Of a stretch of 61,837 bases of DNA, positions 1 to 61,837 are shown piece after piece. This DNA comes from Deltaproteobacteria bacterium (GTDB taxonomy: Bacteria > Desulfobacterota > Dissulfuribacteria > Dissulfuribacterales > JALVPX01). A program made the translations under genes and the position numbers. The stretch is taken from the NCBI GenBank assembly GCA_027023445.1, contig JALVVK010000015.1, positions 1 through 61,837 of the forward strand. Reading direction: 5' to 3'. The notes below the pieces were generated by a model that worked only from the letters and a program-made list of their open reading frames with translations, was not told the origin of the DNA and ran no database searches. The first letter of the stretch is position 1. Each line of letters begins with the position of its first letter.

Positions 1-51
1 GATTTCAAAGGTATGATGACAGCTGTTGCATGTAAATTCATGTATTGGCAT
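1..51 (-). CDS. FmdB-family zinc-ribbon protein, N-terminal 17 codons only
   Basis: The window opens inside a minus-strand gene whose first 17 codons read MPIHEFTCNSCHHTFEI. The MPIxEFxC start and a CxxC half-knuckle (C8, C11) are typical of the small FmdB/YwqA-like zinc-ribbon proteins, whose biochemical role is not established. The start is supported by AGGAGG eight bases upstream of the ATG. The second zinc knuckle would lie outside the window. It is too short for the ORF track. Family assignment rests on the N-terminal pattern alone. Confidence 0.7.
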   Translation of the reverse strand, partial: MPIHEFTCNSCHHTFEI

Positions 52-292
52 GATTAATTCCTCCTGGTACCGATCGGCCGCTTATGGTTGATAATTCCTG
101 CCTGTCCGGTTCGGTGTTCTCCATTCCTGATCCGGCATATAATATGGCCTTGCGGCACAGGTTTCAACCCGGATTTAGGGCAAAAGAGGAGAAATCAATG
201 CCAGGGGTGCGGAGCGGCGCATTGGCAAGAAATCCAGGCTAAACGAAACAGGGGATGGGGGCAATCTTACGCCCCTTCCTCAGCAGGGGAAA

Positions 293-511
293 TCAGGTAA
301 AATTGTCATTGTCAATGCCCGGTTTTGGATGGATCTCAAGGGTAAGGTGGGCGTTGTCCATGCGATCAACCGGGGTAAACATCTGGTAACCAGCCGCTTC
401 GGTGAACGCCTCAACGGCATCCACATTCTCTTCCTGCCTTGATTTTACCTCACAGGCATCATCTGCGAAATTGTGAAATCCGGCCAGCGATGTGGTAAAA
501 GTCTGGGGAAA
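293..511 (-). pseudogene. possible gene remnant or small ORF without a clear start
   Basis: On the minus strand an open frame of 72 codons runs between two TGA stops (512-514 and 293-295). Its composition is protein-like, ending in ...HLTLEIHPKPGIDNDNF. No ATG, GTG or TTG lies near its 5' end. An internal GTG at 422-424 has AGGAAG five bases upstream and would give a 43-residue peptide. I do not recognise the sequence. It could be the 3' part of a decayed gene or a short real gene upstream of the FmdB-like gene. The rest of 52-569 shows nothing further that I can name. Confidence 0.3.
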
Positions 512-569
512 TCACGGGCCTGCCAGGGCCTGACAAGTTAACAGATCATGAAACCAGAGGGCTCAAACC

Positions 570-1391
570 ATGGATAATGGATCAGTGAAACATACCTTTT
601 TTCTTGGAGTAGACATAGGCAATACCCACACGGTCATAGGCCTTTTCAAGGGTGTGGAGCTCCTCAGGACCTGGCGCATACGCACCCGAAAGGATGCCAC
701 GGAGGATGAATTATGGGCACTGTTATCACAGCTCATTCGAGAAGAAAACCTCATTGGGGAACGGATTGAAGATATTGTAATATGCTGTGTTGTTCCTCCT
801 CTTGTCGATCCATGGACAAGGCTTTCCGTTGCTCATTTCGGGCATGAGCCCCTTGTTATCAACTCCAGGACCCCTCTTGACATAAAGATAAAATATGAAA
901 GACCTTACGAACTTGGAGCTGATCGAATCGCCAACGCCATGGCTGCGTTCAGAAGGTACAAAAAGGCGGTTATAGTAGTGGATTATGGTACGGCTATTAC
1001 CTTTGATTGCATATCAACTCATGGAGAATACCTTGGAGGTGCGATCGCGCCGGGAATACAGCTCTCGGCCGAGGCGCTTTTCAAGGGTACTTCCAGGCTG
1101 CCCAGGGTGGACCTTTCCAGGGAACCAGGGGCCGTTATCGCCCAGGATACGGCCAGCGCAATCCAGGTCGGCCTGCTCTACGGATTCTCCGGCCTGACCG
1201 ACCGGATAGTGCGGGCCCTTGCCGAACAGTTTGATGACCGGCCAGAGGTAATAGCGACAGGAGGCCTGTCTTCGGTGATAGTGCCCTACTGCGAAACGGT
1301 AAAAAAGATTATCCCGAATCTGACACTTGAGGGAATAGCTGAAATCTATAAACAATTAACCTTCACGCAAAGTGCTGCTCCGCGCCATTAA
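570..1391 (+). CDS. coaX: type III pantothenate kinase
   Basis: Catalyses the first step of coenzyme A synthesis, ATP-dependent phosphorylation of pantothenate, in the cytosol. The 273 residues fit the CoaX length range. The ASKHA-fold phosphate-1 motif is DIGNTHTVIG at residues 15-24. The pantothenate-site GADR with the catalytic Asp is at 116-119. The phosphate-2 motif DYGTAITFD is at 138-146, followed by GGAIAPG at 156-162 and ATGG near the C-terminus. Type III kinases need a monovalent cation and are insensitive to CoA feedback. In many bacteria birA lies next to coaX, but it is absent here. The gene stands alone, and its stop is followed at once by repeat material. Confidence 0.95.
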   Translation: MDNGSVKHTFFLGVDIGNTHTVIGLFKGVELLRTWRIRTRKDATEDELWALLSQLIREENLIGERIEDIVICCVVPPLVDPWTRLSVAHFGHEPLVINSRTPLDIKIKYERPYELGADRIANAMAAFRRYKKAVIVVDYGTAITFDCISTHGEYLGGAIAPGIQLSAEALFKGTSRLPRVDLSREPGAVIAQDTASAIQVGLLYGFSGLTDRIVRALAEQFDDRPEVIATGGLSSVIVPYCETVKKIIPNLTLEGIAEIYKQLTFTQSAAPRH

Positions 1392-1392
1392 G

Positions 1393-1682
1393 CATGAAAA
1401 TGCTGAATGATAAACCCGGATTATGTACTTCAAGTGTCTGAGAAAATGATTTTGGTCGAATAATTAAAGACTTAGCCGCAATCCAGCCAGACACTTTGTT
1501 CGCCTAAAAGTGCGGTTTCCTCCAGTGTTATATCTCAGGTGTTTGAAGCCACCGGGCGGCATAATCCGGGATAAATGGTAAATTTTAAATTGAGGCAAAC
1601 AAGTTTTTATTAAATTCGGAAAGATATAAATAAGTTAGTGTCTGAATTTAACATTCAGGATTTACCATTTAACATGGTATTT
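1393..1682 (+). repeat. repeat A copy 1, split by an inserted repeat B
   Basis: Left part 1393-1414 (catgaaaatgctgaatgata) and right part 1571-1682 together match the intact A copies at 34596 and 58978. A core of GGCAAACAAGTTTTTATTAA is flanked by ends related to ATGTTRAATGRTAAATGGT and its reverse complement ACCATTTAACAT. A short piece at 1690-1726 matches repeat E. This explains most of the coaX-to-1744 gap. Confidence 0.75.
1415..1570 (+). repeat. repeat B copy 1 (MITE-like, 156 bp)
   Basis: Begins CCCGGATTATG and ends CATAATCCGGG, perfect 11-base terminal inverted repeats. Flanked on both sides by ATAAA (1410-1414 and 1571-1575). Its interior matches the reverse complement of 18882-19136, for example CTGAGAAAATGATTTTGGTC and GTTTCCTCCAGT. 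It has no coding capacity. Relative to copy 2 it lacks about 100 bp near one end. Confidence 0.75.
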
Positions 1683-1743
1683 TCAATGTATATCCATGGC
1701 TAATCAGAAAATGCATTTTCGGATAGAAATACACCCATCATCT

Positions 1744-2142
1744 TTAACCTTGAGCCTTTAACTTTGAGCTCTGAGCTGTCTGGCAGTCCATGATGGACTC
1801 GATTTTCCTGTTCAGCTCGGACAGGGCGAAAGGTTTGGGGATAAACCCCTTTATGCCATCTCTGACGGCCTGGTCCAGCTGGGAACTTTCAACATATCCG
1901 CTGGCCAGTATGGCCTTGATCCCGGGGTCCATTTCCTTGAGTCTGCGGAAGGCGTCAACCCCGCTCATTCCCGGCATCATGACATCCAGTAACACTATAT
2001 CCACCTGATCCCCGTAGGCGCTGTAATAATCCAGAGCGGCCTGACCACTGGAAACGGCATGGACCTCGTACCCTATGGACTCCAGCATTTCCTTGAGGAG
2101 ATCCCTTATCATGGGCTCGTCATCCACGACAAGTATCTTCAC
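1744..2142 (-). CDS. single-domain response regulator (CheY-like)
   Basis: A stand-alone receiver domain of 132 residues that would accept a phosphoryl group from a histidine kinase. Visible are the acidic pair D7-D8, phospho-acceptor D53 in LLDVMMPG, S81 and K103 in PKPF, so all receiver switch residues are present. I start it at GTG (2140-2142), because the longer ORF adds 90 residues with no domain character. No output domain follows, and no kinase is adjacent. The last residues (SSKLKAQG) are encoded by a piece of intergenic repeat C, suggesting that the original C-terminus was replaced or extended by the repeat. The partner is unknown. Confidence 0.85.
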   Translation of the reverse strand: MKILVVDDEPMIRDLLKEMLESIGYEVHAVSSGQAALDYYSAYGDQVDIVLLDVMMPGMSGVDAFRRLKEMDPGIKAILASGYVESSQLDQAVRDGIKGFIPKPFALSELNRKIESIMDCQTAQSSKLKAQG

Positions 2143-2596
2143 TTTGCCACGCTTCTTCTGGATATCCTTGGTAAAATTAAGAGATTTAAACGATGAATGT
2201 CTATATAAGAAATAATCCCGTTCCAGACAGGAGGGATGATAATTGTTTTCCCTGAATGACAAGTTGCCCTGCGCACTCCCCATTGTCGTTACCCCCGGAA
2301 CCTTACGCGAAAAAAATGTGCGCCATCCGGAAAATATGGCTTTCCCGGGCACACATGAAAGCTTCCCGGATTGGATCCGCAGACAGAAGCGGACGCATCC
2401 AGATTTTCCCAAAACTTAACTAATGAAATAAATTACAAAAACATGATTTTGGCTGATTTTTAATGAAATTATAGCTTAGAGAACGTCTTTTGGCAACTCT
2501 TTATCGCCATAAGATATAACTGTCTAAAATTGCCTGAAAAAAGAGTTTTCAAACGAAAAAAGCCTGAAAAAACGGAGGGATATGGATCTGAAAAAA
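2143..2596. other. intergenic region upstream of the response regulator
   Basis: The ORF track extends the response regulator through most of this stretch, but the translation looks non-coding. The sequence is AT-rich from about 2415 to 2595. It should hold the promoter of the minus-strand regulator and the 3' end of the waaA transcript. I see no convincing hairpin terminator or promoter hexamers. Confidence 0.4.
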
Positions 2597-3892
2597 TTAA
2601 TTGTCAGGGGCCTCCAGGACCTCCAGGAGCGCCTGTGCCTGACGGGTAGCGGCCCCGCGGGAGAGCTCCTTCAGCGCCCTTAAAGCGGCTCGTCCCATTT
2701 TTCCCCGCATGGTCTCATCCTGGAAAATATCACGCACATGTCTGCTGAGATCTGCCCCGTCATTGACAGTGATACCCCCTTCATAGCGCTCCATAAAGGC
2801 CTTTGCCTCTTCAAAGTTGTCCATGTGAGGGCCGAAAAACACCGGACATCCCCAGGCGGCAGGTTCCATGATATTCTGCCCCCCCCTTGGAACCAGGGAT
2901 CCACCCACAAATGCCGCAGTAGCAAGGCCATAGAGATCAAAAAGAGGACCTATGACGTCCACTACGACCACATCGGCGGAACGGGTCTCACCCAGGTCAA
3001 GTTTACTCCAGAGGACATATGAAATCTTTTCTGAACGAAGCCTTTTTTCCAGCTCTGGCACCAGACCAGGATGCCTTGGAACGGCAAAAAACACCATTTT
3101 GGGCCACTGTTTTTGCAGGTCAAGGTAGACCCTTATCACCTGCGACTCCTCTCCTGATCGGAGGCTGCCAGCCACAAAAACCTTTGAGGAAACAGGGATG
3201 TTCAGCCGTTCTCTGAGCGCATCCACCCTGGACGAATTCGGCCTTGTCAAAAGGCCTTCGAATTTGGCATTCCCGGTCACGGATATTCGCTCCTCCGGGG
3301 CGCCAAGGGCCTTGAGGCGTTCGGCATGCACCTCGGAGATGGCGCAAATCCGGCTAAAACCGGACAACAGGGGGGCGACCATTGATTTCAGCCTCATATA
3401 CCTCGGGAAGGATTTTACGGATATCCTTCCATTGAGCAAAACGGTTTTGCTGCCACTCAGGCGCATTGCCTGCAGCAGGTTGGGCCATAATTCCGTCTCA
3501 AGGGAGGCGTATACCCGGGGCTTCAACTGCTGAACCAGATGCTGAACCACCTGTGGAAAATCAAGGGGATAAGGGATAACGGAACAGCGCTCTCCAAGCG
3601 AAGACATAGCACGGGCAAAACCCGCAGGGGTGGTGGATGAAAGCAGGATGCGAAGATGCCGGCCGGGTAGCAGGCAATCCAGCGCCCTTACCATGGCCTC
3701 CGCTACTGACACCTCTCCCACTGATACTGCCTGGAGCCATATATCCTGCGGTCCAAGAGCGACCAGTTCAGGCGGAACATGCCCCAGACGCCCGGCCCAC
3801 ATCCCTTCTCCTTCCCATCTGGACCATGCCTCCAGGAACGGCCTGGCCAGTACATAGACGGCACCTGATAATTTTTCATACGCCTTTAGCAT
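2597..3892 (-). CDS. waaA: 3-deoxy-D-manno-octulosonic acid (Kdo) transferase
   Basis: Transfers Kdo from CMP-Kdo to lipid IV-A at the inner-membrane face, the first sugar step of LPS core assembly. The 431-residue length fits the WaaA/KdtA family. The catalytic Glu lies in QAVSVGEV near residue 60, and the C-terminal nucleotide-sugar half carries FAVPRHPG and IMEPAAWGCPVFFGP. I chose ATG 3892 over the upstream TTG and GTG, which gives a 17-base overlap with the end of rlmB. It is the last gene of the yicC-remA-gmk-rlmB-waaA run. The number of Kdo residues added cannot be judged from sequence. Confidence 0.93.
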   Translation of the reverse strand: MLKAYEKLSGAVYVLARPFLEAWSRWEGEGMWAGRLGHVPPELVALGPQDIWLQAVSVGEVSVAEAMVRALDCLLPGRHLRILLSSTTPAGFARAMSSLGERCSVIPYPLDFPQVVQHLVQQLKPRVYASLETELWPNLLQAMRLSGSKTVLLNGRISVKSFPRYMRLKSMVAPLLSGFSRICAISEVHAERLKALGAPEERISVTGNAKFEGLLTRPNSSRVDALRERLNIPVSSKVFVAGSLRSGEESQVIRVYLDLQKQWPKMVFFAVPRHPGLVPELEKRLRSEKISYVLWSKLDLGETRSADVVVVDVIGPLFDLYGLATAAFVGGSLVPRGGQNIMEPAAWGCPVFFGPHMDNFEEAKAFMERYEGGITVNDGADLSRHVRDIFQDETMRGKMGRAALRALKELSRGAATRQAQALLEVLEAPDN

Positions 3893-4664
3893 GACTGTCA
3901 CCAAATCCCGCGCTTTTCCCCTTGCGATCCTGCCTCAGGGCCTCGTAAAGAAAGACCGTGGCCGCTGCGGAAACATTCAGGGAATCCACCGGCCTGCAGG
4001 AGGGAATCCTGAGCATAATATCACATGTCTGCCTTACAAGCTTCCTGAGCCCCGTACCCTCTGAACCCAAGACCATCACGGAATTTCCGGAGATGTCGGC
4101 ATCCCACAGTGCCTTGTCTGCCCCTGGATGAAGTCCGAAGACCCAGAAGTGACCGTCTTTTAGGATCTTCAAGGCACGAACCAGGTTGGACACGGTACAT
4201 ACCCTGACATGAACCGCAAGACCCGCGGAGGCCTTTATCACAGTACCGTTTACCTGGGCTGATCCCCTTTTTTGAAGCAGAACAAAACCGCCTGGTGCCA
4301 GGGCCGCCACGGAACGCAAAATGGCACCAAGGTTCCTTGGATCCGTAATCTGGTCGCAGGCGACAACGGTCGTCTGTTTTTGGGTTTGTCCTGAGGACAG
4401 GATACTGTTTAAATCCGACTTCCACACCGGAGACACAAGGGCAACCACCCCCTGATGCACTGCCTCCGGGAGGACACTGCCAGCAGGAAACACCTTTACC
4501 CTCGAAATCTCAATCCCTCTGGAGGAAGCCAGATCCAGTAACCTTGCCTGATGGGCCTTTTTGCCAAACGATGGCAGGGCCGATATCCCGTGGACGGAAT
4601 CCGGCCTGGCCTTTAAAAACTCCTCCACTGGATGAGTCCCCCAGATCGGGACTAAATCTTCCAT
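3876..4664 (-). CDS. rlmB: 23S rRNA (guanosine-2'-O-)-methyltransferase, SpoU/TrmH family
   Basis: A 262-residue SPOUT methyltransferase with an N-terminal substrate-binding region (WGTHPVEEFL at the start) and the C-terminal knotted domain. Motif 1 is DQITDPRNLGAILRS with the conserved Asn and Arg, motif 2 VLGSEGTGL, and motif 3 IPSCRPVDSLNVSAAATVFL. The layout matches RlmB, which methylates G2251 of 23S rRNA, but other TrmH-type enzymes have the same motifs and the exact target is inferred. It overlaps the 3' end of gmk by 13 bases, implying translational coupling. Confidence 0.85.
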   Translation of the reverse strand: MEDLVPIWGTHPVEEFLKARPDSVHGISALPSFGKKAHQARLLDLASSRGIEISRVKVFPAGSVLPEAVHQGVVALVSPVWKSDLNSILSSGQTQKQTTVVACDQITDPRNLGAILRSVAALAPGGFVLLQKRGSAQVNGTVIKASAGLAVHVRVCTVSNLVRALKILKDGHFWVFGLHPGADKALWDADISGNSVMVLGSEGTGLRKLVRQTCDIMLRIPSCRPVDSLNVSAAATVFLYEALRQDRKGKSAGFGDSHAKGV

Positions 4665-5245
4665 TTGCTCAAGACCCTCTGCGCCCTCAGCCTCCTGGCC
4701 CTGATTATGGCCTTAAGATCCTCAAGTGCCCGGGGCAGTTCGTCGTTTATTACCACGTAATCATAATCAGGTGCGGACCTGACCTCCAGCCCGGCGTTTT
4801 CCAGCCTGATGCGCAGCCTTTCGGCGTCTTCCGTGCCCCTTGCCCTCAGACGCTCCTCCAGCGCTGCCATGGACGGAGGGAGTATGAAAACAAGAACAGC
4901 TCCGGGAAACCGCTCTCTTACCTGTCTCGCGCCCTGTACATCAATGTCCAGCAGTACATCCCTTCCCGCCTCCAGGCACGAGAAGACCTCCCTGCTGCTT
5001 GTGCCGTAGCAATTTCCGTGCACCGTGGCCCATTCCAGGAATTCACCACGGGAAACCATTTCGTCAAATTTCATCCGGGAGACAAAATGGTAATCCCGCC
5101 CATCCACCTCGTTTTTTCTGGGTGGCCGGGTGGTATGAGACACGGAAAAATCTATATCGGGAACCTCTTTCAGGAGCATTTCGCACAAGGTTGTTTTCCC
5201 GGTACCTGAAGGGGCTGATATGACGAATAAATCTCCCTGAGCCAT
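4652..5245 (-). CDS. gmk: guanylate kinase
   Basis: Phosphorylates GMP to GDP with ATP in purine nucleotide metabolism. The 197 residues show the P-loop SAPSGTGKTTLC near residue 10, the GMP-binding region SVSHTTRPPRKNEVDGRDYHF, and LDIDVQGARQVR, all diagnostic of GMK. It sits downstream of remA (9-base gap) and overlaps rlmB. It ends in TAG, one of several natural TAG stops here, which bears on the glnE question. Confidence 0.96.
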   Translation of the reverse strand: MAQGDLFVISAPSGTGKTTLCEMLLKEVPDIDFSVSHTTRPPRKNEVDGRDYHFVSRMKFDEMVSRGEFLEWATVHGNCYGTSSREVFSCLEAGRDVLLDIDVQGARQVRERFPGAVLVFILPPSMAALEERLRARGTEDAERLRIRLENAGLEVRSAPDYDYVVINDELPRALEDLKAIIRARRLRAQRVLSKWKI

Positions 5246-5254
5246 AATATTGTT

Positions 5255-5539
5255 CTAATATTTGGGATCCTTTTCCTCTATCTTGGTCAGAAGGTCAGAG
5301 CTTAATCTTTGGGCAATGGTTTCCGCCTGAATTGCGGACAATATGACGTGGTCGCTGTCCGTAATGATGATTGACCTGGTCCTTCTTCCCTGGGTGGCGT
5401 CAATCAACTTGCTGTTGGTCTTTGCCTCTTCCCTGAGTCTCTTCATGGGTGCGGATGAAGGATTGACTATTGCCACTATCCTGTCAGTCACGATGGAGTT
5501 ACCAAAGCCTATGTTCAGCAATTTGCATTTACAACTCAT
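5255..5539 (-). CDS. remA: RemA/DUF370-family regulatory protein
   Basis: A protein of about 94 residues with the conserved opening [11 protein letters not shown], the central [13 protein letters not shown] and the block [25 protein letters not shown] (quoted in pieces). In Bacillus RemA is a DNA-binding regulator of biofilm matrix genes. In proteobacteria the role is undefined, but the position between yicC and gmk is widely kept. Start chosen at ATG 5539, eight bases after AGGAG, rather than the GTG just before it. The N-terminus MSCKCK with two Cys is a few residues longer than usual. Confidence 0.88.
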
Positions 5540-5706
5540 CACCCTTTCTCCTGTAATTTGTCAATTTATAAACAAAAAACTTTTCACTAACATGTTGGAA
5601 ACAGCATTGCATCTCTGGTAAACATGCATTGCCACATCCCGGAACACGCAACGCATTATCCGGAAAGTAAGGTCAATTTTATATAAATAAGGGCCGACAG
5701 CAAAAA

Positions 5707-6588
5707 TTAAACCAGATTTTGCACCTGTTCCCGGATCTTTTCCAGTTCGGCCTTAATATCCACCACGATGGAGGATATCTTCGCGTCAGCGGATTTTACT
5801 CCCATTGTGTTTACCTCTCTGAAAATTTCCTGGAGCAGAAAATCGAGTTTTCTTCCGACCAGGCCACTTGATTTTAACAGTGCCCTGAACTGGTTAACAT
5901 GGCTGTCCGCGCGCACCCGTTCCTCGGTAATATCAAGTCGATCTGCAAGAATCGCCGCCTCCTGCGCCACCCTTGCCTGATCCAGGGCCTGGCCTTCAAG
6001 GAGTTTGCCGAGACGCTCAATCAGGGCCTCCTGCGCACGGACCGTGTGCTGGTCCGCGCGTTCCCCCACGCCGGCCAGCATTGCCGAGATGCCTGATATC
6101 CTTTTCATGATATCTGCAGCCAGATTTTCTCCTTCCCTCTCTGACATGGAGTTAGCCATATCCAGCAGCTCATCAAGCGGAGAGCATATCATCCCCCATA
6201 GAACATCCGCGTCCATATCTCTTTCCCTGGGCCGTATCACGTCTTTCAGGTTGGCAAGGACAAAAGGCAGATCAACTTTTCCTGATAAACCCGCATCGCC
6301 TGACAGCTGTTCGCAGGTTCGAATATACGCCTTTGCCAGGCCCACGTCCGGTTCAAAGTCCACCGGCGCCATTTCCCCCAGATCCAGCATGATATTAAGA
6401 TCAATTCTGCCCCTTAACAGCCTGGCCTGAACCGTCTTCCTTATCCGGTCTTCCAGTGGAACCAGCCACCTTGGCACGCGCAGGGAGACATCACAGTATC
6501 TTCCGTTGACCGAACGAAGCTCCATGGAACAGAACCAGCCGTCCCCATATTTCCTGACCGATGCGTAGGTGGTCATACTCCGAGGCAT
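5707..6588 (-). CDS. yicC: YicC family endoribonuclease
   Basis: A 293-residue protein matching the two-part YicC family. The N-terminal domain begins MPRSMTTYAS and carries ELRSVNGRYCDVSLRVP and ARLLRGRIDL. The C-terminal block includes SHVNQFRALLKS, GRKLDFLLQEIFREVNTMG and KSADAKISSIVVDIKAELEKIREQVQN (in pieces). E. coli YicC is an endoribonuclease involved in small-RNA turnover. Start moved to ATG 6588 because AGGAGG lies eight bases upstream; the track adds 30 non-family residues. Followed after about 170 bases by remA. Confidence 0.93.
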   Translation of the reverse strand: MPRSMTTYASVRKYGDGWFCSMELRSVNGRYCDVSLRVPRWLVPLEDRIRKTVQARLLRGRIDLNIMLDLGEMAPVDFEPDVGLAKAYIRTCEQLSGDAGLSGKVDLPFVLANLKDVIRPRERDMDADVLWGMICSPLDELLDMANSMSEREGENLAADIMKRISGISAMLAGVGERADQHTVRAQEALIERLGKLLEGQALDQARVAQEAAILADRLDITEERVRADSHVNQFRALLKSSGLVGRKLDFLLQEIFREVNTMGVKSADAKISSIVVDIKAELEKIREQVQNLV

Positions 6589-6776
6589 AAGCAACCCTCC
6601 TGATATTCCGGCTGCTCCTGATACATAAGGAGTCAGGGCAGCGCAAGATTTAACATTTGTCCCGTGGTCGTCCTGCAAATCGGTTCACGACACGTAAGGG
6701 CCGACTATACCGCGGCCGCGGATATTTGCCAGGCAAAAAAACACCTGCGGACAAGCCCGGATTATGCCATGAATTG

Positions 6777-7310
6777 TCATACTTCAGCATTTCTTCGCTG
6801 TGACATGTAGTTATCTCTCATCCGGTTCCAGAGGGAAATGGCTTCACTGGATGCGTAATCCGGATAGGTCCAGGGCAGAGGGTTGAACGATCCTGCGGTA
6901 TATACAAGGGTGAGATCAGCAAAAATTCCCTTTCCAAGATAGATTCTGTGGGTATAATTCTTGCCGCTTGCAAGTACCAGGCGCTCTGCGGTAAGGATTC
7001 CAGGGTCAATATTAACCAGTCTCTTATTCTCTTTGCTCAGTTCAGCCTCGATCTTCAGGGTCTGGTGCTTTACTTCCACCAGTTCACCCTGGTCTATCAG
7101 CCTGGCGCAACCGAAAAAACGCCTTTTCAGGTCAGAACCGAATTCACGTTCATAGTATGTAGTATAGTCAAAGGGCATAAGAGGACCTTTGAAATCACAG
7201 GGACCGTACAGGCCTGTCAGCATTTCAAAAGCCCTGTCGATAATTCCGGATTCCCGGGCAAAAATACTGAAAACAAGCTTTGCTCTGGGAGGGATCTTAG
7301 GGATACTCAT
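6777..7310 (-). CDS. DUF4416 family protein
   Basis: A 177-residue protein with the conserved features of DUF4416: FDYTTYYEREFG, the core RLVNIDPGILTAERLVLASGKN, HRIYLGKGIFADLTLVY, and the C-terminal WTYPDY followed by RMRDNY. The function is unknown. The family is common in Desulfobacterota and other anaerobes. Start placed at ATG 7310, preceded by GGAGGCGGGG. It is the last gene downstream of the heptose cluster, separated from rfaE1 by repeat C, and no partner is suggested beyond that context. Confidence 0.85.
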   Translation of the reverse strand: MSIPKIPPRAKLVFSIFARESGIIDRAFEMLTGLYGPCDFKGPLMPFDYTTYYEREFGSDLKRRFFGCARLIDQGELVEVKHQTLKIEAELSKENKRLVNIDPGILTAERLVLASGKNYTHRIYLGKGIFADLTLVYTAGSFNPLPWTYPDYASSEAISLWNRMRDNYMSQRRNAEV

Positions 7311-7340
7311 GAAAATTACCCCGCCTCCATGATTCGCAGT

Positions 7341-7440
7341 GAAAAGACAAAGGCTCAAAGGTCAAGATCCCAATGGTTAAGGCAAAAAACATCTGTCATC
7401 TTTTCTTTGAGTTTCCCGCCTTGAGCCTTGATCTTTAAAG
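7341..7440. repeat. repeat C copy 1, imperfect inverted repeat
   Basis: AAGGCTCAAAGGTCAAGATC and CCTTGAGCCTTGATCTTTA face each other around a core GGCAAAAAACATCTGTCATC. The same core recurs at 31844. The stem could act as a terminator or processing hairpin after rfaE1, whose last codons it overlaps. Confidence 0.6.
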
Positions 7441-8430
7441 GTTTTTCCCGCAGGCAACAGATATTTTCTGAACCAACTCATCCAGACTGACCGTCGCGGT
7501 TCCCACCTTGCCCACAGCAATGCCTGCGGCCAGGTTGGCAAGATAGGCGGCCATGGGAAGATCGAGGCCCGCTACCACACCCAGGGCCATGGTCGCGATT
7601 ACGGTATCGCCCGCCCCGGTCACATCGAACACCTCCCTTGCCATGGTGGGAATGGTAAAGATGCTGCCATCTTCACCCCAGAGGGCCATGCCGTGTTTTC
7701 CCCTGGTAATCAGTACCCCCTTCGCGTTGGATGCTACCTTGATCCGATCCGCTATTTCCTGCAGGCCGGCGCCTTCGGCAAGGGAGATCCCTGCCATGGC
7801 TTCCGCTTCTTTTTCATTGGGAGTGACCACGGTAACTCCATTGTAAAGACCAACATTAGATGGTTTTGGATCAACAAGAAGGGGGATGGACCTTGTTTCA
7901 GACACCGAGGTCAGAATCTGCATCAGCCTGGCCGACACGACTCCTTTGGCGTAGTCCGAGACAATAATGCCATCGACGGATTGCGCCACCTTTCCCGCCA
8001 TGACCTCAAGGCTGCGTGATTCCGGCTCTTTCGGCTTCCCGTTTGATTCCCTGTCCACGCGGACAACCTGCTGCCCCCTGGCAATTATCCTGGTCTTTAA
8101 AATGGTGGGGGCATCTTCCAGGCTGATTGTCTGGCAGTCAATTCCCCTGGCCCGCGCCAGATCCTGAAAAGTACGGCCCATGTCGTCCTTTCCAAGAGTG
8201 CCGCACAGCGTGACCTTTACGCCAAGATCCCTGAGATTGTTGGCCACATTGGCCGCGCCCCCGAGAAGCAGGGTTTCGTTATGGACCTCCACCACGGGTA
8301 CCGGTGCCTCGGGAGAGATCCTTGAAACCTCACCCCAGACAAACTGATCCACCATTAGGTCGCCCACAACGAGGATGTGCCTGGAACCGGCGCGCTCAAG
8401 CGCTTCCAGTAACTGCCTGCCATCAACCAT
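7435..8430 (-). CDS. rfaE1: D-glycero-beta-D-manno-heptose-7-phosphate kinase
   Basis: Phosphorylates heptose 7-phosphate at C1 on the way to ADP-heptose for the LPS inner core. A 331-residue PfkB/ribokinase fold: ILVVGDLMVDQFVWGEVSRISPEAP (in pieces) near the N-terminus, LLGGAANVANNL, VVTPNEKEAEAM, and the C-terminal catalytic DVTGAGDTVIA. It lacks the nucleotidyltransferase domain of HldE, so a separate adenylyltransferase (RfaE2) is expected elsewhere. Start ATG 8430 has GAGAGGT upstream and follows the Trm112-like gene by four bases. Confidence 0.92.
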   Translation of the reverse strand: MVDGRQLLEALERAGSRHILVVGDLMVDQFVWGEVSRISPEAPVPVVEVHNETLLLGGAANVANNLRDLGVKVTLCGTLGKDDMGRTFQDLARARGIDCQTISLEDAPTILKTRIIARGQQVVRVDRESNGKPKEPESRSLEVMAGKVAQSVDGIIVSDYAKGVVSARLMQILTSVSETRSIPLLVDPKPSNVGLYNGVTVVTPNEKEAEAMAGISLAEGAGLQEIADRIKVASNAKGVLITRGKHGMALWGEDGSIFTIPTMAREVFDVTGAGDTVIATMALGVVAGLDLPMAAYLANLAAGIAVGKVGTATVSLDELVQKISVACGKNL

Positions 8431-8434
8431 ATAA

Positions 8435-8626
8435 TTACCTCTCATCTCCTTCACCAAGGGGCCTGGCTTCCTCAATGAGCATTACCGGGATGCCCTCCCT
8501 TATTTCATAAACAAGGCGGCACCTGTAACAGATCAGGCCGTCATTGGACTGATTGAGTTTCAGCTCTCCCTTGCACTTGGGACAGGCCAGGATATCCAGA
8601 AGTTCCTTACTGACAGGGGTATTCAT
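8435..8626 (-). CDS. Trm112-like zinc-binding protein (YcaR-type)
   Basis: A 63-residue protein: [15 protein letters not shown] then [20 protein letters not shown], so two CxxC pairs forming a zinc ribbon, exactly the bacterial Trm112/UPF0434 pattern. Members are often encoded next to LPS genes such as kdsB or lpxK in proteobacteria; here it lies between two heptose genes. In eukaryotes Trm112 activates methyltransferases, but the bacterial role is unproven. Start at ATG 8626, with AAGGAG upstream; the longer ORF in the track is not supported. Confidence 0.9.
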
Positions 8627-8648
8627 AAAATCACTCCTTTGAAAATTC

Positions 8649-9698
8649 TTATTCAAAACCTGCGCTGCGCAGGCACCTTTCCACCTCATGCAGGACCCGC
8701 TCCGGCGTAATCCCGGTCATGCACCTTGGATCAGGGCAATTGCGCATGAAACAGGGACTGCATTCAAGCCCCAGGCGCACAACCCGGTGAATATCCCCGA
8801 ACGGGCCCGTCCTCCACGGAGCCGTAGGCCCGAACAGGGCCACAACCGGCACGTCACAGGCGGCGGCAATGTGCATGGGGCCCGTGTCCGTACTGACCAC
8901 CAGTTTACTCCTCCCGTAAAGAGCGGCCAAGGTCCTGAGGCTGGTTCTCCCCGTAAGGTCCATTACAGGAAGCCTTGCCATGGACTGGATGGCCCGGGCA
9001 AGAGGCCTGTCACCGGGAGCGCCCACGACCACCGGGGTAAGCCCCCAACGGGCACGGCATTCATCCGCCACCCTGGCAAATCCCTCACACGTCCACATCT
9101 TGGTCTTCCACCTGGTGCCCGGTGTGAGCACCATAATGGATTTTGAGGCAATTCCAAGATCTGCAAGAATATTCCGGACTTCCGCGTGGGCCTTATCCCC
9201 TGTCCAGAGGGGAAAGGCCGGTTCGTCCACGTCAACTCCCAGATGCCGGACCAGCCGCAGGTACCTGAGGACCGCGTGCTCATCCCTGTCAAAGGGGGGA
9301 AGTCTTTCGTTCAGAAACAGGGAACTGCCCTCTCTCTGACCGGCAAAGCCTATCTTGCGCCTGGCCCTGCACATGCCAATGAGCAGGCCGCTTTTCAGCA
9401 ACCCCTGAAAATCCAGAGCGATATCGTACGAATCCGCCCGCAGGGCGGAAAAGAAATCATGCGTCTCACGGAAAAGACCAGGCCATGTCCCGGGCCGCAA
9501 AAGCAGGCCCGACCATCTTGAACGGGGGAAAACAAGCAGCCTGTCTATGAGCGGATTCCCCCGCAGGACCTCTGCCGCCGCATCTCCCACAGCCCAGGTA
9601 ATGCGGGCATCCGGCCAGGCGGTACGCAGCGCGTTCAGCGCGGCGAGACATTGCACCACGTCTCCGATGGCGCTGAGTTTGACTATAAGGATCCGCAT
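8649..9698 (-). CDS. waaC: LPS heptosyltransferase, GT9 family, WaaC-like
   Basis: Adds the first heptose to Kdo in the LPS inner core using ADP-heptose. About 349 residues of GT-B fold beginning [20 protein letters not shown], the WaaC-type opening. It has [24 protein letters not shown] in the donor half, and the nucleotide-sugar motif [12 protein letters not shown]. The C-terminus contains four Cys ([14 protein letters not shown]), also seen in the WaaF homologue here. Start at ATG 9698, which overlaps gmhB by 16 bases. Assignment as heptosyltransferase I rather than another GT9 enzyme rests on the N-terminal motif and neighbours. Confidence 0.82.
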
Positions 9699-10258
9699 AT
9701 CCAACCGCACGCATCCAGAAGATCAGCCGCTACATATCCCAGCCGTTGCAGCATGTCCTCAGACATGGCTGTCAGGCTCCGTCGCCCGTAACCGGTTTTT
9801 ACCAGCACAGGCACCGAACCGGCGTTTAAGGCAAGCAGCATGTCTCTTTCGCTGTCACCTACCACATATGAAAAGGCAAGATCTATATCCAGGTCCCTGG
9901 CGGCCTTTTCCAACATGCCTGTGGCAGGTTTCCGGCAGGAACAGTCCCTGAGATATCTCCCCTTTCCCTCGGTTGGATGATGGGGGCAGTAATACCATCT
10001 GTCCACCTTTGCCCCGCGGGAATCAAGACGTCTTGTTATCTCCCTGTGAACCTCGGCCACAAAATTCTCGTCAAAAAACCCCCGGGCCACGCCTGACTGG
10101 TTGGTTACCACCACAACCCGGAAACCGTGCTGGTTGAGCAGCCTTATCCCCCTGGCCGCACCCTTGATCAGATCGAGGTCATCCATATTCCTGAGGTATT
10201 CCACCTCCTTTATTATGGTGCCATCCCTGTCCAGGAAAACCGCCCTCTTACCCGCCAT
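9683..10258 (-). CDS. gmhB: D-glycero-beta-D-manno-heptose 1,7-bisphosphate 7-phosphatase
   Basis: Removes the C7 phosphate from heptose bisphosphate, between the RfaE kinase and adenylyltransferase steps. A 191-residue HAD phosphatase: FLDRDGTIIKE (nucleophile Asp), VVVTNQSGVARGFF, and the zinc-binding loop CPHHPTEGKGRYLRDCSC with its Cys-His ligands, which is characteristic of GmhB. The C-terminal VVGDSERDMLLA carries the Mg-binding acid. GGAGG precedes the start, with waaF ending three bases upstream. Ends in TAG. Confidence 0.93.
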   Translation of the reverse strand: MAGKRAVFLDRDGTIIKEVEYLRNMDDLDLIKGAARGIRLLNQHGFRVVVVTNQSGVARGFFDENFVAEVHREITRRLDSRGAKVDRWYYCPHHPTEGKGRYLRDCSCRKPATGMLEKAARDLDIDLAFSYVVGDSERDMLLALNAGSVPVLVKTGYGRRSLTAMSEDMLQRLGYVAADLLDACGWICGSL

Positions 10259-10261
10259 CTT

Positions 10262-11332
10262 TTATTCGCCTCCGCCTCTGTTCCTTATGCCGGACAGCGT
10301 TTCCATACAGGCCTCAAAAACCTCTTCCACCCGGATATCCTTCATGCATTTAAAATCAGCGGAACAGGTCCTTTTCAAACAGGGGCTGCAGGGCAACTCA
10401 TGCCTTACCACCACGGCGTTACGGGACCAGGGGCCCGTTGTCACCGGATTGGTCGAGCCGAAAATGGCGACCAGCCTTGTTCCAAGGGCCGCTCCCACGT
10501 GCATCAGCCCGGAATCATTGGTAACAAGCAAGTCCAGACCGTCGATAAGGCCCATCACCTGTTCAAGGGATGTTTTCCCGGCAAAATTATGGACATACCT
10601 GTCAGAGAATTCGCATATTTTCGCCCCTGCCGCCCGCTCTCCGCCCGTGCCGAACACCAGAATATGGCAGTCAAGAGCCTCCCGCAATTTCAGGGCCAGG
10701 CGCGCGTATTTTTCAACAGGCCAGCACTTGGCAGGTCCATAGGCGGCTCCAGGGTTAAGCCCTACCAGCGGACGGCCGTCGCCCGATATTCCAGCATCCT
10801 CAAGAAGGCGGCGCGCCCCGGCCACACCGTTTTCCGGCACCCTTAAAAAAAGATCCGGAGGCCGGGTTCCCGCATTCACCCTCTCGGCGCCCGGAATCCT
10901 GTGTGACAGTTCTTCAATCAGATGGCAATAATAATGGACCTGATGCCTTTTCCCCTTGTCGGCCGGCACCTTCACTGGCATGTTTAAGAAAAACCGGCGC
11001 GCGTCTGTCCGATAGCCGGCACGAAGTGTTATTCGGGAAAGCCATGGAATAAGCGCGGAATCAAAGGAATTCGGGAACAGCACTGCCAGATGGAAGCCGT
11101 CCTTTCTCAGGCGGGACGCCAGAGCCAGACGATAACGCAGGCCTCCTTTCTCAAGAGGGATTATCCTGCTTACCGCGGGATTAGAGGCGAATACCGCCTG
11201 GACCCATGGCCTTGCCAGAACCGAAATATTGGCGTCAGGCAAGGCCCTTTTCAAAAGGCCAAGCGCGGGCGTGGTCATTATGGCGTCACCGATCCAGTTG
11301 GTGGATCTTAGCAGTATGCTCAGGGGCGGCAT
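10262..11332 (-). CDS. waaF: LPS heptosyltransferase II
   Basis: Adds the second inner-core heptose from ADP-heptose. The 356-residue GT9 protein opens LLRSTNWIGDAIMTTPAL, the hallmark of WaaF, then GLNPGAAYGPAKCWP, and the donor-site VTNDSGLMHVGAALGT near residue 280. The C-terminal Cys cluster CSPCLKRTCSADFKC resembles that of the waaC product. It is the first gene of the minus-strand heptose run waaF-gmhB-waaC-Trm112-rfaE1 and is divergent from the glnE operon across about 60 bases. Confidence 0.9.
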   Translation of the reverse strand: MPPLSILLRSTNWIGDAIMTTPALGLLKRALPDANISVLARPWVQAVFASNPAVSRIIPLEKGGLRYRLALASRLRKDGFHLAVLFPNSFDSALIPWLSRITLRAGYRTDARRFFLNMPVKVPADKGKRHQVHYYCHLIEELSHRIPGAERVNAGTRPPDLFLRVPENGVAGARRLLEDAGISGDGRPLVGLNPGAAYGPAKCWPVEKYARLALKLREALDCHILVFGTGGERAAGAKICEFSDRYVHNFAGKTSLEQVMGLIDGLDLLVTNDSGLMHVGAALGTRLVAIFGSTNPVTTGPWSRNAVVVRHELPCSPCLKRTCSADFKCMKDIRVEEVFEACMETLSGIRNRGGGE

Positions 11333-11394
11333 GTGATAAAATATTTCCCTTTAAACCTGTTCAACCTGCCATAACGGCCGGGCGGAAAGACAAT

Positions 11395-11598
11395 ATGCAC
11401 GAAAAAGACCAGAAAATCCAGGAAAAATCAAATGATCCGGACACTGTACCGCTGACCGAGCTGAAAATCCAGATCAGGGATGACCTTTACAGGGCGTTCA
11501 GAAGGTGTGTCTGGATGATCATTCACGAAACGGGCCTTACCCAGATAGAGGTTCACAACATGCTAATAGAGGAACTTCTGAAACGGAAAAAATGCTGA
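11395..11598 (+). CDS. small conserved-looking protein upstream of glnE
   Basis: A 67-residue ORF starting MHEKDQKIQEKS, with a charged N-terminus and a helical C-terminal half (DLYRAFRRCVWMIIHETGLTQ then MLIEELLKRKK). Its stop overlaps the glnE start as ATGCTGA, the usual mark of translational coupling, so it is probably a real gene. I do not recognise a family. The helical stretch with TQIEVHNMLIEEL could be a small DNA- or protein-binding fold, but nothing proves it. Confidence 0.6.
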   Translation: MHEKDQKIQEKSNDPDTVPLTELKIQIRDDLYRAFRRCVWMIIHETGLTQIEVHNMLIEELLKRKKC

Positions 11599-14456
11599 AT
11601 TTAACGGAACAGGCAAGAATGAGATGGGAAAATTTCACAGGATCCTGCCTGGCTTCTGGCGTTGAGGTTCCGGGGGATCCAGACTTTATCCGGGAGGCGG
11701 AAAAGGTGTTCCTGTCCAGCCGTTTTGTTTATTCATCCTGCATCAGAGATCCCGGGCTGATCATTGGCCTGCGCGAAAAGGGTCGCCTTTCCGGCAGCAT
11801 GTCCCCGGAAGGCTATAAAATCCTGGCAGAAACGGTGCTTTATGGCAACGCCAACCCGGATGATTTTAATTCAAGGCTCAGAAGGCTCAGAAAAAAGGAG
11901 ATGGTCAGGATCGCCTGGCGTGACATTACCGGCAGGGCCGGACTCAACGAAACCATGAGAGACCTCTCGCTTCTCGCGGAAGCCTGCCTTGCCGCAGCCC
12001 TTGACAGTCTTTACGCCTGGTGCGTGCGTGAGCTTGGCCATCCGGCCCTGCACGGGGGCAGCCCTCCAGGCCTGATAGTTATCGGCATGGGGAAACTGGG
12101 GGCGGGGGAACTTAACTTCTCTTCTGATATTGACGTGATGTTCGCCCACCCGGGGCAGGGCACCACCGCCGGCGCGTCAAGGGTCGTATCAAATGACGAA
12201 TTTTTCGCCCGGCTTGCCAGACGCCTGATCAGCGCCATCGGCTCAATCACGCCAGACGGCTTCGTGTTCAGGATGGATACAAGGCTTCGGCCTTTTGGAG
12301 AGGGAGGGCCGCTTGTCACGAGCACTCAGGCTGTGGAGGACTATTACGAACAGTTCGGCAGGGACTGGGAACGATACGCACTTATCAAGGCAAGGCCCGT
12401 GGCCGGAGACATTGAAGCGGGCAAACGCCTTATTGAACGCCTGCGCCCGTTTGTTTACAAGCGTTACCTTGATTACGAAATGTTTGACGCCTTAAGGTCC
12501 ATGAAGGCCATGATAGAGACGGAAATGGCTGACAAGGATCTTAAAAATCATATAAAACTCGGCCCAGGTGGAATAAGGGAAATCGAGTTCATCTGCCAGG
12601 CAATCCAACTCATCCAGGGCGGTCGCGTGCCGGAGCTGCAGGAGCCGGGCACATTGAAGACACTGAAGCTGCTTGAAGCCCTGGACCAGCTTCCGGGACA
12701 GGTATGCCAGGACCTGCGCAATGCTTACTGCTTCCTGAGGACCCTGGAGCACCGGCTTCAGGAATATGATGACCAGCAGACCCATAACCTGCCCACGGAT
12801 CCATTTGAGAGACAGTGCGTGGCGTTGTCCATGGGATACCCGTCATACGAAGAGCTTTACCGATGCCTGGAAAGCCATAGAAGCCTTGTGCACACCCATT
12901 TTTCCGGGCTGCTTGCCCCTGGAAACAAAAAACACGGGGCTGCCGCGCACGGCCCCGGCGTATTCCCGTGGCAGAATGGAGAAAGCGCGGATGTCAGGGC
13001 GCAGAGGCTCAGGGAGATGGGATTCAGAGATCCTGAACAGGCACTGTCCCTCATTATGGCCCTGACACGCGGCAAGACCTCCTGCGCGCGCCGTGGCCCG
13101 GAACGCCTGAATCTTCTGATCCCTTCCCTGGTAAGGGAATCAGCTGCGACTGCCGACCCTGACACGGCCCTTTCCAGGGTAATCAAGGTGGTCGAGTCCA
13201 TAGGGAGACGACCCTGCTATCTTTCCCTGCTGACAGAAAACCCAGGGGTATTATCCCACCTGGCCAGTCTATGCCAGCAGAGTGCCTGGGTGACTGACAT
13301 GCTGGCCAGGCACCCCATACTCCTTGACGAGTTGCTTCATCCTGAGGCCCTTTATTCTCCCGTGGACAAAAAGGGTCTTGAAACGGAACTCAAGGGGATA
13401 ATTTCCAGGGTTCCGCCAGAGGACCTGGAACTGGCAATGGATGAGCTCAGAAGGTTCCGTCAGGCGAACATGCTGCGGGTGGCCGCTGCCGACCTTTCCG
13501 GGGCGCTGGATGTAAGTCAGGTGGGTGAGCGTCTCACGTATCTTGCCGAAATCATTATTAATGAGGTTATTTGTCTTTCGTGGGCACACATGCTGAGGCG
13601 CCACGGCATGCCCGACACGGACCTGCCATGCGACGGTCAGGACATCTGCGGCATAACGGTAATAGGATACGGCAAACTTGGCGGTGCCGAGATGGGATAC
13701 GGATCTGACCTGGACATGGTATTTCTCCATGCGGCATCTCCCGGAGGAATGACCAGTGGGCCGCGTTTTGTTGACGCATCAGTTGTTTATTCCAGGTTGG
13801 TGCAGAGGATGATACACATATTCACAGCACATACTTCTGCCGGGGTTCTTTATCCTGTGGACATGAGGCTTCGTCCTGATGGGGCTTCGGGGGTGCTCGT
13901 TACGGGTTTCAGGGCCTTTTCTGATTACCAGAATAATAAGGCCTGGATGTGGGAGCACTAGGCCCTGGTCCGGGCGCGGGCCCTTTGCGGGGACAGTAAT
14001 CTTGCAGCAGGCTTTCAGGGCCTGAGGGACAGGCTGCTCCGTAAAAAGAGAGACCGTGACGCGTTGACAGGAGAAATTTCCCGTATGAGATGCAGGATAA
14101 CGGAACAGGCGCTCAAGAAGGAAAACAGGGCGTTTGACCTGAAGAGGCATCCGGGCGGGCTTGTAGACATTGAATTTTTCGTTCAGATGACCGTGCTCTT
14201 AAACGCAAACCGATACCCGGAGCTTACGGCACACACAAACGCCCTTGACCTTCTTGCGATATTCAGACAAAAAAAATTGATGGAAACTGAAGAGGTCATG
14301 ATTCTTGAGAAGGCATACAAGACTTTTATGGCCGCCATAAACAGGCTTCTCCTGGACCAGAGGCCGCCTGTTTCCGATGATTCGCACCTTAAGGAATTAC
14401 GCGGGAAGGTCTTGAAAATATGGGAAAAGAATGTTCGACAGGGAAAGAGTTCATAA
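11592..14456 (+). CDS. glnE: glutamine synthetase adenylyltransferase/deadenylase, interrupted by an in-frame TAG
   Basis: GlnE adenylylates glutamine synthetase when nitrogen is abundant and removes AMP when it is scarce. Read through, the frame is 954 codons, close to the usual length. The N-terminal deadenylase domain has GMGKLGAGELNFSSDIDVMF near residue 165. The C-terminal adenylyltransferase domain has GYGKLGGAEMGYGSDLDMVF near 692 and VDMRLRPDG. TAG at 13959-13961 (codon 790) falls in WMWEH-stop-ALVRARAL, where the family has WEHQALVRAR, so CAG to TAG explains it. The frame resumes with KRHPGGLVDIEFFVQ. Start at ATG 11592 overlaps the small upstream gene. Could be a mutation, an assembly error or readthrough. 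Confidence 0.85.
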
Positions 14457-15502
14457 TGAGCCGTACATCTGGGAATGACAGTATTCTCCCCCGTCTGAGA
14501 TCAGAGAGATCCGGCAGGGCGTTGCTGGCTTTCTTCCTGTGCGCCATGTTTTTCCTCTGCCTGTTCTGTTCCTGCTCCGGACAACGGGAAGAGAGGCAAG
14601 GTCCCATGGTGTACAGGCTCAAGTGGTTTTATAACGCCAGTGTCGCCGGCGATATATGGGCGGATGAAACCGGAATATTCCGATCTTTCGGTCTTAATGT
14701 GAAGATAAAGGAAGGCGGCCCGGGACAGGATGCCATAAAGGATGTTGAGCTTCAGAGGGCATGGTTTGGCGTGGCGTCAGCCGACCAGGTGATCAGGGCC
14801 GTTGCCAGGGGGGCTGATATCGTGGTCCTGGCCCAGATCTTTCAGGTAAACCCGCTGCAGTGGATATACCGGGCGAATAATATCTTAATAAAGACGCCTC
14901 GGGATCTTGAGGGGCTGCGTATAGGCATCACCTATGGCGGTAACGACGAGGCCATCTTTAACGCCCTTGCCCACAAATACGGCCTTCCGGTGGACCGGAT
15001 GAATCTTTATGCCGTGCACTATGATTTTACCCCGTTCTGGCTGGGCAAGGCGGATTTGTGGCCTGTTTACCGCAATACCCAGGGCATAATACTGTCTGAA
15101 AAACTGAAAAAGGAAGGATGCCTGCCCGGTTTTTTCAACCCGAACCAATTCGGCATCCGTTTTGTAGCCAATTCCCTGATTACATCCAGACGTCTCCTGA
15201 AGGAACATCCGGAGACGGTGCGTCGCTTTACAAAGGCCGTTTTAAAAGGCTGGTCCGAGGCAATGGACCCTCACATGGAAGATAAGGCCTGTAGGCTGAT
15301 ACAAAAGAAACAGCCGGATTACTCGCTCCAGGTCCTCAGAAAACAGGTCAGGGCCACAAGGGAAATGGTTGTTCCTTCAAGGGGCAAAATCGGGGAAATA
15401 AATCGGGAGGCATGGAAACAGACCGCCCGGATCATGCTCCGTCAGAAACTGATAGAACATCCGGTGAACGTGGACCTGCTGTTCGCACCACAGACAGAAT
15501 AG
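14456..15502 (+). CDS. NMT1/THI5-like solute-binding lipoprotein
   Basis: A periplasmic binding protein of the NitT/TauT/THI5 type, which usually delivers small organic solutes to an ABC importer. After a hydrophobic segment with Cys residues (FFLCAMFFLCLFCSCSG, a possible lipobox) comes YRLKWFYNASVAGDIWADET. Later come VASADQVIRAVARGADIVVLA and LEGLRIGITYGGNDEAIF, all family-like. The ATG shares a base with the glnE stop (TAATG), so it is coupled to glnE. No permease or ATPase gene follows, so its transporter must be elsewhere or it has another role. The substrate cannot be predicted. Confidence 0.8.
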   Translation: MSRTSGNDSILPRLRSERSGRALLAFFLCAMFFLCLFCSCSGQREERQGPMVYRLKWFYNASVAGDIWADETGIFRSFGLNVKIKEGGPGQDAIKDVELQRAWFGVASADQVIRAVARGADIVVLAQIFQVNPLQWIYRANNILIKTPRDLEGLRIGITYGGNDEAIFNALAHKYGLPVDRMNLYAVHYDFTPFWLGKADLWPVYRNTQGIILSEKLKKEGCLPGFFNPNQFGIRFVANSLITSRRLLKEHPETVRRFTKAVLKGWSEAMDPHMEDKACRLIQKKQPDYSLQVLRKQVRATREMVVPSRGKIGEINREAWKQTARIMLRQKLIEHPVNVDLLFAPQTE

Positions 15503-15548
15503 GTTAACGGTGCAGGGTATGAGGTACACGGTAGGAAGCGGAACAAAA

Positions 15549-15577
15549 AAGGGGAAGCCTTAATGAGGCTTCCCCTT
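15549..15577 (-). terminator. rho-independent terminator of the carbonic anhydrase gene
   Basis: A 12-bp stem aaggggaagcct / aggcttcccctt with a 5-base loop. Read on the minus strand it is followed by TTTTTTG, so it suits the minus-strand carbonic anhydrase gene. It may also slow the plus-strand glnE transcript. Confidence 0.85.
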
Positions 15578-15622
15578 GAATATTCCACGTCAGGCACCAG
15601 GCCTGTCGGAATGCAGCGGGCC

Positions 15623-16348
15623 TCAGGCCCAGATTTCCACCTTTCCGGTATGCAGCGAGTAGTAACCGCCTACTACCTTGAGTTTTCCGTGATCCGCCAT
15701 CTTTTTCAGTTCTTTGCTCTGAAGCGTCTTGTCAATCATCATCCTGACATTTTCCCTGACAGCGGCCTCCACGAGGTCCTTGCCACTGGCGCCTGTTTGC
15801 GCCTTGGCCGCTTTTACGGCCGGCATGAGCAGTTCGACAATCTTCTCAATGCTCGGTGTCTCCTTGCCCCCTGGATGTTCAAAGGCATTGACAGCCGCCC
15901 CCACGGCACCACATGATTCATGGCCAAGGACCAGGATCAGGCGGCTGGTTGAGTGCAGGGACGCGTATTCTATGCTGCCCAGAGATACGTCATCGACCAC
16001 GTTGCCCGCGTTGCGCACGATAAAGAGCCGCCCAAGGCCCTCGTCAAAAATTATTTCGGGCGGCACTCTGGAATCTGAGCAGCTGAGTATAGTGGCGTAA
16101 GGCCACTGGCCCTTGGTAAGAGGCATCCTGGCGGCAGGGCCCACACCCGGATCAGAGAGCCTGCGCATCGTTGCGTAACGCTCATTGCCCTTGCGCAGAA
16201 GTGAAATGGCCTCATCAGGGGACACCAGCTTGTGTCCACCATGGCCATGGCCTGAAGATGCTCGGACGGGCGCGATCTCTCCCCTGGAAAGCGCCACGGC
16301 AGCCGCGCTTGCGGCTAACCCCTTCAAAAAAGTTCTACGGGAAACCAT
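15623..16348 (-). CDS. beta-class carbonic anhydrase with Tat signal
   Basis: Interconverts CO2 and bicarbonate. The 241-residue protein begins MVSRRTFLKGLAASAAAVAL, a twin-arginine signal followed by a hydrophobic stretch, so it should be exported folded to the periplasm. The zinc ligands are C90 and D92 in CSDSR and H143 and C146 in HESCGA, and R94 completes the Asp-Arg dyad. A histidine-rich linker GHGHGGHK follows the signal. Beta carbonic anhydrases are mostly cytosolic, so the Tat signal is notable. Transcribed alone, with its own terminator. Confidence 0.92.
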   Translation of the reverse strand: MVSRRTFLKGLAASAAAVALSRGEIAPVRASSGHGHGGHKLVSPDEAISLLRKGNERYATMRRLSDPGVGPAARMPLTKGQWPYATILSCSDSRVPPEIIFDEGLGRLFIVRNAGNVVDDVSLGSIEYASLHSTSRLILVLGHESCGAVGAAVNAFEHPGGKETPSIEKIVELLMPAVKAAKAQTGASGKDLVEAAVRENVRMMIDKTLQSKELKKMADHGKLKVVGGYYSLHTGKVEIWA

Positions 16349-16604
16349 TTTATACCTCCTCTCTCCTGAGTGATTGTTTGACGGTCGGAAACAATACGAT
16401 ATCTCTGCCTCCGCGCGCTATCCGTTCCCATGCGGATAACACGGGCATCCTGCCCCGATCACCTGGTTAAAAAACGTATAAAAATACGGGGCGGCGAAAA
16501 CGCAATGTTATTGTCAACCGTCAATATTCGGGAATTAGCAGTTTGAGAGGCACATGTCAAGCAAATGGAAAAAATATTTTTTAACCTTTTCTTCGGAAAA
16601 TAGA

Positions 16605-17666
16605 CTATGAGATGCCGGATACAGGAAGAACTTCCTGCTTCAACATGCAACAGGCTATCCTGTTTCTGGGATTGCCATGCTCGTCGTATGTTATATTTCC
16701 TGGGTGGAGGATCTTGTTCAGTACGCAGCCCTCGGGAATTTTGAGGTCAAAGAGATCGCATTCCCGGATCGGGGGCCTGGGACATATTGTCCCCTCCCTG
16801 ATCTCAAGCGAATGTACGGGGTAATCCTCGCATAGCGGACAGCGGTATATCCTGCCGTTGGGAAAGACGAAATAATTGTCGGCCACCAGCCCGGCACAGG
16901 CGAACTCCTCCGAGCTGTCCAGAAAAACCTTTGGGTAGGTGACGTGAATGCCTCTCTGCGCGGCCTGATCCGCCACCCTGGGCACCACGCCTGTCCATTC
17001 GGAATGGTGAAGCTGAAGAGAATCCCCCCGTGACCGTGCCGATTTACCGCGAATCCCTATAACCTGGATAAAAAAGCGCCTTACTCCAAGGTTCTCCAGA
17101 AGTGGCGGCATGTTTACAAGATCATGTATATTCATGCGGCTCGCGGTAAAGATCACGCTTACCCCGAATCCCCTTGACATGGCCTTTTTGATACCGGAGA
17201 CACATGTTTCAAAAACGCCCTCGCCCCTGATGGGATCGTTGACCTCCGGGGTTGAACCATCCAGGCTGAAGCTGAAATAGTCCACATCTGACGGACTGAC
17301 CTTCTCCAGGATATTGTGATGAAGATAGCCATTGGTATCCACTGTGATGGACTTATAGCCAAGTTTCCTTGCCCTTTGAACCCCGTGTGGAAGCGCAGGA
17401 TTCAACGTGGGTTCTCCGCCAAGGAAGATTACGTTTGTCTCATCCGGGCCCGCGGTGTAGTTCCCGGCCACTCCAAGATCCTTCAGGTTGGGCGCGCAGA
17501 AAAGCTCAAGCCATTCTTCAATAGTGGAGCGATCCAGTATCTTTTTCCCGTGCTGCTCCGGATTGATATAGCAGTGCCTGCAGCTCAGGTTGCACTGCGT
17601 CAATATATGGAAAAACAGATTGCGTTTATTGGGGCTGAACTGAACAGTGCGTCTTTTGGTTTTCAT
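16605..17666 (-). CDS. radical SAM protein of unknown specificity
   Basis: A 353-residue radical SAM enzyme. The [4Fe-4S] motif CNLSCRHC (CxxxCxxC) lies near residue 30, GGEP near 90, and FSFSLDGSTPEVND follows. The C-terminal part has further Cys (FACAGL, IYRCPLCEDYP, RIACCML), compatible with an auxiliary cluster as in SPASM-type enzymes. Start at ATG 17666; a GTG nine bases earlier is possible. It follows the deaminase-like gene within about 12 bases and is the last gene of a three-gene run. The substrate is unknown; candidates include a peptide, a nucleoside or a small molecule. Confidence 0.8.
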   Translation of the reverse strand: MKTKRRTVQFSPNKRNLFFHILTQCNLSCRHCYINPEQHGKKILDRSTIEEWLELFCAPNLKDLGVAGNYTAGPDETNVIFLGGEPTLNPALPHGVQRARKLGYKSITVDTNGYLHHNILEKVSPSDVDYFSFSLDGSTPEVNDPIRGEGVFETCVSGIKKAMSRGFGVSVIFTASRMNIHDLVNMPPLLENLGVRRFFIQVIGIRGKSARSRGDSLQLHHSEWTGVVPRVADQAAQRGIHVTYPKVFLDSSEEFACAGLVADNYFVFPNGRIYRCPLCEDYPVHSLEIREGTICPRPPIRECDLFDLKIPEGCVLNKILHPGNITYDEHGNPRNRIACCMLKQEVLPVSGIS

Positions 17667-17678
17667 TTCCGTCACGTG

Positions 17679-18233
17679 TCATTTAACCTCAAGGGTATAT
17701 CGGGCCAGCAGGCTGTCCCGCCAGTAACCGTTCGCCTCATCTGAAAAAAATTTCTTGAACAGGGAAAGGCTTTCATGTCTTCTGACCCCGGACACTATCT
17801 CAATGCCGCCGCCATTGTAAAGAAAATGCCTTTGGGCAGTGGAACGCCATTTCCCGGATCTGGCTGCGCCGGACAGGGGATCTGAGAGATCCAGGCCTGT
17901 GGCGCCGCCCATTATGTCTTCGTAGGCATAGACGATTTTTCGAACGCCGTGAAGCACCAGGGCGCCAAAGCACATCAGGCAGGGTTCAAGGGTCGTGTAT
18001 GCTACAAGTTCCTGGCTCTCAGGCCCTCCCCTTGATAACCAGTCCCTTATCGCGAGGATCTCCGCATGATCAAGTTCGTTTCTCTCGTGATAAATGGTAT
18101 GGACCCTGCTGCCACGGCCCACTATCTTGTCTCCTGAAACCAGAACGCAGCCAACAGGGAATTCCCCCTTGTCAAGGGCCGAGGACGCCAGTTCCAGGGC
18201 ATTATCCATGAATATTTGATGTCTGTTTTCCAT
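17679..18233 (-). CDS. cytidine/deoxycytidylate-type zinc deaminase
   Basis: A 184-residue CDA-fold deaminase. H56 and the proton-shuttling E58 are in DHAEILAI, and C85 and C88 are in TLEPCLMCFGA. The upstream segment DKGEFPVGCVLVSGDKIVGRG is the family N-terminal pattern, shared by TadA and guanine deaminases. The C-terminal third, ending DEANGYWRDSLLARYTLEV, is longer than in TadA and unfamiliar. It starts 32 bases inside the preceding gene, with AGAGG upstream. Because a tRNA TadA is normally a separate essential gene, this may act on another base or nucleoside. Confidence 0.8.
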   Translation of the reverse strand: MENRHQIFMDNALELASSALDKGEFPVGCVLVSGDKIVGRGSRVHTIYHERNELDHAEILAIRDWLSRGGPESQELVAYTTLEPCLMCFGALVLHGVRKIVYAYEDIMGGATGLDLSDPLSGAARSGKWRSTAQRHFLYNGGGIEIVSGVRRHESLSLFKKFFSDEANGYWRDSLLARYTLEVK

Positions 18234-18798
18234 ATATGCCTCTTGAAAATAATGACTTCAGATATTCCTCGGCCACAAAGGCGACGTCCGCCTCACGGGC
18301 GATCTTCCCGTGCAGGATTTTAAGTCCCTGTGGCGGGATCTTCTGTTCAAGACGCCTGCAGATGTAATTTATACAGATGACATGTCTGGCCGGAATGGTG
18401 CAGCCCTGCTCGCCCAGAAACCAGCATCCCCCAGGCTCCTGCCTTCTGTCTGGAAGGCTTGCACCCAAAAGCAGGTTTATCAGCAGAAGCGCCGTGTCAA
18501 ACCTGTTTTCAATGCCGGCCCCGCAGCAACTTCCGCCATCATTTACCGCGCACTCCGTGCACTCGGCCGTAACTCCAATCTGACGCATGACATCCCAGGT
18601 TTCCTGGGCGGCCCTCCGGTATTCCTCAAGGCGGCGGACCAGGCCGGAATCTGACAGTAGCGTGCCGCCACAGTCTTCATACAGGGACTTCGCCCAACGG
18701 ATTTTTTCTTCAATGGAATGATCCGTGCCGATTGGCAGCACGTATCGTATATCAGTTGTGTTTTTGTGTCTGAATTTTGTCAAATTGGCCTTGCGCAT
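18202..18798 (-). CDS. cysteine-rich protein, possibly metal-cluster binding
   Basis: A 198-residue protein with about ten Cys. A central cluster CTECAVNDGGSCCG is followed by CWFLGEQGCTIPARHVICINYIC, which resembles the cluster-binding layout of YkgJ-type proteins (a separate YkgJ-like gene lies at 52513). No membrane segment or signal is evident. It is the first gene of the run with the deaminase and radical SAM genes and overlaps the deaminase by 32 bases, so the three are probably co-translated. Function unknown; an electron-transfer or cluster-carrier role is only a guess. Confidence 0.7.
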   Translation of the reverse strand: MRKANLTKFRHKNTTDIRYVLPIGTDHSIEEKIRWAKSLYEDCGGTLLSDSGLVRRLEEYRRAAQETWDVMRQIGVTAECTECAVNDGGSCCGAGIENRFDTALLLINLLLGASLPDRRQEPGGCWFLGEQGCTIPARHVICINYICRRLEQKIPPQGLKILHGKIAREADVAFVAEEYLKSLFSRGIYGKQTSNIHG

Positions 18799-18881
18799 GG
18801 CGGATACCTAAACATCACATGTCAAAAAGGGCAACAGGGCCGGGAAGGTTCCTGGGTTTACCCACGCAAGTTTACGATAAA

Positions 18882-19136
18882 CCCGGATTATGCAGCCCGC
18901 AAGTTTGCCTAAGATGCAAGGCGAAGGGCACATAGACGTATTTGTGTACTTCAACTACCTGATAACGCAGCAGATTCGGTAAATTTGTGAGCCCCTTGAG
19001 GCTTCAAGCGCCTGAGATGTAATACTGGAGGAAACCACACCTTTTAGGTGAACAAAATGTCTGGCTGAATTGCGGCTAACTCTTTGATTGTTCGACCAAA
19101 ATCATTTTCTCAGGCATTTGAAGTGCATAACCCGGG
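18882..19136 (-). repeat. repeat B copy 2 (MITE-like, 255 bp)
   Basis: Starts CCCGGATTATG and ends GCATAACCCGGG, with ATAAA on both outer sides (18877-18881 and 19137-19141). Its reverse complement matches 1415-1570 over most of that copy (CTGAGAAAATGATTTTGGTC, GTTAGCCGCAATTCAGCCAG). It carries about 100 bp of extra internal sequence. Non-coding. Confidence 0.75.
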
Positions 19137-19141
19137 ATAAA

Positions 19142-19488
19142 AGGCAACGGAGGTAAGTTTTGAATCATGCGTTTCACGCTTTTTGACCAAAAGAATCCCG
19201 TAAAAATGGTCATGAATGGCTTTAATAAATTGTCAAATTGCCTGGTTATCTGGTATCTTGTACGGGTACAGTGATTCTGGATCGATTTTTCCGTGAAAAT
19301 ATATGAGATTTTGAATGCCAGGTGTTGAATGTTGAGGTAGGTTGGCAGTAATAACTTATTGAAGTTAATAAATAATATTTGTCGCAATTCATTTATTACA
19401 ATTCATGATTCAATATTCACGGTTCAACCATTTCATGCCTATGAGCGCGAAGTACCGTTAGGCATGAGAGTTGGGGAAGGAGTGTGTC
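19142..19488. other. purM leader region with a decayed repeat A
   Basis: About 19326-19440 resembles an eroded repeat A (taataaataatatttgtcgc followed by caattcatttattacaattc). The ORF on the minus strand at 19076-19387 crosses repeat B and is not credible. No purine riboswitch pattern is visible. Confidence 0.4.
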
Positions 19489-20538
19489 GTGTATCAGAAA
19501 GATCCTTACGCTCAGGCAGGCGTGGATATAGACAAGGCCAACAGTTTGGTGGAAAAAATCAAGCCCCTGGTTTCATCCACCTTCAGACGTGGCGTTCTTG
19601 CGGGGATAGGCGGATTCTCGGGCATGTTCGCCCTTGATCCCGAACCTTATAAAGAACCTGTTCTGATCAGCTCCACGGATGGCGTAGGGACGAAAATCAA
19701 GCTTGCGATAATGACAGGTGTGCACAATACCATTGGGATAGATCTCGTTGCCATGTGTGTTAACGATATATTGGTTTCAGGTGCCAAGCCACTGTTTTTT
19801 TTAGATTATTTTGCAACGGGCAAGTTGTCCCCTGACGTGGGAGAGGCAGTGATACAAGGGATTGTGGATGGATGTAAGCAGTCGAAATGCTCCCTGATAG
19901 GCGGAGAAACAGCTGAAATGCCCGGCATGTACGCGGACGGAGAATATGATCTTGCCGGTTTCGTCGTGGGGGTGGCGGACAGGGCAAAAATTATTGACGG
20001 TTCGGAGATTGGGGTCGGGCAGGTTATCATAGGGCTTGCCTCAAGCGGCCTGCATAGTAACGGATTTTCCTTGGTAAGAAAAATAATCTTCGAGCAATTG
20101 GGGCTTGCCCCTGGAGACAGGGTGCAGGAGTTTGGAGACAGGACAATAGGCGAGGTGCTTTTAACGCCCACGAAAATATACGCCAACACCCTGGGCAACC
20201 TGCTTAAACAATATAAGATAAACGGGATGGCGCACATTACGGGCGGTGGCTTTTATGACAACATACCGAGGATTCTGCCTCACGGATGCAAGGCAGTCAT
20301 AAAAAAGAACACCTGGCAGATGCCCCCAATCTTCAACTTTCTTCAGGATAAGGGAGGCATTGAAGAGGACGAGATGTACAGGATTTTCAACTGCGGAATA
20401 GGCATGGTTCTGGTGGTTCCCGAATCCCAGGTAAATGATGTGCTTCTCCAGGCAAAGGCGCTTGATGAACATGCCTATATCATCGGTCGCATAGAATCCA
20501 GAAAAGGCTCGGAACCCGCCGTTGTGTTCAATTCCTGA
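19489..20538 (+). CDS. purM: phosphoribosylformylglycinamidine cyclo-ligase (AIR synthetase)
   Basis: Closes the imidazole ring in step five of de novo purine synthesis, converting FGAM to AIR with ATP. The 349 residues are full length: YAQAGVDIDKAN at the start, GGFSGMF, the glycine-rich ISSTDGVGTKIKLA, IGIDLVAMCVNDILVSGAKP, and LIGGETAEMPGMY, then ITGGGFYDNIPRILP. I start it at GTG 19489, six bases after AAGGAG; the longer TTG start in the track would translate the ribosome site. Followed after five bases by the DUF523 gene. Confidence 0.95.
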   Translation: MYQKDPYAQAGVDIDKANSLVEKIKPLVSSTFRRGVLAGIGGFSGMFALDPEPYKEPVLISSTDGVGTKIKLAIMTGVHNTIGIDLVAMCVNDILVSGAKPLFFLDYFATGKLSPDVGEAVIQGIVDGCKQSKCSLIGGETAEMPGMYADGEYDLAGFVVGVADRAKIIDGSEIGVGQVIIGLASSGLHSNGFSLVRKIIFEQLGLAPGDRVQEFGDRTIGEVLLTPTKIYANTLGNLLKQYKINGMAHITGGGFYDNIPRILPHGCKAVIKKNTWQMPPIFNFLQDKGGIEEDEMYRIFNCGIGMVLVVPESQVNDVLLQAKALDEHAYIIGRIESRKGSEPAVVFNS

Positions 20539-20543
20539 GATCC

Positions 20544-20978
20544 ATGGGCCTTGTCCATATCCACAGGCAAAAAGATATAATATTGGTAAGTGCCTGTCTG
20601 CTGGGCATGTCCTGCAGGTACGATGGTAAAAGCAAGCCCTCGTCCGCACTCTCTGAACTTGCCGGAGGAGCATGCATGGTCCCTGTATGTCCGGAGCAGC
20701 TTGGAGGACTTCCCACTCCGCGTCCTGCCGCTGAAATATTTCAGGGAAATGGGGTGGACGTGCTTGAGGGAAGATCCCGGGTGTTAACAGTTGAGGAAGG
20801 AATTGACGTGACGGAATGTTTCCTTAAGGGTGCTCGGGAAACACTTTTATGCGCGCGTGCTGTGAAGGCCACGCGCTGCATTCTCAAATCCGGAAGCCCG
20901 TCCTGCGGGTTAGACCCCAGGCCGGGCGTCACTGCCGCACTACTTGTCTCAAAGGGTTTGGATGTATTGGCAATATAG
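20544..20978 (+). CDS. DUF523 family protein (TudS-like)
   Basis: A 144-residue protein with the conserved Cys pattern of DUF523: SACLLGMSCRYDG, VPVCPEQLGGLPTPRP, and LKSGSPSCG. A characterised member, TudS, binds a [4Fe-4S] cluster through three such Cys and desulfurises thiouracil. Whether this one acts on thiolated pyrimidines is inference. Only five bases separate it from purM, so it is probably co-transcribed with it. It converges on the HU gene with 20 bases between stops. Confidence 0.85.
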   Translation: MGLVHIHRQKDIILVSACLLGMSCRYDGKSKPSSALSELAGGACMVPVCPEQLGGLPTPRPAAEIFQGNGVDVLEGRSRVLTVEEGIDVTECFLKGARETLLCARAVKATRCILKSGSPSCGLDPRPGVTAALLVSKGLDVLAI

Positions 20979-20998
20979 CGCCGGCAGGCGACTCAGCG

Positions 20999-21286
20999 TT
21001 ACTGGCCTACCTTGTTCTTGACTCTTTCCCTGAGCCCCTTTCCAACCTTAAAGAAAGGAAGCCTTTTGGGCTTAACCGATATTTTTTCTCCGGTTTTAGG
21101 GTTTCTTCCCGTGTAGGATCCATATTCACGGATACTGAAACTGCCAAATCCCCTGATCTCCACACCTTCACCATTGATCAGGCTTTCTGTCATGGCGGAA
21201 AAGACCTCTTTCACCACCTGCTCTGCCACATTGCGATGCAGACCGGTTTCCTGGGCCAGAGCCTCTATCAACTCAGATTTATTCAC
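20999..21286 (-). CDS. HU/IHF-family DNA-binding protein
   Basis: A 95-residue nucleoid protein. MNKSELIEALAQETGL is the helical dimerisation start, IRGFGSFSIREY the beta saddle, and GRNPKTGEKISV the DNA-minor-groove arm with its conserved Asn-Pro. The sequence lies between HU and IHF and I do not assign a subunit. AGGAAGGGG precedes the ATG. A good sigma70-type promoter lies upstream (21343-21371). Divergent from ftsY. Confidence 0.92.
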   Translation of the reverse strand: MNKSELIEALAQETGLHRNVAEQVVKEVFSAMTESLINGEGVEIRGFGSFSIREYGSYTGRNPKTGEKISVKPKRLPFFKVGKGLRERVKNKVGQ

Positions 21287-21342
21287 AGGTTATCCCCTTC
21301 CTCTAATCTAAAATTTAGTCATTGTTCCTGGGAAGTTGCTAA

Positions 21343-21371
21343 TTAATACAAGTAAGTTAATATCAGGTCAA
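21343..21371 (-). promoter_or_regulatory. sigma70-type promoter of the HU/IHF gene
   Basis: On the minus strand TTGACC (21366-21371), a 17-base spacer and TATTAA (21343-21348). It lies about 57 bases upstream of the HU/IHF start codon. Confidence 0.6.
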
Positions 21372-21470
21372 GTGGCGCAGGGCAATGCTTGATTCTTTTT
21401 CTTCCGATCCAGGGTAAACAGCGCCTGCGGCCTTGCAAAAAATAATTTTTATGATGCTACAGGACTGAAC

Positions 21471-22598
21471 ATGCTTAAGAAATGGATAAAGCGACTGAAA
21501 GGGGACACGGAGATTCCCTCCGAAGTAACGGATCCGACCGCTCCAGATATGCAGACGGTCCATAGAACTGATGAAAATGTTGGGATAACGGGGCCAGAAG
21601 CTGAAGAACAAAATGAATTTACTGTAAAATCAGGAGAAAACACCTCGGAAGACAATGTTGTCCCTGAATCAGCTTCTTCTAAAAACGGGCTTTTCAGCCG
21701 CCTCAGGGAGCGGATGAGCAAGAGCCGCAGAGGATTTGTTCATCAGATGGACAGCCTTCTGCTTGGACGCAGGACGATCGACCCCGAACTTCTTGATGAA
21801 CTTGAAGAAATCCTGATTATGGCTGATATGGGCGTGGAGACCGTACAGAATATCTTTGAACAGATTCGCTCCGATGTCCGGCGCAATGAGCTGAAAGATC
21901 CCAAAGCACTAAGGCAGCGGCTGAAGGAATGCCTTCTCGAACGCCTGAGTATCCAGCCCCCTGACATGGACTTCCGGCAGAAGCCCTTTGTAATCCTGGT
22001 AGTAGGGGTTAACGGGGTGGGAAAAACGACTACAATAGCAAAACTTGCCCACAACCTCAAAAAACAGGGGAAGAGCGTTCTGCTGGTCGCGGCGGACACC
22101 TTCAGGGCCGCTGCCGTTGAACAGCTTGAGGCCTGGGGGCGGAGAATCGGCGCCCCTGTCATAAAACATGGAATGAACGCCGATCCGTCCGCTGTTGCCT
22201 ATGACGGTATGGAGGCCGCGGTAAAAAGAAATGTGGACGTGGTAATCGTGGACACTGCCGGCAGGTTGCACACCAAGGTCAACCTGATGGAGGAATTAAA
22301 GAAGATCCGCCGGGTCCTTGGCAAGAAGATACCCGGCGCGCCTCACGAGGTCCTCCTGATACTTGATGCCACCACCGGGCAGAACGCCATATCCCAGGCA
22401 AGACTCTTCAATGAAGCCGCCAGGATTACATCTATCGCCCTGACAAAGCTGGACGGAACGGCCAAGGGAGGAATCGCCGCAAGCATTACCAGTGAAATGA
22501 AGATACCCATCCGCTACATCGGTATAGGAGAAGGGATGGAAGACCTGCGCCCCTTTGACCCGGCCGAGTTTGTTGAAGCGTTGTTCTCCCGTGACTGA
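21471..22598 (+). CDS. ftsY: signal recognition particle receptor FtsY
   Basis: Membrane-docking GTPase that receives SRP-ribosome complexes for co-translational insertion. It has 375 residues: a short acidic A region (about 20-75, rich in Glu, Asp and Thr) after a basic amphipathic start MLKKWIKRLKG, an N domain with RRTIDPELLDELEEILI, and the GTPase domain. The G domain has GVNGVGKTTTIAKLA near residue 180, DTFRAAAVEQL, DTAGRLHTKVNLMEEL, TKLDGTAKGG and the closing GIGEGMEDLRPFDP. Divergent from the HU gene and convergent with gltX. Confidence 0.96.
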   Translation: MLKKWIKRLKGDTEIPSEVTDPTAPDMQTVHRTDENVGITGPEAEEQNEFTVKSGENTSEDNVVPESASSKNGLFSRLRERMSKSRRGFVHQMDSLLLGRRTIDPELLDELEEILIMADMGVETVQNIFEQIRSDVRRNELKDPKALRQRLKECLLERLSIQPPDMDFRQKPFVILVVGVNGVGKTTTIAKLAHNLKKQGKSVLLVAADTFRAAAVEQLEAWGRRIGAPVIKHGMNADPSAVAYDGMEAAVKRNVDVVIVDTAGRLHTKVNLMEELKKIRRVLGKKIPGAPHEVLLILDATTGQNAISQARLFNEAARITSIALTKLDGTAKGGIAASITSEMKIPIRYIGIGEGMEDLRPFDPAEFVEALFSRD

Positions 22599-22621
22599 TC
22601 CGTGTCCAGACAGGGGTCCTG

Positions 22622-24136
22622 TCAGGAGACATACAGGTCCGGAACCCGTTTCAGCCTGTCAACGACTCTCTTTTTCCCTATTGCCACCAGCACATCAAAA
22701 AGGCCGGGCCCCACTGCCTGCCCGGTCACCGCGGTACGGATCCCATTTATGATTATCCCGGCCTTAACGCCTATTTCCCCGGCAAAGGCCCTTACCACCT
22801 CTTCTGTTGTCTCCAGGTTCCATGATTCAACGCCATCGAAACGGTCCGCAAGCTCTGGCAGCCAGGTCTTCAGATCAGGGTGTTTCAGTATATTTTTTTT
22901 CAACGCCTTTGGCTCATAAGGAAATTCCTCGAAAAAGTACGCCCTGCCAAGCTCGGCAAAATCCCTGATAGTGTGATACCTGCTTCTTATGAGGTCAAGG
23001 GTGCGGAGAAACCACTCCCTTTTGTCCGCGTCAAAAGACGGGTCCCACAGCCCCTGGCCTGTAAAATCCTCTCTGACATGGGCAGCGAGTTCCTCTATTG
23101 GCATGGTCCTGAGGTAATGGGCATTGATGGACAGTGCCTTTGGATCTGTAAAAAATTTCTGGTCGCCAGGACGGTAATTAAAAATCGAATTTGCCCTGCT
23201 TATTCCATCAAGGGAAAAGGCTTCAATGAGTTCGTCCCTGCTGAAAATTTCCCTGTCATCAGAGGTATGCCAGCCTAAAAGCACCAGGAAGTTCACAAGA
23301 GCCCAGGGCAGAAAGCCTCGTTCCCTGTAAAACTGCACTGCCACCACCTCGCCATGGGTCCGCTTTGAGATCTTCCGTTTCTGAAGATCCAGGGTCAGGG
23401 GCATGTGCGCGAAAACCGGAAGCTCAGCGCCAAGGGCCTTATATATCAAAATCTGCCTGGGCGTATTGGCCAGGCCGTCCTGCCCGCGTATAACGTGCGT
23501 AATACGGTCCTTAATATCGTCCACCGCGTTACAGAGCAGGTAAAGAGGGGCTCCACTGGAACGTACTATGACAAAATCCTCTATGTCTTTGAACCTTTTC
23601 TCCATGTTGCCGTACACGGCGTCCCGGAAAGACACGGAGCCTTCCCCGTCAGGCACCTTGAAGCGAATCACATAAGGAAGACCCTGGGCCTCCCTGGCAG
23701 CCACCTCCTCGGGAGAAAGATCCCTGCAGGTGCGGTCATACTGATAGGGTTTCTTCGCCTTGCGGGCCTCCTCTCGTTTCTGGTCCAGCTCCTCCTTTGT
23801 GCAGAAACACTTGTAGGCGTGCCCGGTCTCCAGAAGCCTCTGGGCCGCTTCCCTGTGAGCTTCAGCGTTTTTCGACTGGAAATAAGGACCCTCGTCCCAA
23901 TCAAGCCCCAACCAGGCAAGACCGTCAATAATGCCCTGGATCGATTCATCTGTTGAACGGTCCAGATCGGTATCCTCTATCCTCAAAATAAAGGTGCCCT
24001 GATGTTTCCTTGCGAAAAGCCAGTTATAGATAGCGGTTCTCGCGCCGCCTATATGCAGATATCCGGTAGGACTCGGAGCAAATCTTACCCTTACGCCTTT
24101 CTTATCTGAAACCTCTTTGCCGTTTCTCTCATTCAT
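22622..24136 (-). CDS. gltX: glutamyl-tRNA synthetase
   Basis: Class I synthetase charging tRNA-Glu, possibly also tRNA-Gln if GatCAB is present. The 504 residues are full length: RFAPSPTGYLHIGGARTA (HIGH-like motif) near residue 18, FILRIEDTDLDRST, the central AHMPLTLDLQKRKISKRTHG (KMSKS-like), and an all-helical anticodon-binding end. AGGAG precedes the ATG with good spacing. Convergent with ftsY; a short hairpin GACAGG-GGT-CCTGTC (22609-22623) lies at the junction. Confidence 0.96.
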   Translation of the reverse strand: MNERNGKEVSDKKGVRVRFAPSPTGYLHIGGARTAIYNWLFARKHQGTFILRIEDTDLDRSTDESIQGIIDGLAWLGLDWDEGPYFQSKNAEAHREAAQRLLETGHAYKCFCTKEELDQKREEARKAKKPYQYDRTCRDLSPEEVAAREAQGLPYVIRFKVPDGEGSVSFRDAVYGNMEKRFKDIEDFVIVRSSGAPLYLLCNAVDDIKDRITHVIRGQDGLANTPRQILIYKALGAELPVFAHMPLTLDLQKRKISKRTHGEVVAVQFYRERGFLPWALVNFLVLLGWHTSDDREIFSRDELIEAFSLDGISRANSIFNYRPGDQKFFTDPKALSINAHYLRTMPIEELAAHVREDFTGQGLWDPSFDADKREWFLRTLDLIRSRYHTIRDFAELGRAYFFEEFPYEPKALKKNILKHPDLKTWLPELADRFDGVESWNLETTEEVVRAFAGEIGVKAGIIINGIRTAVTGQAVGPGLFDVLVAIGKKRVVDRLKRVPDLYVS

Positions 24137-24170
24137 GGATTTTTCTCCTGTTGGACTAAACTCTTAAACA

Positions 24171-24286
24171 AAATGGTGCTTAGCACCCCTGGGTATTAAA
24201 ATGTTAAATGGTAAATGTTGAATGGTAAGTTATGGTAACTTGTTACCTTAATATAACATTCAAAATTTACCATTTGACATTGTTCT
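24171..24286. repeat. repeat D fragment plus shortened repeat A copy 2
   Basis: GGTGCTTAGCACC is a D-type palindrome. It is followed by ATGTTAAATGGTAAATGTTG and, at the far side, AAAATTTACCATTTGACATT, the inverted ends of repeat A with most of the middle missing. It can fold into a long hairpin downstream of the gltX promoter region. Confidence 0.6.
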
Positions 24287-24299
24287 TATGGATCACCGT

Positions 24300-24728
24300 T
24301 CAGGGTGATGTCATGCTGAACCAGAGGTCCCATGCTATGGCCGCCATGGAAAAAACAAAAATAACCGCGTAGTTCCACTGCTCCTTTGAAGCTGACAGGC
24401 TTGAAATAATATATTTTATCGCATCATAATCCTCCGGGCGGAGATTATTCCGGTCTTTCAACTTCTCCACAAGCCTGAGCTCCATGATAAGCCTTCTTCT
24501 TTTGCGTGTTATGTAGGAACGAAACATGAAAAACACCATATTCCCGCAGACTCCAATGTACCAGAAAAGCCGTATAAGCTCAGGCCGGTACGCCTTGGCC
24601 AGGAGGATCAGACGCAGGGAGATCGCACCACATAGCCCAACGCCAAAGGCAAACCAGGCCACCCATCGGGGAAGGGTGTGAGGAATATTTCTATGCCCGC
24701 TTAACGGGCAGGAGCGGATATCTGTCAT
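24300..24728 (-). CDS. small membrane protein, unknown function
   Basis: A 142-residue protein with three likely membrane segments: WVAWFAFGVGLCGAISLRLI, LFWYIGVCGNMVFFMF and WNYAVIFVFSMAAIAWDLWF. A charged loop RKRRRLIMELRLVEKLKDRN separates the second and third. No family recognised. Start taken at ATG 24728; a GTG seven codons upstream is possible. It lies downstream of the HDOD-GAF gene on the same strand, separated by about 230 bases. An opposing ORF starts at the same CATG. Confidence 0.55.
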   Translation of the reverse strand: MTDIRSCPLSGHRNIPHTLPRWVAWFAFGVGLCGAISLRLILLAKAYRPELIRLFWYIGVCGNMVFFMFRSYITRKRRRLIMELRLVEKLKDRNNLRPEDYDAIKYIISSLSASKEQWNYAVIFVFSMAAIAWDLWFSMTSP

Positions 24729-24959
24729 GGACGGGGATATTAACCGCACTACACAGGCACGGCAACACCCTGCAGCCGATTACCCCCTGGCCGCAGATCC
24801 GGAAGAGATAAAAAGGTGGGTGGAATATCTGGCGGGCAGGATCGGTCCGGGACCATGCTCAAACCCCGCCCTTCTGAAAAATATCCTGGCGACTGACAGA
24901 CGGTATATCAAGGGCCATATTGGAACTGTGCTGATACAATTTCAGCCAGCAGTCCTGCT

Positions 24960-26495
24960 TTACCCGGCCTTTGCCTGCTGCATTGCCGCCAGTATGAGCA
25001 GCTGGCGCAATGCGGCTGTCTTTTTCAGGTCCGCATCCGAAAACTCACGTCCTCCGATGCTCCGGTCCAGCAAAAAGCAGCCGATAGGCCGGTGCCCCAC
25101 CAGAAGCGGACACACACATATCTGGGTATCAGGAAAATTATTTTCACCTGGAGGAGTCCACCCCCCGGACACCTTTCCCCATGTTGTTATCACCTCCCTG
25201 CCTTCCCTGAGCGCCCGATCTATGGGAGAACCTGATACGGGAGACGCAAGTTTGAACTGCAGCCTGAATTCCCTGGCCTTGCGTCCTATGCCGTAACGCA
25301 CAATGAGTCTTGCCCGATCCCTTGTAAAAAGACACAGGAGAACCCTGTTCAGGCCAAGGCCCTTGTAAAGGGCTTCTGCCACCATAAGGTAAAGCTGGCT
25401 GAGAGAAAAATTTCCGGATGAAACAGCTTCCCCTACCTGATTCAGCAATTCCATATAAAGTTCATTATTTTTATCGCTGGAGACAGGACTGTATTTCCTC
25501 CCGGATGTGCTATCCTTCTGTTTATCTATTCCAGTGATCTCGTCAGGTTCCTCGGCCAGTTTTTCCGGGAAAAGCCGGAGAATTACCCTTTTTATGTCGG
25601 GGGAAAGCCTTCTTGTGTTGTGCAGCGCAGTTTTAAGGCACTGATTGATGCTATCGGCCTCGAGATAAAACCTCTCGGCGATTTCGCTTATTTTGCGTTC
25701 CATCTCAAGAGGACTGCCCCCTTTGTTAAAAGCCTTATCAACAAGGAAATAGGACAGGGAGATAAGCCTGCCCAGGTTTGTGGCTGGCGCGGGGCTTACC
25801 TCAGGGCCTTTCCCTTCAAGATAAGCGGATATGTTGGATGGCAATTTCCACAAATCCACAAGTTTTTCCCCGACAAGGCCAACTATGCGGCACACCGTTC
25901 CGGCATCCGCATCGTTGCCGTTTTTTTCCAACTGCTCAAGTTTTTTGTACAGATCCAGGTTATAAACAGCAATAACCACCCTGGCTACCTTGCTAAAAAA
26001 CGCGGCCAAAAAGGCCTCTTCCGTATCATTACTTCCTGTTATATTACGTATCTCCTTGACTAGGTGGGCGGTTACCAACACCTTGGCCATGAGGGCTACA
26101 GCGTCGTCCGATGCTGTATCTGAAAGCAATACGAGAATAGACATTTCCAGGGCGATTTCACGAATGGTGTCAAAACCAAGAAAAACGATTGCCTGGGTCA
26201 CAGTGGCAATTTCATGGCCGGTACGGTTGTAATAAAAGGCATTGACCACTTGCAGAACCTTGCTGGTGAGCCCCAGGTCCTCCAGGATGATTTCGGAGAG
26301 TTCCTGCACGGATATCTCGCTGTTGGGATCCAGATCAACAAGCCTTTTTATGGTGGTGGAAAGAGCCGGAAGTCCCCCCTCTTCCAGCATTATGGAAAGA
26401 ATATGCCGAACTTCCATCAAATCATGATCATGACCAAAAGATGACAATGGGACCTCCGCGTCAAGCACCTCTGCATTCATCCTTTGTTTCGGCAT
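24960..26495 (-). CDS. HDOD domain protein with C-terminal GAF-like domain
   Basis: A 511-residue signalling protein. The N-terminal half (about 30-240) is an HDOD domain: LPALSTTIKRLVDL, SEIILEDLGLTSKVLQVVNAFYYN, TVTQAIVFLGFDTIREIAL. HDOD is a degenerate HD-type output domain that lacks metal ligands. The C-terminal part (about 350-505) looks like a GAF sensor: LYLMVAEALYKGLGLNRVLLC, ending in PLLVGHRPIGCFLLDRSIGG. A low-complexity linker joins them. No membrane segment. The same architecture is common in Desulfobacterota, and ligand and partner are unknown. The histidine kinase gene lies upstream on the opposite strand. Confidence 0.82.
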   Translation of the reverse strand: MPKQRMNAEVLDAEVPLSSFGHDHDLMEVRHILSIMLEEGGLPALSTTIKRLVDLDPNSEISVQELSEIILEDLGLTSKVLQVVNAFYYNRTGHEIATVTQAIVFLGFDTIREIALEMSILVLLSDTASDDAVALMAKVLVTAHLVKEIRNITGSNDTEEAFLAAFFSKVARVVIAVYNLDLYKKLEQLEKNGNDADAGTVCRIVGLVGEKLVDLWKLPSNISAYLEGKGPEVSPAPATNLGRLISLSYFLVDKAFNKGGSPLEMERKISEIAERFYLEADSINQCLKTALHNTRRLSPDIKRVILRLFPEKLAEEPDEITGIDKQKDSTSGRKYSPVSSDKNNELYMELLNQVGEAVSSGNFSLSQLYLMVAEALYKGLGLNRVLLCLFTRDRARLIVRYGIGRKAREFRLQFKLASPVSGSPIDRALREGREVITTWGKVSGGWTPPGENNFPDTQICVCPLLVGHRPIGCFLLDRSIGGREFSDADLKKTAALRQLLILAAMQQAKAG

Positions 26496-26809
26496 TCATG
26501 GCAAAAATCCTTACGATACAAGGGGGTAAGTTTCTTTAATGCAACCAGGAACGGGACTTCCCGCTTTTTTATTTGTGTCCTTTGGGGTCCGGTCTATCCC
26601 TAATTATTTTACCGTGAAAATAGCTCATAGCTCATGGTTTAAGAAACAGTGACTATCACCTGTGAGCTATGAGTCAACTTTCATGCTCTGGGGTGCGAAG
26701 CACCACCTGGCATGAAAGACTGGTATATGAAATGGCCATTTGTCAAAGTTAAAGATTTGACCCCATGTCGTGGCTGGAAATTGACTACAGGTGAAGTTAT
26801 AGTACTTTT
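26496..26809. other. divergent promoter region with repeat D and an inverted repeat
   Basis: Holds AGCTCATAGCTCATGG facing CCTGTGAGCTATGAG (26618-26674), a repeat C-like inverted repeat. Directly after it is an intact repeat D (26679-26717). No sigma54 -24/-12 element was recognised. Confidence 0.5.
26679..26717. repeat. repeat D palindrome
   Basis: TTTCATGC, then GGGTGCGAAGCACC, then GGCATGAAA: a nested palindrome able to form a hairpin with a GAAG loop. Near-identical copies lie at 49032 and, with a longer inner part, 58940. Confidence 0.7.
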
Positions 26810-27847
26810 ATGAATTCAGCCATCGTCAACCTGCCTGCGGACCTCATAGAAACCTGGGAGCTGATCAATCAGCCGGGGGCGCTGCACACCGAAGATACCT
26901 GTGTCTTGCCAAACCAGGCTTTTTTGAACCTGTTCGGCTATATGCGCACAGAGGAGGTGGCAGGCAGGGCCATGGGGGATTTTATTTCTCCATGGTCTGC
27001 CGGAAGGGCCAGGCTCGGAATGCGTGAGGCCACCGGCCGGCTGAAAAACGCCTCCAGCATAGACATAGAGGTCACCACCCTGCCCCTGCTCTCAGAAGGA
27101 CGGACCCTGTATCAAAGCTTTATACGGGACATAACTGAACTCAAAACCTGGGAAGGCAAACTCCTTCAGGCGGAACGGCTCACCGCAATGGGAAAACTCG
27201 CGGGTGAGATCGCGCACGAAATCAACAATCCCCTTGGTGGAATCCTGCTTTATGCCAACCTGATAAAGGAGGATATACCGGGTGATTCCCAGATGGCGTC
27301 CAACCTTGAGAAGATCATCAAACTTGCTACAAGATGCAGGATTATAGCCAAAGGGCTCCTTAATTTTGGCAGGTCTTCATCAAAAACCTTTGTTCCCGTG
27401 GACCTGAACCAGGTCGTCCAGGAGATGTTCCACCTTGTGGCGGACCATAAACTCTTCAGGGATGTGCAGACCCATATCCAACTTGCCCAGGACCTTCCGC
27501 TGCTCATGGGCGACAAGGGCCAGGTCGAACAGGTGGTGCTCAATCTCATTATAAACGCGGTTGAGGCCATGAATGGGTCTGGCAGGCTTCATATAAGGAC
27601 CAGGGTTCTGACAAAAACAAATGAGTTGGAACTTATTGTGCGTGATACCGGCCCCGGCATACCGGACGAGGTCCTTCATAAGATATTTGAACCTTTTTTT
27701 ACCACCAAGCGTCCAGGCAGGGGTACAGGCCTTGGCCTTTCCATCACCCACGGCATAGTGCAGCGCCACGGCGGAAGGATCGGTGTCAAAGGTGGCCCTG
27801 GCAAGGGCGCCTGTTTCGAGGTAATTTTACCACTGAAAAACAGTTAG
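26810..27847 (+). CDS. PAS-domain sensor histidine kinase (NtrB-like)
   Basis: A soluble kinase of 345 residues. A PAS domain (about 10-112) ends YQSFIRDITELK. The phospho-acceptor H136 is in LAGEIAHEINNPLGG. The ATPase domain has the N box NLIINAVEAMNG, G1 DTGPGIPDEV, F box EPFFTTK and G2 GRGTGLGLS. No membrane segment, so it senses a cytosolic cue. The sigma54 regulator gene 61 bases downstream is the evident partner. Not assigned as NtrB proper because no nitrogen genes are adjacent. Confidence 0.9.
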   Translation: MNSAIVNLPADLIETWELINQPGALHTEDTCVLPNQAFLNLFGYMRTEEVAGRAMGDFISPWSAGRARLGMREATGRLKNASSIDIEVTTLPLLSEGRTLYQSFIRDITELKTWEGKLLQAERLTAMGKLAGEIAHEINNPLGGILLYANLIKEDIPGDSQMASNLEKIIKLATRCRIIAKGLLNFGRSSSKTFVPVDLNQVVQEMFHLVADHKLFRDVQTHIQLAQDLPLLMGDKGQVEQVVLNLIINAVEAMNGSGRLHIRTRVLTKTNELELIVRDTGPGIPDEVLHKIFEPFFTTKRPGRGTGLGLSITHGIVQRHGGRIGVKGGPGKGACFEVILPLKNS

Positions 27848-27908
27848 CACGGGCAGGTGACACAGGCGGGAACTCGCTTTCATGCCTGCCACACACTGAG
27901 AAGATACC

Positions 27909-29258
27909 ATGAAGGCACGAATACTGATTGTTGATGACGATCCGGCGATAAATGACGGCTGCGGCCAGGTACTGACCAGACAGGGATACGAGGTCTCCCA
28001 GGCTGAATCCGGAAGCAGGGCATGGTCACTGGTGGATCAATACGACTTTGATCTGATTCTTCTTGACCTCAAACTTCCGGATATAAATGGATTGGACCTG
28101 CTCAGGCGCATCAGGTCAAGGGACACAATGGTGCCGGTGGTTATGATAACGGCTTACGGCACAGTACAAAACGCGGTTGAGGCCATGAGGATGGGAGCTG
28201 ATGATTTCCTGCCCAAACCCTTCGAGCCTGATGAGCTGCGTTTTGTTGTACAGCGCACGCTGAAAACCCGCCAACTGGCCCTGGAAAACATGTATCTCAG
28301 GGAAGAGCTGAAGAGACAGGAAGGCGACGTAAAAATAATCGGGAGAAGCAAGGCGCTAACCGAGCTTCTGGATCAGGTGGAAAGGGTCGCCTCCACGGAC
28401 AGCACCGTGCTCATAACAGGGGAAAGCGGGACAGGCAAAGGCCTTATTGCCCGCAGGATACACGAACTCAGCAGGCGAAGGGATAATCCCTTTGTTTCCG
28501 TGGACTGTTCCACCCTGGTTCCATCCCTGTTTGAAAGCGAGCTTTTCGGTCATGTCAAGGGCGCCTTTACCGGGGCCGACTCAAACAAGATAGGCAAATT
28601 CGAGCTTGCCAACGGCGGAAGCCTTTTCCTGGACGAAATCGCCAACATTAACCTGGAGTTGCAGGCCAAGCTGCTCAAGGCGGTAGAGGAAAAGGAAATT
28701 TCCAGGGTGGGGAGCCACAGGCTTACCAAGGTGGATGTACGCATAATCGCCGCCACGAACAAGGACCTTCGGGCGGAAATCCAGGCAGGGTCGTTCAGGG
28801 AAGACCTGTATTTCAGGTTAAACGTGGTGGCATTGAGGACTCCCCGCCTGAGGGACCGCATGGACGACCTGCCCTTGCTGGCCACCCACTTCCTGAAGCG
28901 GTTTGCCCTTCGTCACCACAGGCCAGGGCTTTACCTGACTTCCAGGGCCATTTCAGTACTGCAGCATTATCACTGGCCAGGCAATGTCAGGGAACTGGAA
29001 AACACAATGGAAAGGCTGGTCATCTTTGCCAAAGACACTGCCATTGACGAAGAAGACATAAAATCCGCGGGCGCCCAGTTCAGGGCAAAAAAGTCTGAAA
29101 CACACGATCTCGGGCTGGTCCGCCTGGAAGAGGTGGAGAAAAGACACATATTGAACGTATTGGAACATACAGGGGGCAACCGTTCTGAAACCGCATCCAT
29201 CCTTGGGATAGACAGGAAAACCCTTCGTTCCAGGCTCAAAAAATGGAACATGGAATAA
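27909..29258 (+). CDS. sigma54-dependent response regulator (NtrC family)
   Basis: A 449-residue activator. Receiver domain with D53 in LILLDLKLPD, T81 and the PKPFEP lysine. AAA+ domain with Walker A GESGTGKG at 171-178, the sigma54-contacting GAFTGA at 218-223, Walker B GGSLFLDEIANI and the arginine-rich FREDLYFRLNVV. C-terminal Fis-type helix-turn-helix NRSETASILGIDRKTLRSRL. It should be phosphorylated by the kinase encoded upstream and open sigma54 promoters; targets are unknown. Converges on tmk with 19 bases between stops. Confidence 0.93.
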   Translation: MKARILIVDDDPAINDGCGQVLTRQGYEVSQAESGSRAWSLVDQYDFDLILLDLKLPDINGLDLLRRIRSRDTMVPVVMITAYGTVQNAVEAMRMGADDFLPKPFEPDELRFVVQRTLKTRQLALENMYLREELKRQEGDVKIIGRSKALTELLDQVERVASTDSTVLITGESGTGKGLIARRIHELSRRRDNPFVSVDCSTLVPSLFESELFGHVKGAFTGADSNKIGKFELANGGSLFLDEIANINLELQAKLLKAVEEKEISRVGSHRLTKVDVRIIAATNKDLRAEIQAGSFREDLYFRLNVVALRTPRLRDRMDDLPLLATHFLKRFALRHHRPGLYLTSRAISVLQHYHWPGNVRELENTMERLVIFAKDTAIDEEDIKSAGAQFRAKKSETHDLGLVRLEEVEKRHILNVLEHTGGNRSETASILGIDRKTLRSRLKKWNME

Positions 29259-29277
29259 TTAAGGATAAGGGGCCTTG

Positions 29278-29910
29278 TCACCGGCAGGAAGACTCACCTT
29301 CACCTGATATCATTCGCATCACAGCGTCTTCAATGTCCTTTTCTGGCATGGATGCGTCTATCCGCCTTACAAAAGGATCCTTTAAGGCGGCAAAAATCCG
29401 GGATACCCTTTCCAGGTATTCCAGTTCCTCCATGTTGTTCAGATCCTGGCCGCGACCATGCCTGATCCTTCTGACCGCTTCCTCCGGAGACAATTCCATG
29501 ATAATTACCAGGTCCGGTATCGGGGCAAATGCCTCATTCGCCTTTCTTATTGCCTCAGGGTCCAGCCCCCTGGCCCCCTGGTACGCCATGGTGGAAAAGT
29601 AATATCTGTCGCAGATTATGACCTTCCCCTGCTCCTGCGCAGGCCTTATCGTCTCCCGCACGTGTTGCATCCGGTCCTTCATGAACAAATCCATCTCTTC
29701 CTCTGGACCGGGCCTTTGCGGAGACAGGAATCCCTGCCTTAATTTAAGCCCCCAGGGGCCATTGGTGGGCTCACAGGTAAAAATGGCAGGGACACCCATG
29801 TGAATCATCCTGTCACACAGATTCCTTGCCAGGGTGGTTTTCCCCGAGCCGTCTATGCCCTCTATAACGATTAACCGGCCCCTGCGGCCCGATTCTTCAG
29901 CACCGGCCAT
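29278..29910 (-). CDS. tmk: thymidylate kinase
   Basis: Phosphorylates dTMP to dTDP. The 210 residues have P-loop FIEGIDGSGKTTLAR-type sequence (IVIEGIDGSGKTT) near residue 15, CEPTNGPWG in place of the usual EPGGT loop, the DRYYFSTMAYQGARGL (DRY) motif and a short LID region RIRHGRGQDL. The C-terminus ends in a basic, Ser-rich tail. The CEPTNGPWG variant is unusual for canonical bacterial Tmk, so a related dNMP kinase activity is conceivable. Located downstream of the smr gene. Confidence 0.88.
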   Translation of the reverse strand: MAGAEESGRRGRLIVIEGIDGSGKTTLARNLCDRMIHMGVPAIFTCEPTNGPWGLKLRQGFLSPQRPGPEEEMDLFMKDRMQHVRETIRPAQEQGKVIICDRYYFSTMAYQGARGLDPEAIRKANEAFAPIPDLVIIMELSPEEAVRRIRHGRGQDLNNMEELEYLERVSRIFAALKDPFVRRIDASMPEKDIEDAVMRMISGEGESSCR

Positions 29911-29919
29911 AAACCTTTC

Positions 29920-30705
29920 CTACCTCCCGGTCCCCCGTGACGGCAAACGGTCCCTCATTAGCGCGTAGGTAACCCCGGCTCCGCCATCCCACGCAGGAGC
30001 GCTGGCAAAGGCAATGATACGCTTCCTGTAGGGGCCACGGGAAAGCCAGTCTACCACCAGACGCTTCAATACCGGCCTTCCACGTGAAGAAAGGCCCCTG
30101 CCATGTATAAAGGCGATACATCGCTTACCCTCCCGCAAGGCATTTGACACGAATTCCTCGCACGTCTCAAGGGCTGTGATGGAATCCATGCCGTGGAGAT
30201 CGCAATAGGCCTGAACGGCAAAGGCCCCTCGATGAAGTTTTCTGGCAAGAATTGTCCCCTCCCGGCTCCTGCTTCCTTCTACATATTCAGGGGTCTGACT
30301 GATATTGACCGGCCTTTCGCCCCTCACAAGGGCGTTCAGCTCCCGGAAGACCTCCCTGTCAGCGGCAGCAAGGGTCCCGGCAGACTGTTTGGAAACAGGG
30401 GACCCTGAACCTCGCCCCGGACGGTTGTTTGTTGATCCCTTCGCCCTGCCTCGCCTGTCAGACAGGGGGATTACCCCTTCCATGGCCTTTTCAAAAAGAC
30501 GCATTTCAAGTTCTTCAGGCCTGGCAGGGACCTTCGTACGGGCATCCGCCGCTGGTCTGGCAGACACATTCCCGGCATAAAGGTCACGGGGCCTGCCACG
30601 GCGTGCCATGGGAAGAATGTCCGAGAGTTTTTCAAAGGGACGTATGGTAAAATAATCCCTTTTTTTCCGGTTCTGTTTGCCCGCATAGGGATTCCTTTTT
30701 CGCAT
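29920..30705 (-). CDS. Smr domain protein
   Basis: A 261-residue protein with a basic, disordered N-terminal half (MRKRNPYAGKQNRKKRDYF, later KGSTNNRPGRGSGS) and a C-terminal Smr domain. The domain has YCDLHGMDSITALETCEEFV, CIAFIHGRGLSSRG and AFASAPAWDGGAGVTYALMR. These DLHG and HGxG motifs are the nuclease-type Smr signature found in MutS2 and SmrA, which nick DNA or cleave RNA. Substrate unknown. It lies between ldh and tmk on the same strand. Confidence 0.88.
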   Translation of the reverse strand: MRKRNPYAGKQNRKKRDYFTIRPFEKLSDILPMARRGRPRDLYAGNVSARPAADARTKVPARPEELEMRLFEKAMEGVIPLSDRRGRAKGSTNNRPGRGSGSPVSKQSAGTLAAADREVFRELNALVRGERPVNISQTPEYVEGSRSREGTILARKLHRGAFAVQAYCDLHGMDSITALETCEEFVSNALREGKRCIAFIHGRGLSSRGRPVLKRLVVDWLSRGPYRKRIIAFASAPAWDGGAGVTYALMRDRLPSRGTGR

Positions 30706-30763
30706 ACCGGGTTATGGCGCCTCCATTCCGGGCCGTACGGCTCGATTGCCGGCCCCCTCAGCA

Positions 30764-31711
30764 TCAAGTCAGTTGATACAGTTCATCCAGGGTCTTTCTC
30801 ATAAGACCGGCACTGGTGGCAAGGGCTGACGACTCTTTTTCGTCAAGGGGCAGGGGGAATGTGGCAAGCACCCCGTTACCCCCGACCAGATTGGGAACGG
30901 AAACGGTTACGTCTCTGACACCCGCAACCTCGGCAAGCGGGGTGCAGACCGTAAGAATCGCCCGCTGGTCATAGAGAATCACCTCGGCGATCCTGGCAAG
31001 GGCACTGCCTATTCCATAATATGTGGCACCCTTCCCCCTGATTATGTTGTATGCCGCGTTGCGTACCTTCTGATCAATATGTTCTTTTGTCTCCGTATCC
31101 ACATTCTTGCCTCTTAAACGGCAAAAATCCTCAATCGGCATCCCGCCTACTGTTGTAAGCGACCATGTGAGGACCTCCGAGTCCCCGTGTTCACCCACAA
31201 CATAGCCATGTATATGTGTCGGGTCCACTCCCAGGTGGCGGCCTAACAGGGTTCGGAACCTGGCGGTATCCAGGGTAGTGCCCGATCCAATGACCCGTTG
31301 AGAGGAAACACCCCGGTCCGAGGCAAAACGGGCTGCCATGTGTGTCATGATGTCCACCGGGTTGGTTGCTATCACGAGCACCGCGTCCGGCGCGTTGTCC
31401 AGCACAGAGGGAATTACATTTCTGAAAACCGTCGCGTTGCGGCACAGAAGATCCAGCCTCGTCTCCCCGGGTTTCTGAGATACTCCAGCCGCTATTATAA
31501 CAAGGCGGCATCCCTCCAGGTCCAGATAATCTCCGGCAATAACATCCAGGGGATTTGAAAACGGCACCGCGTGGAAAAGATCTTCCGCTTCCGCCTCCGC
31601 CCTGGCCATGTTCTTGTCAACAAGTACCAGTTGCCGCCCTATTCCCTGCATTATCAATGCGTAAGCAGCGGTCGCCCCTACAAAGCCGGTACCGACTATT
31701 CCTATTTTCAT
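30764..31711 (-). CDS. ldh: L-lactate dehydrogenase
   Basis: NAD-dependent 2-hydroxyacid dehydrogenase of the LDH/MDH superfamily, 315 residues. The NAD-binding start is [18 protein letters not shown]. The specificity loop reads [13 protein letters not shown] with Q79 at the residue that is Gln in lactate and Arg in malate dehydrogenases, so I call it lactate dehydrogenase. Catalytic H175 is in VGEHGDSE, and [10 protein letters not shown] and KGATYYGIG are LDH-type. Start at ATG 31711 with GGAGGA upstream; the track's extra 14 residues are not family-like. Role is pyruvate/lactate interconversion. Confidence 0.87.
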
Positions 31712-32034
31712 GACAACTAATCCTCCGTTGCACGGCCGCCCACCATTGGGCAAAAAATATTGTCACCAGATACCTCTTAAAAAGATTTTCTCATAAAAAT
31801 GGAGAGTTATCAAGCTTGAAAAGCTCAAGGCTGAAAGGTATGAGGCAAAAATACATCTGTCATCTTTTGCTTTGAGCTTTGGGCTTTCAGCTATTTTTAT
31901 GGTGAATTTGGGAAAAGACAGCAGACAAGGCTTGCCCATCGCCAAGAAAGTCTTTAATAATCTTTGATTAAATATTAGGATAACTGTTAACCTTTGTTGG
32001 GCATTTGCTCAAATAATACATGGGAGGTTTTTTT
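31712..32034. other. divergent region between ldh and dapA with repeat C
   Basis: Repeat C occupies 31815-31892. The remainder is AT-rich and should hold the dapA promoter, for example around 31930-31975, but no hexamer pair is convincing. No lysine riboswitch was recognised. Confidence 0.4.
31815..31892. repeat. repeat C copy 2
   Basis: GCTTGAAAAGCTCAAGGCTG and TTTGAGCTTTGGGCTTTCAG face each other around GGCAAAAATACATCTGTCAT, nearly the same core as copy 1 at 7381. Confidence 0.65.
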
Positions 32035-32973
32035 ATGGCCTGCGGGAAAAAACATTGCAAAAAGGGTAAGGCTTCGGGAACAAATCAGAAAAAGAACATC
32101 CATGGGGCTATCGTAGCCATAGTAACTCCCTTTAAGGATGGAAAAGTAGATGAGGATTCTCTGAAGGATCTCATCGAATGGCAGATAAAGTCAGGCACGC
32201 ATTGCATAGTGCCGTGCGGCACCACCGGTGAATCTGCCACCCTCAGCCATGAAGAGCATAAGAGGGTAGTGGAACTCACCGTGGAAACGGCAAGGGGAAG
32301 GGTTCCGGTAATAGCCGGCACCGGTTCCAATTCAACGGAAGAGACCATTATGCTGACCAGACACGCCAAGGACGTGGGTGCTGACGCGGCCCTTGTGATT
32401 ACGCCCTATTACAACAAGCCCAGCCAGGAAGGTCTGTATCAGCACTTCATGACCGTGGCGAAAGAATGCAAGTTCCCCATGATTCTATATAATGTTCCTG
32501 GCAGAACCAGTGTAAACATGCTTCCTGCGACCGTGGCCAGATGCGCGAGGAACCGTTACATCGTGGGTATCAAGGAGGCAACCGGCAATATGAAACAGGT
32601 TTCCGAGGTCATAAGACAATGCCCCAGGGGCTTCAAGGTGCTCTCTGGTGACGACTTTACGGCCTTTCATACAATGGCCATGGGAGGCCAGGGCGTGATC
32701 TCCGTTGCCTCCAACATAATGCCAAAACAGATGGCCAACATGATGAACGCCTGCGAAAAGGGAGAATTTGAAAAGGCGCGCCGCCTGCATTTTAAACTTT
32801 ATCCGCTTTTCTCGGCCATGTTCTGTGACACCAATCCTGTACCTGCCAAGACCGCGCTGGCAATGATGGGCAGGATCCCCTCGGAAGAAGTCAGGCTGCC
32901 ACTTGCCCCATTAAGCGAGACGAACAGGAACGGGCTGATGGATGTACTCAGATCTTATAAGATTGCAGGTTGA
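32035..32973 (+). CDS. dapA: 4-hydroxy-tetrahydrodipicolinate synthase
   Basis: Condenses pyruvate with aspartate semialdehyde, the first committed step to diaminopimelate and lysine. It has 312 residues: PCGTTGESATLSHEEH, the tyrosine in ITPYYNKPSQEGLY, YNVPGRTSVNM, and Schiff-base lysine in VGIKEATGN. GGGAGG places the start at ATG 32035. This leaves an unusual, Lys-rich N-terminal extension with two Cys (MACGKKHCKKGKASGTNQKK) before the normal family start at HGAIVAIVTPF. First gene of dapA-dapB-FAH, with dapL after a repeat-filled gap. Confidence 0.95.
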   Translation: MACGKKHCKKGKASGTNQKKNIHGAIVAIVTPFKDGKVDEDSLKDLIEWQIKSGTHCIVPCGTTGESATLSHEEHKRVVELTVETARGRVPVIAGTGSNSTEETIMLTRHAKDVGADAALVITPYYNKPSQEGLYQHFMTVAKECKFPMILYNVPGRTSVNMLPATVARCARNRYIVGIKEATGNMKQVSEVIRQCPRGFKVLSGDDFTAFHTMAMGGQGVISVASNIMPKQMANMMNACEKGEFEKARRLHFKLYPLFSAMFCDTNPVPAKTALAMMGRIPSEEVRLPLAPLSETNRNGLMDVLRSYKIAG

Positions 32974-33005
32974 TATTAGCATATAATCTCATGCAAGGAG
33001 GAGAT

Positions 33006-33809
33006 ATGACAGGGGCCATAGTTGCCGGAGCTGCCGGCCGAATGGGTGGAAGGATTATCCACATGATTAACGAGGCGCAGGGGATCACCCTTGCGGCTGC
33101 CTTTGAACGCGCTGACAGCCCTGCTGTCGGACAGGATGCCGGACAGGTTGCCGGTCTTGGAGAACTGGGAGTGCCCATAGCGCCTGGTCTGGAAGATGTA
33201 ATTGACAAGGGAGATGTCATCATTGATTTTACCGTTCACGAAGCGAGCCTGGCCCACGCGAAAACGGCCTCTGCCCACAAGGTCCCCATGGTCATAGGCA
33301 CCACCGGGTTTTCAATGGAGGAACTGGACGAGATAAGCTCCCTGGCCGCCTCATTTCCATGCGTTCTGGCGCCCAACATGAGTGTTGGGGTCAACCTTTT
33401 ATACAAACTGGTAGATATGGCAGCCAGGGTACTTGGCGACGACTATGACATAGAAATAGTCGAGGCCCATCACCGCATGAAAAAGGACGCCCCCAGCGGA
33501 ACCGCCCTACAGCTTGGAAGGGTGGCGGCCGCCGCCCTTGACAGGGACCTGGAACGGGTGGGCGTGTTTGAAAGGTGCGGACAGATCGGTGAGAGAAGCA
33601 GGACGGAGATAGGCATTCAGACCGTCAGGGCAGGGGATATTGTTGGAGAACACACGGTGCTTTTCGGCGGCATGGGCGAACGCATAGAGCTTGTTCACAA
33701 GGCATCAAGCCGCGACACCTTTGCCAAGGGTGCTGTCAGGGCGGCCAGATGGATCGTCGGAAGGGAACCCGGAATTTATAACATGCAGGACGTGCTGGGC
33801 CTTAAATAG
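33006..33809 (+). CDS. dapB: 4-hydroxy-tetrahydrodipicolinate reductase
   Basis: Second step of the diaminopimelate pathway, NAD(P)H-dependent reduction of the DapA product. The 267 residues contain the nucleotide-binding AIVAGAAGRMGGRI at the start, VVIGTTGF-like VPMVIGTTGFS, the hinge LAPNMSVGVNLL, and the catalytic EAHHRMKKDAPSGTA. AAGGAGGAG precedes the ATG, which removes 12 residues from the track ORF. Stop is TAG. Confidence 0.96.
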   Translation: MTGAIVAGAAGRMGGRIIHMINEAQGITLAAAFERADSPAVGQDAGQVAGLGELGVPIAPGLEDVIDKGDVIIDFTVHEASLAHAKTASAHKVPMVIGTTGFSMEELDEISSLAASFPCVLAPNMSVGVNLLYKLVDMAARVLGDDYDIEIVEAHHRMKKDAPSGTALQLGRVAAAALDRDLERVGVFERCGQIGERSRTEIGIQTVRAGDIVGEHTVLFGGMGERIELVHKASSRDTFAKGAVRAARWIVGREPGIYNMQDVLGLK

Positions 33810-33837
33810 CCTGCCATCCGGAAGAAAGAGGTGAAAA

Positions 33838-34599
33838 ATGAGGCTTGTCAGGTTTCAGGTAGAGGAATCAGACACCCCTTTAAGCGGCATCTATGCGGAT
33901 GACCATGTTACCGTAATGGTTGGTGATCCGTACAGTGGCATGATAGTGGGCACATCTGAAAAGTATCCTGTTGACCAGATCCATCTTCTTCCCCCATGCG
34001 TCCCCACAAAGGTGGTGGCGGTTGGCCTCAATTACCGGGATCATGCCGCGGAGCTTGGCATGCCAATCCCTGAAGAGCCCCTCATCTTCCTCAAGCCGCC
34101 TTCTTCCGTAACCGGACCGGGCAAGCCAATCAAATGCCCGAAGATGAGCAACCAGGTGGAATACGAGGGAGAACTCGGAGTGGTCATAGGCCAGCGTACA
34201 AAAAAGGTGGCGGCGTCCAGCACGAAAAATTATATTCTTGGTTATACCTGTCTCAATGACGTTACAGCCAGGGATCTGCAGAAAAAAGACGTACAGTTCA
34301 CAAGGGCCAAAAGTTTTGACACCTTCTGCCCCATCGGGCCTTGGATAGAAACCGAGCTGGATCCATCGAATCTGCGGATCCAGTCCCGGGTGAATGGGCA
34401 AACGCGTCAGGATTCCAGCACCAGCCAGCTCATTCATTCTGTTTATGACCTCATCAGTTTTATCTCTCACGTCATGACACTGGAACCTGGAGATGTTATC
34501 GCTACAGGTACGCCAAAGGGCGTGGGGCCGCTAAATAAAGGCGACCGCGTGGAGATTGAGGTGGAAGGAATAGGTGTGCTGGAGAATACAGTACGTTGA
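33838..34599 (+). CDS. fumarylacetoacetate hydrolase (FAH) family protein
   Basis: A 253-residue FAH-fold enzyme. VVAVGLNYRDHAAELG is the family start of the catalytic domain, then FLKPPSSVTGPG, metal ligands within VEYEGELGVVIG, GYTCLNDVTARDLQ and the closing GDVIATGTPKGVGPL. Relatives are acylpyruvases, oxaloacetate decarboxylases and dienedioate isomerases, which cleave or isomerise 2-oxo acids with Mg or Mn. The substrate is not predictable. It is 28 bases after dapB and probably in the same transcript. Its stop codon coincides with the start of repeat A. Confidence 0.87.
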   Translation: MRLVRFQVEESDTPLSGIYADDHVTVMVGDPYSGMIVGTSEKYPVDQIHLLPPCVPTKVVAVGLNYRDHAAELGMPIPEEPLIFLKPPSSVTGPGKPIKCPKMSNQVEYEGELGVVIGQRTKKVAASSTKNYILGYTCLNDVTARDLQKKDVQFTRAKSFDTFCPIGPWIETELDPSNLRIQSRVNGQTRQDSSTSQLIHSVYDLISFISHVMTLEPGDVIATGTPKGVGPLNKGDRVEIEVEGIGVLENTVR

Positions 34600-34706
34600 A
34601 TGATAAATGGTGAACTATAATTTGCGGCAAACAAATTTTTATTAAATTCAAAAAACTATAACAACTTAGCACCTTAATAACATTCAGGATTTACCATTTA
34701 ACATTG
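34596..34706 (+). repeat. repeat A copy 3
   Basis: TTGAATGATAAATGGTGAAC, then GGCAAACAAATTTTTATTAA, then GGATTTACCATTTAACATTG. Same orientation and length as the copy at 58978. Begins at the stop codon of the FAH-family gene. Confidence 0.8.
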
Positions 34707-34727
34707 TATTTCCACGGTAACTGGCAT

Positions 34728-34842
34728 CCCCGGGGCAGGCACAACAAACTACAGAAATGCACCTGGGAACATTTTGTTTTTTGTCCATGTATGATGTCCT
34801 TGTGTGTCCATGGCTGATTGAAAAAGATATTTCTGGATAAAA
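34728..34842 (+). repeat. repeat E copy 1
   Basis: CCCCGGGGCAGGCACAACAA, then CATTTTGTTTTTTGTCCATG, then CCTTGTGTGTCCATGGCTGA. An inverted copy lies at 45459-45567 and a fragment at 1690-1726. It ends just before the ribosome-binding site of dapL. Confidence 0.7.
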
Positions 34843-34858
34843 AGGGGATTTTACTTTC

Positions 34859-36022
34859 ATGAATTTTTATAAATCCAGGCGGATAAAGCAGTTACCGCCC
34901 TATCTGTTTGTGGAGCTTGACCGCAAAAAGGCCGAGGCGGTGAGCAGGGGAGTGGACGTAATAGATCTCGGGATAGGGGACCCGGATCTTCCCACCCCTG
35001 ATTTTATCGTAAAAAGTATGGCAGAAGCGGTTCAGAGGCCGGAATACCACAGGTATCCGTCGTCTGCCGGTATGGCCTCTTTCCGGAAGGCTGCCGCACG
35101 GTGGTGTAAAAAAAGATTCGGCCTTGATCTGGACGCCGATACCCAGGTAACGGCTCTGGTAGGTTCCAAGGAGGCTATCGCCCATTTTCCGCTGGCCTTC
35201 GTGGATCCTGGAGACACGGTTCTGGTGCCCACTCCGGGATATCCCGTATATCATATAGGCACGCTTTTTTGCGGAGGGAACACCCATTACCTGCCACTGC
35301 TCAGGGAAAACGATTTCTTGCCGGACATTGACTCCATCCCTGAAGACGTGCTCCAGGGTGCCCGTATCCTTTGGCTGAATTACCCGAACAACCCCACAGC
35401 CGCGCTGGCGACAAAGGATTTTTTCGCAAAGGTAGTGGATTTTGCCAGGGAGCATGAAATCATCATATGTCATGACGCTGCCTATTCCGAGATGACCTTT
35501 GACGGCTACAGGGCGCCAAGCTTTCTTGAAACCCCTGGCGCCATGGACGTGGGCATTGAATTCCATTCACTTTCCAAGACCTACAACATGACCGGCTGGC
35601 GTATAGGCTTTGCCGTGGGCCATCCGGAGCTTGTGGGCGCGCTCAAAAAAGTCAAGTCAAATGTTGATTCCGGGCAGTTCGAAGCCGTTCAGGACGCCGC
35701 GGTGACAGCCCTTGACAGTGACCAGTCCTGCGTGGAGGAAATGCGCAGGATATACACGGAACGAAGGGACACCCTGGTCTCAGGGCTGAGGGATCTGGGC
35801 CTTGACGCCCCGTATCCAAAGGCCACCTTTTATGTCTGGACCCCGGTTCCTGATGGATACGGTTCGCAGGAATTCAGTAATTTCCTGCTGGAAAAGGCAG
35901 GTATTGTATGCACACCGGGCAATGGTTTTGGCGAACCGGGTGAAGGCTTTGTGCGAATGGCCCTTACCGTCCCGGCGGACCGCCTGAAACTGGCCATTGA
36001 CAGGATGAAGGCCGTTCTCTGA
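34859..36022 (+). CDS. dapL: LL-diaminopimelate aminotransferase
   Basis: Converts tetrahydrodipicolinate to LL-diaminopimelate in one PLP-dependent step. The 387 residues start with IKQLPPYLFVELDRKK and IDLGIGDPDLPTP, the DapL-type N-terminus. NYPNNPTAALATKDFF, ICHDAAYSEMTFDGYRAPSFL (in pieces) and the PLP lysine in SLSKTYNMTGWRIGF follow. With dapA and dapB upstream this completes the short route without succinylated intermediates. Other class I aminotransferases are less likely given the context. Confidence 0.93.
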   Translation: MNFYKSRRIKQLPPYLFVELDRKKAEAVSRGVDVIDLGIGDPDLPTPDFIVKSMAEAVQRPEYHRYPSSAGMASFRKAAARWCKKRFGLDLDADTQVTALVGSKEAIAHFPLAFVDPGDTVLVPTPGYPVYHIGTLFCGGNTHYLPLLRENDFLPDIDSIPEDVLQGARILWLNYPNNPTAALATKDFFAKVVDFAREHEIIICHDAAYSEMTFDGYRAPSFLETPGAMDVGIEFHSLSKTYNMTGWRIGFAVGHPELVGALKKVKSNVDSGQFEAVQDAAVTALDSDQSCVEEMRRIYTERRDTLVSGLRDLGLDAPYPKATFYVWTPVPDGYGSQEFSNFLLEKAGIVCTPGNGFGEPGEGFVRMALTVPADRLKLAIDRMKAVL

Positions 36023-36031
36023 GCACGGAGA

Positions 36032-36565
36032 ATGGAAAAAACCAGGGGAAAGGTGTCCTGGCGCACGGTTTACATAGGCCTTGGGGCCAATATAGGCAGC
36101 AGGCATGAAAATCTTCGTGCCGCCCTGCATCTGCTGGACGGCCTTCCGGGTATCCGGGTGATCGCCTGCTCACACGCCTATGAGACAGAACCCGTGGGGA
36201 TGGATTCCTCCATGTGGTTTATCAACGCCGTGGCGAAAATAAAGATCGCCATGGGACCGGGTGCACTGCTGGAAATCCTGCTTGAAACCGAACGGGTATT
36301 AGGCAGAAACAGACAGGTGATGGATCGTACAGTGGACCTGGACCTCCTTTACATGGAAGGCGTGGCGCTTGAGGGAAACTGGCTTGTGGTCCCTCACCCA
36401 AGGCTTCATGAACGGCGCTTTGTATTGGCGCCCTGGTCCGAGATCGCCCCGGATCTGGCACTTAAACCCTGGGGCAAAACCGTGTCTGAATTGCTTGACG
36501 CCCTGGAACCCGGAGATGCGGAGGTCCGGGAAACGGACATAATTCTTTGGGAGCGCTCATCATGA
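36032..36565 (+). CDS. folK: 2-amino-4-hydroxy-6-hydroxymethyldihydropteridine diphosphokinase (HPPK)
   Basis: Transfers pyrophosphate to the pterin in folate synthesis. The 177 residues have YIGLGANIGSRHENL at the start, YETEPVGM, WFINAVAKI, and the ATP/Mg motifs LGRNRQVMDRTVDLDLLYMEG and VPHPRLHERRFVLAPW (in pieces). CGGAG precedes the ATG, nine bases after dapL. Its stop overlaps the next start as ATGA. No folP or folE neighbour. Confidence 0.95.
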   Translation: MEKTRGKVSWRTVYIGLGANIGSRHENLRAALHLLDGLPGIRVIACSHAYETEPVGMDSSMWFINAVAKIKIAMGPGALLEILLETERVLGRNRQVMDRTVDLDLLYMEGVALEGNWLVVPHPRLHERRFVLAPWSEIAPDLALKPWGKTVSELLDALEPGDAEVRETDIILWERSS

Positions 36566-36843
36566 GACTTATCGTTTTCCTCGCCCTGTGTCTGCTTCTT
36601 TATTACCTGGTAAAAAACTACCTCAAGGAAAAAAGCGGGGGCGGCGCCGGATACCGGCCAGGAACCAGTGGCAGGCCTCCTGCGCCTGTTACAGACCAAC
36701 TGGTCCAGGATCCTGTATGCGGCGTATATTGCGCGAAAAAAGACGCGTTTCCGTTGATCTGGAAGGGAAAGGCCTATTATTTCTGCAGCGAGGAATGCAG
36801 GGATAAATTCAAAAAGGAGCACGGAAAGACCGGGAAACTCTGA
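36562..36843 (+). CDS. membrane-anchored YHS domain protein
   Basis: A 93-residue protein. An N-terminal membrane helix MRLIVFLALCLLLYYLVKNY is followed by a Gly/Pro-rich linker and a C-terminal YHS-type domain: DPVCGVYCAKKDAFPL and YYFCSEECRDKFKKE. YHS domains bind metals through these Cys and occur in metal transporters and reductases. Small stand-alone membrane versions are frequent in Desulfobacterota and of unknown role. Start ATG overlaps the folK stop. Its TGA and the opposing M20 stop together form TGATCA. Confidence 0.87.
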   Translation: MRLIVFLALCLLLYYLVKNYLKEKSGGGAGYRPGTSGRPPAPVTDQLVQDPVCGVYCAKKDAFPLIWKGKAYYFCSEECRDKFKKEHGKTGKL

Positions 36844-38004
36844 TCAGCCCCACTGTTTTATGATTTCCAGAACGAGTTCTGTGGTGGACACCATGTCGTC
36901 CAGGCGGATAAATTCCTCCGTGGTATGGACCTTCCGCATTCCAATGCCCATGATAACCGTGGCAAGCCCCTTTCCGTTAAGCACGTTGGCGTCACTGCCG
37001 CCCCCTGTCTTTTCACTGCGCAGTTCCCTGCCAAGAGACCTTGCCGCCCTGCGGGCCGTTGCAACCAGGGGGTGTTCTTTTGGCACGGACATGAGGGGGT
37101 AGTCGTTCATGACCTCGGTCTGCACAACGGGCAGGGCCGGTCCGGAGGCACGGCCAGGGGGGACATCAGGCCTGTTTTCCCTGACGACCTTATAGAAAAT
37201 GGAAAGTATTTCATCCTGAACCTGTCCCAGGCGATCTTCGCTGTGGCTCCTGACCTCGCCTTCGATCTCGACCTCGTCCGGTACGATGTTCGTGGCCTTT
37301 CCACCTTTTATCAGGCCGATGTTGGCCGTGGTGTCAGGATCCAGCCTGCCCATCGGTACCTTGCTGATGGCCTTTGCCGCAAGGCGAATGCTGTTTATGC
37401 CATGTTCGGGATTAAGCCCGGCGTGAGCCGCCCTGCCCACTATCTTTACATTGAAGCGGGTCGCGCATGGCGCCTGGTTGATAAGCACGTCAGGGTCTAT
37501 GGAATCCAGGGCATAACCTGCTCTTGCCTGCAAAAGGCCGGTGTCAAGGGCCTTGGCACCTAAAAGACCGATTTCTTCACACACGGTAAACACATATTCC
37601 AGGGGAGGGTGCGGCATGCCCGTTTCACGTATCACCCTGGTTACCTCAATCAGAATGGCTATGGCGGCCTTGTCATCCGCGCCCAGTATGGTGGTGCCAT
37701 CAGATGTGAATACACCATCATCGAAAAGGACATGAATCCCCCTGCATGGTTCAACCGTGTCCATGTGGGCGTTGAAAAACAGGGGGGACGCCCCTTCCTG
37801 CCCGGGGATGCGGACTATGAGATTGCCCACCTGGGAACCGGTCAGGGCCGTGGATGAATCCTCGAGGACCTGGCCGCCAAGTTCCCTGGAAAAAATGTCT
37901 TTTAGAATCTCTGCCAGATCGCCCTCCCGCCTGGATGGACTTTCCACGGCGGCAAGCCGGACAAAGGCTTCCTTGAGCCTTTCCACTTGGATGGGATAAT
38001 GCAT
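36844..38004 (-). CDS. M20-family metallopeptidase, PepT-like
   Basis: A 386-residue zinc peptidase or amidohydrolase. FFNAHMDTVEPC carries the first zinc His and catalytic Asp, GADDKAAIAIL the bridging Asp, TVCEEIGLLGAKAL the catalytic Glu pair, and KTGGGSDANVLNGKG the C-terminal ligand region. The lid or dimerisation domain lies between, about 180-290 (GRAAHAGLNPEHG). PepT-type tripeptidase is the nearest pattern, but substrates vary widely. It starts directly at the lon stop (TAAATG), so it is probably translated from the same mRNA as lon. Confidence 0.87.
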   Translation of the reverse strand: MHYPIQVERLKEAFVRLAAVESPSRREGDLAEILKDIFSRELGGQVLEDSSTALTGSQVGNLIVRIPGQEGASPLFFNAHMDTVEPCRGIHVLFDDGVFTSDGTTILGADDKAAIAILIEVTRVIRETGMPHPPLEYVFTVCEEIGLLGAKALDTGLLQARAGYALDSIDPDVLINQAPCATRFNVKIVGRAAHAGLNPEHGINSIRLAAKAISKVPMGRLDPDTTANIGLIKGGKATNIVPDEVEIEGEVRSHSEDRLGQVQDEILSIFYKVVRENRPDVPPGRASGPALPVVQTEVMNDYPLMSVPKEHPLVATARRAARSLGRELRSEKTGGGSDANVLNGKGLATVIMGIGMRKVHTTEEFIRLDDMVSTTELVLEIIKQWG

Positions 38005-40389
38005 TTATTCCTCCAGCAAAGTCAGTTCAAGCACCTCGTCCAGGTGTGAAACCGGTTTAAAATCCAGTCGCCGCCTCAGGTGCGGGGGGATCTCCTCAAG
38101 ATCCTTCAGGTTATCCTCCGGGATTATTACCATCGGAATGTCCGCGTTCAGGGCGGCCAGGGCCTTTTCCTTCAGCCCGCCAATGGGAAGCACCCTGCCC
38201 CTGAGCGTTATCTCTCCGGTCATGGCCACGTCACTGTTGACCGGTCTTCGGGTAAGGGCGGATACAAGGGCCACGGTCATGGTGATACCAGCGGAAGGGC
38301 CGTCCTTTGGAATGGCCCCTGATGGCACATGTATATGTATGTCGGTTTCCCCAAAGAGGTCTGAGGAAATGCCCAGTTTATCCGCCCTGGACCGGGCGTA
38401 GCTTAACGCCGCCTGGGCGGATTCCTTCATTACCTCGCCCAGGAGCCCGGTAAGGATCAGGTTGCCCTTGCCCTTCATAAGGGTAGCCTCCACCCTGAGT
38501 ATTTCCCCGCCAAACGGGGTCCAGGCAAGGCCTGTGGCAACTCCAACCTGGCTTTTTTCCTTTGCAAGCTCGGGCTGAAATCTCGGAACCCCCAGATAAC
38601 GTTCGATGTTGGCGCTGGTAATTCTGAAAGGCCCCTTGGCCCCTTCCGCCACCTTGACAGCCATTTTGCGGCACAGCGCGCCAATCTGCCGTTCGAGTTC
38701 CCTCAGCCCCGCCTCCTGGGTATATTCTGAAATAATCCTCAGGATCGTGTTGCCCGAAATCTCGATAATATCTTCGGACAGGCCATGTTCCCGGATCTGC
38801 CTTGGCAGAAGATACCGCCTGGCTATGGCCAGCTTTTCCTCGCTGGTATAGCCTGAAAGGTGTATCACCTCCAGGCGGTCCAGAAGGGCCGAAGGAATGG
38901 TGTCAATCACGTTTGCGGTGAGGATGAACATCACCCTGGAAAGGTCAAATGGCAGATCCAGGTAGTGGTCGGAAAAGGTATTGTTCTGTTCCGGGTCCAG
39001 GACCTCCAGAAGGGCGGCCGCCGGATCTCCCCTGAAATCCGCTCCGATCTTGTCCACCTCGTCCATCATGAATACCGGGTTGTTGCTGCCCGCCCGTTTG
39101 AGTCCCTGGATAATCCTTCCAGGAAGCGCGCCGACATAGGTTCTCCGGTGCCCCCGGATCTCGGCCTCATCACGCACTCCGCCAAGGGAAATCCGGACAA
39201 ATTTTCTTCCCAGCGCCCTTGCGACGGAACGGCCCAAGGAAGTTTTGCCCACACCGGGAGGACCGGCAAAGCACAAAATAGGCCCTTTGGTTCTACGGTT
39301 GAGCTTGCGCACCGCAATGTATTCTATAATTCGTTCCTTTACCTTTTCAAGGTCGTAATGGTCCTCGTCCAGGATTTTCCGGGCACGTTTTACGTCGAGT
39401 TTGTCCCTTGTGGACCTGGACCACGGGACCTCAAGCAGCCAGTCCAGATAGGTCCTGACAATGGAGGCCTCCGCCGCGTCAGGATGCATGAATTCCAGGC
39501 GCTGTATCTGTTTCAGCGCCTCCTTTTCCGCCTCGGCAGGCATCTTTGACTTGCTGACCCGCTTACGCAGTTCAGCCAGTTCCTCATCCCTGTCATCTAT
39601 CTCTCCCAGCTCACGTTTTATGGCCCTTAGCTGCTCTCTGAGAAAATATTCCCTCTGGGTCTTGGTCATCTCCTCCTTGGCCTCTGACTGAATCCTTGCC
39701 TGGACGGAAGAGACCTCAAGCTCCCTGGAAAGGATATTGTGTATTTCCTCAAGCCTCTTTACAGGATCCCCTGTTTCCAGAAGGGGTTGGGCCTCCTGAA
39801 AGCGGATCTTTAGATTGGACGCGACTATATCCGCCAGTTTTCCCGGTTCATCCACCCCGTTTATTACCGCCCCGATCTCAGGGGTAAAAATTCCTTTAAG
39901 GGTGAAGAGTTTTTCCGCCTGTTCCCGGACATCGCGCATCAATGCCTCGATCTCCACAGGAACCCCTCCGGCTTCCTCACTTTGTTCCCCTTCCTTCACG
40001 AGGCCGATGCGCGCCTTGAAAAAGGGCCTGTCTGAAATAAATTCCCGCACCTCTCCCCTTAAAAGGGCGTGTGCAAGGATCTTCAGCCTGCCGTCAGGCA
40101 GTTGCAGGGTCCTTATTATCATGGCCACCACACCAACTTCGTAGAGATCCTCCCTTTCGGGATGCTCCTTTGCCGGGTCTTTCTGGGCAACCAGGAAGAT
40201 CAACCTGTCTTCGGCAGTGGCCTCGCTAACTGCCTTCACGGAGGCCTCCCTGCCCACGAAAAGGGGCACGATCATGGACGGAAATATTATGAGATCGCGT
40301 ATAGCCATTACGGGCAGCTCCTCAGGAATCTCTATGGGCTGCTGCTCACCGAATTCAAGAAAGTTGGTCAAGCTGTCTTCTTTTTCCAT
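38005..40389 (-). CDS. lon: ATP-dependent protease Lon
   Basis: Degrades misfolded and regulatory proteins in the cytosol. The 794 residues have the usual three parts: a substrate-binding N domain ([21 protein letters not shown]), AAA+ domain with Walker [12 protein letters not shown] near residue 375 and [10 protein letters not shown], and a protease domain. The protease domain carries the catalytic Ser in [11 protein letters not shown] near 700 and the Lys in [14 protein letters not shown] prefer ATG 40389 to the GTG six codons upstream, which overlaps the ABC gene. No heat-shock promoter is visible. Confidence 0.96.
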
Positions 40390-40393
40390 ATCT

Positions 40394-41410
40394 TCAAACC
40401 TTATCACACCATATTACATGACCCCTGGAGATTTTTTGGGGGCCAGGCCTGTTGTCAACACATTCACTCGTTCGTTTTGGGCACAGGGGATAAAAGGCGC
40501 AGCCCCTGGCAGGGGCCAGAGATCGCGTTTTTGTATCCTCCCGGGCCTGAAGAGCGGCCAATCCGCTCTTTCCCCTGTTTTTCTCCCGTAAACTCAACCC
40601 CGGAACCGGGAGAGGCACTGCCGATATCAGGTATTCCGTGTACGGATGATGCGGCCCGCCGGTATCGGCCAGAAAGGCCCTGCTGCCCATGATCTCGACT
40701 ATCTGCCCCCTGTACATGACCGCCACCCGATGGCTCACAAACTGGACCACCGGCAGGTCATGGGATATGAAAAGAAAGGAAAGCCCCAGTTTTTCCCTGA
40801 GATCCAGCAGAAGATTTATGATCTGGGCCTGGATGGAGACATCCAGGGCGGATGTGGGTTCGTCCGCCACGATCAACCCGGGGCGGGTCGCGAGCGCCCT
40901 CGCAAGCCCTATTCTCTGGCGCTGTCCTCCGCTGAACTGATGAGGATACCGGTGCATTGCCTGCGGATCAAGACCTACTTCCCCGAGAAGCCTTGCCACC
41001 TCTTCCGTGTATTTTCCCCTGGGACATAACCTGTGTATCTTCAGAGGTTCACACAGGGTCTGGAAAACCGTTTTCTTGGGATTAAGCGATGAGGACGGAT
41101 CCTGAAACACCATCTGGACCTGTCTGCGGAAGGCCATGAGAGACTGCCTGTCCATGGCGTCGAGCTCTTTCCCCCTGTATCTGACCGTACCCGAGGTCCC
41201 GGGCTCAAGGCCCAGGATGATTCGCGCAAGGGTGGATTTGCCACAGCCGCTTTCGCCTACAAGGCCCAGGGTCTCTCCCCGGATTATGGAAAGATCCACC
41301 CTGTCCAGCGCCCGTACCGTATGCCCCCTGGTATCAAAAAAAACCTCTCTGGCCCTGTAGTCCTTTGTGAGCTGATGAACCTCTATTAATGTCTCAGGCG
41401 TATCCGTCAT
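40394..41410 (-). CDS. oligopeptide/dipeptide ABC transporter ATP-binding protein (OppF/DppF-like)
   Basis: ATPase subunit of a peptide-type importer, about 338 residues. Walker A is [15 protein letters not shown], signature [17 protein letters not shown], Walker [13 protein letters not shown] and switch His in ISHDLPVV. The C-terminal oligopeptide-type extension contains [11 protein letters not shown], with Cys residues that in OppF/OppD bind a metal cluster. Only this one ATPase is encoded here; the second ATPase, permeases and binding protein are missing. Start at ATG 41410; an upstream TTG would overlap gpmI by eight bases. Confidence 0.87.
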
Positions 41411-41417
41411 AAAAGGT

Positions 41418-42974
41418 CTATTCAAAGAGAACCCTGCCGGTCATGTCTCCGGGAATGGGCAGACCCATTATGCGAAGGATGGTGGGGGCCACATCGGCCA
41501 GGATGCCCCTGCGCAATGTACTTTCCCGCCGGGTGTCATCTATCAGGTAAAGCGGCACGGGAGACGTGGTATGCGCCGTGTGCGGGCCTCCATCGGTATC
41601 GATCATCATCTCGGCGTTTCCATGGTCAGCAGTAACAATTGCCGCGTATCCCCTGGCCTTCCACGCGTTCACGATCCTGCCCACACAGGAATCAACCGTA
41701 TGACAGGCCTTGATGGCAGCTGGCAGAACACCCGTATGCCCGACCATGTCCCCGTTTGCGAAATTGACTACGATCAGGGAATACCTGTCCTGTTCGATTC
41801 GCTCCATGAGCCGGTCAGCCACGGTAAAGGCACTCATTTCCGGTTTAAGGTCATATGTGGCCACCTCCCTGGGAGAGGGGACAAGGATCCTGTCCTCTCC
41901 CTCAAAGGGTGTTTCTTCCCCGCCGTTGAAAAAATACGTCACATGGGCGTACTTTTCGGTTTCCGCTATTCTCAACTGACTGAGCCCGGCCTCGCTTACC
42001 TGCTGGCCGAGTATGTGTTCCAGGTGCTCCGGTGGAAAGGCAACCGGCAGGTCAAATGTTTCGTCGTAAAGTGTCATTGTAGAGAAACCGGAAAGCCGAG
42101 GCCTGTCAGAGACATCGAATTCTGAGAATCCCTTTTCAGTAAAGGCCCTGGTAAGCTCCCTTGCGCGGTCCGCCCGGAAGTTGAAAAATATTATGCCGTC
42201 TCCGTCCCTGACCCTGGAATCCCGCCCCCCGGATTCTCCTGTGAGGATTACGGGTTTTACAAACTCGTCGGTTTCTCCCCGCTCATAGGCATCCCTGAGG
42301 GCGGCTGCCGGGTCCTGGCCATGTGCCTGGTATCCCTCGCCCCTTACCAGGGCGGCATAGGCCCGCTCCACGCGGTCCCAGCGTTTGTCACGGTCCATGG
42401 CATAAAAACGGCCGATCAGGGTGGCGATGACCGCGGAGCCGTTATCCGCAATGTACCTGTTAAGCCTTTCAATGTGTTCGGCGCCGCTGGTGGGCGGGGT
42501 GTCTCTTCCATCCAGAAAGGCATGGACATAAATCCGGTCCAGCCCGTTATCCCACGCGAGCTTCAGCAGGGCGAAAAGGTGCTCCATCTGGCTGTGCACC
42601 CCGCCGTCAGATACCAGGCCGAAAAGATGCAGGGCGCCCCCGCTGGCCTTAATCCCCCGGACAAGGGACAGGAATACCTGATTTTTAAAGAAACTCCCGT
42701 CTTTAATGGCCATGTTTATCCTGGTGAGTTCCTGATAAACAATGCGGCCGGCGCCCAGGTTCAGGTGCCCGACCTCCGAATTGCCCATTTGCCCCGCTGG
42801 CAGGCCCACGGATTCGCCGGACGCGGATACAAGTGTCAGGGGATATTCCTTTCCGTAACGGTCCAGGTTGGGGGTTTCGGCAAGCCTTGTTGCATTCCCT
42901 TCGGTCTCCTCCCTCCAGCCCCAACCGTCCATGATAACCAGCATTGTGGGTCTTATGTCACCAGGCCTGTTCAT
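41418..42974 (-). CDS. gpmI: 2,3-bisphosphoglycerate-independent phosphoglycerate mutase
   Basis: Interconverts 3- and 2-phosphoglycerate with two Mn ions. The 518 residues are an alkaline-phosphatase fold: MLVIMDGWGWRE, catalytic Ser in GNSEVGHLNLGAG near residue 66, HLFGLVSDGGVHSQ, FLDGRDTPP, NFRADRARELT and the metal-ligand block VTADHGNAE. Start at ATG 42974 overlaps the rsfS stop as ATGA, with AGAGGTG upstream. Ends in TAG. Confidence 0.96.
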   Translation of the reverse strand: MNRPGDIRPTMLVIMDGWGWREETEGNATRLAETPNLDRYGKEYPLTLVSASGESVGLPAGQMGNSEVGHLNLGAGRIVYQELTRINMAIKDGSFFKNQVFLSLVRGIKASGGALHLFGLVSDGGVHSQMEHLFALLKLAWDNGLDRIYVHAFLDGRDTPPTSGAEHIERLNRYIADNGSAVIATLIGRFYAMDRDKRWDRVERAYAALVRGEGYQAHGQDPAAALRDAYERGETDEFVKPVILTGESGGRDSRVRDGDGIIFFNFRADRARELTRAFTEKGFSEFDVSDRPRLSGFSTMTLYDETFDLPVAFPPEHLEHILGQQVSEAGLSQLRIAETEKYAHVTYFFNGGEETPFEGEDRILVPSPREVATYDLKPEMSAFTVADRLMERIEQDRYSLIVVNFANGDMVGHTGVLPAAIKACHTVDSCVGRIVNAWKARGYAAIVTADHGNAEMMIDTDGGPHTAHTTSPVPLYLIDDTRRESTLRRGILADVAPTILRIMGLPIPGDMTGRVLFE

Positions 42975-43348
42975 CTCGTCACCTCTTTTCCAGGCAATAT
43001 ATTGGCATCCTGATTTATTTCGACATCCATGCGCGGCGCCTGGCTCCACAACCCTTCCAGATCATAGAATTCCCTTACCGGGCCGTAAAACAGATGCACC
43101 ACCACGTCTCCATAGTCCATGAGGATCCATTTCCCCTCTTTTTCCCCTTCCAGGCCCACGCAGCGAATTCCCTTTTTCCTGAGAGCGCGGCGCATCTTGT
43201 CCGCCATGCCCTGAACATGTCTGGTAGAAAGACCGTGGGAAATTATGAAGTAGTCTGCCAGGGAGGACAGCCCCTTTACATCCAGGATTACTACGTCCTC
43301 TCCCTTGTTTCCAATGACCTCCGACGCGATCTCCTTGACTTTTTCCAA
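42971..43348 (-). CDS. rsfS: ribosomal silencing factor RsfS
   Basis: Binds protein L14 of the large subunit and blocks subunit joining in stationary phase or starvation. About 125 residues: GEDVVILDVKGLSSLADYF, IISHGLSTRHVQGMADKM, GKWILMDYGDVVVHLFYGPVREFYDLEGLW (in pieces), which is the family core. I place the start at TTG 43348, seven bases after AAGGAG. It keeps the conserved nadD-rsfS order and overlaps gpmI. Confidence 0.93.
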   Translation of the reverse strand: MEKVKEIASEVIGNKGEDVVILDVKGLSSLADYFIISHGLSTRHVQGMADKMRRALRKKGIRCVGLEGEKEGKWILMDYGDVVVHLFYGPVREFYDLEGLWSQAPRMDVEINQDANILPGKEVTR

Positions 43349-43395
43349 AGGCAATCTCCTTGTTAAAATCTGCCTGACCCGGGTTTTAGAGCAAT

Positions 43396-43426
43396 ATCAA
43401 ATGGTAAATGTTGAATGTTAAATTGC
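43396..43426. repeat. repeat A end fragment
   Basis: AAATGGTAAATGTTGAATGT matches one terminal part of repeat A. The rest is absent. Lies between nadD and rsfS. Confidence 0.55.
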
Positions 43427-43475
43427 AGATGGCAACCTGCTGCATGCCGTAACCAGGGCGTCAACAGATAGCCGG

Positions 43476-44150
43476 TCACCGGGTGTATAGGCCGTGTTTT
43501 TCAATATATGTTAAGACCTGTTCCGGTAAAAGGAAGCGGACAGAGCGCCCTTTTCTGAGTCTTTCCCTGATATCCGTAGAGGATATCTCAAGGGATGTGA
43601 CCCTGAAAAGCACTATATCGCCCTTTCCCGACGCGCTGTAAACCCGGCCGTTATCTTTCAGAACATGGGAGGGAAAGGCCTTTTGAACCACATCCCTTAC
43701 CTTGTCCCGGCAGGCCCCGCTCCTGCCCATGACCACAATATGGGCATAGTCTGTCAGATGATTATAGTCCTTCCATGTCTGAATATCCACGAAGGCGTCA
43801 GAACCCATGATGAAATATATGCCGATATTTTTATCCAGCCTGCTCCTTAGAAGCCTGAGGGTATCAATGGAAAAAGAAGGGCCGGGGCGTTCGGCCTCAA
43901 GGCCGCAGGCCCTGAAATGTCTGACAGGGGCCACCGCGGCCTGTACCATGGAAAAACGGTGATGAAACGGGGTCAGCGCCCCGTGCTGTTTGTGTGGCGG
44001 ACAGGCGGCAGGCGCGAACCAGACTTCGCTCAGCCCAAGGCCCTCCCAGACCTCTTCCGCGGAGCGGAGGTGGCCTATATGTACAGGGTCAAGGGTGCCC
44101 CCAAGGAAACCTATCCCGGGCGTGCCTTTCTGTTCACCGGGCTCAACCAC
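43476..44150 (-). CDS. nadD: nicotinate-nucleotide adenylyltransferase
   Basis: Forms deamido-NAD from nicotinate mononucleotide and ATP. The 224 residues show the nucleotidyltransferase start GFLGGTLDPVHIGHLRSA, FAPAACPPHK, the middle YFIMGSDAFVDIQTW and the closing motif EISSTDIRERLRKG. GTG start overlaps the proA stop as TAGTG, so it is coupled to proA. Followed by rsfS after a repeat A fragment. Confidence 0.94.
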   Translation of the reverse strand: MVEPGEQKGTPGIGFLGGTLDPVHIGHLRSAEEVWEGLGLSEVWFAPAACPPHKQHGALTPFHHRFSMVQAAVAPVRHFRACGLEAERPGPSFSIDTLRLLRSRLDKNIGIYFIMGSDAFVDIQTWKDYNHLTDYAHIVVMGRSGACRDKVRDVVQKAFPSHVLKDNGRVYSASGKGDIVLFRVTSLEISSTDIRERLRKGRSVRFLLPEQVLTYIEKHGLYTR

Positions 44151-45409
44151 TAAGACCTTACCTGTCCGTCCCCGTAGGCAATAAACTTGGTGGTGGTAAG
44201 TTCCTCCAGCCCCATCGGTCCGTAGGCGTGAAGTTTGGATGTGCTGATTCCGATTTCCGCCCCGAGACCGAGCTGGCCGCCGTCATTGAATCTCGTGGAC
44301 GCGTTCGCAAGGACCAGGGAGGCATCCACCTCGGCCACAAATCTCCTGGCCCTGGCATAATCCCTGGTTACAATGGCCTCCGTATGGTTGGATCCGTACT
44401 TGGCTATATAGTCCATGGCCTGTTCCATGGAATCAACCACCCTGACGGCAAGAACCAGATCAAGGAATTCCCTGCCCCAGTCATCTTCCGAGGCTGCCTT
44501 TGCATCCGGAAGAATGCCGCAGGTAACAGGGCACCCCCTGATTTCAACACCTGCCTTGCTGAACGCCTCAGCCATAACGGGCAGGAATTCCTTGGCAACA
44601 TCCCTGTGCACCAGCATGCCCTCCATGGCATTGCATACCCCGGGCCTCTGCACCTTGGAATTGAAGCAGATGTCCCTTGCCATCTCAAGATCCGCGCCCC
44701 TGTCCACATACACATGGCACACGCCCTTGTAATGTTTCAGCACCGGGATCCTGGAATTTTCCGTAACAAAGCGTATAAGCCCCTCCCCGCCCCTGGGGAT
44801 AATGACATCTATTTCTTCCTCCCTTTTCAGGAGTTCGGTCACCGCATCCCGGTCCGTGGTGGGCACAACCTGGACGGCCTTTCCGTTCACGGAAAACTTG
44901 TCCAGTGCCCTCTGCATGATACCGGCAAGGGCCAGGTTGGAATGCAGGGCATCAGAGCCTCCCCTCAGCAGCACCGCGTTGCCCGCCTTGAGACACAGGC
45001 CTGCGGCGTCAATGGTGACATTGGGCCGGGATTCAAAGATCATGCAGATGACTCCCAGCGGAACCCTCACTTTGCCCACAGTAAGACCATTTGGACGTTT
45101 CCACATTTTCGGAATCTCGCCCACCGGGTCAGGCAGGGTGGCCACCTCCCTCAGGCCTCCAGCCATGGATTCAATGACCTTGTCAGAAAGAGTGAGCCGG
45201 TCAATAAAAGCGGAAGAAAGCCCCTTCTGCCTGGCCGCCTTGAGGTCCTTTTCATTCTCGGCCTGCAGCATCCCCCTGGATGTGAGGATCATGTCCGCTG
45301 TCCACAGCAGGACCCTGTTTTTTACAGATGTGGAAAGCCCCGCCACATCTCGTGCCGCCCTTCTGGCATCCTTTGCCATATCCGCGATTATGTTTTTTAT
45401 TTCCCCCAT
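44150..45409 (-). CDS. proA: gamma-glutamyl phosphate reductase
   Basis: Second step of proline synthesis, NADPH reduction of glutamyl phosphate to the semialdehyde. The 419 residues are aldehyde-dehydrogenase-like: [29 protein letters not shown] (in pieces), [23 protein letters not shown], and the catalytic Cys in [11 protein letters not shown]. The end has [20 protein letters not shown]. Start at ATG 45409 with GGGAGG upstream. Separated from proB by repeats. Natural TAG stop. Confidence 0.95.
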
Positions 45410-45458
45410 CAAAATCCTCCCGTCATATTTTAAGGGGAATATACATTTCCCCGGTTTA

Positions 45459-45567
45459 TCAGAAAATGCATTTTTTTGATTAGTTATGGACACACAAGGA
45501 CATACATGGACAAAAGGCAAAATGTTTCCAGGGGCGCATTTTCATGCTTCGTTGTGCCCGCCCCGGG
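45459..45567 (-). repeat. repeat E copy 2 (inverted)
   Basis: GACACACAAGGACATACATG, then GGACAAAAGGCAAAATGTTT, then TGTGCCCGCCCCGGG. The reverse complement aligns with 34728-34842 with a few mismatches and small gaps. Confidence 0.7.
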
Positions 45568-45611
45568 AATGACCGCTACCATGAAAACAGTTCAAGGCCG
45601 AAAGCTTAAGG

Positions 45612-45716
45612 CAAAAGATGGTAAAAACCAATTTTATTTTTAAATTCAGCAAATTGCAACAATTTATCACCTTGATTTATCATTAACCATTAACAATTAA
45701 CCATTAACAATTTAAC
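45612..45716 (+). repeat. degenerate repeat A copy
   Basis: Recognisable blocks are TTTTTAAATTCAGCAAATTG and TTTATCATTAACCATTAAC. The left terminal part is poor and the right end carries a tandem ACCATTAACAATT. Confidence 0.5.
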
Positions 45717-45730
45717 AGATCCGTCTCACG

Positions 45731-47916
<2,186 letters not shown>

Positions 47917-48039
47917 TCATTTACCGTAAAAAGGTTTTAAGGGTGTTAGGCTTGAAGTGTTCATGAAGGGAAAGGGGAAACAGTTTCTGCCCGCTGAAAT
48001 AGCGGAAAAAGCATTTTTTATGTTTTCAGGGGACAAAAA

Positions 48040-48074
48040 ACAACAAGTTGCAGCCCATTAATACGGGCCGCAAC
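48040..48074 (-). terminator. rho-independent terminator after rpmA
   Basis: On the minus strand GTTGCGGCCC and GGGCTGCAAC form a 10-bp stem with one mismatch, followed by TTGTTGTTTTTT. It should partly separate rplU-rpmA from obgE onward. Confidence 0.75.
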
Positions 48075-48118
48075 CTGCCGCCATGATCTGTCTTGCTGAT
48101 TAAAAACAGGAAGGGGAG

Positions 48119-48379
48119 TTATGCCGCCTGAACCGGATACACGCTGACGCGTTGACGGTTACGCACGACCTCGAACTTCACCACCCCGTCTATCTTGGAA
48201 AAAAGGGTGTAATCTCTGCCAATCCCCACATTATTGCCAGGATGAAAACGGGTTCCAAGCTGCCGGACAAGGATGTTCCCGGCCCTTACCTTCTGGCCAC
48301 CATACCGCTTTACTCCACGGCGCTGTCCTTTACTGTCACGACCATTGCGAGAGCTTCCACCTGCCTTCTTATGTGCCAT
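48119..48379 (-). CDS. rpmA: 50S ribosomal protein L27
   Basis: An 86-residue L27: [57 protein letters not shown]. The N-terminus has the plain MAHKK start, not the cleaved extension of Firmicutes, and contacts the peptidyl transferase centre. Directly follows rplU by 14 bases and precedes the terminator at 48040-48074. Confidence 0.97.
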
Positions 48380-48393
48380 TTGACTCTCCTCCC

Positions 48394-48705
48394 TTAACCG
48401 GTAATTTCCTTCACCTCAAGAGAGGTGTAGGGCTGGCGGTGACCCCGCTTTACCTTATAACCCTGGCGGCGTTTCTTTTTCATCACCACTACCTTCCTGC
48501 CCTTGCCATGTTCCAGTACTTCGGCCTTGACAACCATGCCATCTATAATGGGCCGCCCGACCTTTACATCAGAACCGTCGGAGTAAAGCAGAACCTCGTT
48601 CAGCTCCACCTGCGCGCCCACATCGGCGTTTATCTTCTCAACCCGGAATACCTCTCCGGGAGATACCCTGTACTGTTTGCCGCCTGTTTTAATAACCGCG
48701 TACAT
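48394..48705 (-). CDS. rplU: 50S ribosomal protein L21
   Basis: A 103-residue L21: [20 protein letters not shown] at the start, [15 protein letters not shown] in the middle and the basic [20 protein letters not shown] that binds 23S rRNA. GGAGG precedes the ATG. First gene of the minus-strand run, with a recognisable promoter about 80 bases upstream. Confidence 0.97.
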
Positions 48706-48787
48706 TATGCCTCCACATACCTGCCATAAAATGTGTTTAAAATTTAGATGAAAAGACCTCCAGGATCAAGCCCGGAAGCAGCGCACA

Positions 48788-48815
48788 AAATTAACATCTG
48801 TGTAGATTATGTCAA
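48788..48815 (-). promoter_or_regulatory. candidate sigma70 promoter of rplU-rpmA
   Basis: On the minus strand perfect TTGACA (48810-48815), 16-base spacer, TAATTT (48788-48793). The -10 is weak but the position, about 80 bases before rplU, fits a ribosomal-protein leader. Confidence 0.5.
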
Positions 48816-48924
48816 GATTTTTCGTCACTGAATTCCAAAAACCTTGCTTTTACGCGGTATTACTGGTTGATGACCTTGCAAAAAGCCTTTTCTCACGCAG
48901 CGGCACCTTTAACCGTGAAAATAT

Positions 48925-49034
48925 AATGTTAAATGGTAAATGCTGAATGTTAAATTAAGGTACAAGGTTATTATATCTTTCTGAATTTAATAAAAATCTG
49001 TTTGCCACAATTTACCATTTATCATTCAACATTT
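48925..49034 (-). repeat. repeat A copy 6 (inverted)
   Basis: AATGTTAAATGGTAAATGCT, then TTAATAAAAATCTGTTTGCC, then CAATTTACCATTTATCATTC. The reverse complement aligns with 58978-59097 across its length. Confidence 0.8.
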
Positions 49035-49072
49035 TCATGCTTTGGGGTGCGAAGCACCACTTGGCATGAAAG
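49032..49072. repeat. repeat D palindrome
   Basis: TTTTCATGC, GGGGTGCGAAGCACC, GGCATGAAA. Abuts repeat A copy 6, as at 58940. Confidence 0.7.
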
Positions 49073-49349
49073 TCTGAGTTTAATAACAATAGACTACTTT
49101 TGACTCCTTTGCGAGCTTTGCGCCTTTGCGTGATATTTTGTTTTTCTTGTGAAATCGTGAGGTTTTTACCCCGTGCGGGGTGAGACGAAGACCTCAGTGA
49201 AACGGGAGTATACAGAAAAAACCTTTTGCGCTAAACTTGATAAGTGATAATCATCCGGCTGGCGGCCCTGGACATAAACCCGGGATAAAATCCGCTCATG
49301 GATCACGGTTCACAGGTCACGGACTTGATTTATCCGGAGTTTTCCGCGC
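49073..49349. other. leader region of the antiporter operon
   Basis: Contains a stretch TTTGCGAGCTTTGCGCCTTT (49101-49130) of a kind often seen as a dispersed intergenic repeat. Also a perfect palindrome ACCCCGTGCGGGGT (49177-49190) and a repeat B-like end ATAAACCCGGGATAAAA (49272-49288). The operon promoter is not evident. Confidence 0.45.
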
Positions 49350-49814
49350 ATGGACAGCATAACGGTTGCACAATTTTTAAAAAAACTCCCTGCTGACCGC
49401 CTCTCCCCCGTTGTGGAATCCGGGTCAACACTGGAAGACGTGGTAAGGGCCATGGTCAGGGGGTATGGCAGACGTGTGGTATATATCACGGATACAGAAG
49501 GGGCTCTTGTGGGGGGCATTACGCTTAATTACTTGAAAAATTTGATATTACGCTATCGCCTTGGAAACAGTCTGGGAGACTCCGGGGTATTGACCGAAAA
49601 GGTCGCGGAGGTTTTCTGGTGTGAAAAGGCCGCGGACTGCATGGAAACAGACATCCCTGTCTGCCGTCGTCATGAGCCGCTTTCATCTGCGATTGACCGC
49701 ATGTTAGAGTACGATACCACGGATATCCCTGTAGTGGACCGCAACAACAGGATACTGGCCTCCATAGACATCCTTGACATCATGCATCTGTGGCTCAGGG
49801 GTGGGATGGACTGA
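49350..49814 (+). CDS. CBS-domain protein, first of two flanking the antiporter
   Basis: A 154-residue protein with two CBS motifs. The first is about 15-75 (STLEDVVRAMVRGYGRRVVY, ALVGGITLNYLKN). The second is about 100-150 (PLSSAIDRMLEYDTTDIPVV, ILASIDILDIMHLW). CBS pairs usually bind adenine nucleotides and gate the activity of a partner. With three bases to the antiporter start, the partner is almost certainly the antiporter. The similar gene at 51064 suggests that the two form a regulatory pair, perhaps a heterodimer. Confidence 0.85.
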   Translation: MDSITVAQFLKKLPADRLSPVVESGSTLEDVVRAMVRGYGRRVVYITDTEGALVGGITLNYLKNLILRYRLGNSLGDSGVLTEKVAEVFWCEKAADCMETDIPVCRRHEPLSSAIDRMLEYDTTDIPVVDRNNRILASIDILDIMHLWLRGGMD

Positions 49815-49817
49815 AAC

Positions 49818-51041
49818 ATGGTAGAAAATCCGCTTCTTGCAGCTGGCATCCTGATGCTTCTCGCTTTCTGGGGCGGCAGGGCGGCCAATGCGGTCAAACT
49901 TCCAAGGGTAAGCGGTTATCTCCTGTCAGGCATTATTCTCAGTCCCTCTCTTACCGGGATCCTGTCCCACCACCTTGTGGATCAGGATCTACAGGTTATC
50001 ACGGAAATCGCCCTCGCGATAATAGCCTATTCCATTGGCGGAAGCCTGGATTACAGGCGTCTCAGGCATCTTGGAAAAATTATCCTCTGGATTACCATAT
50101 TACAGGCAGCAGGGGCGTTCCTGGTCACAGCCACCGTGCTGGTGCCGGTTTTACCGGCCATAACCGGGCTGCCAGCCGGAAAGGAACAGGTGTTTCAGGC
50201 ATTTTTGCCCATGGCCCTGGTAATGGGAGCCATATCCGCGGCAACCGCCCCTGGAGCGGTCCTTGCCATAATCTCGGAATTGCGGGCAAGCGGGCCGTTT
50301 ACCACAACACTGCTTGGAGTCATCGCCCTGGATGACGCGCTTACCATTATACTGTTCGCAGTGGCGGGCACCGTTGCCCATGGCCTTATCAGCCCTGACG
50401 GCATGGAAATAGCGCATCTTATACGCATGCCGGCAATGGAAATAGGGCTTTCCCTCGCGCTTGGAATTCTGTGTGGTTTTGCGCTCAAGCACATGGGCAG
50501 AATCACCCATCGTGGTGAGTCCGCCATCATGGTGGTGTTAGGCACGCTGTTTCTCGCCGCCGGAGCGGCTGTTGCCTTGCATGCCTCACCACTGTTAACA
50601 AGCATGACCATCGGTTTTTTCCTGGTCAACATGGACCGGGGCCATCATGTGCTCTTTGAATCCATTGAAAAGATAGAAGAGCCGGTGTTCGGACTTTTTT
50701 TCGCGCTCGCAGGGGCGCATCTGGATCTTTCCGTGATTAAAACCGCCGGTGTTCTCGCCGTTATCATACTGTTTTCCCGCATAGTCGGCAAACAGGTGGG
50801 GGCGCTTGCCGGTGCGAAGATATCCGGCGCATCCAGGGAGGTCAGACGCTATCTTGGGTTTGCCCTTTTTCCCCAGGCAGGCGTCACAATCGGCCTGGTG
50901 CTGGCGGCGCGGGATATCTTCCCGCCGCACCTGGCAGAGATAATGATAAATGGCGTGGTGGGAACCGTGATTATAAACGAGATAGTTTCTCCTCCCCTTT
51001 TAAAATACTGTCTTCATAAGGCAAAAGAGGTTAAAATTTAA
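49818..51041 (+). CDS. cation/proton antiporter, CPA2-like (Na+/H+ exchanger domain)
   Basis: A 407-residue integral membrane protein with roughly 12 helices. GYLLSGIILSPSLTGILS, ALAIIAYSIGGSLDYRRL and GVIALDDALTIILFAVAG are family features; the last carries the conserved acidic pair in the transport helix. Later GFFLVNMDRGHHVLFESIEK and FALFPQAGVTIGLVLAAR match the C-terminal core. It has no cytosolic regulatory domain such as TrkA-N or a fused CBS, so the two separate CBS proteins probably serve that role. The transported ion is not predictable. Confidence 0.9.
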   Translation: MVENPLLAAGILMLLAFWGGRAANAVKLPRVSGYLLSGIILSPSLTGILSHHLVDQDLQVITEIALAIIAYSIGGSLDYRRLRHLGKIILWITILQAAGAFLVTATVLVPVLPAITGLPAGKEQVFQAFLPMALVMGAISAATAPGAVLAIISELRASGPFTTTLLGVIALDDALTIILFAVAGTVAHGLISPDGMEIAHLIRMPAMEIGLSLALGILCGFALKHMGRITHRGESAIMVVLGTLFLAAGAAVALHASPLLTSMTIGFFLVNMDRGHHVLFESIEKIEEPVFGLFFALAGAHLDLSVIKTAGVLAVIILFSRIVGKQVGALAGAKISGASREVRRYLGFALFPQAGVTIGLVLAARDIFPPHLAEIMINGVVGTVIINEIVSPPLLKYCLHKAKEVKI

Positions 51042-51063
51042 TCACGAATTTACAGGTGGCACC

Positions 51064-51501
51064 ATGGGGAAAAAGATTAGGGAAATACTCAACAGGGTCC
51101 CTGAACATTCCTACATACAGGTCCCTGAAAACGCGTGTGTTGAGAGCGTGGCCGAAGAGATGTCTAAAAAACCTGGGATAAGAATAAGTTATGTGGTAGA
51201 TGAAGAAGGAAGGCTTAAAGGGACCCTGTCCCTGGGCTGCCTCATCAGAAATCTTACGGCCAAAAGGCACCGGCCCCGCTTTCATAAGCGCTCCATCATA
51301 GAGAGCATTACCTGCCGTAGGATCGGGGATATAATGGAGCGGGACGTGCTTTACACACGGGTGGACGATGATATTGAGAATGTGCTTGACCTTATGCTGG
51401 AAAACAACATCAAGGACATCCCCGTTCTGGATAGAGAAGGGAAAATTATAAGCAATATCGGGTTGCTCGACCTGTGGAGGCTTTCCGGGCATACTGGTTG
51501 A
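51064..51501 (+). CDS. CBS-domain protein, second of two flanking the antiporter
   Basis: A 145-residue protein with two CBS motifs: NACVESVAEEMSKKPGIRIS with VDEEGRLKGTLSLGCLIRN, and DDIENVLDLMLENNIKDIPV with GKIISNIGLLDLWRL. It resembles the protein at 49350 in length, order and the LWRL/LWLR ending, so the two look like diverged duplicates. AGGTGG precedes the ATG, 22 bases after the antiporter. A role as adenylate or SAM sensor for the antiporter is inferred. Confidence 0.85.
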   Translation: MGKKIREILNRVPEHSYIQVPENACVESVAEEMSKKPGIRISYVVDEEGRLKGTLSLGCLIRNLTAKRHRPRFHKRSIIESITCRRIGDIMERDVLYTRVDDDIENVLDLMLENNIKDIPVLDREGKIISNIGLLDLWRLSGHTG

Positions 51502-51526
51502 TCCGCGCAGATGAAAGGGCTGCATA

Positions 51527-52156
51527 ATGAGACGCTACAGACGCAAATACTACGATTTTTTCTCCCATTTCTATGATTGGATCATCAACCTGCATTCAAA
51601 GGACAGGAGTCTTTCTCTCAGGCATTACCTGGCGAAAAAAACCGGGGCCAGGGATGGCGACACGGTCCTTGATCTTTGTACCGGGACCGGGTCCGTGGCG
51701 ACGGTCATGTCAGAATACGTACCCAAGGGAATGGTCGTGGGCGCGGATTTTTCCATGGGTATGCTGATAAAGGCCAGGGAAAAAGCACGGAGGAAGGGTC
51801 TTAAAAACGTCTTTTTCGTGGCCGCCGACGCGGCCAGCCTGCCTTTCAGGCCAGATGCCTTTGACGTGGTAACCTGTTCCCATGCCATATACGAGCTTAC
51901 CGGGCAGACGAGAAAGTTCGCGTTAGAAGAAATAAAACGCGTACTCAGGCGCGGCGCTCCATTCTGCATGATGGAACACGAGGAGCCCAGGCAGCCTGTT
52001 ATCAGATTCCTGTATCACCTGAGGCTTCGTTCCATGGGCAGGGAGGGCCGTCAGATAGTCAAAAACGAAATGCAGGAACTTAAATCAATATTCAGTGAGG
52101 CGACCAGGGAAATCACGTCAACAGGAAAAACCAAGCTCATATGCGCGCGAAAGTAG
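51527..52156 (+). CDS. class I SAM-dependent methyltransferase (UbiE-like)
   Basis: A 209-residue Rossmann methyltransferase. SAM motif I is VLDLCTGTGSVATVMSEYV, motif II has VVGADFSMGMLIKAREKA, then FVAADAASLPFRPDAFDVVTC, which is the UbiE/COQ5 arrangement. The N-terminus YYDFFSHFYDWIINLHS also resembles UbiE. Menaquinone methylation is possible, but the protein is short and lacks the men genes nearby. Last gene of the antiporter run, with AAGGG upstream. Confidence 0.82.
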   Translation: MRRYRRKYYDFFSHFYDWIINLHSKDRSLSLRHYLAKKTGARDGDTVLDLCTGTGSVATVMSEYVPKGMVVGADFSMGMLIKAREKARRKGLKNVFFVAADAASLPFRPDAFDVVTCSHAIYELTGQTRKFALEEIKRVLRRGAPFCMMEHEEPRQPVIRFLYHLRLRSMGREGRQIVKNEMQELKSIFSEATREITSTGKTKLICARK

Positions 52157-52512
52157 CGGATTGACATTCACCCGCAGAGCCATCACCAAGACCTGTGAGC
52201 CATATGCCCCATCACGCATGAGCAGGGACAAAAATTTTGCTTTGGAGGCTGTTTCTGGTGCCCTCTTCCATCTGGAACAGAAAGTCCTGCTTCATCATTT
52301 TCCGGCCCGCGCCTTAAAGGAACGAGCCATCCATTCATAATTCATAGAGGAAATGATCTGTGTCCGTCTGTGCAAATCCGTGTCCCATTTTTTCTGCGGG
52401 CACATATATTCTTTTCGCGGTCTTGGGGTCAACTGAGGGAAGGCCCTGTACGGGAAAGCCGTATACTCGGTTTGATGAGGGAGCCTTGATGAAAGGCAGA
52501 ACTTTGGTGAGA
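52157..52512. other. intergenic stretch between convergent genes
   Basis: Includes TGATCTGTGTCCGTCTGTGC (from about 52354), a kind of motif often seen as a dispersed repeat, then the possible intron fragment listed next. No gene seen; the ORF at 52360-52758 is a shadow of the YkgJ-like gene. Confidence 0.45.
52425..52500 (+). mobile_element. possible degenerate group II intron fragment
   Basis: GTCAACTGAGGGAAGGCCCT, then ACGGGAAAGCCGTATACTCG and GTTTGATGAGGGAGCC resemble, from memory, conserved sequence around the end of group II intron maturase ORFs. No reverse transcriptase or intact domain V is present, so it would be a dead remnant. Structure was not tested. Confidence 0.35.
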
Positions 52513-53166
52513 TTAACCCACTCTCAGGATGGGCTGTTTTCCATCCATTCGATGAGCCAGGTTCAGCCAGTCGATTTCATGCAGGTTCTGCACAAGACCA
52601 TTCAGGTACCCCATTTTTACGGCCTGCCTGCGTTTCGCCCTGTCCTTTATTCCATGGAAGGGAAGCATTGCATTAATGGCCTTGTTTTTATACCGCTCAA
52701 TGGGGGTGAGAACGTCTTTCCTCCTGGTGTAATAGGGATCTTCTCCAGGAGAGCATGAACGGTTGAACACGTTAAAATGCCTGCATGCCAGGGGCCTCAT
52801 GGCATGGACACCGCATATTCCGTCCAGCAGGAAGGGGCAGGGTTTCCCTGGGTGAAAATCCGTGAGCTGTTTTTTGATTATTCTGCGTTCATCGCCCATT
52901 ATCTTTTCAATGACATACCAGTAAAGACCAACAAGCTCCAGTGGATAAACCGGAATTGTAAAGTGGATTTCGCAACAACTGGAACAGCCCTTTGCGCAGG
53001 CAAGGGTCTCCCCCCTGGCCAGTCTTTTCTTTATTCCCTCATGGATCCCCTTGTCCGCAATATAGTAGGCGTCAAGAAGCATGGAGAGCCATCCCAGCCT
53101 TTCCTCATCATGCGGAAAGGAAAGACGGATTGGCTTTGGCATATCTGTCTTGATTTTTTTATTCAT
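52513..53166 (-). CDS. YkgJ-type cysteine-cluster protein
   Basis: A 217-residue protein with the YkgJ pattern: LACAKGCSSCCEIHFTIPVY, then KPCPFLLDGICGVHAMRPLACRHF, giving the Cys set expected to bind zinc or an iron-sulfur cluster. The remainder is helical and charged, without membrane segments. Start set to ATG 53166 behind GGGAGGGGGG. Function of the family is unknown. Convergent with the methyltransferase gene. Confidence 0.83.
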   Translation of the reverse strand: MNKKIKTDMPKPIRLSFPHDEERLGWLSMLLDAYYIADKGIHEGIKKRLARGETLACAKGCSSCCEIHFTIPVYPLELVGLYWYVIEKIMGDERRIIKKQLTDFHPGKPCPFLLDGICGVHAMRPLACRHFNVFNRSCSPGEDPYYTRRKDVLTPIERYKNKAINAMLPFHGIKDRAKRRQAVKMGYLNGLVQNLHEIDWLNLAHRMDGKQPILRVG

Positions 53167-53433
53167 TTTCCCCCCTCCCACACACAATATCAATAGACCC
53201 CATGCCGTCCGGTTTTTGTGCTTCTCTCCTGACCAACCGTAACAGAATGATTAAAAAATATATCAGCGGACGCACAGGCGTACAAGAAGCAAACGCTGAT
53301 GAAACATTGTCCTCCCAGGCAGGTGTCTGCGTTTACAGATTTTTTAAAAATGATACCATTTAATTGGATACATCTTCCGTGAATGTTTAACTTTATAAAA
53401 TACAGGGGAAAATGGCGTTTTCGGAGGCAATCC

Positions 53434-54138
53434 ATGGAAACTGATATCAGTAAGGCCCTGACCTACCAGGTAAAAAGGGAAATAGCCGAGAGGTACTTTG
53501 GTTACAGGAAGATTATCGAGGAGGACAAGGAAAATCTGAACACCATGCTGAAAGACCTCCGGCGCTTTTACGAGGAAAGGGTGGGGGTGGATTTTATAAG
53601 GATCTACGTGCTGTTAAAGAACAGGGATCTTATCCGCTCATTTCTGGATATTCTGGGCTGGCCTGAGGGTGAGATCCCGTTTTACGATGATTATATTGTC
53701 CACTCCCCTACCATAAAAGAAAAACTTTTGAAAGGGCTGGAGCCCCATGGATGGACATACAGGGGAAGACTCGTCAACCTGCTCGCGGACTGTTATAAGA
53801 AATTGTTTGATGATATCGTTTCTTATCAGGACAGATATGAGGAATGTCTTGAAGAGGCAAAGATAATTAACGAAGAGATACGCCAGTTTAAGGAGAATTT
53901 TTCCCTGGATGAAATCCTGGGCTTTATAGGAGGCCTGGACAGGCACGATGATCTGGCGGGCGCCCTTGGAGAGAATATTCCTGTGGGGCACATGCAGGAG
54001 CTGGCTGAAAAACTCATAATTGAACCTGTGGACACGGAGTGTATAGGCCCCAGGCCGCCGATTCTTCCGCCACTGAAAAAAATAAAAGGCAGACTCAAGG
54101 AGCTTGTAGCTAAAGCGGAGGAGACTTTTACCCTGTGA
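53434..54138 (+). CDS. unknown protein encoded upstream of aroB
   Basis: A 234-residue soluble, mostly helical protein, rich in charged residues with coiled-coil-like stretches (EIAERYFGYRKIIEEDKENL, YEECLEEAKIINEEIRQFKE). It ends with a Pro-rich segment GPRPPILPPLKKIKGRL. No family recognised, no signal peptide or membrane segment. CGGAGG lies upstream of ATG 53434, so the extra 17 residues of the track are not used. Co-directional with aroB after about 45 bases. Confidence 0.75.
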   Translation: METDISKALTYQVKREIAERYFGYRKIIEEDKENLNTMLKDLRRFYEERVGVDFIRIYVLLKNRDLIRSFLDILGWPEGEIPFYDDYIVHSPTIKEKLLKGLEPHGWTYRGRLVNLLADCYKKLFDDIVSYQDRYEECLEEAKIINEEIRQFKENFSLDEILGFIGGLDRHDDLAGALGENIPVGHMQELAEKLIIEPVDTECIGPRPPILPPLKKIKGRLKELVAKAEETFTL

Positions 54139-54184
54139 ATGCAATCAGGAAACAGTAAGAATCGTTTACCTTCAGGAGATGTTT

Positions 54185-55324
54185 ATGACCGCGGATAAAG
54201 ATAAAATCACCTTTCCTTTTGAGCACCTGTGGAACGTGGTGCCGGTAAAAGTTCCGGGCAACACCTATGAGATCCTCATAGGCCCTGGAATTCTCACTGA
54301 ACTTGCCGGAGATCTTGGAGAACTCAATCTCTCTGATCATTACATCATAGTGACGGATTCAAATGTGCGGGATCTGTTGGGTGAGGATCTGCTTTCATTT
54401 TTGAGGGCCGGGGGACTGCGCGTGGAGATGATTTCATTTGAGGCGGGGGAAGAATCCAAGCATATGGGCACGGTAACAGACCTGGCAAGGCAAATGGTGG
54501 CCCTTGGGGCCGACAGGAATACCGTGGTGCTTGCCCTTGGAGGAGGAGTGGCCGGAGACGTAGCCGGATTTCTTGCCTCGATCTATATGCGTGGAATACG
54601 CTTTGTGCAGCTTCCAACCACCCTTCTTGCCCAGGTGGACAGTTCTGTTGGAGGAAAAACAGGGGTTGATCTTCCGGAGGGCAAGAATCTTCTTGGCACC
54701 TTCTGTCAGCCTGAAAGGGTTTACGCGGACATTGGCGTGCTTTCCACATTGCCTGCGACTGAAATCAGGAACGGTTTGGCAGAGGTAGTCAAATACGGAA
54801 TGATTCGCAGCCCGGGACTCTTCAGACTTCTTGAGGAAAGGTGGTGGGATGTTGTCAACCTTGATCCGGAGGTTACAGCGGATATTGTGGCGCAGTCATG
54901 CCGGATCAAGGCAGAGGTGGTAGCTGCGGATGAAAAGGAAGGCGGGCTTCGCAGGATCCTTAACTTTGGCCATACCATTGGACACGCCATAGAAGCGGCG
55001 GCAAATTTCCAGATTCCCCACGGAGAGGCGGTCGCCATAGGGATGGTCGTCATATCAAGGCTTTCCGCGAAAAAAGGCATTATGCCGCAAGAAGATGTCA
55101 CGCGTCTCGAAAATCTTCTTGAAAAATTCGGCCTGCCGACCAGGATTCCCGACTATCTTTCCACAGATGAACTTCTGGAGTTGATATTACATGATAAAAA
55201 GAAGATCGCCGGGAAGGTCCACTTTGTCCTGTGCAAAGGAATAGGGGAAACCTTGATTACAGATGATGTAGAGACTAAAGAGCTTAAAATGCGGGACGTG
55301 ATGCTTCAGGAGACCAGTCGCTGA
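54185..55324 (+). CDS. aroB: 3-dehydroquinate synthase
   Basis: Second step of the shikimate pathway, cyclising DAHP with NAD and a divalent metal. The 379 residues contain FEAGEESKHMGTV, LALGGGVAGDVAGFLASIYM, FVQLPTTLLAQVDSSVGGKTGVD (in pieces), GLAEVVKYGMI, and metal ligands in LNFGHTIGHAIEA and HGEAVAIGM. AGGAG six bases upstream selects ATG 54185 over ATG 54179. No other aro gene is near. Confidence 0.95.
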   Translation: MTADKDKITFPFEHLWNVVPVKVPGNTYEILIGPGILTELAGDLGELNLSDHYIIVTDSNVRDLLGEDLLSFLRAGGLRVEMISFEAGEESKHMGTVTDLARQMVALGADRNTVVLALGGGVAGDVAGFLASIYMRGIRFVQLPTTLLAQVDSSVGGKTGVDLPEGKNLLGTFCQPERVYADIGVLSTLPATEIRNGLAEVVKYGMIRSPGLFRLLEERWWDVVNLDPEVTADIVAQSCRIKAEVVAADEKEGGLRRILNFGHTIGHAIEAAANFQIPHGEAVAIGMVVISRLSAKKGIMPQEDVTRLENLLEKFGLPTRIPDYLSTDELLELILHDKKKIAGKVHFVLCKGIGETLITDDVETKELKMRDVMLQETSR

Positions 55325-55395
55325 AATCTCCGCACAGGATGCCCGGTTGTTTGCCTCATCTTGGGTTCCTTGTTGGACATGGTTTCTGTACAGGA

Positions 55396-55593
55396 TCAGG
55401 GGAGGGACCTGATCTTCCAGTGGCCGGAAATCCAGATGCCCTTCCAGTTATAATGACCTGGAATCCATATCCTGGCATATCCGTACCTGCATCTGTGGGC
55501 CCTGATCCGGCGAGGCTGAGACACTATCACGGTGCATGCCTGAAAAGCCAGGGTGAGACATAAAAGCGCCATGATTAAAACGGATTTTTTCAC
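55396..55593 (-). CDS. small lipoprotein with WXXGXW-type repeats
   Basis: A 65-residue protein. A signal sequence KKSVLIMALLCLTLAFQACT ends in a probable lipobox Cys. The mature part has two tandem units, ARIWIPGHYNWKG and IWISGHWK, typical of the WXXGXW repeat family of cell-envelope proteins with unknown function. I start it at GTG 55593, seven bases after AGGAGGT, and drop the 25 extra residues of the track. Single gene convergent with aroB. Confidence 0.78.
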   Translation of the reverse strand: MKKSVLIMALLCLTLAFQACTVIVSQPRRIRAHRCRYGYARIWIPGHYNWKGIWISGHWKIRSLP

Positions 55594-56100
55594 AATAGTT
55601 ACCTCCTGTTGAGCCTTTTTATGAGGCCTTGGCCGACAGGCACGTCCACCTGCCGGGAAGGCATTCACAGGGTCTGTGTCTTTTATCTGTTACTTTTGAT
55701 TCCATCCCTTTTCATCCCTTGGTTTGTCATCATGTCGTGTAAGATCCGGCATTTTTATTATTTAGCTGATTATTTCATTATGCCATATAGTGTCGCGTCC
55801 GGACATGAAAGACTTGTTCGGTAAATTATACGGAAATAACGAGTGTGGATGCGTATGCAGGATTATAATTAACATCCCATAATTTTTCTATCTGGCAGGG
55901 CGGATAAAGGGAAAATTTCCTTATTGACAGGAAGTTTTTTCTGTATAAAATCTTTTTATGTGTCTTTTATGTCTTTCTGACATCTCCTGTTTGTCAAAGG
56001 CCTCCGCCTTTTTGTGGATTACAGGTCTGGTGGCGCTTTGTGATTTTCCGGAGTTTTTTATGCCTGAGTTTTTCCCCTACCGCTTCAAGGAGGCCTCTAA
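55594..56100. other. leader region of the DUF2589 cluster
   Basis: No credible ORF. It carries the promoter listed next and, in the 5' leader, a short hairpin AAAGGC-CTCC-GCCTTT followed by TT (55996-56013), which could act as an attenuator. The left part holds the lipoprotein gene's own upstream region. Confidence 0.5.
55924..55951 (+). promoter_or_regulatory. sigma70-type promoter of the DUF2589 cluster
   Basis: Perfect TTGACA (55924-55929), 16-base spacer, TAAAAT (55946-55951; five of six match the consensus). About 150 bases before the first gene. The best promoter match in the window. Confidence 0.7.
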
Positions 56101-56628
56101 ATGGCAGACCAGGTATCCCTTGACAACCTGATCGAAGGACTTGCCGGTGCTGTGGTAGAGGCTCAGCGCCGTATCGAATCCCGTCAGATCGAGAATCTGC
56201 AAGGTTTTTTTGATAAACATAACCGGCCCAGGGCCATTAATATAAGAGTGCCGTCTCTTGATCCCAACGCAAAGCCGGGACAGGATGATATCTACAGGGT
56301 TCCTCTCCTGCCGCTTGTCGCAAGCAGCCTGCTGAAAATTAAAGAGGTGGAGATCAGCTTTGATGCGGATCTCCTGAGCCTGGAAGATGAAGAAAAGGAG
56401 AAAGTAAGGGAGGCGGAAAACGTGGAGGATGAGTCAGAGGGCACAGCCCATAGGGGGGTGGGGAAAAAGAGGTCCATCAACGTGGATGTGCGTGGAGGAA
56501 TGTTTAGGCGAAAGGCCGGGGGGGTTCATGTGGTTCTTAAGGTGGAGGGAAGGGAGCCCTCCGAGGGTATGGCCCGGCTTATTGACCGGCTTATACAGTC
56601 CCAGGGTGTAGTAAAAATACCGGAATAA
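56101..56628 (+). CDS. DUF2589-like protein 1
   Basis: A 175-residue protein. A helical start SLDNLIEGLAGAVVEAQRRI (about 5-25) is followed by PLLPLVASSLLKIKEVEISFDADL (in pieces), a Lys/Glu-rich acidic loop, and a C-terminal VVLKVEGREPSEGMARLIDRL. This order matches DUF2589 proteins as I know them; their function is unknown. No signal or membrane segment, so probably cytosolic. AAGGAGG lies at good distance from the ATG. First gene behind a strong promoter. The two related genes downstream point to a multi-subunit assembly, which is inference. Confidence 0.78.
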   Translation: MADQVSLDNLIEGLAGAVVEAQRRIESRQIENLQGFFDKHNRPRAINIRVPSLDPNAKPGQDDIYRVPLLPLVASSLLKIKEVEISFDADLLSLEDEEKEKVREAENVEDESEGTAHRGVGKKRSINVDVRGGMFRRKAGGVHVVLKVEGREPSEGMARLIDRLIQSQGVVKIPE

Positions 56629-56690
56629 ATATGTGGTCAGGTATATGAAAAGCGTCGGACAAGAACATTTAAAGGAAGGAGGAAAACAGC

Positions 56691-57386
56691 ATGGCAAATG
56701 AATTAGTCAACATGTCGGATCAATTCCAGGGGCTTCCCATGGACAGCCTGATAGGAGGGCCTCTGGCCGCGGCCTGCGAGGCTCAGTTGAAACTGGCCAA
56801 TGCTACCGCGGATTTTATCAGGGTGGTTGGTTTCCTGCCTCCTGAAAAACCGGATCCCAACGACCCGAATGCCGTGGGAGACACGAGAACCGCGACTTTC
56901 AGGTTCAAGCGTCCTGTTGAGGTGCCGGCACCTCCGGGCGCGGATCTGACCGCGGGTGAACTGCCCGTGCCGACCATACACGAAGAAAAAGTGGAAATGG
57001 AGGTGCCCCTGCTGGCCATTGTAAAGGTGCCTGCCCTGAGCATCACATCGGTTGATATCACCTTTGACATGGAGGTTAAATCCTCGTTTTCCACATCCAC
57101 AAAGATTGCGGCAGAGGCCTCCATGAAGGGGGGGATTACCGCGGGCTACCCGCCGTTCATAAGCGCTCATGTCAGCATCCAGGGATCAGTGTCAACTCAT
57201 AAGGAAAATACTCGTTCATCAGACAATTCGGCTAAATATCACGTGGAGGTACATGCCGAGGATTCAGGAATGCCCGAGGGTCTGGCCAGGGTGATGGATA
57301 TCCTTCAGACTGCTATAGCCCCCAAGAATATCGAACGTCAGGGGAGTAAATCTAACCCGTCGCCCGCTGCCCCAACTTCTCCCTGA
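56691..57386 (+). CDS. DUF2589-like protein 2
   Basis: A 231-residue paralogue with the same order: PMDSLIGGPLAAACEAQLKL at the start, VPLLAIVKVPALSITSVDITF in the core, and HAEDSGMPEGLARVMDILQT near the end. It differs by a Pro-rich segment about 60-90 (EKPDPNDPN, VPAPPGADL) and a Ser/Thr-rich beta-type stretch (SSFSTSTKIAAEAS, QGSVSTHKENTRSS). It has a Pro/Ser tail. Strong GGAAGGAGG ribosome site, so it is probably abundant. No Cys-rich motif, no signal. Function unknown. Confidence 0.78.
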   Translation: MANELVNMSDQFQGLPMDSLIGGPLAAACEAQLKLANATADFIRVVGFLPPEKPDPNDPNAVGDTRTATFRFKRPVEVPAPPGADLTAGELPVPTIHEEKVEMEVPLLAIVKVPALSITSVDITFDMEVKSSFSTSTKIAAEASMKGGITAGYPPFISAHVSIQGSVSTHKENTRSSDNSAKYHVEVHAEDSGMPEGLARVMDILQTAIAPKNIERQGSKSNPSPAAPTSP

Positions 57387-57400
57387 GGGGGATAAGGGTG

Positions 57401-57490
57401 ATGGATAAAGCAAAGGAACAGGCGCTCGCCTCCCTTGCGTACCATTTAGATATAGTCCGAACATGGCAGGGAACGGACGTTCATGTTTGA
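57401..57490 (+). CDS. 29-residue ORF coupled to the next gene
   Basis: ATG 57401 follows GGGGATAAGGG, 14 bases after the previous stop, and gives MDKAKEQALASLAYHLDIVR plus nine residues ending at TGA 57490. Its stop overlaps the ATG of the 84-residue ORF (ATGTTTGA). Either a tiny protein, a leader peptide for coupled translation, or the first exon-like part of a frameshifted gene. Too short for the ORF track. Confidence 0.5.
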   Translation: MDKAKEQALASLAYHLDIVRTWQGTDVHV

Positions 57491-57737
57491 TCTGACAGAT
57501 ATTCGCTTTGTGAAGCGTATTTCCGTGGGCACAAGCAATCCTGCGCGCGTACTCACGGAAGAGGAGATCCAGAGCGCGGTGAACCTTCTAAACCGATGTC
57601 TGTCAGGTACCCCTAGGGGCACGATCATCGGTATTGAAAAGAGCTTCAGGGTGTTGAACATAGGCGAGCACCAGGCTGTTCTGCAATGGATTGTCTATCA
57701 TGTTGGATTTCCAAGAAAACCCGCATGGCTTGATTGA
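57483..57737 (+). CDS. 84-residue protein of the DUF2589 cluster
   Basis: A small soluble protein: MFDLTDIRFVKRISVG, a helical LTEEEIQSAVNLLNRCLSG, then TIIGIEKSFRVLNIGEHQAV and a C-terminal VYHVGFPRKPAWLD. No family recognised. It has no ribosome site of its own, so it is probably translated by coupling from the 29-residue ORF, with which it overlaps by eight bases. The conserved-looking core and lack of stops argue that it is real. Position suggests a role with the DUF2589-like proteins. Confidence 0.65.
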   Translation: MFDLTDIRFVKRISVGTSNPARVLTEEEIQSAVNLLNRCLSGTPRGTIIGIEKSFRVLNIGEHQAVLQWIVYHVGFPRKPAWLD

Positions 57738-57782
57738 CATATTCCGCTTTTGATGGCTTTGAATTTGAATTGTTCATCAAGC

Positions 57783-57865
57783 AATGTTGTTTAAGGGTCG
57801 AGGTGTTTGAGATTCATAACCTTTTTCCAGGCATTTTAAGCGCATTATCCTGGATAATTAGGGTT
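57783..57865 (+). repeat. decayed repeat B copy
   Basis: CAGGCATTTTAAGCGCATTATCCTGG (in pieces) resembles the right end of copy 2 (CAGGCATTTGAAGTGCATAA). Lies inside the DUF2589 cluster, between the 84-residue gene and the third paralogue. Confidence 0.45.
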
Positions 57866-57918
57866 AAATAAATAATCAGGGTAAATCCCTGCCTGTATGC
57901 CAGAGGGGGCGTGTTGGC

Positions 57919-58551
57919 ATGAACATAAAAGGAGAGACGGAAGGCCTTGATTTAGATAGCCTTACAGATACGCTGCGCAACGCATTATCCGGTGCGAACC
58001 GTACTCTTCTGGCAGACCAGGAATCCGCCTTGCGGCGAATAATTGACGTAGGTGAAGACGGTGAGCCTGAATATATTACATGGCTCTGTTCCGTTGCCTC
58101 GCGGGACGGGCAAGACCAAAATTACGAAATGTTGCGCATGCCCATATCCGCCCTCAGAAGTGGAGACGTCATGGGCATTTCGGAACTATCTGTGGAGGTT
58201 GACTGCGTAACGGAGCACCCCCGTCAGGAAGAAGAAAAAGGCCTGGTCGAGCCATCCAGGTTGATACCTCTTTTAACAGGGAAGAAACGGCGTGGGGCGG
58301 CCGTGCGACATGTGAAAATTGCCCTTAAGGGCCCGGATGGAGCCGAGGGGAGTATTCGGATTGAAGAAGATTATCCCAAACCAGGGATTTTGTCTGTTTC
58401 AGAAGGTGATGAAGGACAAAACAGAGTCGGGGAGGAGCAATATGGATTTTTCAAGGGACAGTTACTGCCGTATTTTTGTCATCTGTATCATGTGGTTATT
58501 TCTTTCCTCCGCAGGCTTATGCGTTGCAGGGACCGCCCGCTGCGACCTTAA
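57919..58551 (+). CDS. DUF2589-like protein 3, diverged
   Basis: A 210-residue protein with weaker but consistent similarity to the other two: LDLDSLTDTLRNALSGANRT at the start, LRMPISALRSGDVMGISELSV in the core, HVKIALKGPDGAEGSIRIEED near the expected end. After that comes a tail of about 55 residues (ending FLRRLMRCRDRPLRP) whose last 36 codons overlap the next gene in another frame. The tail may be the result of a lost stop or frameshift. GAGGGGG lies upstream. A repeat B remnant separates it from the upstream genes. Confidence 0.65.
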   Translation: MNIKGETEGLDLDSLTDTLRNALSGANRTLLADQESALRRIIDVGEDGEPEYITWLCSVASRDGQDQNYEMLRMPISALRSGDVMGISELSVEVDCVTEHPRQEEEKGLVEPSRLIPLLTGKKRRGAAVRHVKIALKGPDGAEGSIRIEEDYPKPGILSVSEGDEGQNRVGEEQYGFFKGQLLPYFCHLYHVVISFLRRLMRCRDRPLRP

Positions 58552-58882
58552 ATCGGCAAACCTTGCCGGCAACTGGAAGGGCGTTTTGATTGAATCCGGC
58601 GGAGACCGTATTCCAGTTGATCTGCATGTGACCACGGAAAGAGATGAACCTGGATGCGAGCTGGATTATGGTCCTGATCGCAACTGTTCCCTGGAAGCAG
58701 TGGGTGCCGGTTCCGACGAGAAGACCTTCTACTTCAGGTTCAAGGACAGCGACGGCGGATGGTGTGACCGTTTGATAAACGGAAAGATGTCTCTTGAGAT
58801 AAAAGACCGCAATACCCTGGATCTTGATGTGCAAAACGCCAGTGGGTCGGTCAACGAATCCGTTGAGCTGAAAAGAAAATGA
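58442..58882 (+). CDS. exported protein of the DUF2589 cluster
   Basis: A 146-residue protein. MDFSRDSYCRIFVICIMWLF followed by LSSAGLCVAGTA is a signal peptide, so the mature part is periplasmic. It begins ARCDLKSANLAGNWKGVLIE and contains Cys at CDLK, GCELDYG, NCSLEA and WCDRL, which could form two disulfides. Beta-rich, lipocalin-like spacing is possible but not shown. GGGGAGGAG stands six bases before the ATG. It overlaps the third DUF2589-like gene by 110 bases. No family recognised. Confidence 0.7.
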   Translation: MDFSRDSYCRIFVICIMWLFLSSAGLCVAGTARCDLKSANLAGNWKGVLIESGGDRIPVDLHVTTERDEPGCELDYGPDRNCSLEAVGAGSDEKTFYFRFKDSDGGWCDRLINGKMSLEIKDRNTLDLDVQNASGSVNESVELKRK

Positions 58883-58939
58883 TCCCGGGTGCGGAGGGAA
58901 GGATTGTGGCCTGTCAGTTGCCGGGTATTCACAGGCCAA

Positions 58940-59097
58940 ATTTCATGCTGAGTGGTGCTTCGCACCCTTGGCCATGAAAATGTTGAATGATAAATGGTGA
59001 ATTGTAGATTGTGGCAAACAGATTTTTATTAAATTCAGAAAGATATAACAACCTGGCATCTCAACTGAAACATTCAGAATTTATCATTTAACATTGC
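58940..59097 (+). repeat. repeat D plus repeat A copy 7
   Basis: D: TTTCATGC, GTGGTGCTTCGCACC, GGCCATGAAA (58940-58979). A: TGTTGAATGATAAATGGTGA, GGCAAACAGATTTTTATTAA, CAGAATTTATCATTTAACAT (58978-59097). This pair is the best-preserved D-A composite and lies between convergent genes. Confidence 0.8.
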
Positions 59098-59101
59098 GTT
59101 T

Positions 59102-59896
59102 TTATGGTAAATTTTCAGTGGACGCGCTTGATGCCTGCCCGTTCGGTATTTCCTGCCCGGAAATGGGATGATTTGCCGGGCTGAAAACAAATATATCCCC
59201 GCCCGCCTCATCCTGGTGCACCCTGGCCATGCCCTGTTTAACCATCTCCAGAAGGGCCAGGAATGTCACTATTACCGCCTCCAGGTCTTCCCATGGCATA
59301 AATTCGAACAGGCTTATCCTGCCCGCCAGGGAAAGCTCTCTGCCAATGGCATCTATTCGCTCGGCCATACTGATTCTCGCCTTGGCAATCTTTATGGTCT
59401 GCGCCAGGTCTTTTGCGCTTATCACCGTTTTCAGGGCGTCAATAAGGCCTATTAAATCAGCGCATACCGGGATGTCCTCCGGAAGATCATCTCCCTGGGT
59501 CTGTCCCGAGAGAAATGGCGCCGCCACATCCGGCAGGAATATTTCCCGCCCCAGCAGGGGATATTCGGCCAACTCTCTGGCGGTCTGTCTTATTTTTACC
59601 AGTTCCTGCAGGGGTCGGACTATCTCCAGCCGCGGATCGTCTTCAGGGTCCAGCGGCTCTGGCTTTGGAAGCAGGGTAGCGGATTTTATGTGTAGCAGTG
59701 TGGCTGCCATGGCCAGATATTCGCCGGCAACGGCTATATCCAGGGCCTTCATGAATTCCAGATAATTCAGGTACTGGGATGTGATCAGCGCTATGGGGAT
59801 GTCTGATATTTCGATACGGTTTTTCTGTATCAGGTGCAGGAGCAGGTCTAACGGGCCCTCAAAGGCCTCAATTCTTATCCGGCATTGGGGTTCCAA
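59102..59896 (-). CDS. scpA: segregation and condensation protein A
   Basis: Kleisin subunit that links SMC heads in chromosome condensation. The 264 residues open with IEAFEGPLDLLLHLIQKNRI, then IALITSQYLNYLEFMK and AGEYLAMAATLLHIKSATLLP (in pieces), and end with the SMC-binding region including MVKQGMARVHQDE. TTG start with GGAG six bases upstream, overlapping trpS by 22 bases. scpB, normally next, is absent; a repeat pair and the DUF2589 cluster stand there instead. Confidence 0.94.
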   Translation of the reverse strand: MEPQCRIRIEAFEGPLDLLLHLIQKNRIEISDIPIALITSQYLNYLEFMKALDIAVAGEYLAMAATLLHIKSATLLPKPEPLDPEDDPRLEIVRPLQELVKIRQTARELAEYPLLGREIFLPDVAAPFLSGQTQGDDLPEDIPVCADLIGLIDALKTVISAKDLAQTIKIAKARISMAERIDAIGRELSLAGRISLFEFMPWEDLEAVIVTFLALLEMVKQGMARVHQDEAGGDIFVFSPANHPISGQEIPNGQASSASTENLP

Positions 59897-60882
59897 AGGG
59901 CGCTCCGCACCTGGCTCATGGTAGATTTGGCCACCTGGGCGGCCCTGGCGCCGCCGTCTTCCAGTATGGATTCAACCCTTCCCGGTTCGTCTGAAAGGCT
60001 TTGCCTCTTTTCCCATATAGGCTCAAGCGCCCTGACCACTGCCTCGGCCAGCTCTTTTTTGCATGCAACGCATCCAAGTTTGGCTGCCTTGCAGTCCCGG
60101 ACGATCTCCCGGTTCCGCTCATCCGGCATGTACAGCCTGTGGAGGTTGAATGCAACGCATCTGTTTTCCGGGTCTCCCGGATCGGAACGCCTGGGTCTCT
60201 CCACGTCTGTTACATAGGAGGATACCTTTTGTCTGACCACATCCGGGCTGTCAGAAAGGAATATGGAATTGCCGTAGCTTTTGCTCATCTTCCGGCCGTC
60301 AATCCCGGGCAGTTTGGGTACCTCTGCGAGGAGCCCTTCCGGGATGGGGAAAACCTCTCCGTACAGGTAGTTGAAGCGCCTTGTAATCTCCCTTGTGAGT
60401 TCGATATGCGGGAGCTGGTCAACGCCAACCGGGACCTTGTTCGCCTTGTACATGATGATGTCGGCGGCCTGAAGCACCGGGTAGCCTAAAAAGCCATAGG
60501 TGGCGAGATCACGTTCCTTGAGCTGCTGCTGCTGTTCCTTGTATGTGGGGTTTCGTTCCAGCCAGGAAACGGGTGTGATCATGGAGAGCAGGAGATGCAG
60601 CTCCGCGTGTTCCTTTATGGCGGACTGGACGAAGAGTGTGACCTTGGCCGGATCAATGCCTACCGCCAGCCAGTCCAGGACCATGTCATATATGTTTGCC
60701 GGGATATCAGAGGGGTGTTCGTAGTTGGTTGTCAGCGCGTGCCAGTCAGCCACGAAGAAAAAGCAGTTGTACTCATCCTGAAGGCGTCTCCAGTTTTCAA
60801 GAACTCCGTGAAGATGCCCGAGATGAAGCTTGCCCGAGGGCCGCATTCCGCTCAGTACTCTCTGTTTTCCCTCTTTGTCCAT
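59875..60882 (-). CDS. trpS: tryptophanyl-tRNA synthetase
   Basis: Class I synthetase charging tRNA-Trp. The 335 residues show LSGMRPSGKLHLGHLHGVLENW (HIGH variant GHLHG region), FFVADWHALTT, GYPVLQAADIIMY, VPVGVDQLPHIELTREI (in pieces) and KMSKS in GIDGRKMSKSYGN. The C-terminal Cys pair in LGCVACKKEL is typical of the type with a zinc-like motif. Between the site-2 protease and scpA genes on the same strand. Confidence 0.96.
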   Translation of the reverse strand: MDKEGKQRVLSGMRPSGKLHLGHLHGVLENWRRLQDEYNCFFFVADWHALTTNYEHPSDIPANIYDMVLDWLAVGIDPAKVTLFVQSAIKEHAELHLLLSMITPVSWLERNPTYKEQQQQLKERDLATYGFLGYPVLQAADIIMYKANKVPVGVDQLPHIELTREITRRFNYLYGEVFPIPEGLLAEVPKLPGIDGRKMSKSYGNSIFLSDSPDVVRQKVSSYVTDVERPRRSDPGDPENRCVAFNLHRLYMPDERNREIVRDCKAAKLGCVACKKELAEAVVRALEPIWEKRQSLSDEPGRVESILEDGGARAAQVAKSTMSQVRSALWNPNAG

Positions 60883-60946
60883 AAATATCTACCTCTTTGC
60901 GGAGTTATGGATTCCCCTGGTGCCCGGGGGGCTGGGCACTGCCGGT

Positions 60947-61585
60947 TCAGGCGCCCAGCAGTAACCGGTTAATAAACACGATCAGCGGGACTATAATCCG
61001 GCTGGTAACCCCTGTAAAGACGAGCAGAAGAATCAGCAGGAAGCCGTATCGTTCAAACTGCGCGTATCGGAATGCCAAGTCCCTGGGTAACATCCCCTCA
61101 AGCACCTTACTGCCGTCCAGGGGCGGGATGGGAAGCAGGTTGAATACCGCGAGCCCGATGTTGATCTGAACGCTGACATAGGCCATATATATCAGGGGCG
61201 TTAGCACGTAACCCTCTATGCCTGTAAAATAGCCATAGCCTCCGAGCAGATTCCGGAGAAGAAACGCGCTGGCTGCCGCAACCAGCATGTTCGCCCCGGG
61301 GCCTGCGAGAGATACCCATATCATGCCCTTTCTGGGATTTTTGAAATACATGGGATTGATTGGCACGGGCCGTGCCCATCCAATGGTCTGGGTCAGGAAA
61401 AATACCATGGTGCCCACCGGGTCCAGATGTTTGATCGGGTTCATGGTAAGCCGTCCGTGCATCTTTGCCGTGGGGTCGCCAAGGCGATAGGCCACCCATC
61501 CATGGGCCAGTTCGTGTATGGTCACCGCGAAGAGGATTGGAGGGGTGAGTATGGCTATCTTTTGTATAATCGATCCTATATCCAA
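60947..61585 (-). CDS. site-2 protease (M50) family membrane metallopeptidase
   Basis: A 212-residue intramembrane zinc protease homologue. Zinc motif HELAH lies in FAVTIHELAHGWVAYRLGDP near residue 24, and the third ligand is in NLLPIPPLDGSKVLEG. About five to six membrane segments. No PDZ or CBS domain, so it belongs to the short group commonly found beside trpS. Substrate unknown. TTG start, with AGGAG five bases upstream. Confidence 0.9.
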   Translation of the reverse strand: MDIGSIIQKIAILTPPILFAVTIHELAHGWVAYRLGDPTAKMHGRLTMNPIKHLDPVGTMVFFLTQTIGWARPVPINPMYFKNPRKGMIWVSLAGPGANMLVAAASAFLLRNLLGGYGYFTGIEGYVLTPLIYMAYVSVQINIGLAVFNLLPIPPLDGSKVLEGMLPRDLAFRYAQFERYGFLLILLLVFTGVTSRIIVPLIVFINRLLLGA

Positions 61586-61837
61586 TTTTTCTCCTTTTTC
61601 CGGGGAAAACCTGCAATCTCAAACCCGGATAATGTGTCTGTTGTTTTTTTAAAAACGCCGTTCTGTCAACTGATACGCATGGTTACTGTGAAAATACAAT
61701 GTTAAATGGTAACTGAAGTTTCCCAAAAATGTTTCATGCCGCCATCCGTAGTAGTGCGGTTACAACGGAATTTATCACCGGTTTGACGGGTGGCGGGCAA
61801 AGTATTGCAAAATCCTCGCTGAGCGCTGCCTTTGCCA
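61586..61837. other. right window edge, unassigned
   Basis: A repeat A end fragment ATACAATGTTAAATGGTAAC (61694-61714) is followed by sequence open in more than one frame to the window edge, for example plus-strand ATG 61729 MFHAAIRSSAVTTEF. It may be the start of a gene or element beyond the window. I cannot name it. Confidence 0.35.

What the first reader, a model, noticed from the sequence alone, without database searches (positions are those of the whole stretch)
56101..58882. Compact cluster of three DUF2589-like paralogues with two tiny ORFs and an exported protein
Seen: three proteins of 175, 231 and 210 residues share the order helical start (LDxLI), hydrophobic VPLLxLV core with IxxVxISF, and a C-terminal PEGMARLxD-like block, yet differ strongly in sequence. 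They alternate with a 29- and an 84-residue ORF and end with a signal-peptide protein with several Cys. A near-consensus promoter sits upstream, and gene 2 has a very strong ribosome site. Known: DUF2589 has no assigned function to my knowledge. Inference: diverged paralogues in one operon often form hetero-oligomeric assemblies, and here a secreted partner is included. This is the best candidate for an undescribed system in the window.
Basis: partly seen in the sequence, partly recalled or inferred. Interest (0 to 1): 0.75.

Follow-up and report, generated by a model that had tools for sequence, protein, structure and literature searches.

The report
DUF2589 operon tied to wall-cutting enzymes
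This is a real, widely shared set of bacterial genes with no known function; in most relatives it sits beside an interchangeable enzyme that cuts the cell wall, which suggests an undescribed machine for letting such enzymes, and perhaps other cell contents, out of the cell.

Summary
The cluster is real and is a functional unit. A (56101-56628) and B (56691-57386) are DUF2589 proteins. D (57919-58551) is a diverged relative, visible only by profile comparison. C (84 aa) recurs next to B in 84 of 86 DUF2589-B loci. The exported protein E recurs in 36 of 86, behind D. The 29-residue ORF is not conserved and is probably not a gene.

I found 56 within 3 kb of the core and none in 0.93 Mb of more distant flanks. 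The enzyme belongs to unrelated families: GH19, GH24, GH25, GH108, PF11860, Amidase_2 and Amidase_3. The type changes at least nine times on the B tree. Most lack a signal peptide. Many loci also encode a small one-pass membrane protein between D and E.

The window copy is reduced: it has no adjacent hydrolase, and D has no membrane anchor.

Best guess: an envelope-crossing or lysis module that works like a holin-endolysin cassette but is built from other parts. The linkage is shown; the mechanism is inferred (confidence about 0.4). Open-access literature holds one passing mention of DUF2589.

The parts
55924..55951 (+). sigma-70-like promoter TTGACA-16-TAAAAT
   Evidence: 11 of 12 consensus; pattern match only
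56101..56628 (+). A: short DUF2589 protein, 175 aa, cytosolic
   Evidence: PF11655 E 3.9e-29; A homologues in nearly all B loci
56691..57386 (+). B: long DUF2589 protein, 231 aa, cytosolic
   Evidence: PF11655 E 1.3e-44; 189 relatives in genome collection; AlphaFold model pLDDT 67.7
57099..57218 (+). B residues 137-176: amphipathic S/A/G/T-rich segment with an aromatic turn, possible membrane-insertion or oligomerisation hairpin
   Evidence: beta alternation z 3.0 and 3.9; disordered in the single-chain model between two long strands
57401..57490 (+). 29-residue ORF, probably not a gene
   Evidence: no match in any other fetched locus
57483..57737 (+). C: 84-aa conserved cytosolic protein
   Evidence: in 84 of 86 B loci; 38-73% identity to the window copy; no Pfam, NCBIfam, PHROGs or PADLOC family
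57919..58551 (+). D: diverged DUF2589-like protein; window copy lacks the C-terminal membrane helix of its relatives
   Evidence: hhalign to A 98.6%, E 9e-16; alignment; TM scan
58442..58882 (+). E: exported 146-aa protein, signal peptide plus eight-stranded barrel with conserved C82/C108
   Evidence: family in 36 of 86 loci; AlphaFold barrel pLDDT mostly above 90; calycin/lipocalin-like matches

Best explanation
A-B-C-D(-F)-E is one conserved envelope module whose job is to bring a signal-less, endolysin-type peptidoglycan hydrolase, and possibly other cytosolic cargo, across the inner membrane. It would work like a holin-endolysin cassette but be built from DUF2589 proteins. Proposed steps: A, B and D form a soluble hetero-oligomer with C. 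B, or the complex, engages the membrane through B's amphipathic hairpin and the small membrane protein F (or D's tail helix). The hydrolase reaches the wall. The periplasmic barrel E acts on the far side, as a guard, ligand sensor or wall-side partner. Shown: operon conservation, interchangeable hydrolase, absence of export signals on most hydrolases, membrane helix between D and E in many relatives, predicted exported barrel. Inferred: complex formation, membrane insertion, release, and E's role. The window copy is a reduced version without a local hydrolase.
For: A, B and C co-occur in nearly all of 86 loci. There are 56 hydrolases within 3 kb of the core against 0 in 925 kb of distal flank (p 1e-26, not corrected for shared ancestry). 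GH108 ends a median 5 bp from A. Unrelated families fill the slot: GH108, GH19, PF11860, GH25, GH24 and Amidase_2, Amidase_3. At least 9 changes of enzyme type on the B tree; the window's starred four-member clade holds one GH24 and one GH108 locus. More distant DUF2589 loci also carry GH24-like and muramidase-like genes (by sequence motif). GH108, GH19 and PF11860 enzymes lack signal peptides. A one-pass membrane segment lies between D and E in 29 of 36 E loci (my count). An LprI lysozyme-inhibitor family protein lies between E and GH108 in one relative. LuxR, AraC and OmpR-type regulators lie nearby, as regulators do at type 10 systems (PMC10847048).
Against: The window has no hydrolase beside the cluster, and its genome gave no GH108 or GH24 hit (the GH108 control did not ring). 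No canonical holin or spanin was seen. Phage contigs carry A+B without any of the four hydrolase families I could test. Archaeoglobus has DUF2589 genes (PMC3949148) and, from general knowledge, no peptidoglycan. Some Bacteroidota loci have proteases instead. The GH25 enzymes carry their own N-terminal membrane or signal segment. B's fold matched no solved structure, so pore formation is a guess.
Confidence: 0.4

Rival explanations
1. Outward weapon: A-D assemble a carrier for a wall-degrading effector aimed at other bacteria, with E (or LprI) as self-protection.
For: Variable effector slot beside a constant chassis; LprI-family protein next to GH108 in L032; proteases and patatin in some loci.
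Against: No known delivery machine among recurrent neighbours; E is found with GH108, GH19 and GH24 alike, so it is not enzyme-specific; E is absent from the GH19 loci in Burkholderiales.
Confidence: 0.2
2. Regulated self-killing or anti-phage defence: a pore-former plus a death enzyme, by analogy with gasdermin-protease pairs (analogy from general knowledge).
For: Degradative enzymes in the slot, including S8 and trypsin-like proteases and patatin; patchy distribution (6 of 297 genomes in the phylum).
Against: No PADLOC family matches; no consistent sensor gene or defence-island neighbours seen; phage contigs carry A+B themselves.
Confidence: 0.15
3. Envelope scaffold: A-D build a permanent envelope structure and the hydrolase only makes room in the wall.
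For: Paralogue set suggests a hetero-oligomer; components predicted in cytosol, membrane and periplasm.
Against: Such hydrolases are normally exported by signal peptide (general knowledge), whereas most here have none.
Confidence: 0.15
4. The window copy is a decaying remnant of a horizontally acquired operon (compatible with any function of the intact system).
For: No DUF2589 in 40 genomes related at family or order level; no hydrolase; D lacks its membrane tail and overruns E.
Against: A, B, C and E are intact, with conserved residues, a promoter match and a strong ribosome site.
Confidence: 0.2

Closest known systems
DUF2589 (Pfam PF11655)
   Same: A and B pass the family cut-off; D is related by profile
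   Different: The family has no assigned function; the constant partners C, D, E and the hydrolase slot are not part of its description
Type 10 secretion system / phage lysis cassette (holin, endolysin, spanins)
   Same: Endolysin-like hydrolase without signal peptide in the same operon of many relatives, a membrane protein, an exported protein, nearby regulators
   Different: No recognised holin or spanin; core is soluble DUF2589 proteins; window copy lacks the hydrolase
Bacterial gasdermin-protease pairs
   Same: Proteases sit beside DUF2589 in some Bacteroidota
   Different: No sequence or fold similarity found; most loci have wall hydrolases, not proteases
Lysozyme inhibitors (LprI, MliC)
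   Same: E is an exported small barrel; an LprI-family protein (PF07007) lies beside GH108 in L032
   Different: E matches no inhibitor family; fold matches are generic calycin-like or designed barrels

Membership tests
DUF2589 (PF11655) | profile match above the Pfam cut-off of 23 bits (A and B) | tested here: met
   A 102.4 and B 152.7 bits
DUF2589 (PF11655) | D above the same cut-off | tested here: not met
   no Pfam match; related only by profile-profile comparison to A, weakly to B (12.8%)
Type 10 secretion system / lysis cassette | holin | tested here: inconclusive
   no holin family match among the proteins scanned; a one-pass membrane protein F, or D tail helix, in 29 of 36 E loci, absent from the window
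Type 10 secretion system / lysis cassette | endolysin-type hydrolase in the operon | tested here: not met
   not met in the window; met in most relatives
Type 10 secretion system / lysis cassette | i-spanin/o-spanin pair | tested here: not met
   E is a soluble barrel with no lipobox seen by eye; no spanin pair seen among recurrent neighbours
Type 10 secretion system / lysis cassette | release of cytosolic cargo | not testable with these tools
   needs experiment
Bacterial gasdermin | gasdermin fold or sequence | tested here: not met
   no Pfam match other than DUF2589; no significant fold match in the PDB (the model is only moderate)
Known anti-phage defence system | match to PADLOC-DB models | tested here: not met
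   no credible match (one chance-level Cas8a hit, 13 bits)
Lysozyme inhibitor families | E matches an inhibitor family | tested here: not met
   none among 27 family members

The most novel reading that the evidence does not exclude
DUF2589 B is a soluble protein that inserts a beta-hairpin pore from the cytosol, replacing the holin in a previously unknown class of lysis or secretion system. The class is spread across several bacterial phyla and also occurs on phage contigs, with swappable wall-cutting enzymes and a periplasmic barrel partner.
Probability: 0.25. Interest if true: 0.9.

Novelty: categorically new. Interest (0 to 1): 0.7.

Why it matters
DUF2589 has been an orphan family. A constant core of DUF2589 proteins plus C, with repeatedly swapped wall hydrolases, makes its function testable. 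If the mechanism holds, it adds a non-holin route by which cytosolic proteins reach the cell wall, relevant to how bacteria release large proteins, die on purpose or compete.

Tried and rejected
Fold search of B: no PDB match below E 2; one viral match of unknown function (E 8.7e-8). A chance-level hit to a Microcystis extracellular tube was checked only through a profile search of the PDB, which found nothing, and a paper search. NCBIfam, PHROGs and PADLOC gave nothing useful for A-E. The 29-residue ORF was tested and dropped. E as a lysozyme inhibitor was tested by family and fold and not supported. Three genome searches failed because 'of' needs a genome handle.

Full report
WHAT IS THERE. 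The window carries five genes on the + strand: A (56101-56628), B (56691-57386), C (57483-57737), D (57919-58551) and E (58442-58882). A and B match Pfam DUF2589 well above its cut-off. D has no match alone, but its family aligns with the A family (hhalign 98.6%, E 9e-16); A and B are likewise related (97.6%, E 3e-12), while B and D are only weakly so. D lacks the PEGMARL block. A promoter-like site lies at 55924. The 29-residue ORF has no counterpart elsewhere.

DISTRIBUTION. DUF2589 is patchy. I found it in 6 of 297 genomes of the window's phylum (the window's own genome is one of the six), in none of 40 relatives in its family and order, in 2 of 300, 19 of 297 and 9 of 399 genomes drawn from the phyla of an Eubacterium, a Cyclobacterium and a Luteibacter genome, and in none of 14 control genomes. 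This fits horizontal spread. In 12 genomes checked whole, DUF2589 hits always formed A/B pairs at one place, adjacent or about 1 kb apart.

THE UNIT RECURS. In 86 loci with B (80 from a genome scan, plus plasmid, viral-collection and phylum loci and the window), C is present in 84, A in nearly all, and E in 36, behind D. The 80 scan loci were the closest of 189 relatives and include near-duplicates (for example L016 and L048), so these counts describe the close family. In L017, from another family of the same phylum, all five genes recur in the order B-C-D-E-A.

THE MISSING PARTNER. Most relatives carry a peptidoglycan hydrolase in or beside the operon. Four families (GH108, GH19, PF11860, GH25) give 56 hits within 3 kb of the core and none in 925,340 bases of distal flank (binomial p 1e-26). 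The p value ignores shared ancestry, so I also mapped enzyme type on a B tree: at least nine changes among 61 labelled rows, and the window's starred clade of four holds one GH24 locus, one GH108 locus and two without a label. GH24, Amidase_2 and Amidase_3 extend the list. Among seven newly sampled Pseudomonadota genomes not taken from the B scan, four have an adjacent hydrolase. More distant DUF2589 loci in a Burkholderia plasmid and a faecal phage-collection scaffold also sit beside a GH24-like and a muramidase-like gene (by sequence motif). The Bacteroidota loci, which mostly have another partner set, show CHAP, M15 peptidase, S8, trypsin-like and patatin neighbours in some cases and nothing obvious in others.

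TOPOLOGY. GH108, GH19 and PF11860 enzymes begin without a signal peptide, like endolysins; GH25 has a hydrophobic N-terminus. Between D and E, 29 of 36 E loci encode a short protein with one C-terminal membrane helix, or D itself ends in one (my count). The window's D does not, and it reads 110 nt into E. E is predicted as a signal peptide plus an eight-stranded barrel with one conserved cysteine pair; its fold matches are calycin-like and designed barrels, not a particular function.

STRUCTURE OF B. The model is moderate (pLDDT 67.7): a long helix, a sheet, a C-terminal helix, and a disordered stretch 137-176 between two long strands. Across 77 homologues that stretch alternates polar and hydrophobic residues (z 3.0 and 3.9 in the best windows) around an aromatic turn. 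This suits a membrane-insertion hairpin, but also an ordinary oligomerisation arm. No solved structure resembles B by sequence or fold.

PHAGES. Two viral contigs carry A+B next to glycosyltransferase-like genes and, in one case scanned, UvsX and DnaB genes; a 194-kb contig carries A, B and C. No GH108, GH19, PF11860 or GH25 enzyme was found in the stretches I read. The viral-collection contig L016 appears to be a chromosomal locus like L048.

MECHANISM. The best reading is an envelope-crossing or lysis module working like a holin-endolysin cassette. Type 10 systems have holin, endolysin and spanins with nearby transcription factors (PMC10847048); here the hydrolase and regulators are found in relatives, but no holin or spanin was recognised. 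I therefore claim 'works like', not 'is a'. Rivals are an outward weapon, programmed death or defence, a static envelope scaffold, and, for this copy, decay.

LITERATURE. Only one held paper mentions DUF2589, in passing, for Archaeoglobus AF0414-AF0417 (PMC3949148); none mentions PF11655. The library covers open-access papers only, so the novelty call is limited by that.

Noticed in passing
L032:3439-3843: LprI lysozyme-inhibitor family protein (PF07007, E 4.5e-23) between E and GH108.
   Followed up: partly
L177, L178, L180, L183, L185: Bacteroidota DUF2589 loci have S8 subtilase (read from sequence in L177, Pfam in L185), trypsin-like protease, patatin plus M15 peptidase, or CHAP neighbours.
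   Followed up: partly
L019, L172, L175, L179-L185: A second DUF2589 subtype lacks C and instead has partners of about 226 aa ('LGDYIG' start) and 190 aa; the L019 copies have no Pfam match.
   Followed up: no
L012, L086, L089, L085, L087, L090, L092-L094: MscS-type mechanosensitive channel genes near the cluster in Vibrio and Cyclobacterium.
   Followed up: no
L102, L103, L105: Phage contigs carrying A+B (L105 also C); L102 has two lipoprotein-like genes just upstream of B.
   Followed up: partly
L074:4299-5408, L075:11176-12348: Sphingomonas loci have a metalloprotease-like gene (weak M12/astacin matches) where others have a hydrolase.
   Followed up: no
L059:11423-12628 and six other loci: A protein family of about 401 aa without Pfam match recurs near the cluster in seven loci.
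   Followed up: no
window 55396-55668 (-): Small lipoprotein-like ORF with WxxGHW-type repeats; WXXGXW match below cut-off.
   Followed up: no
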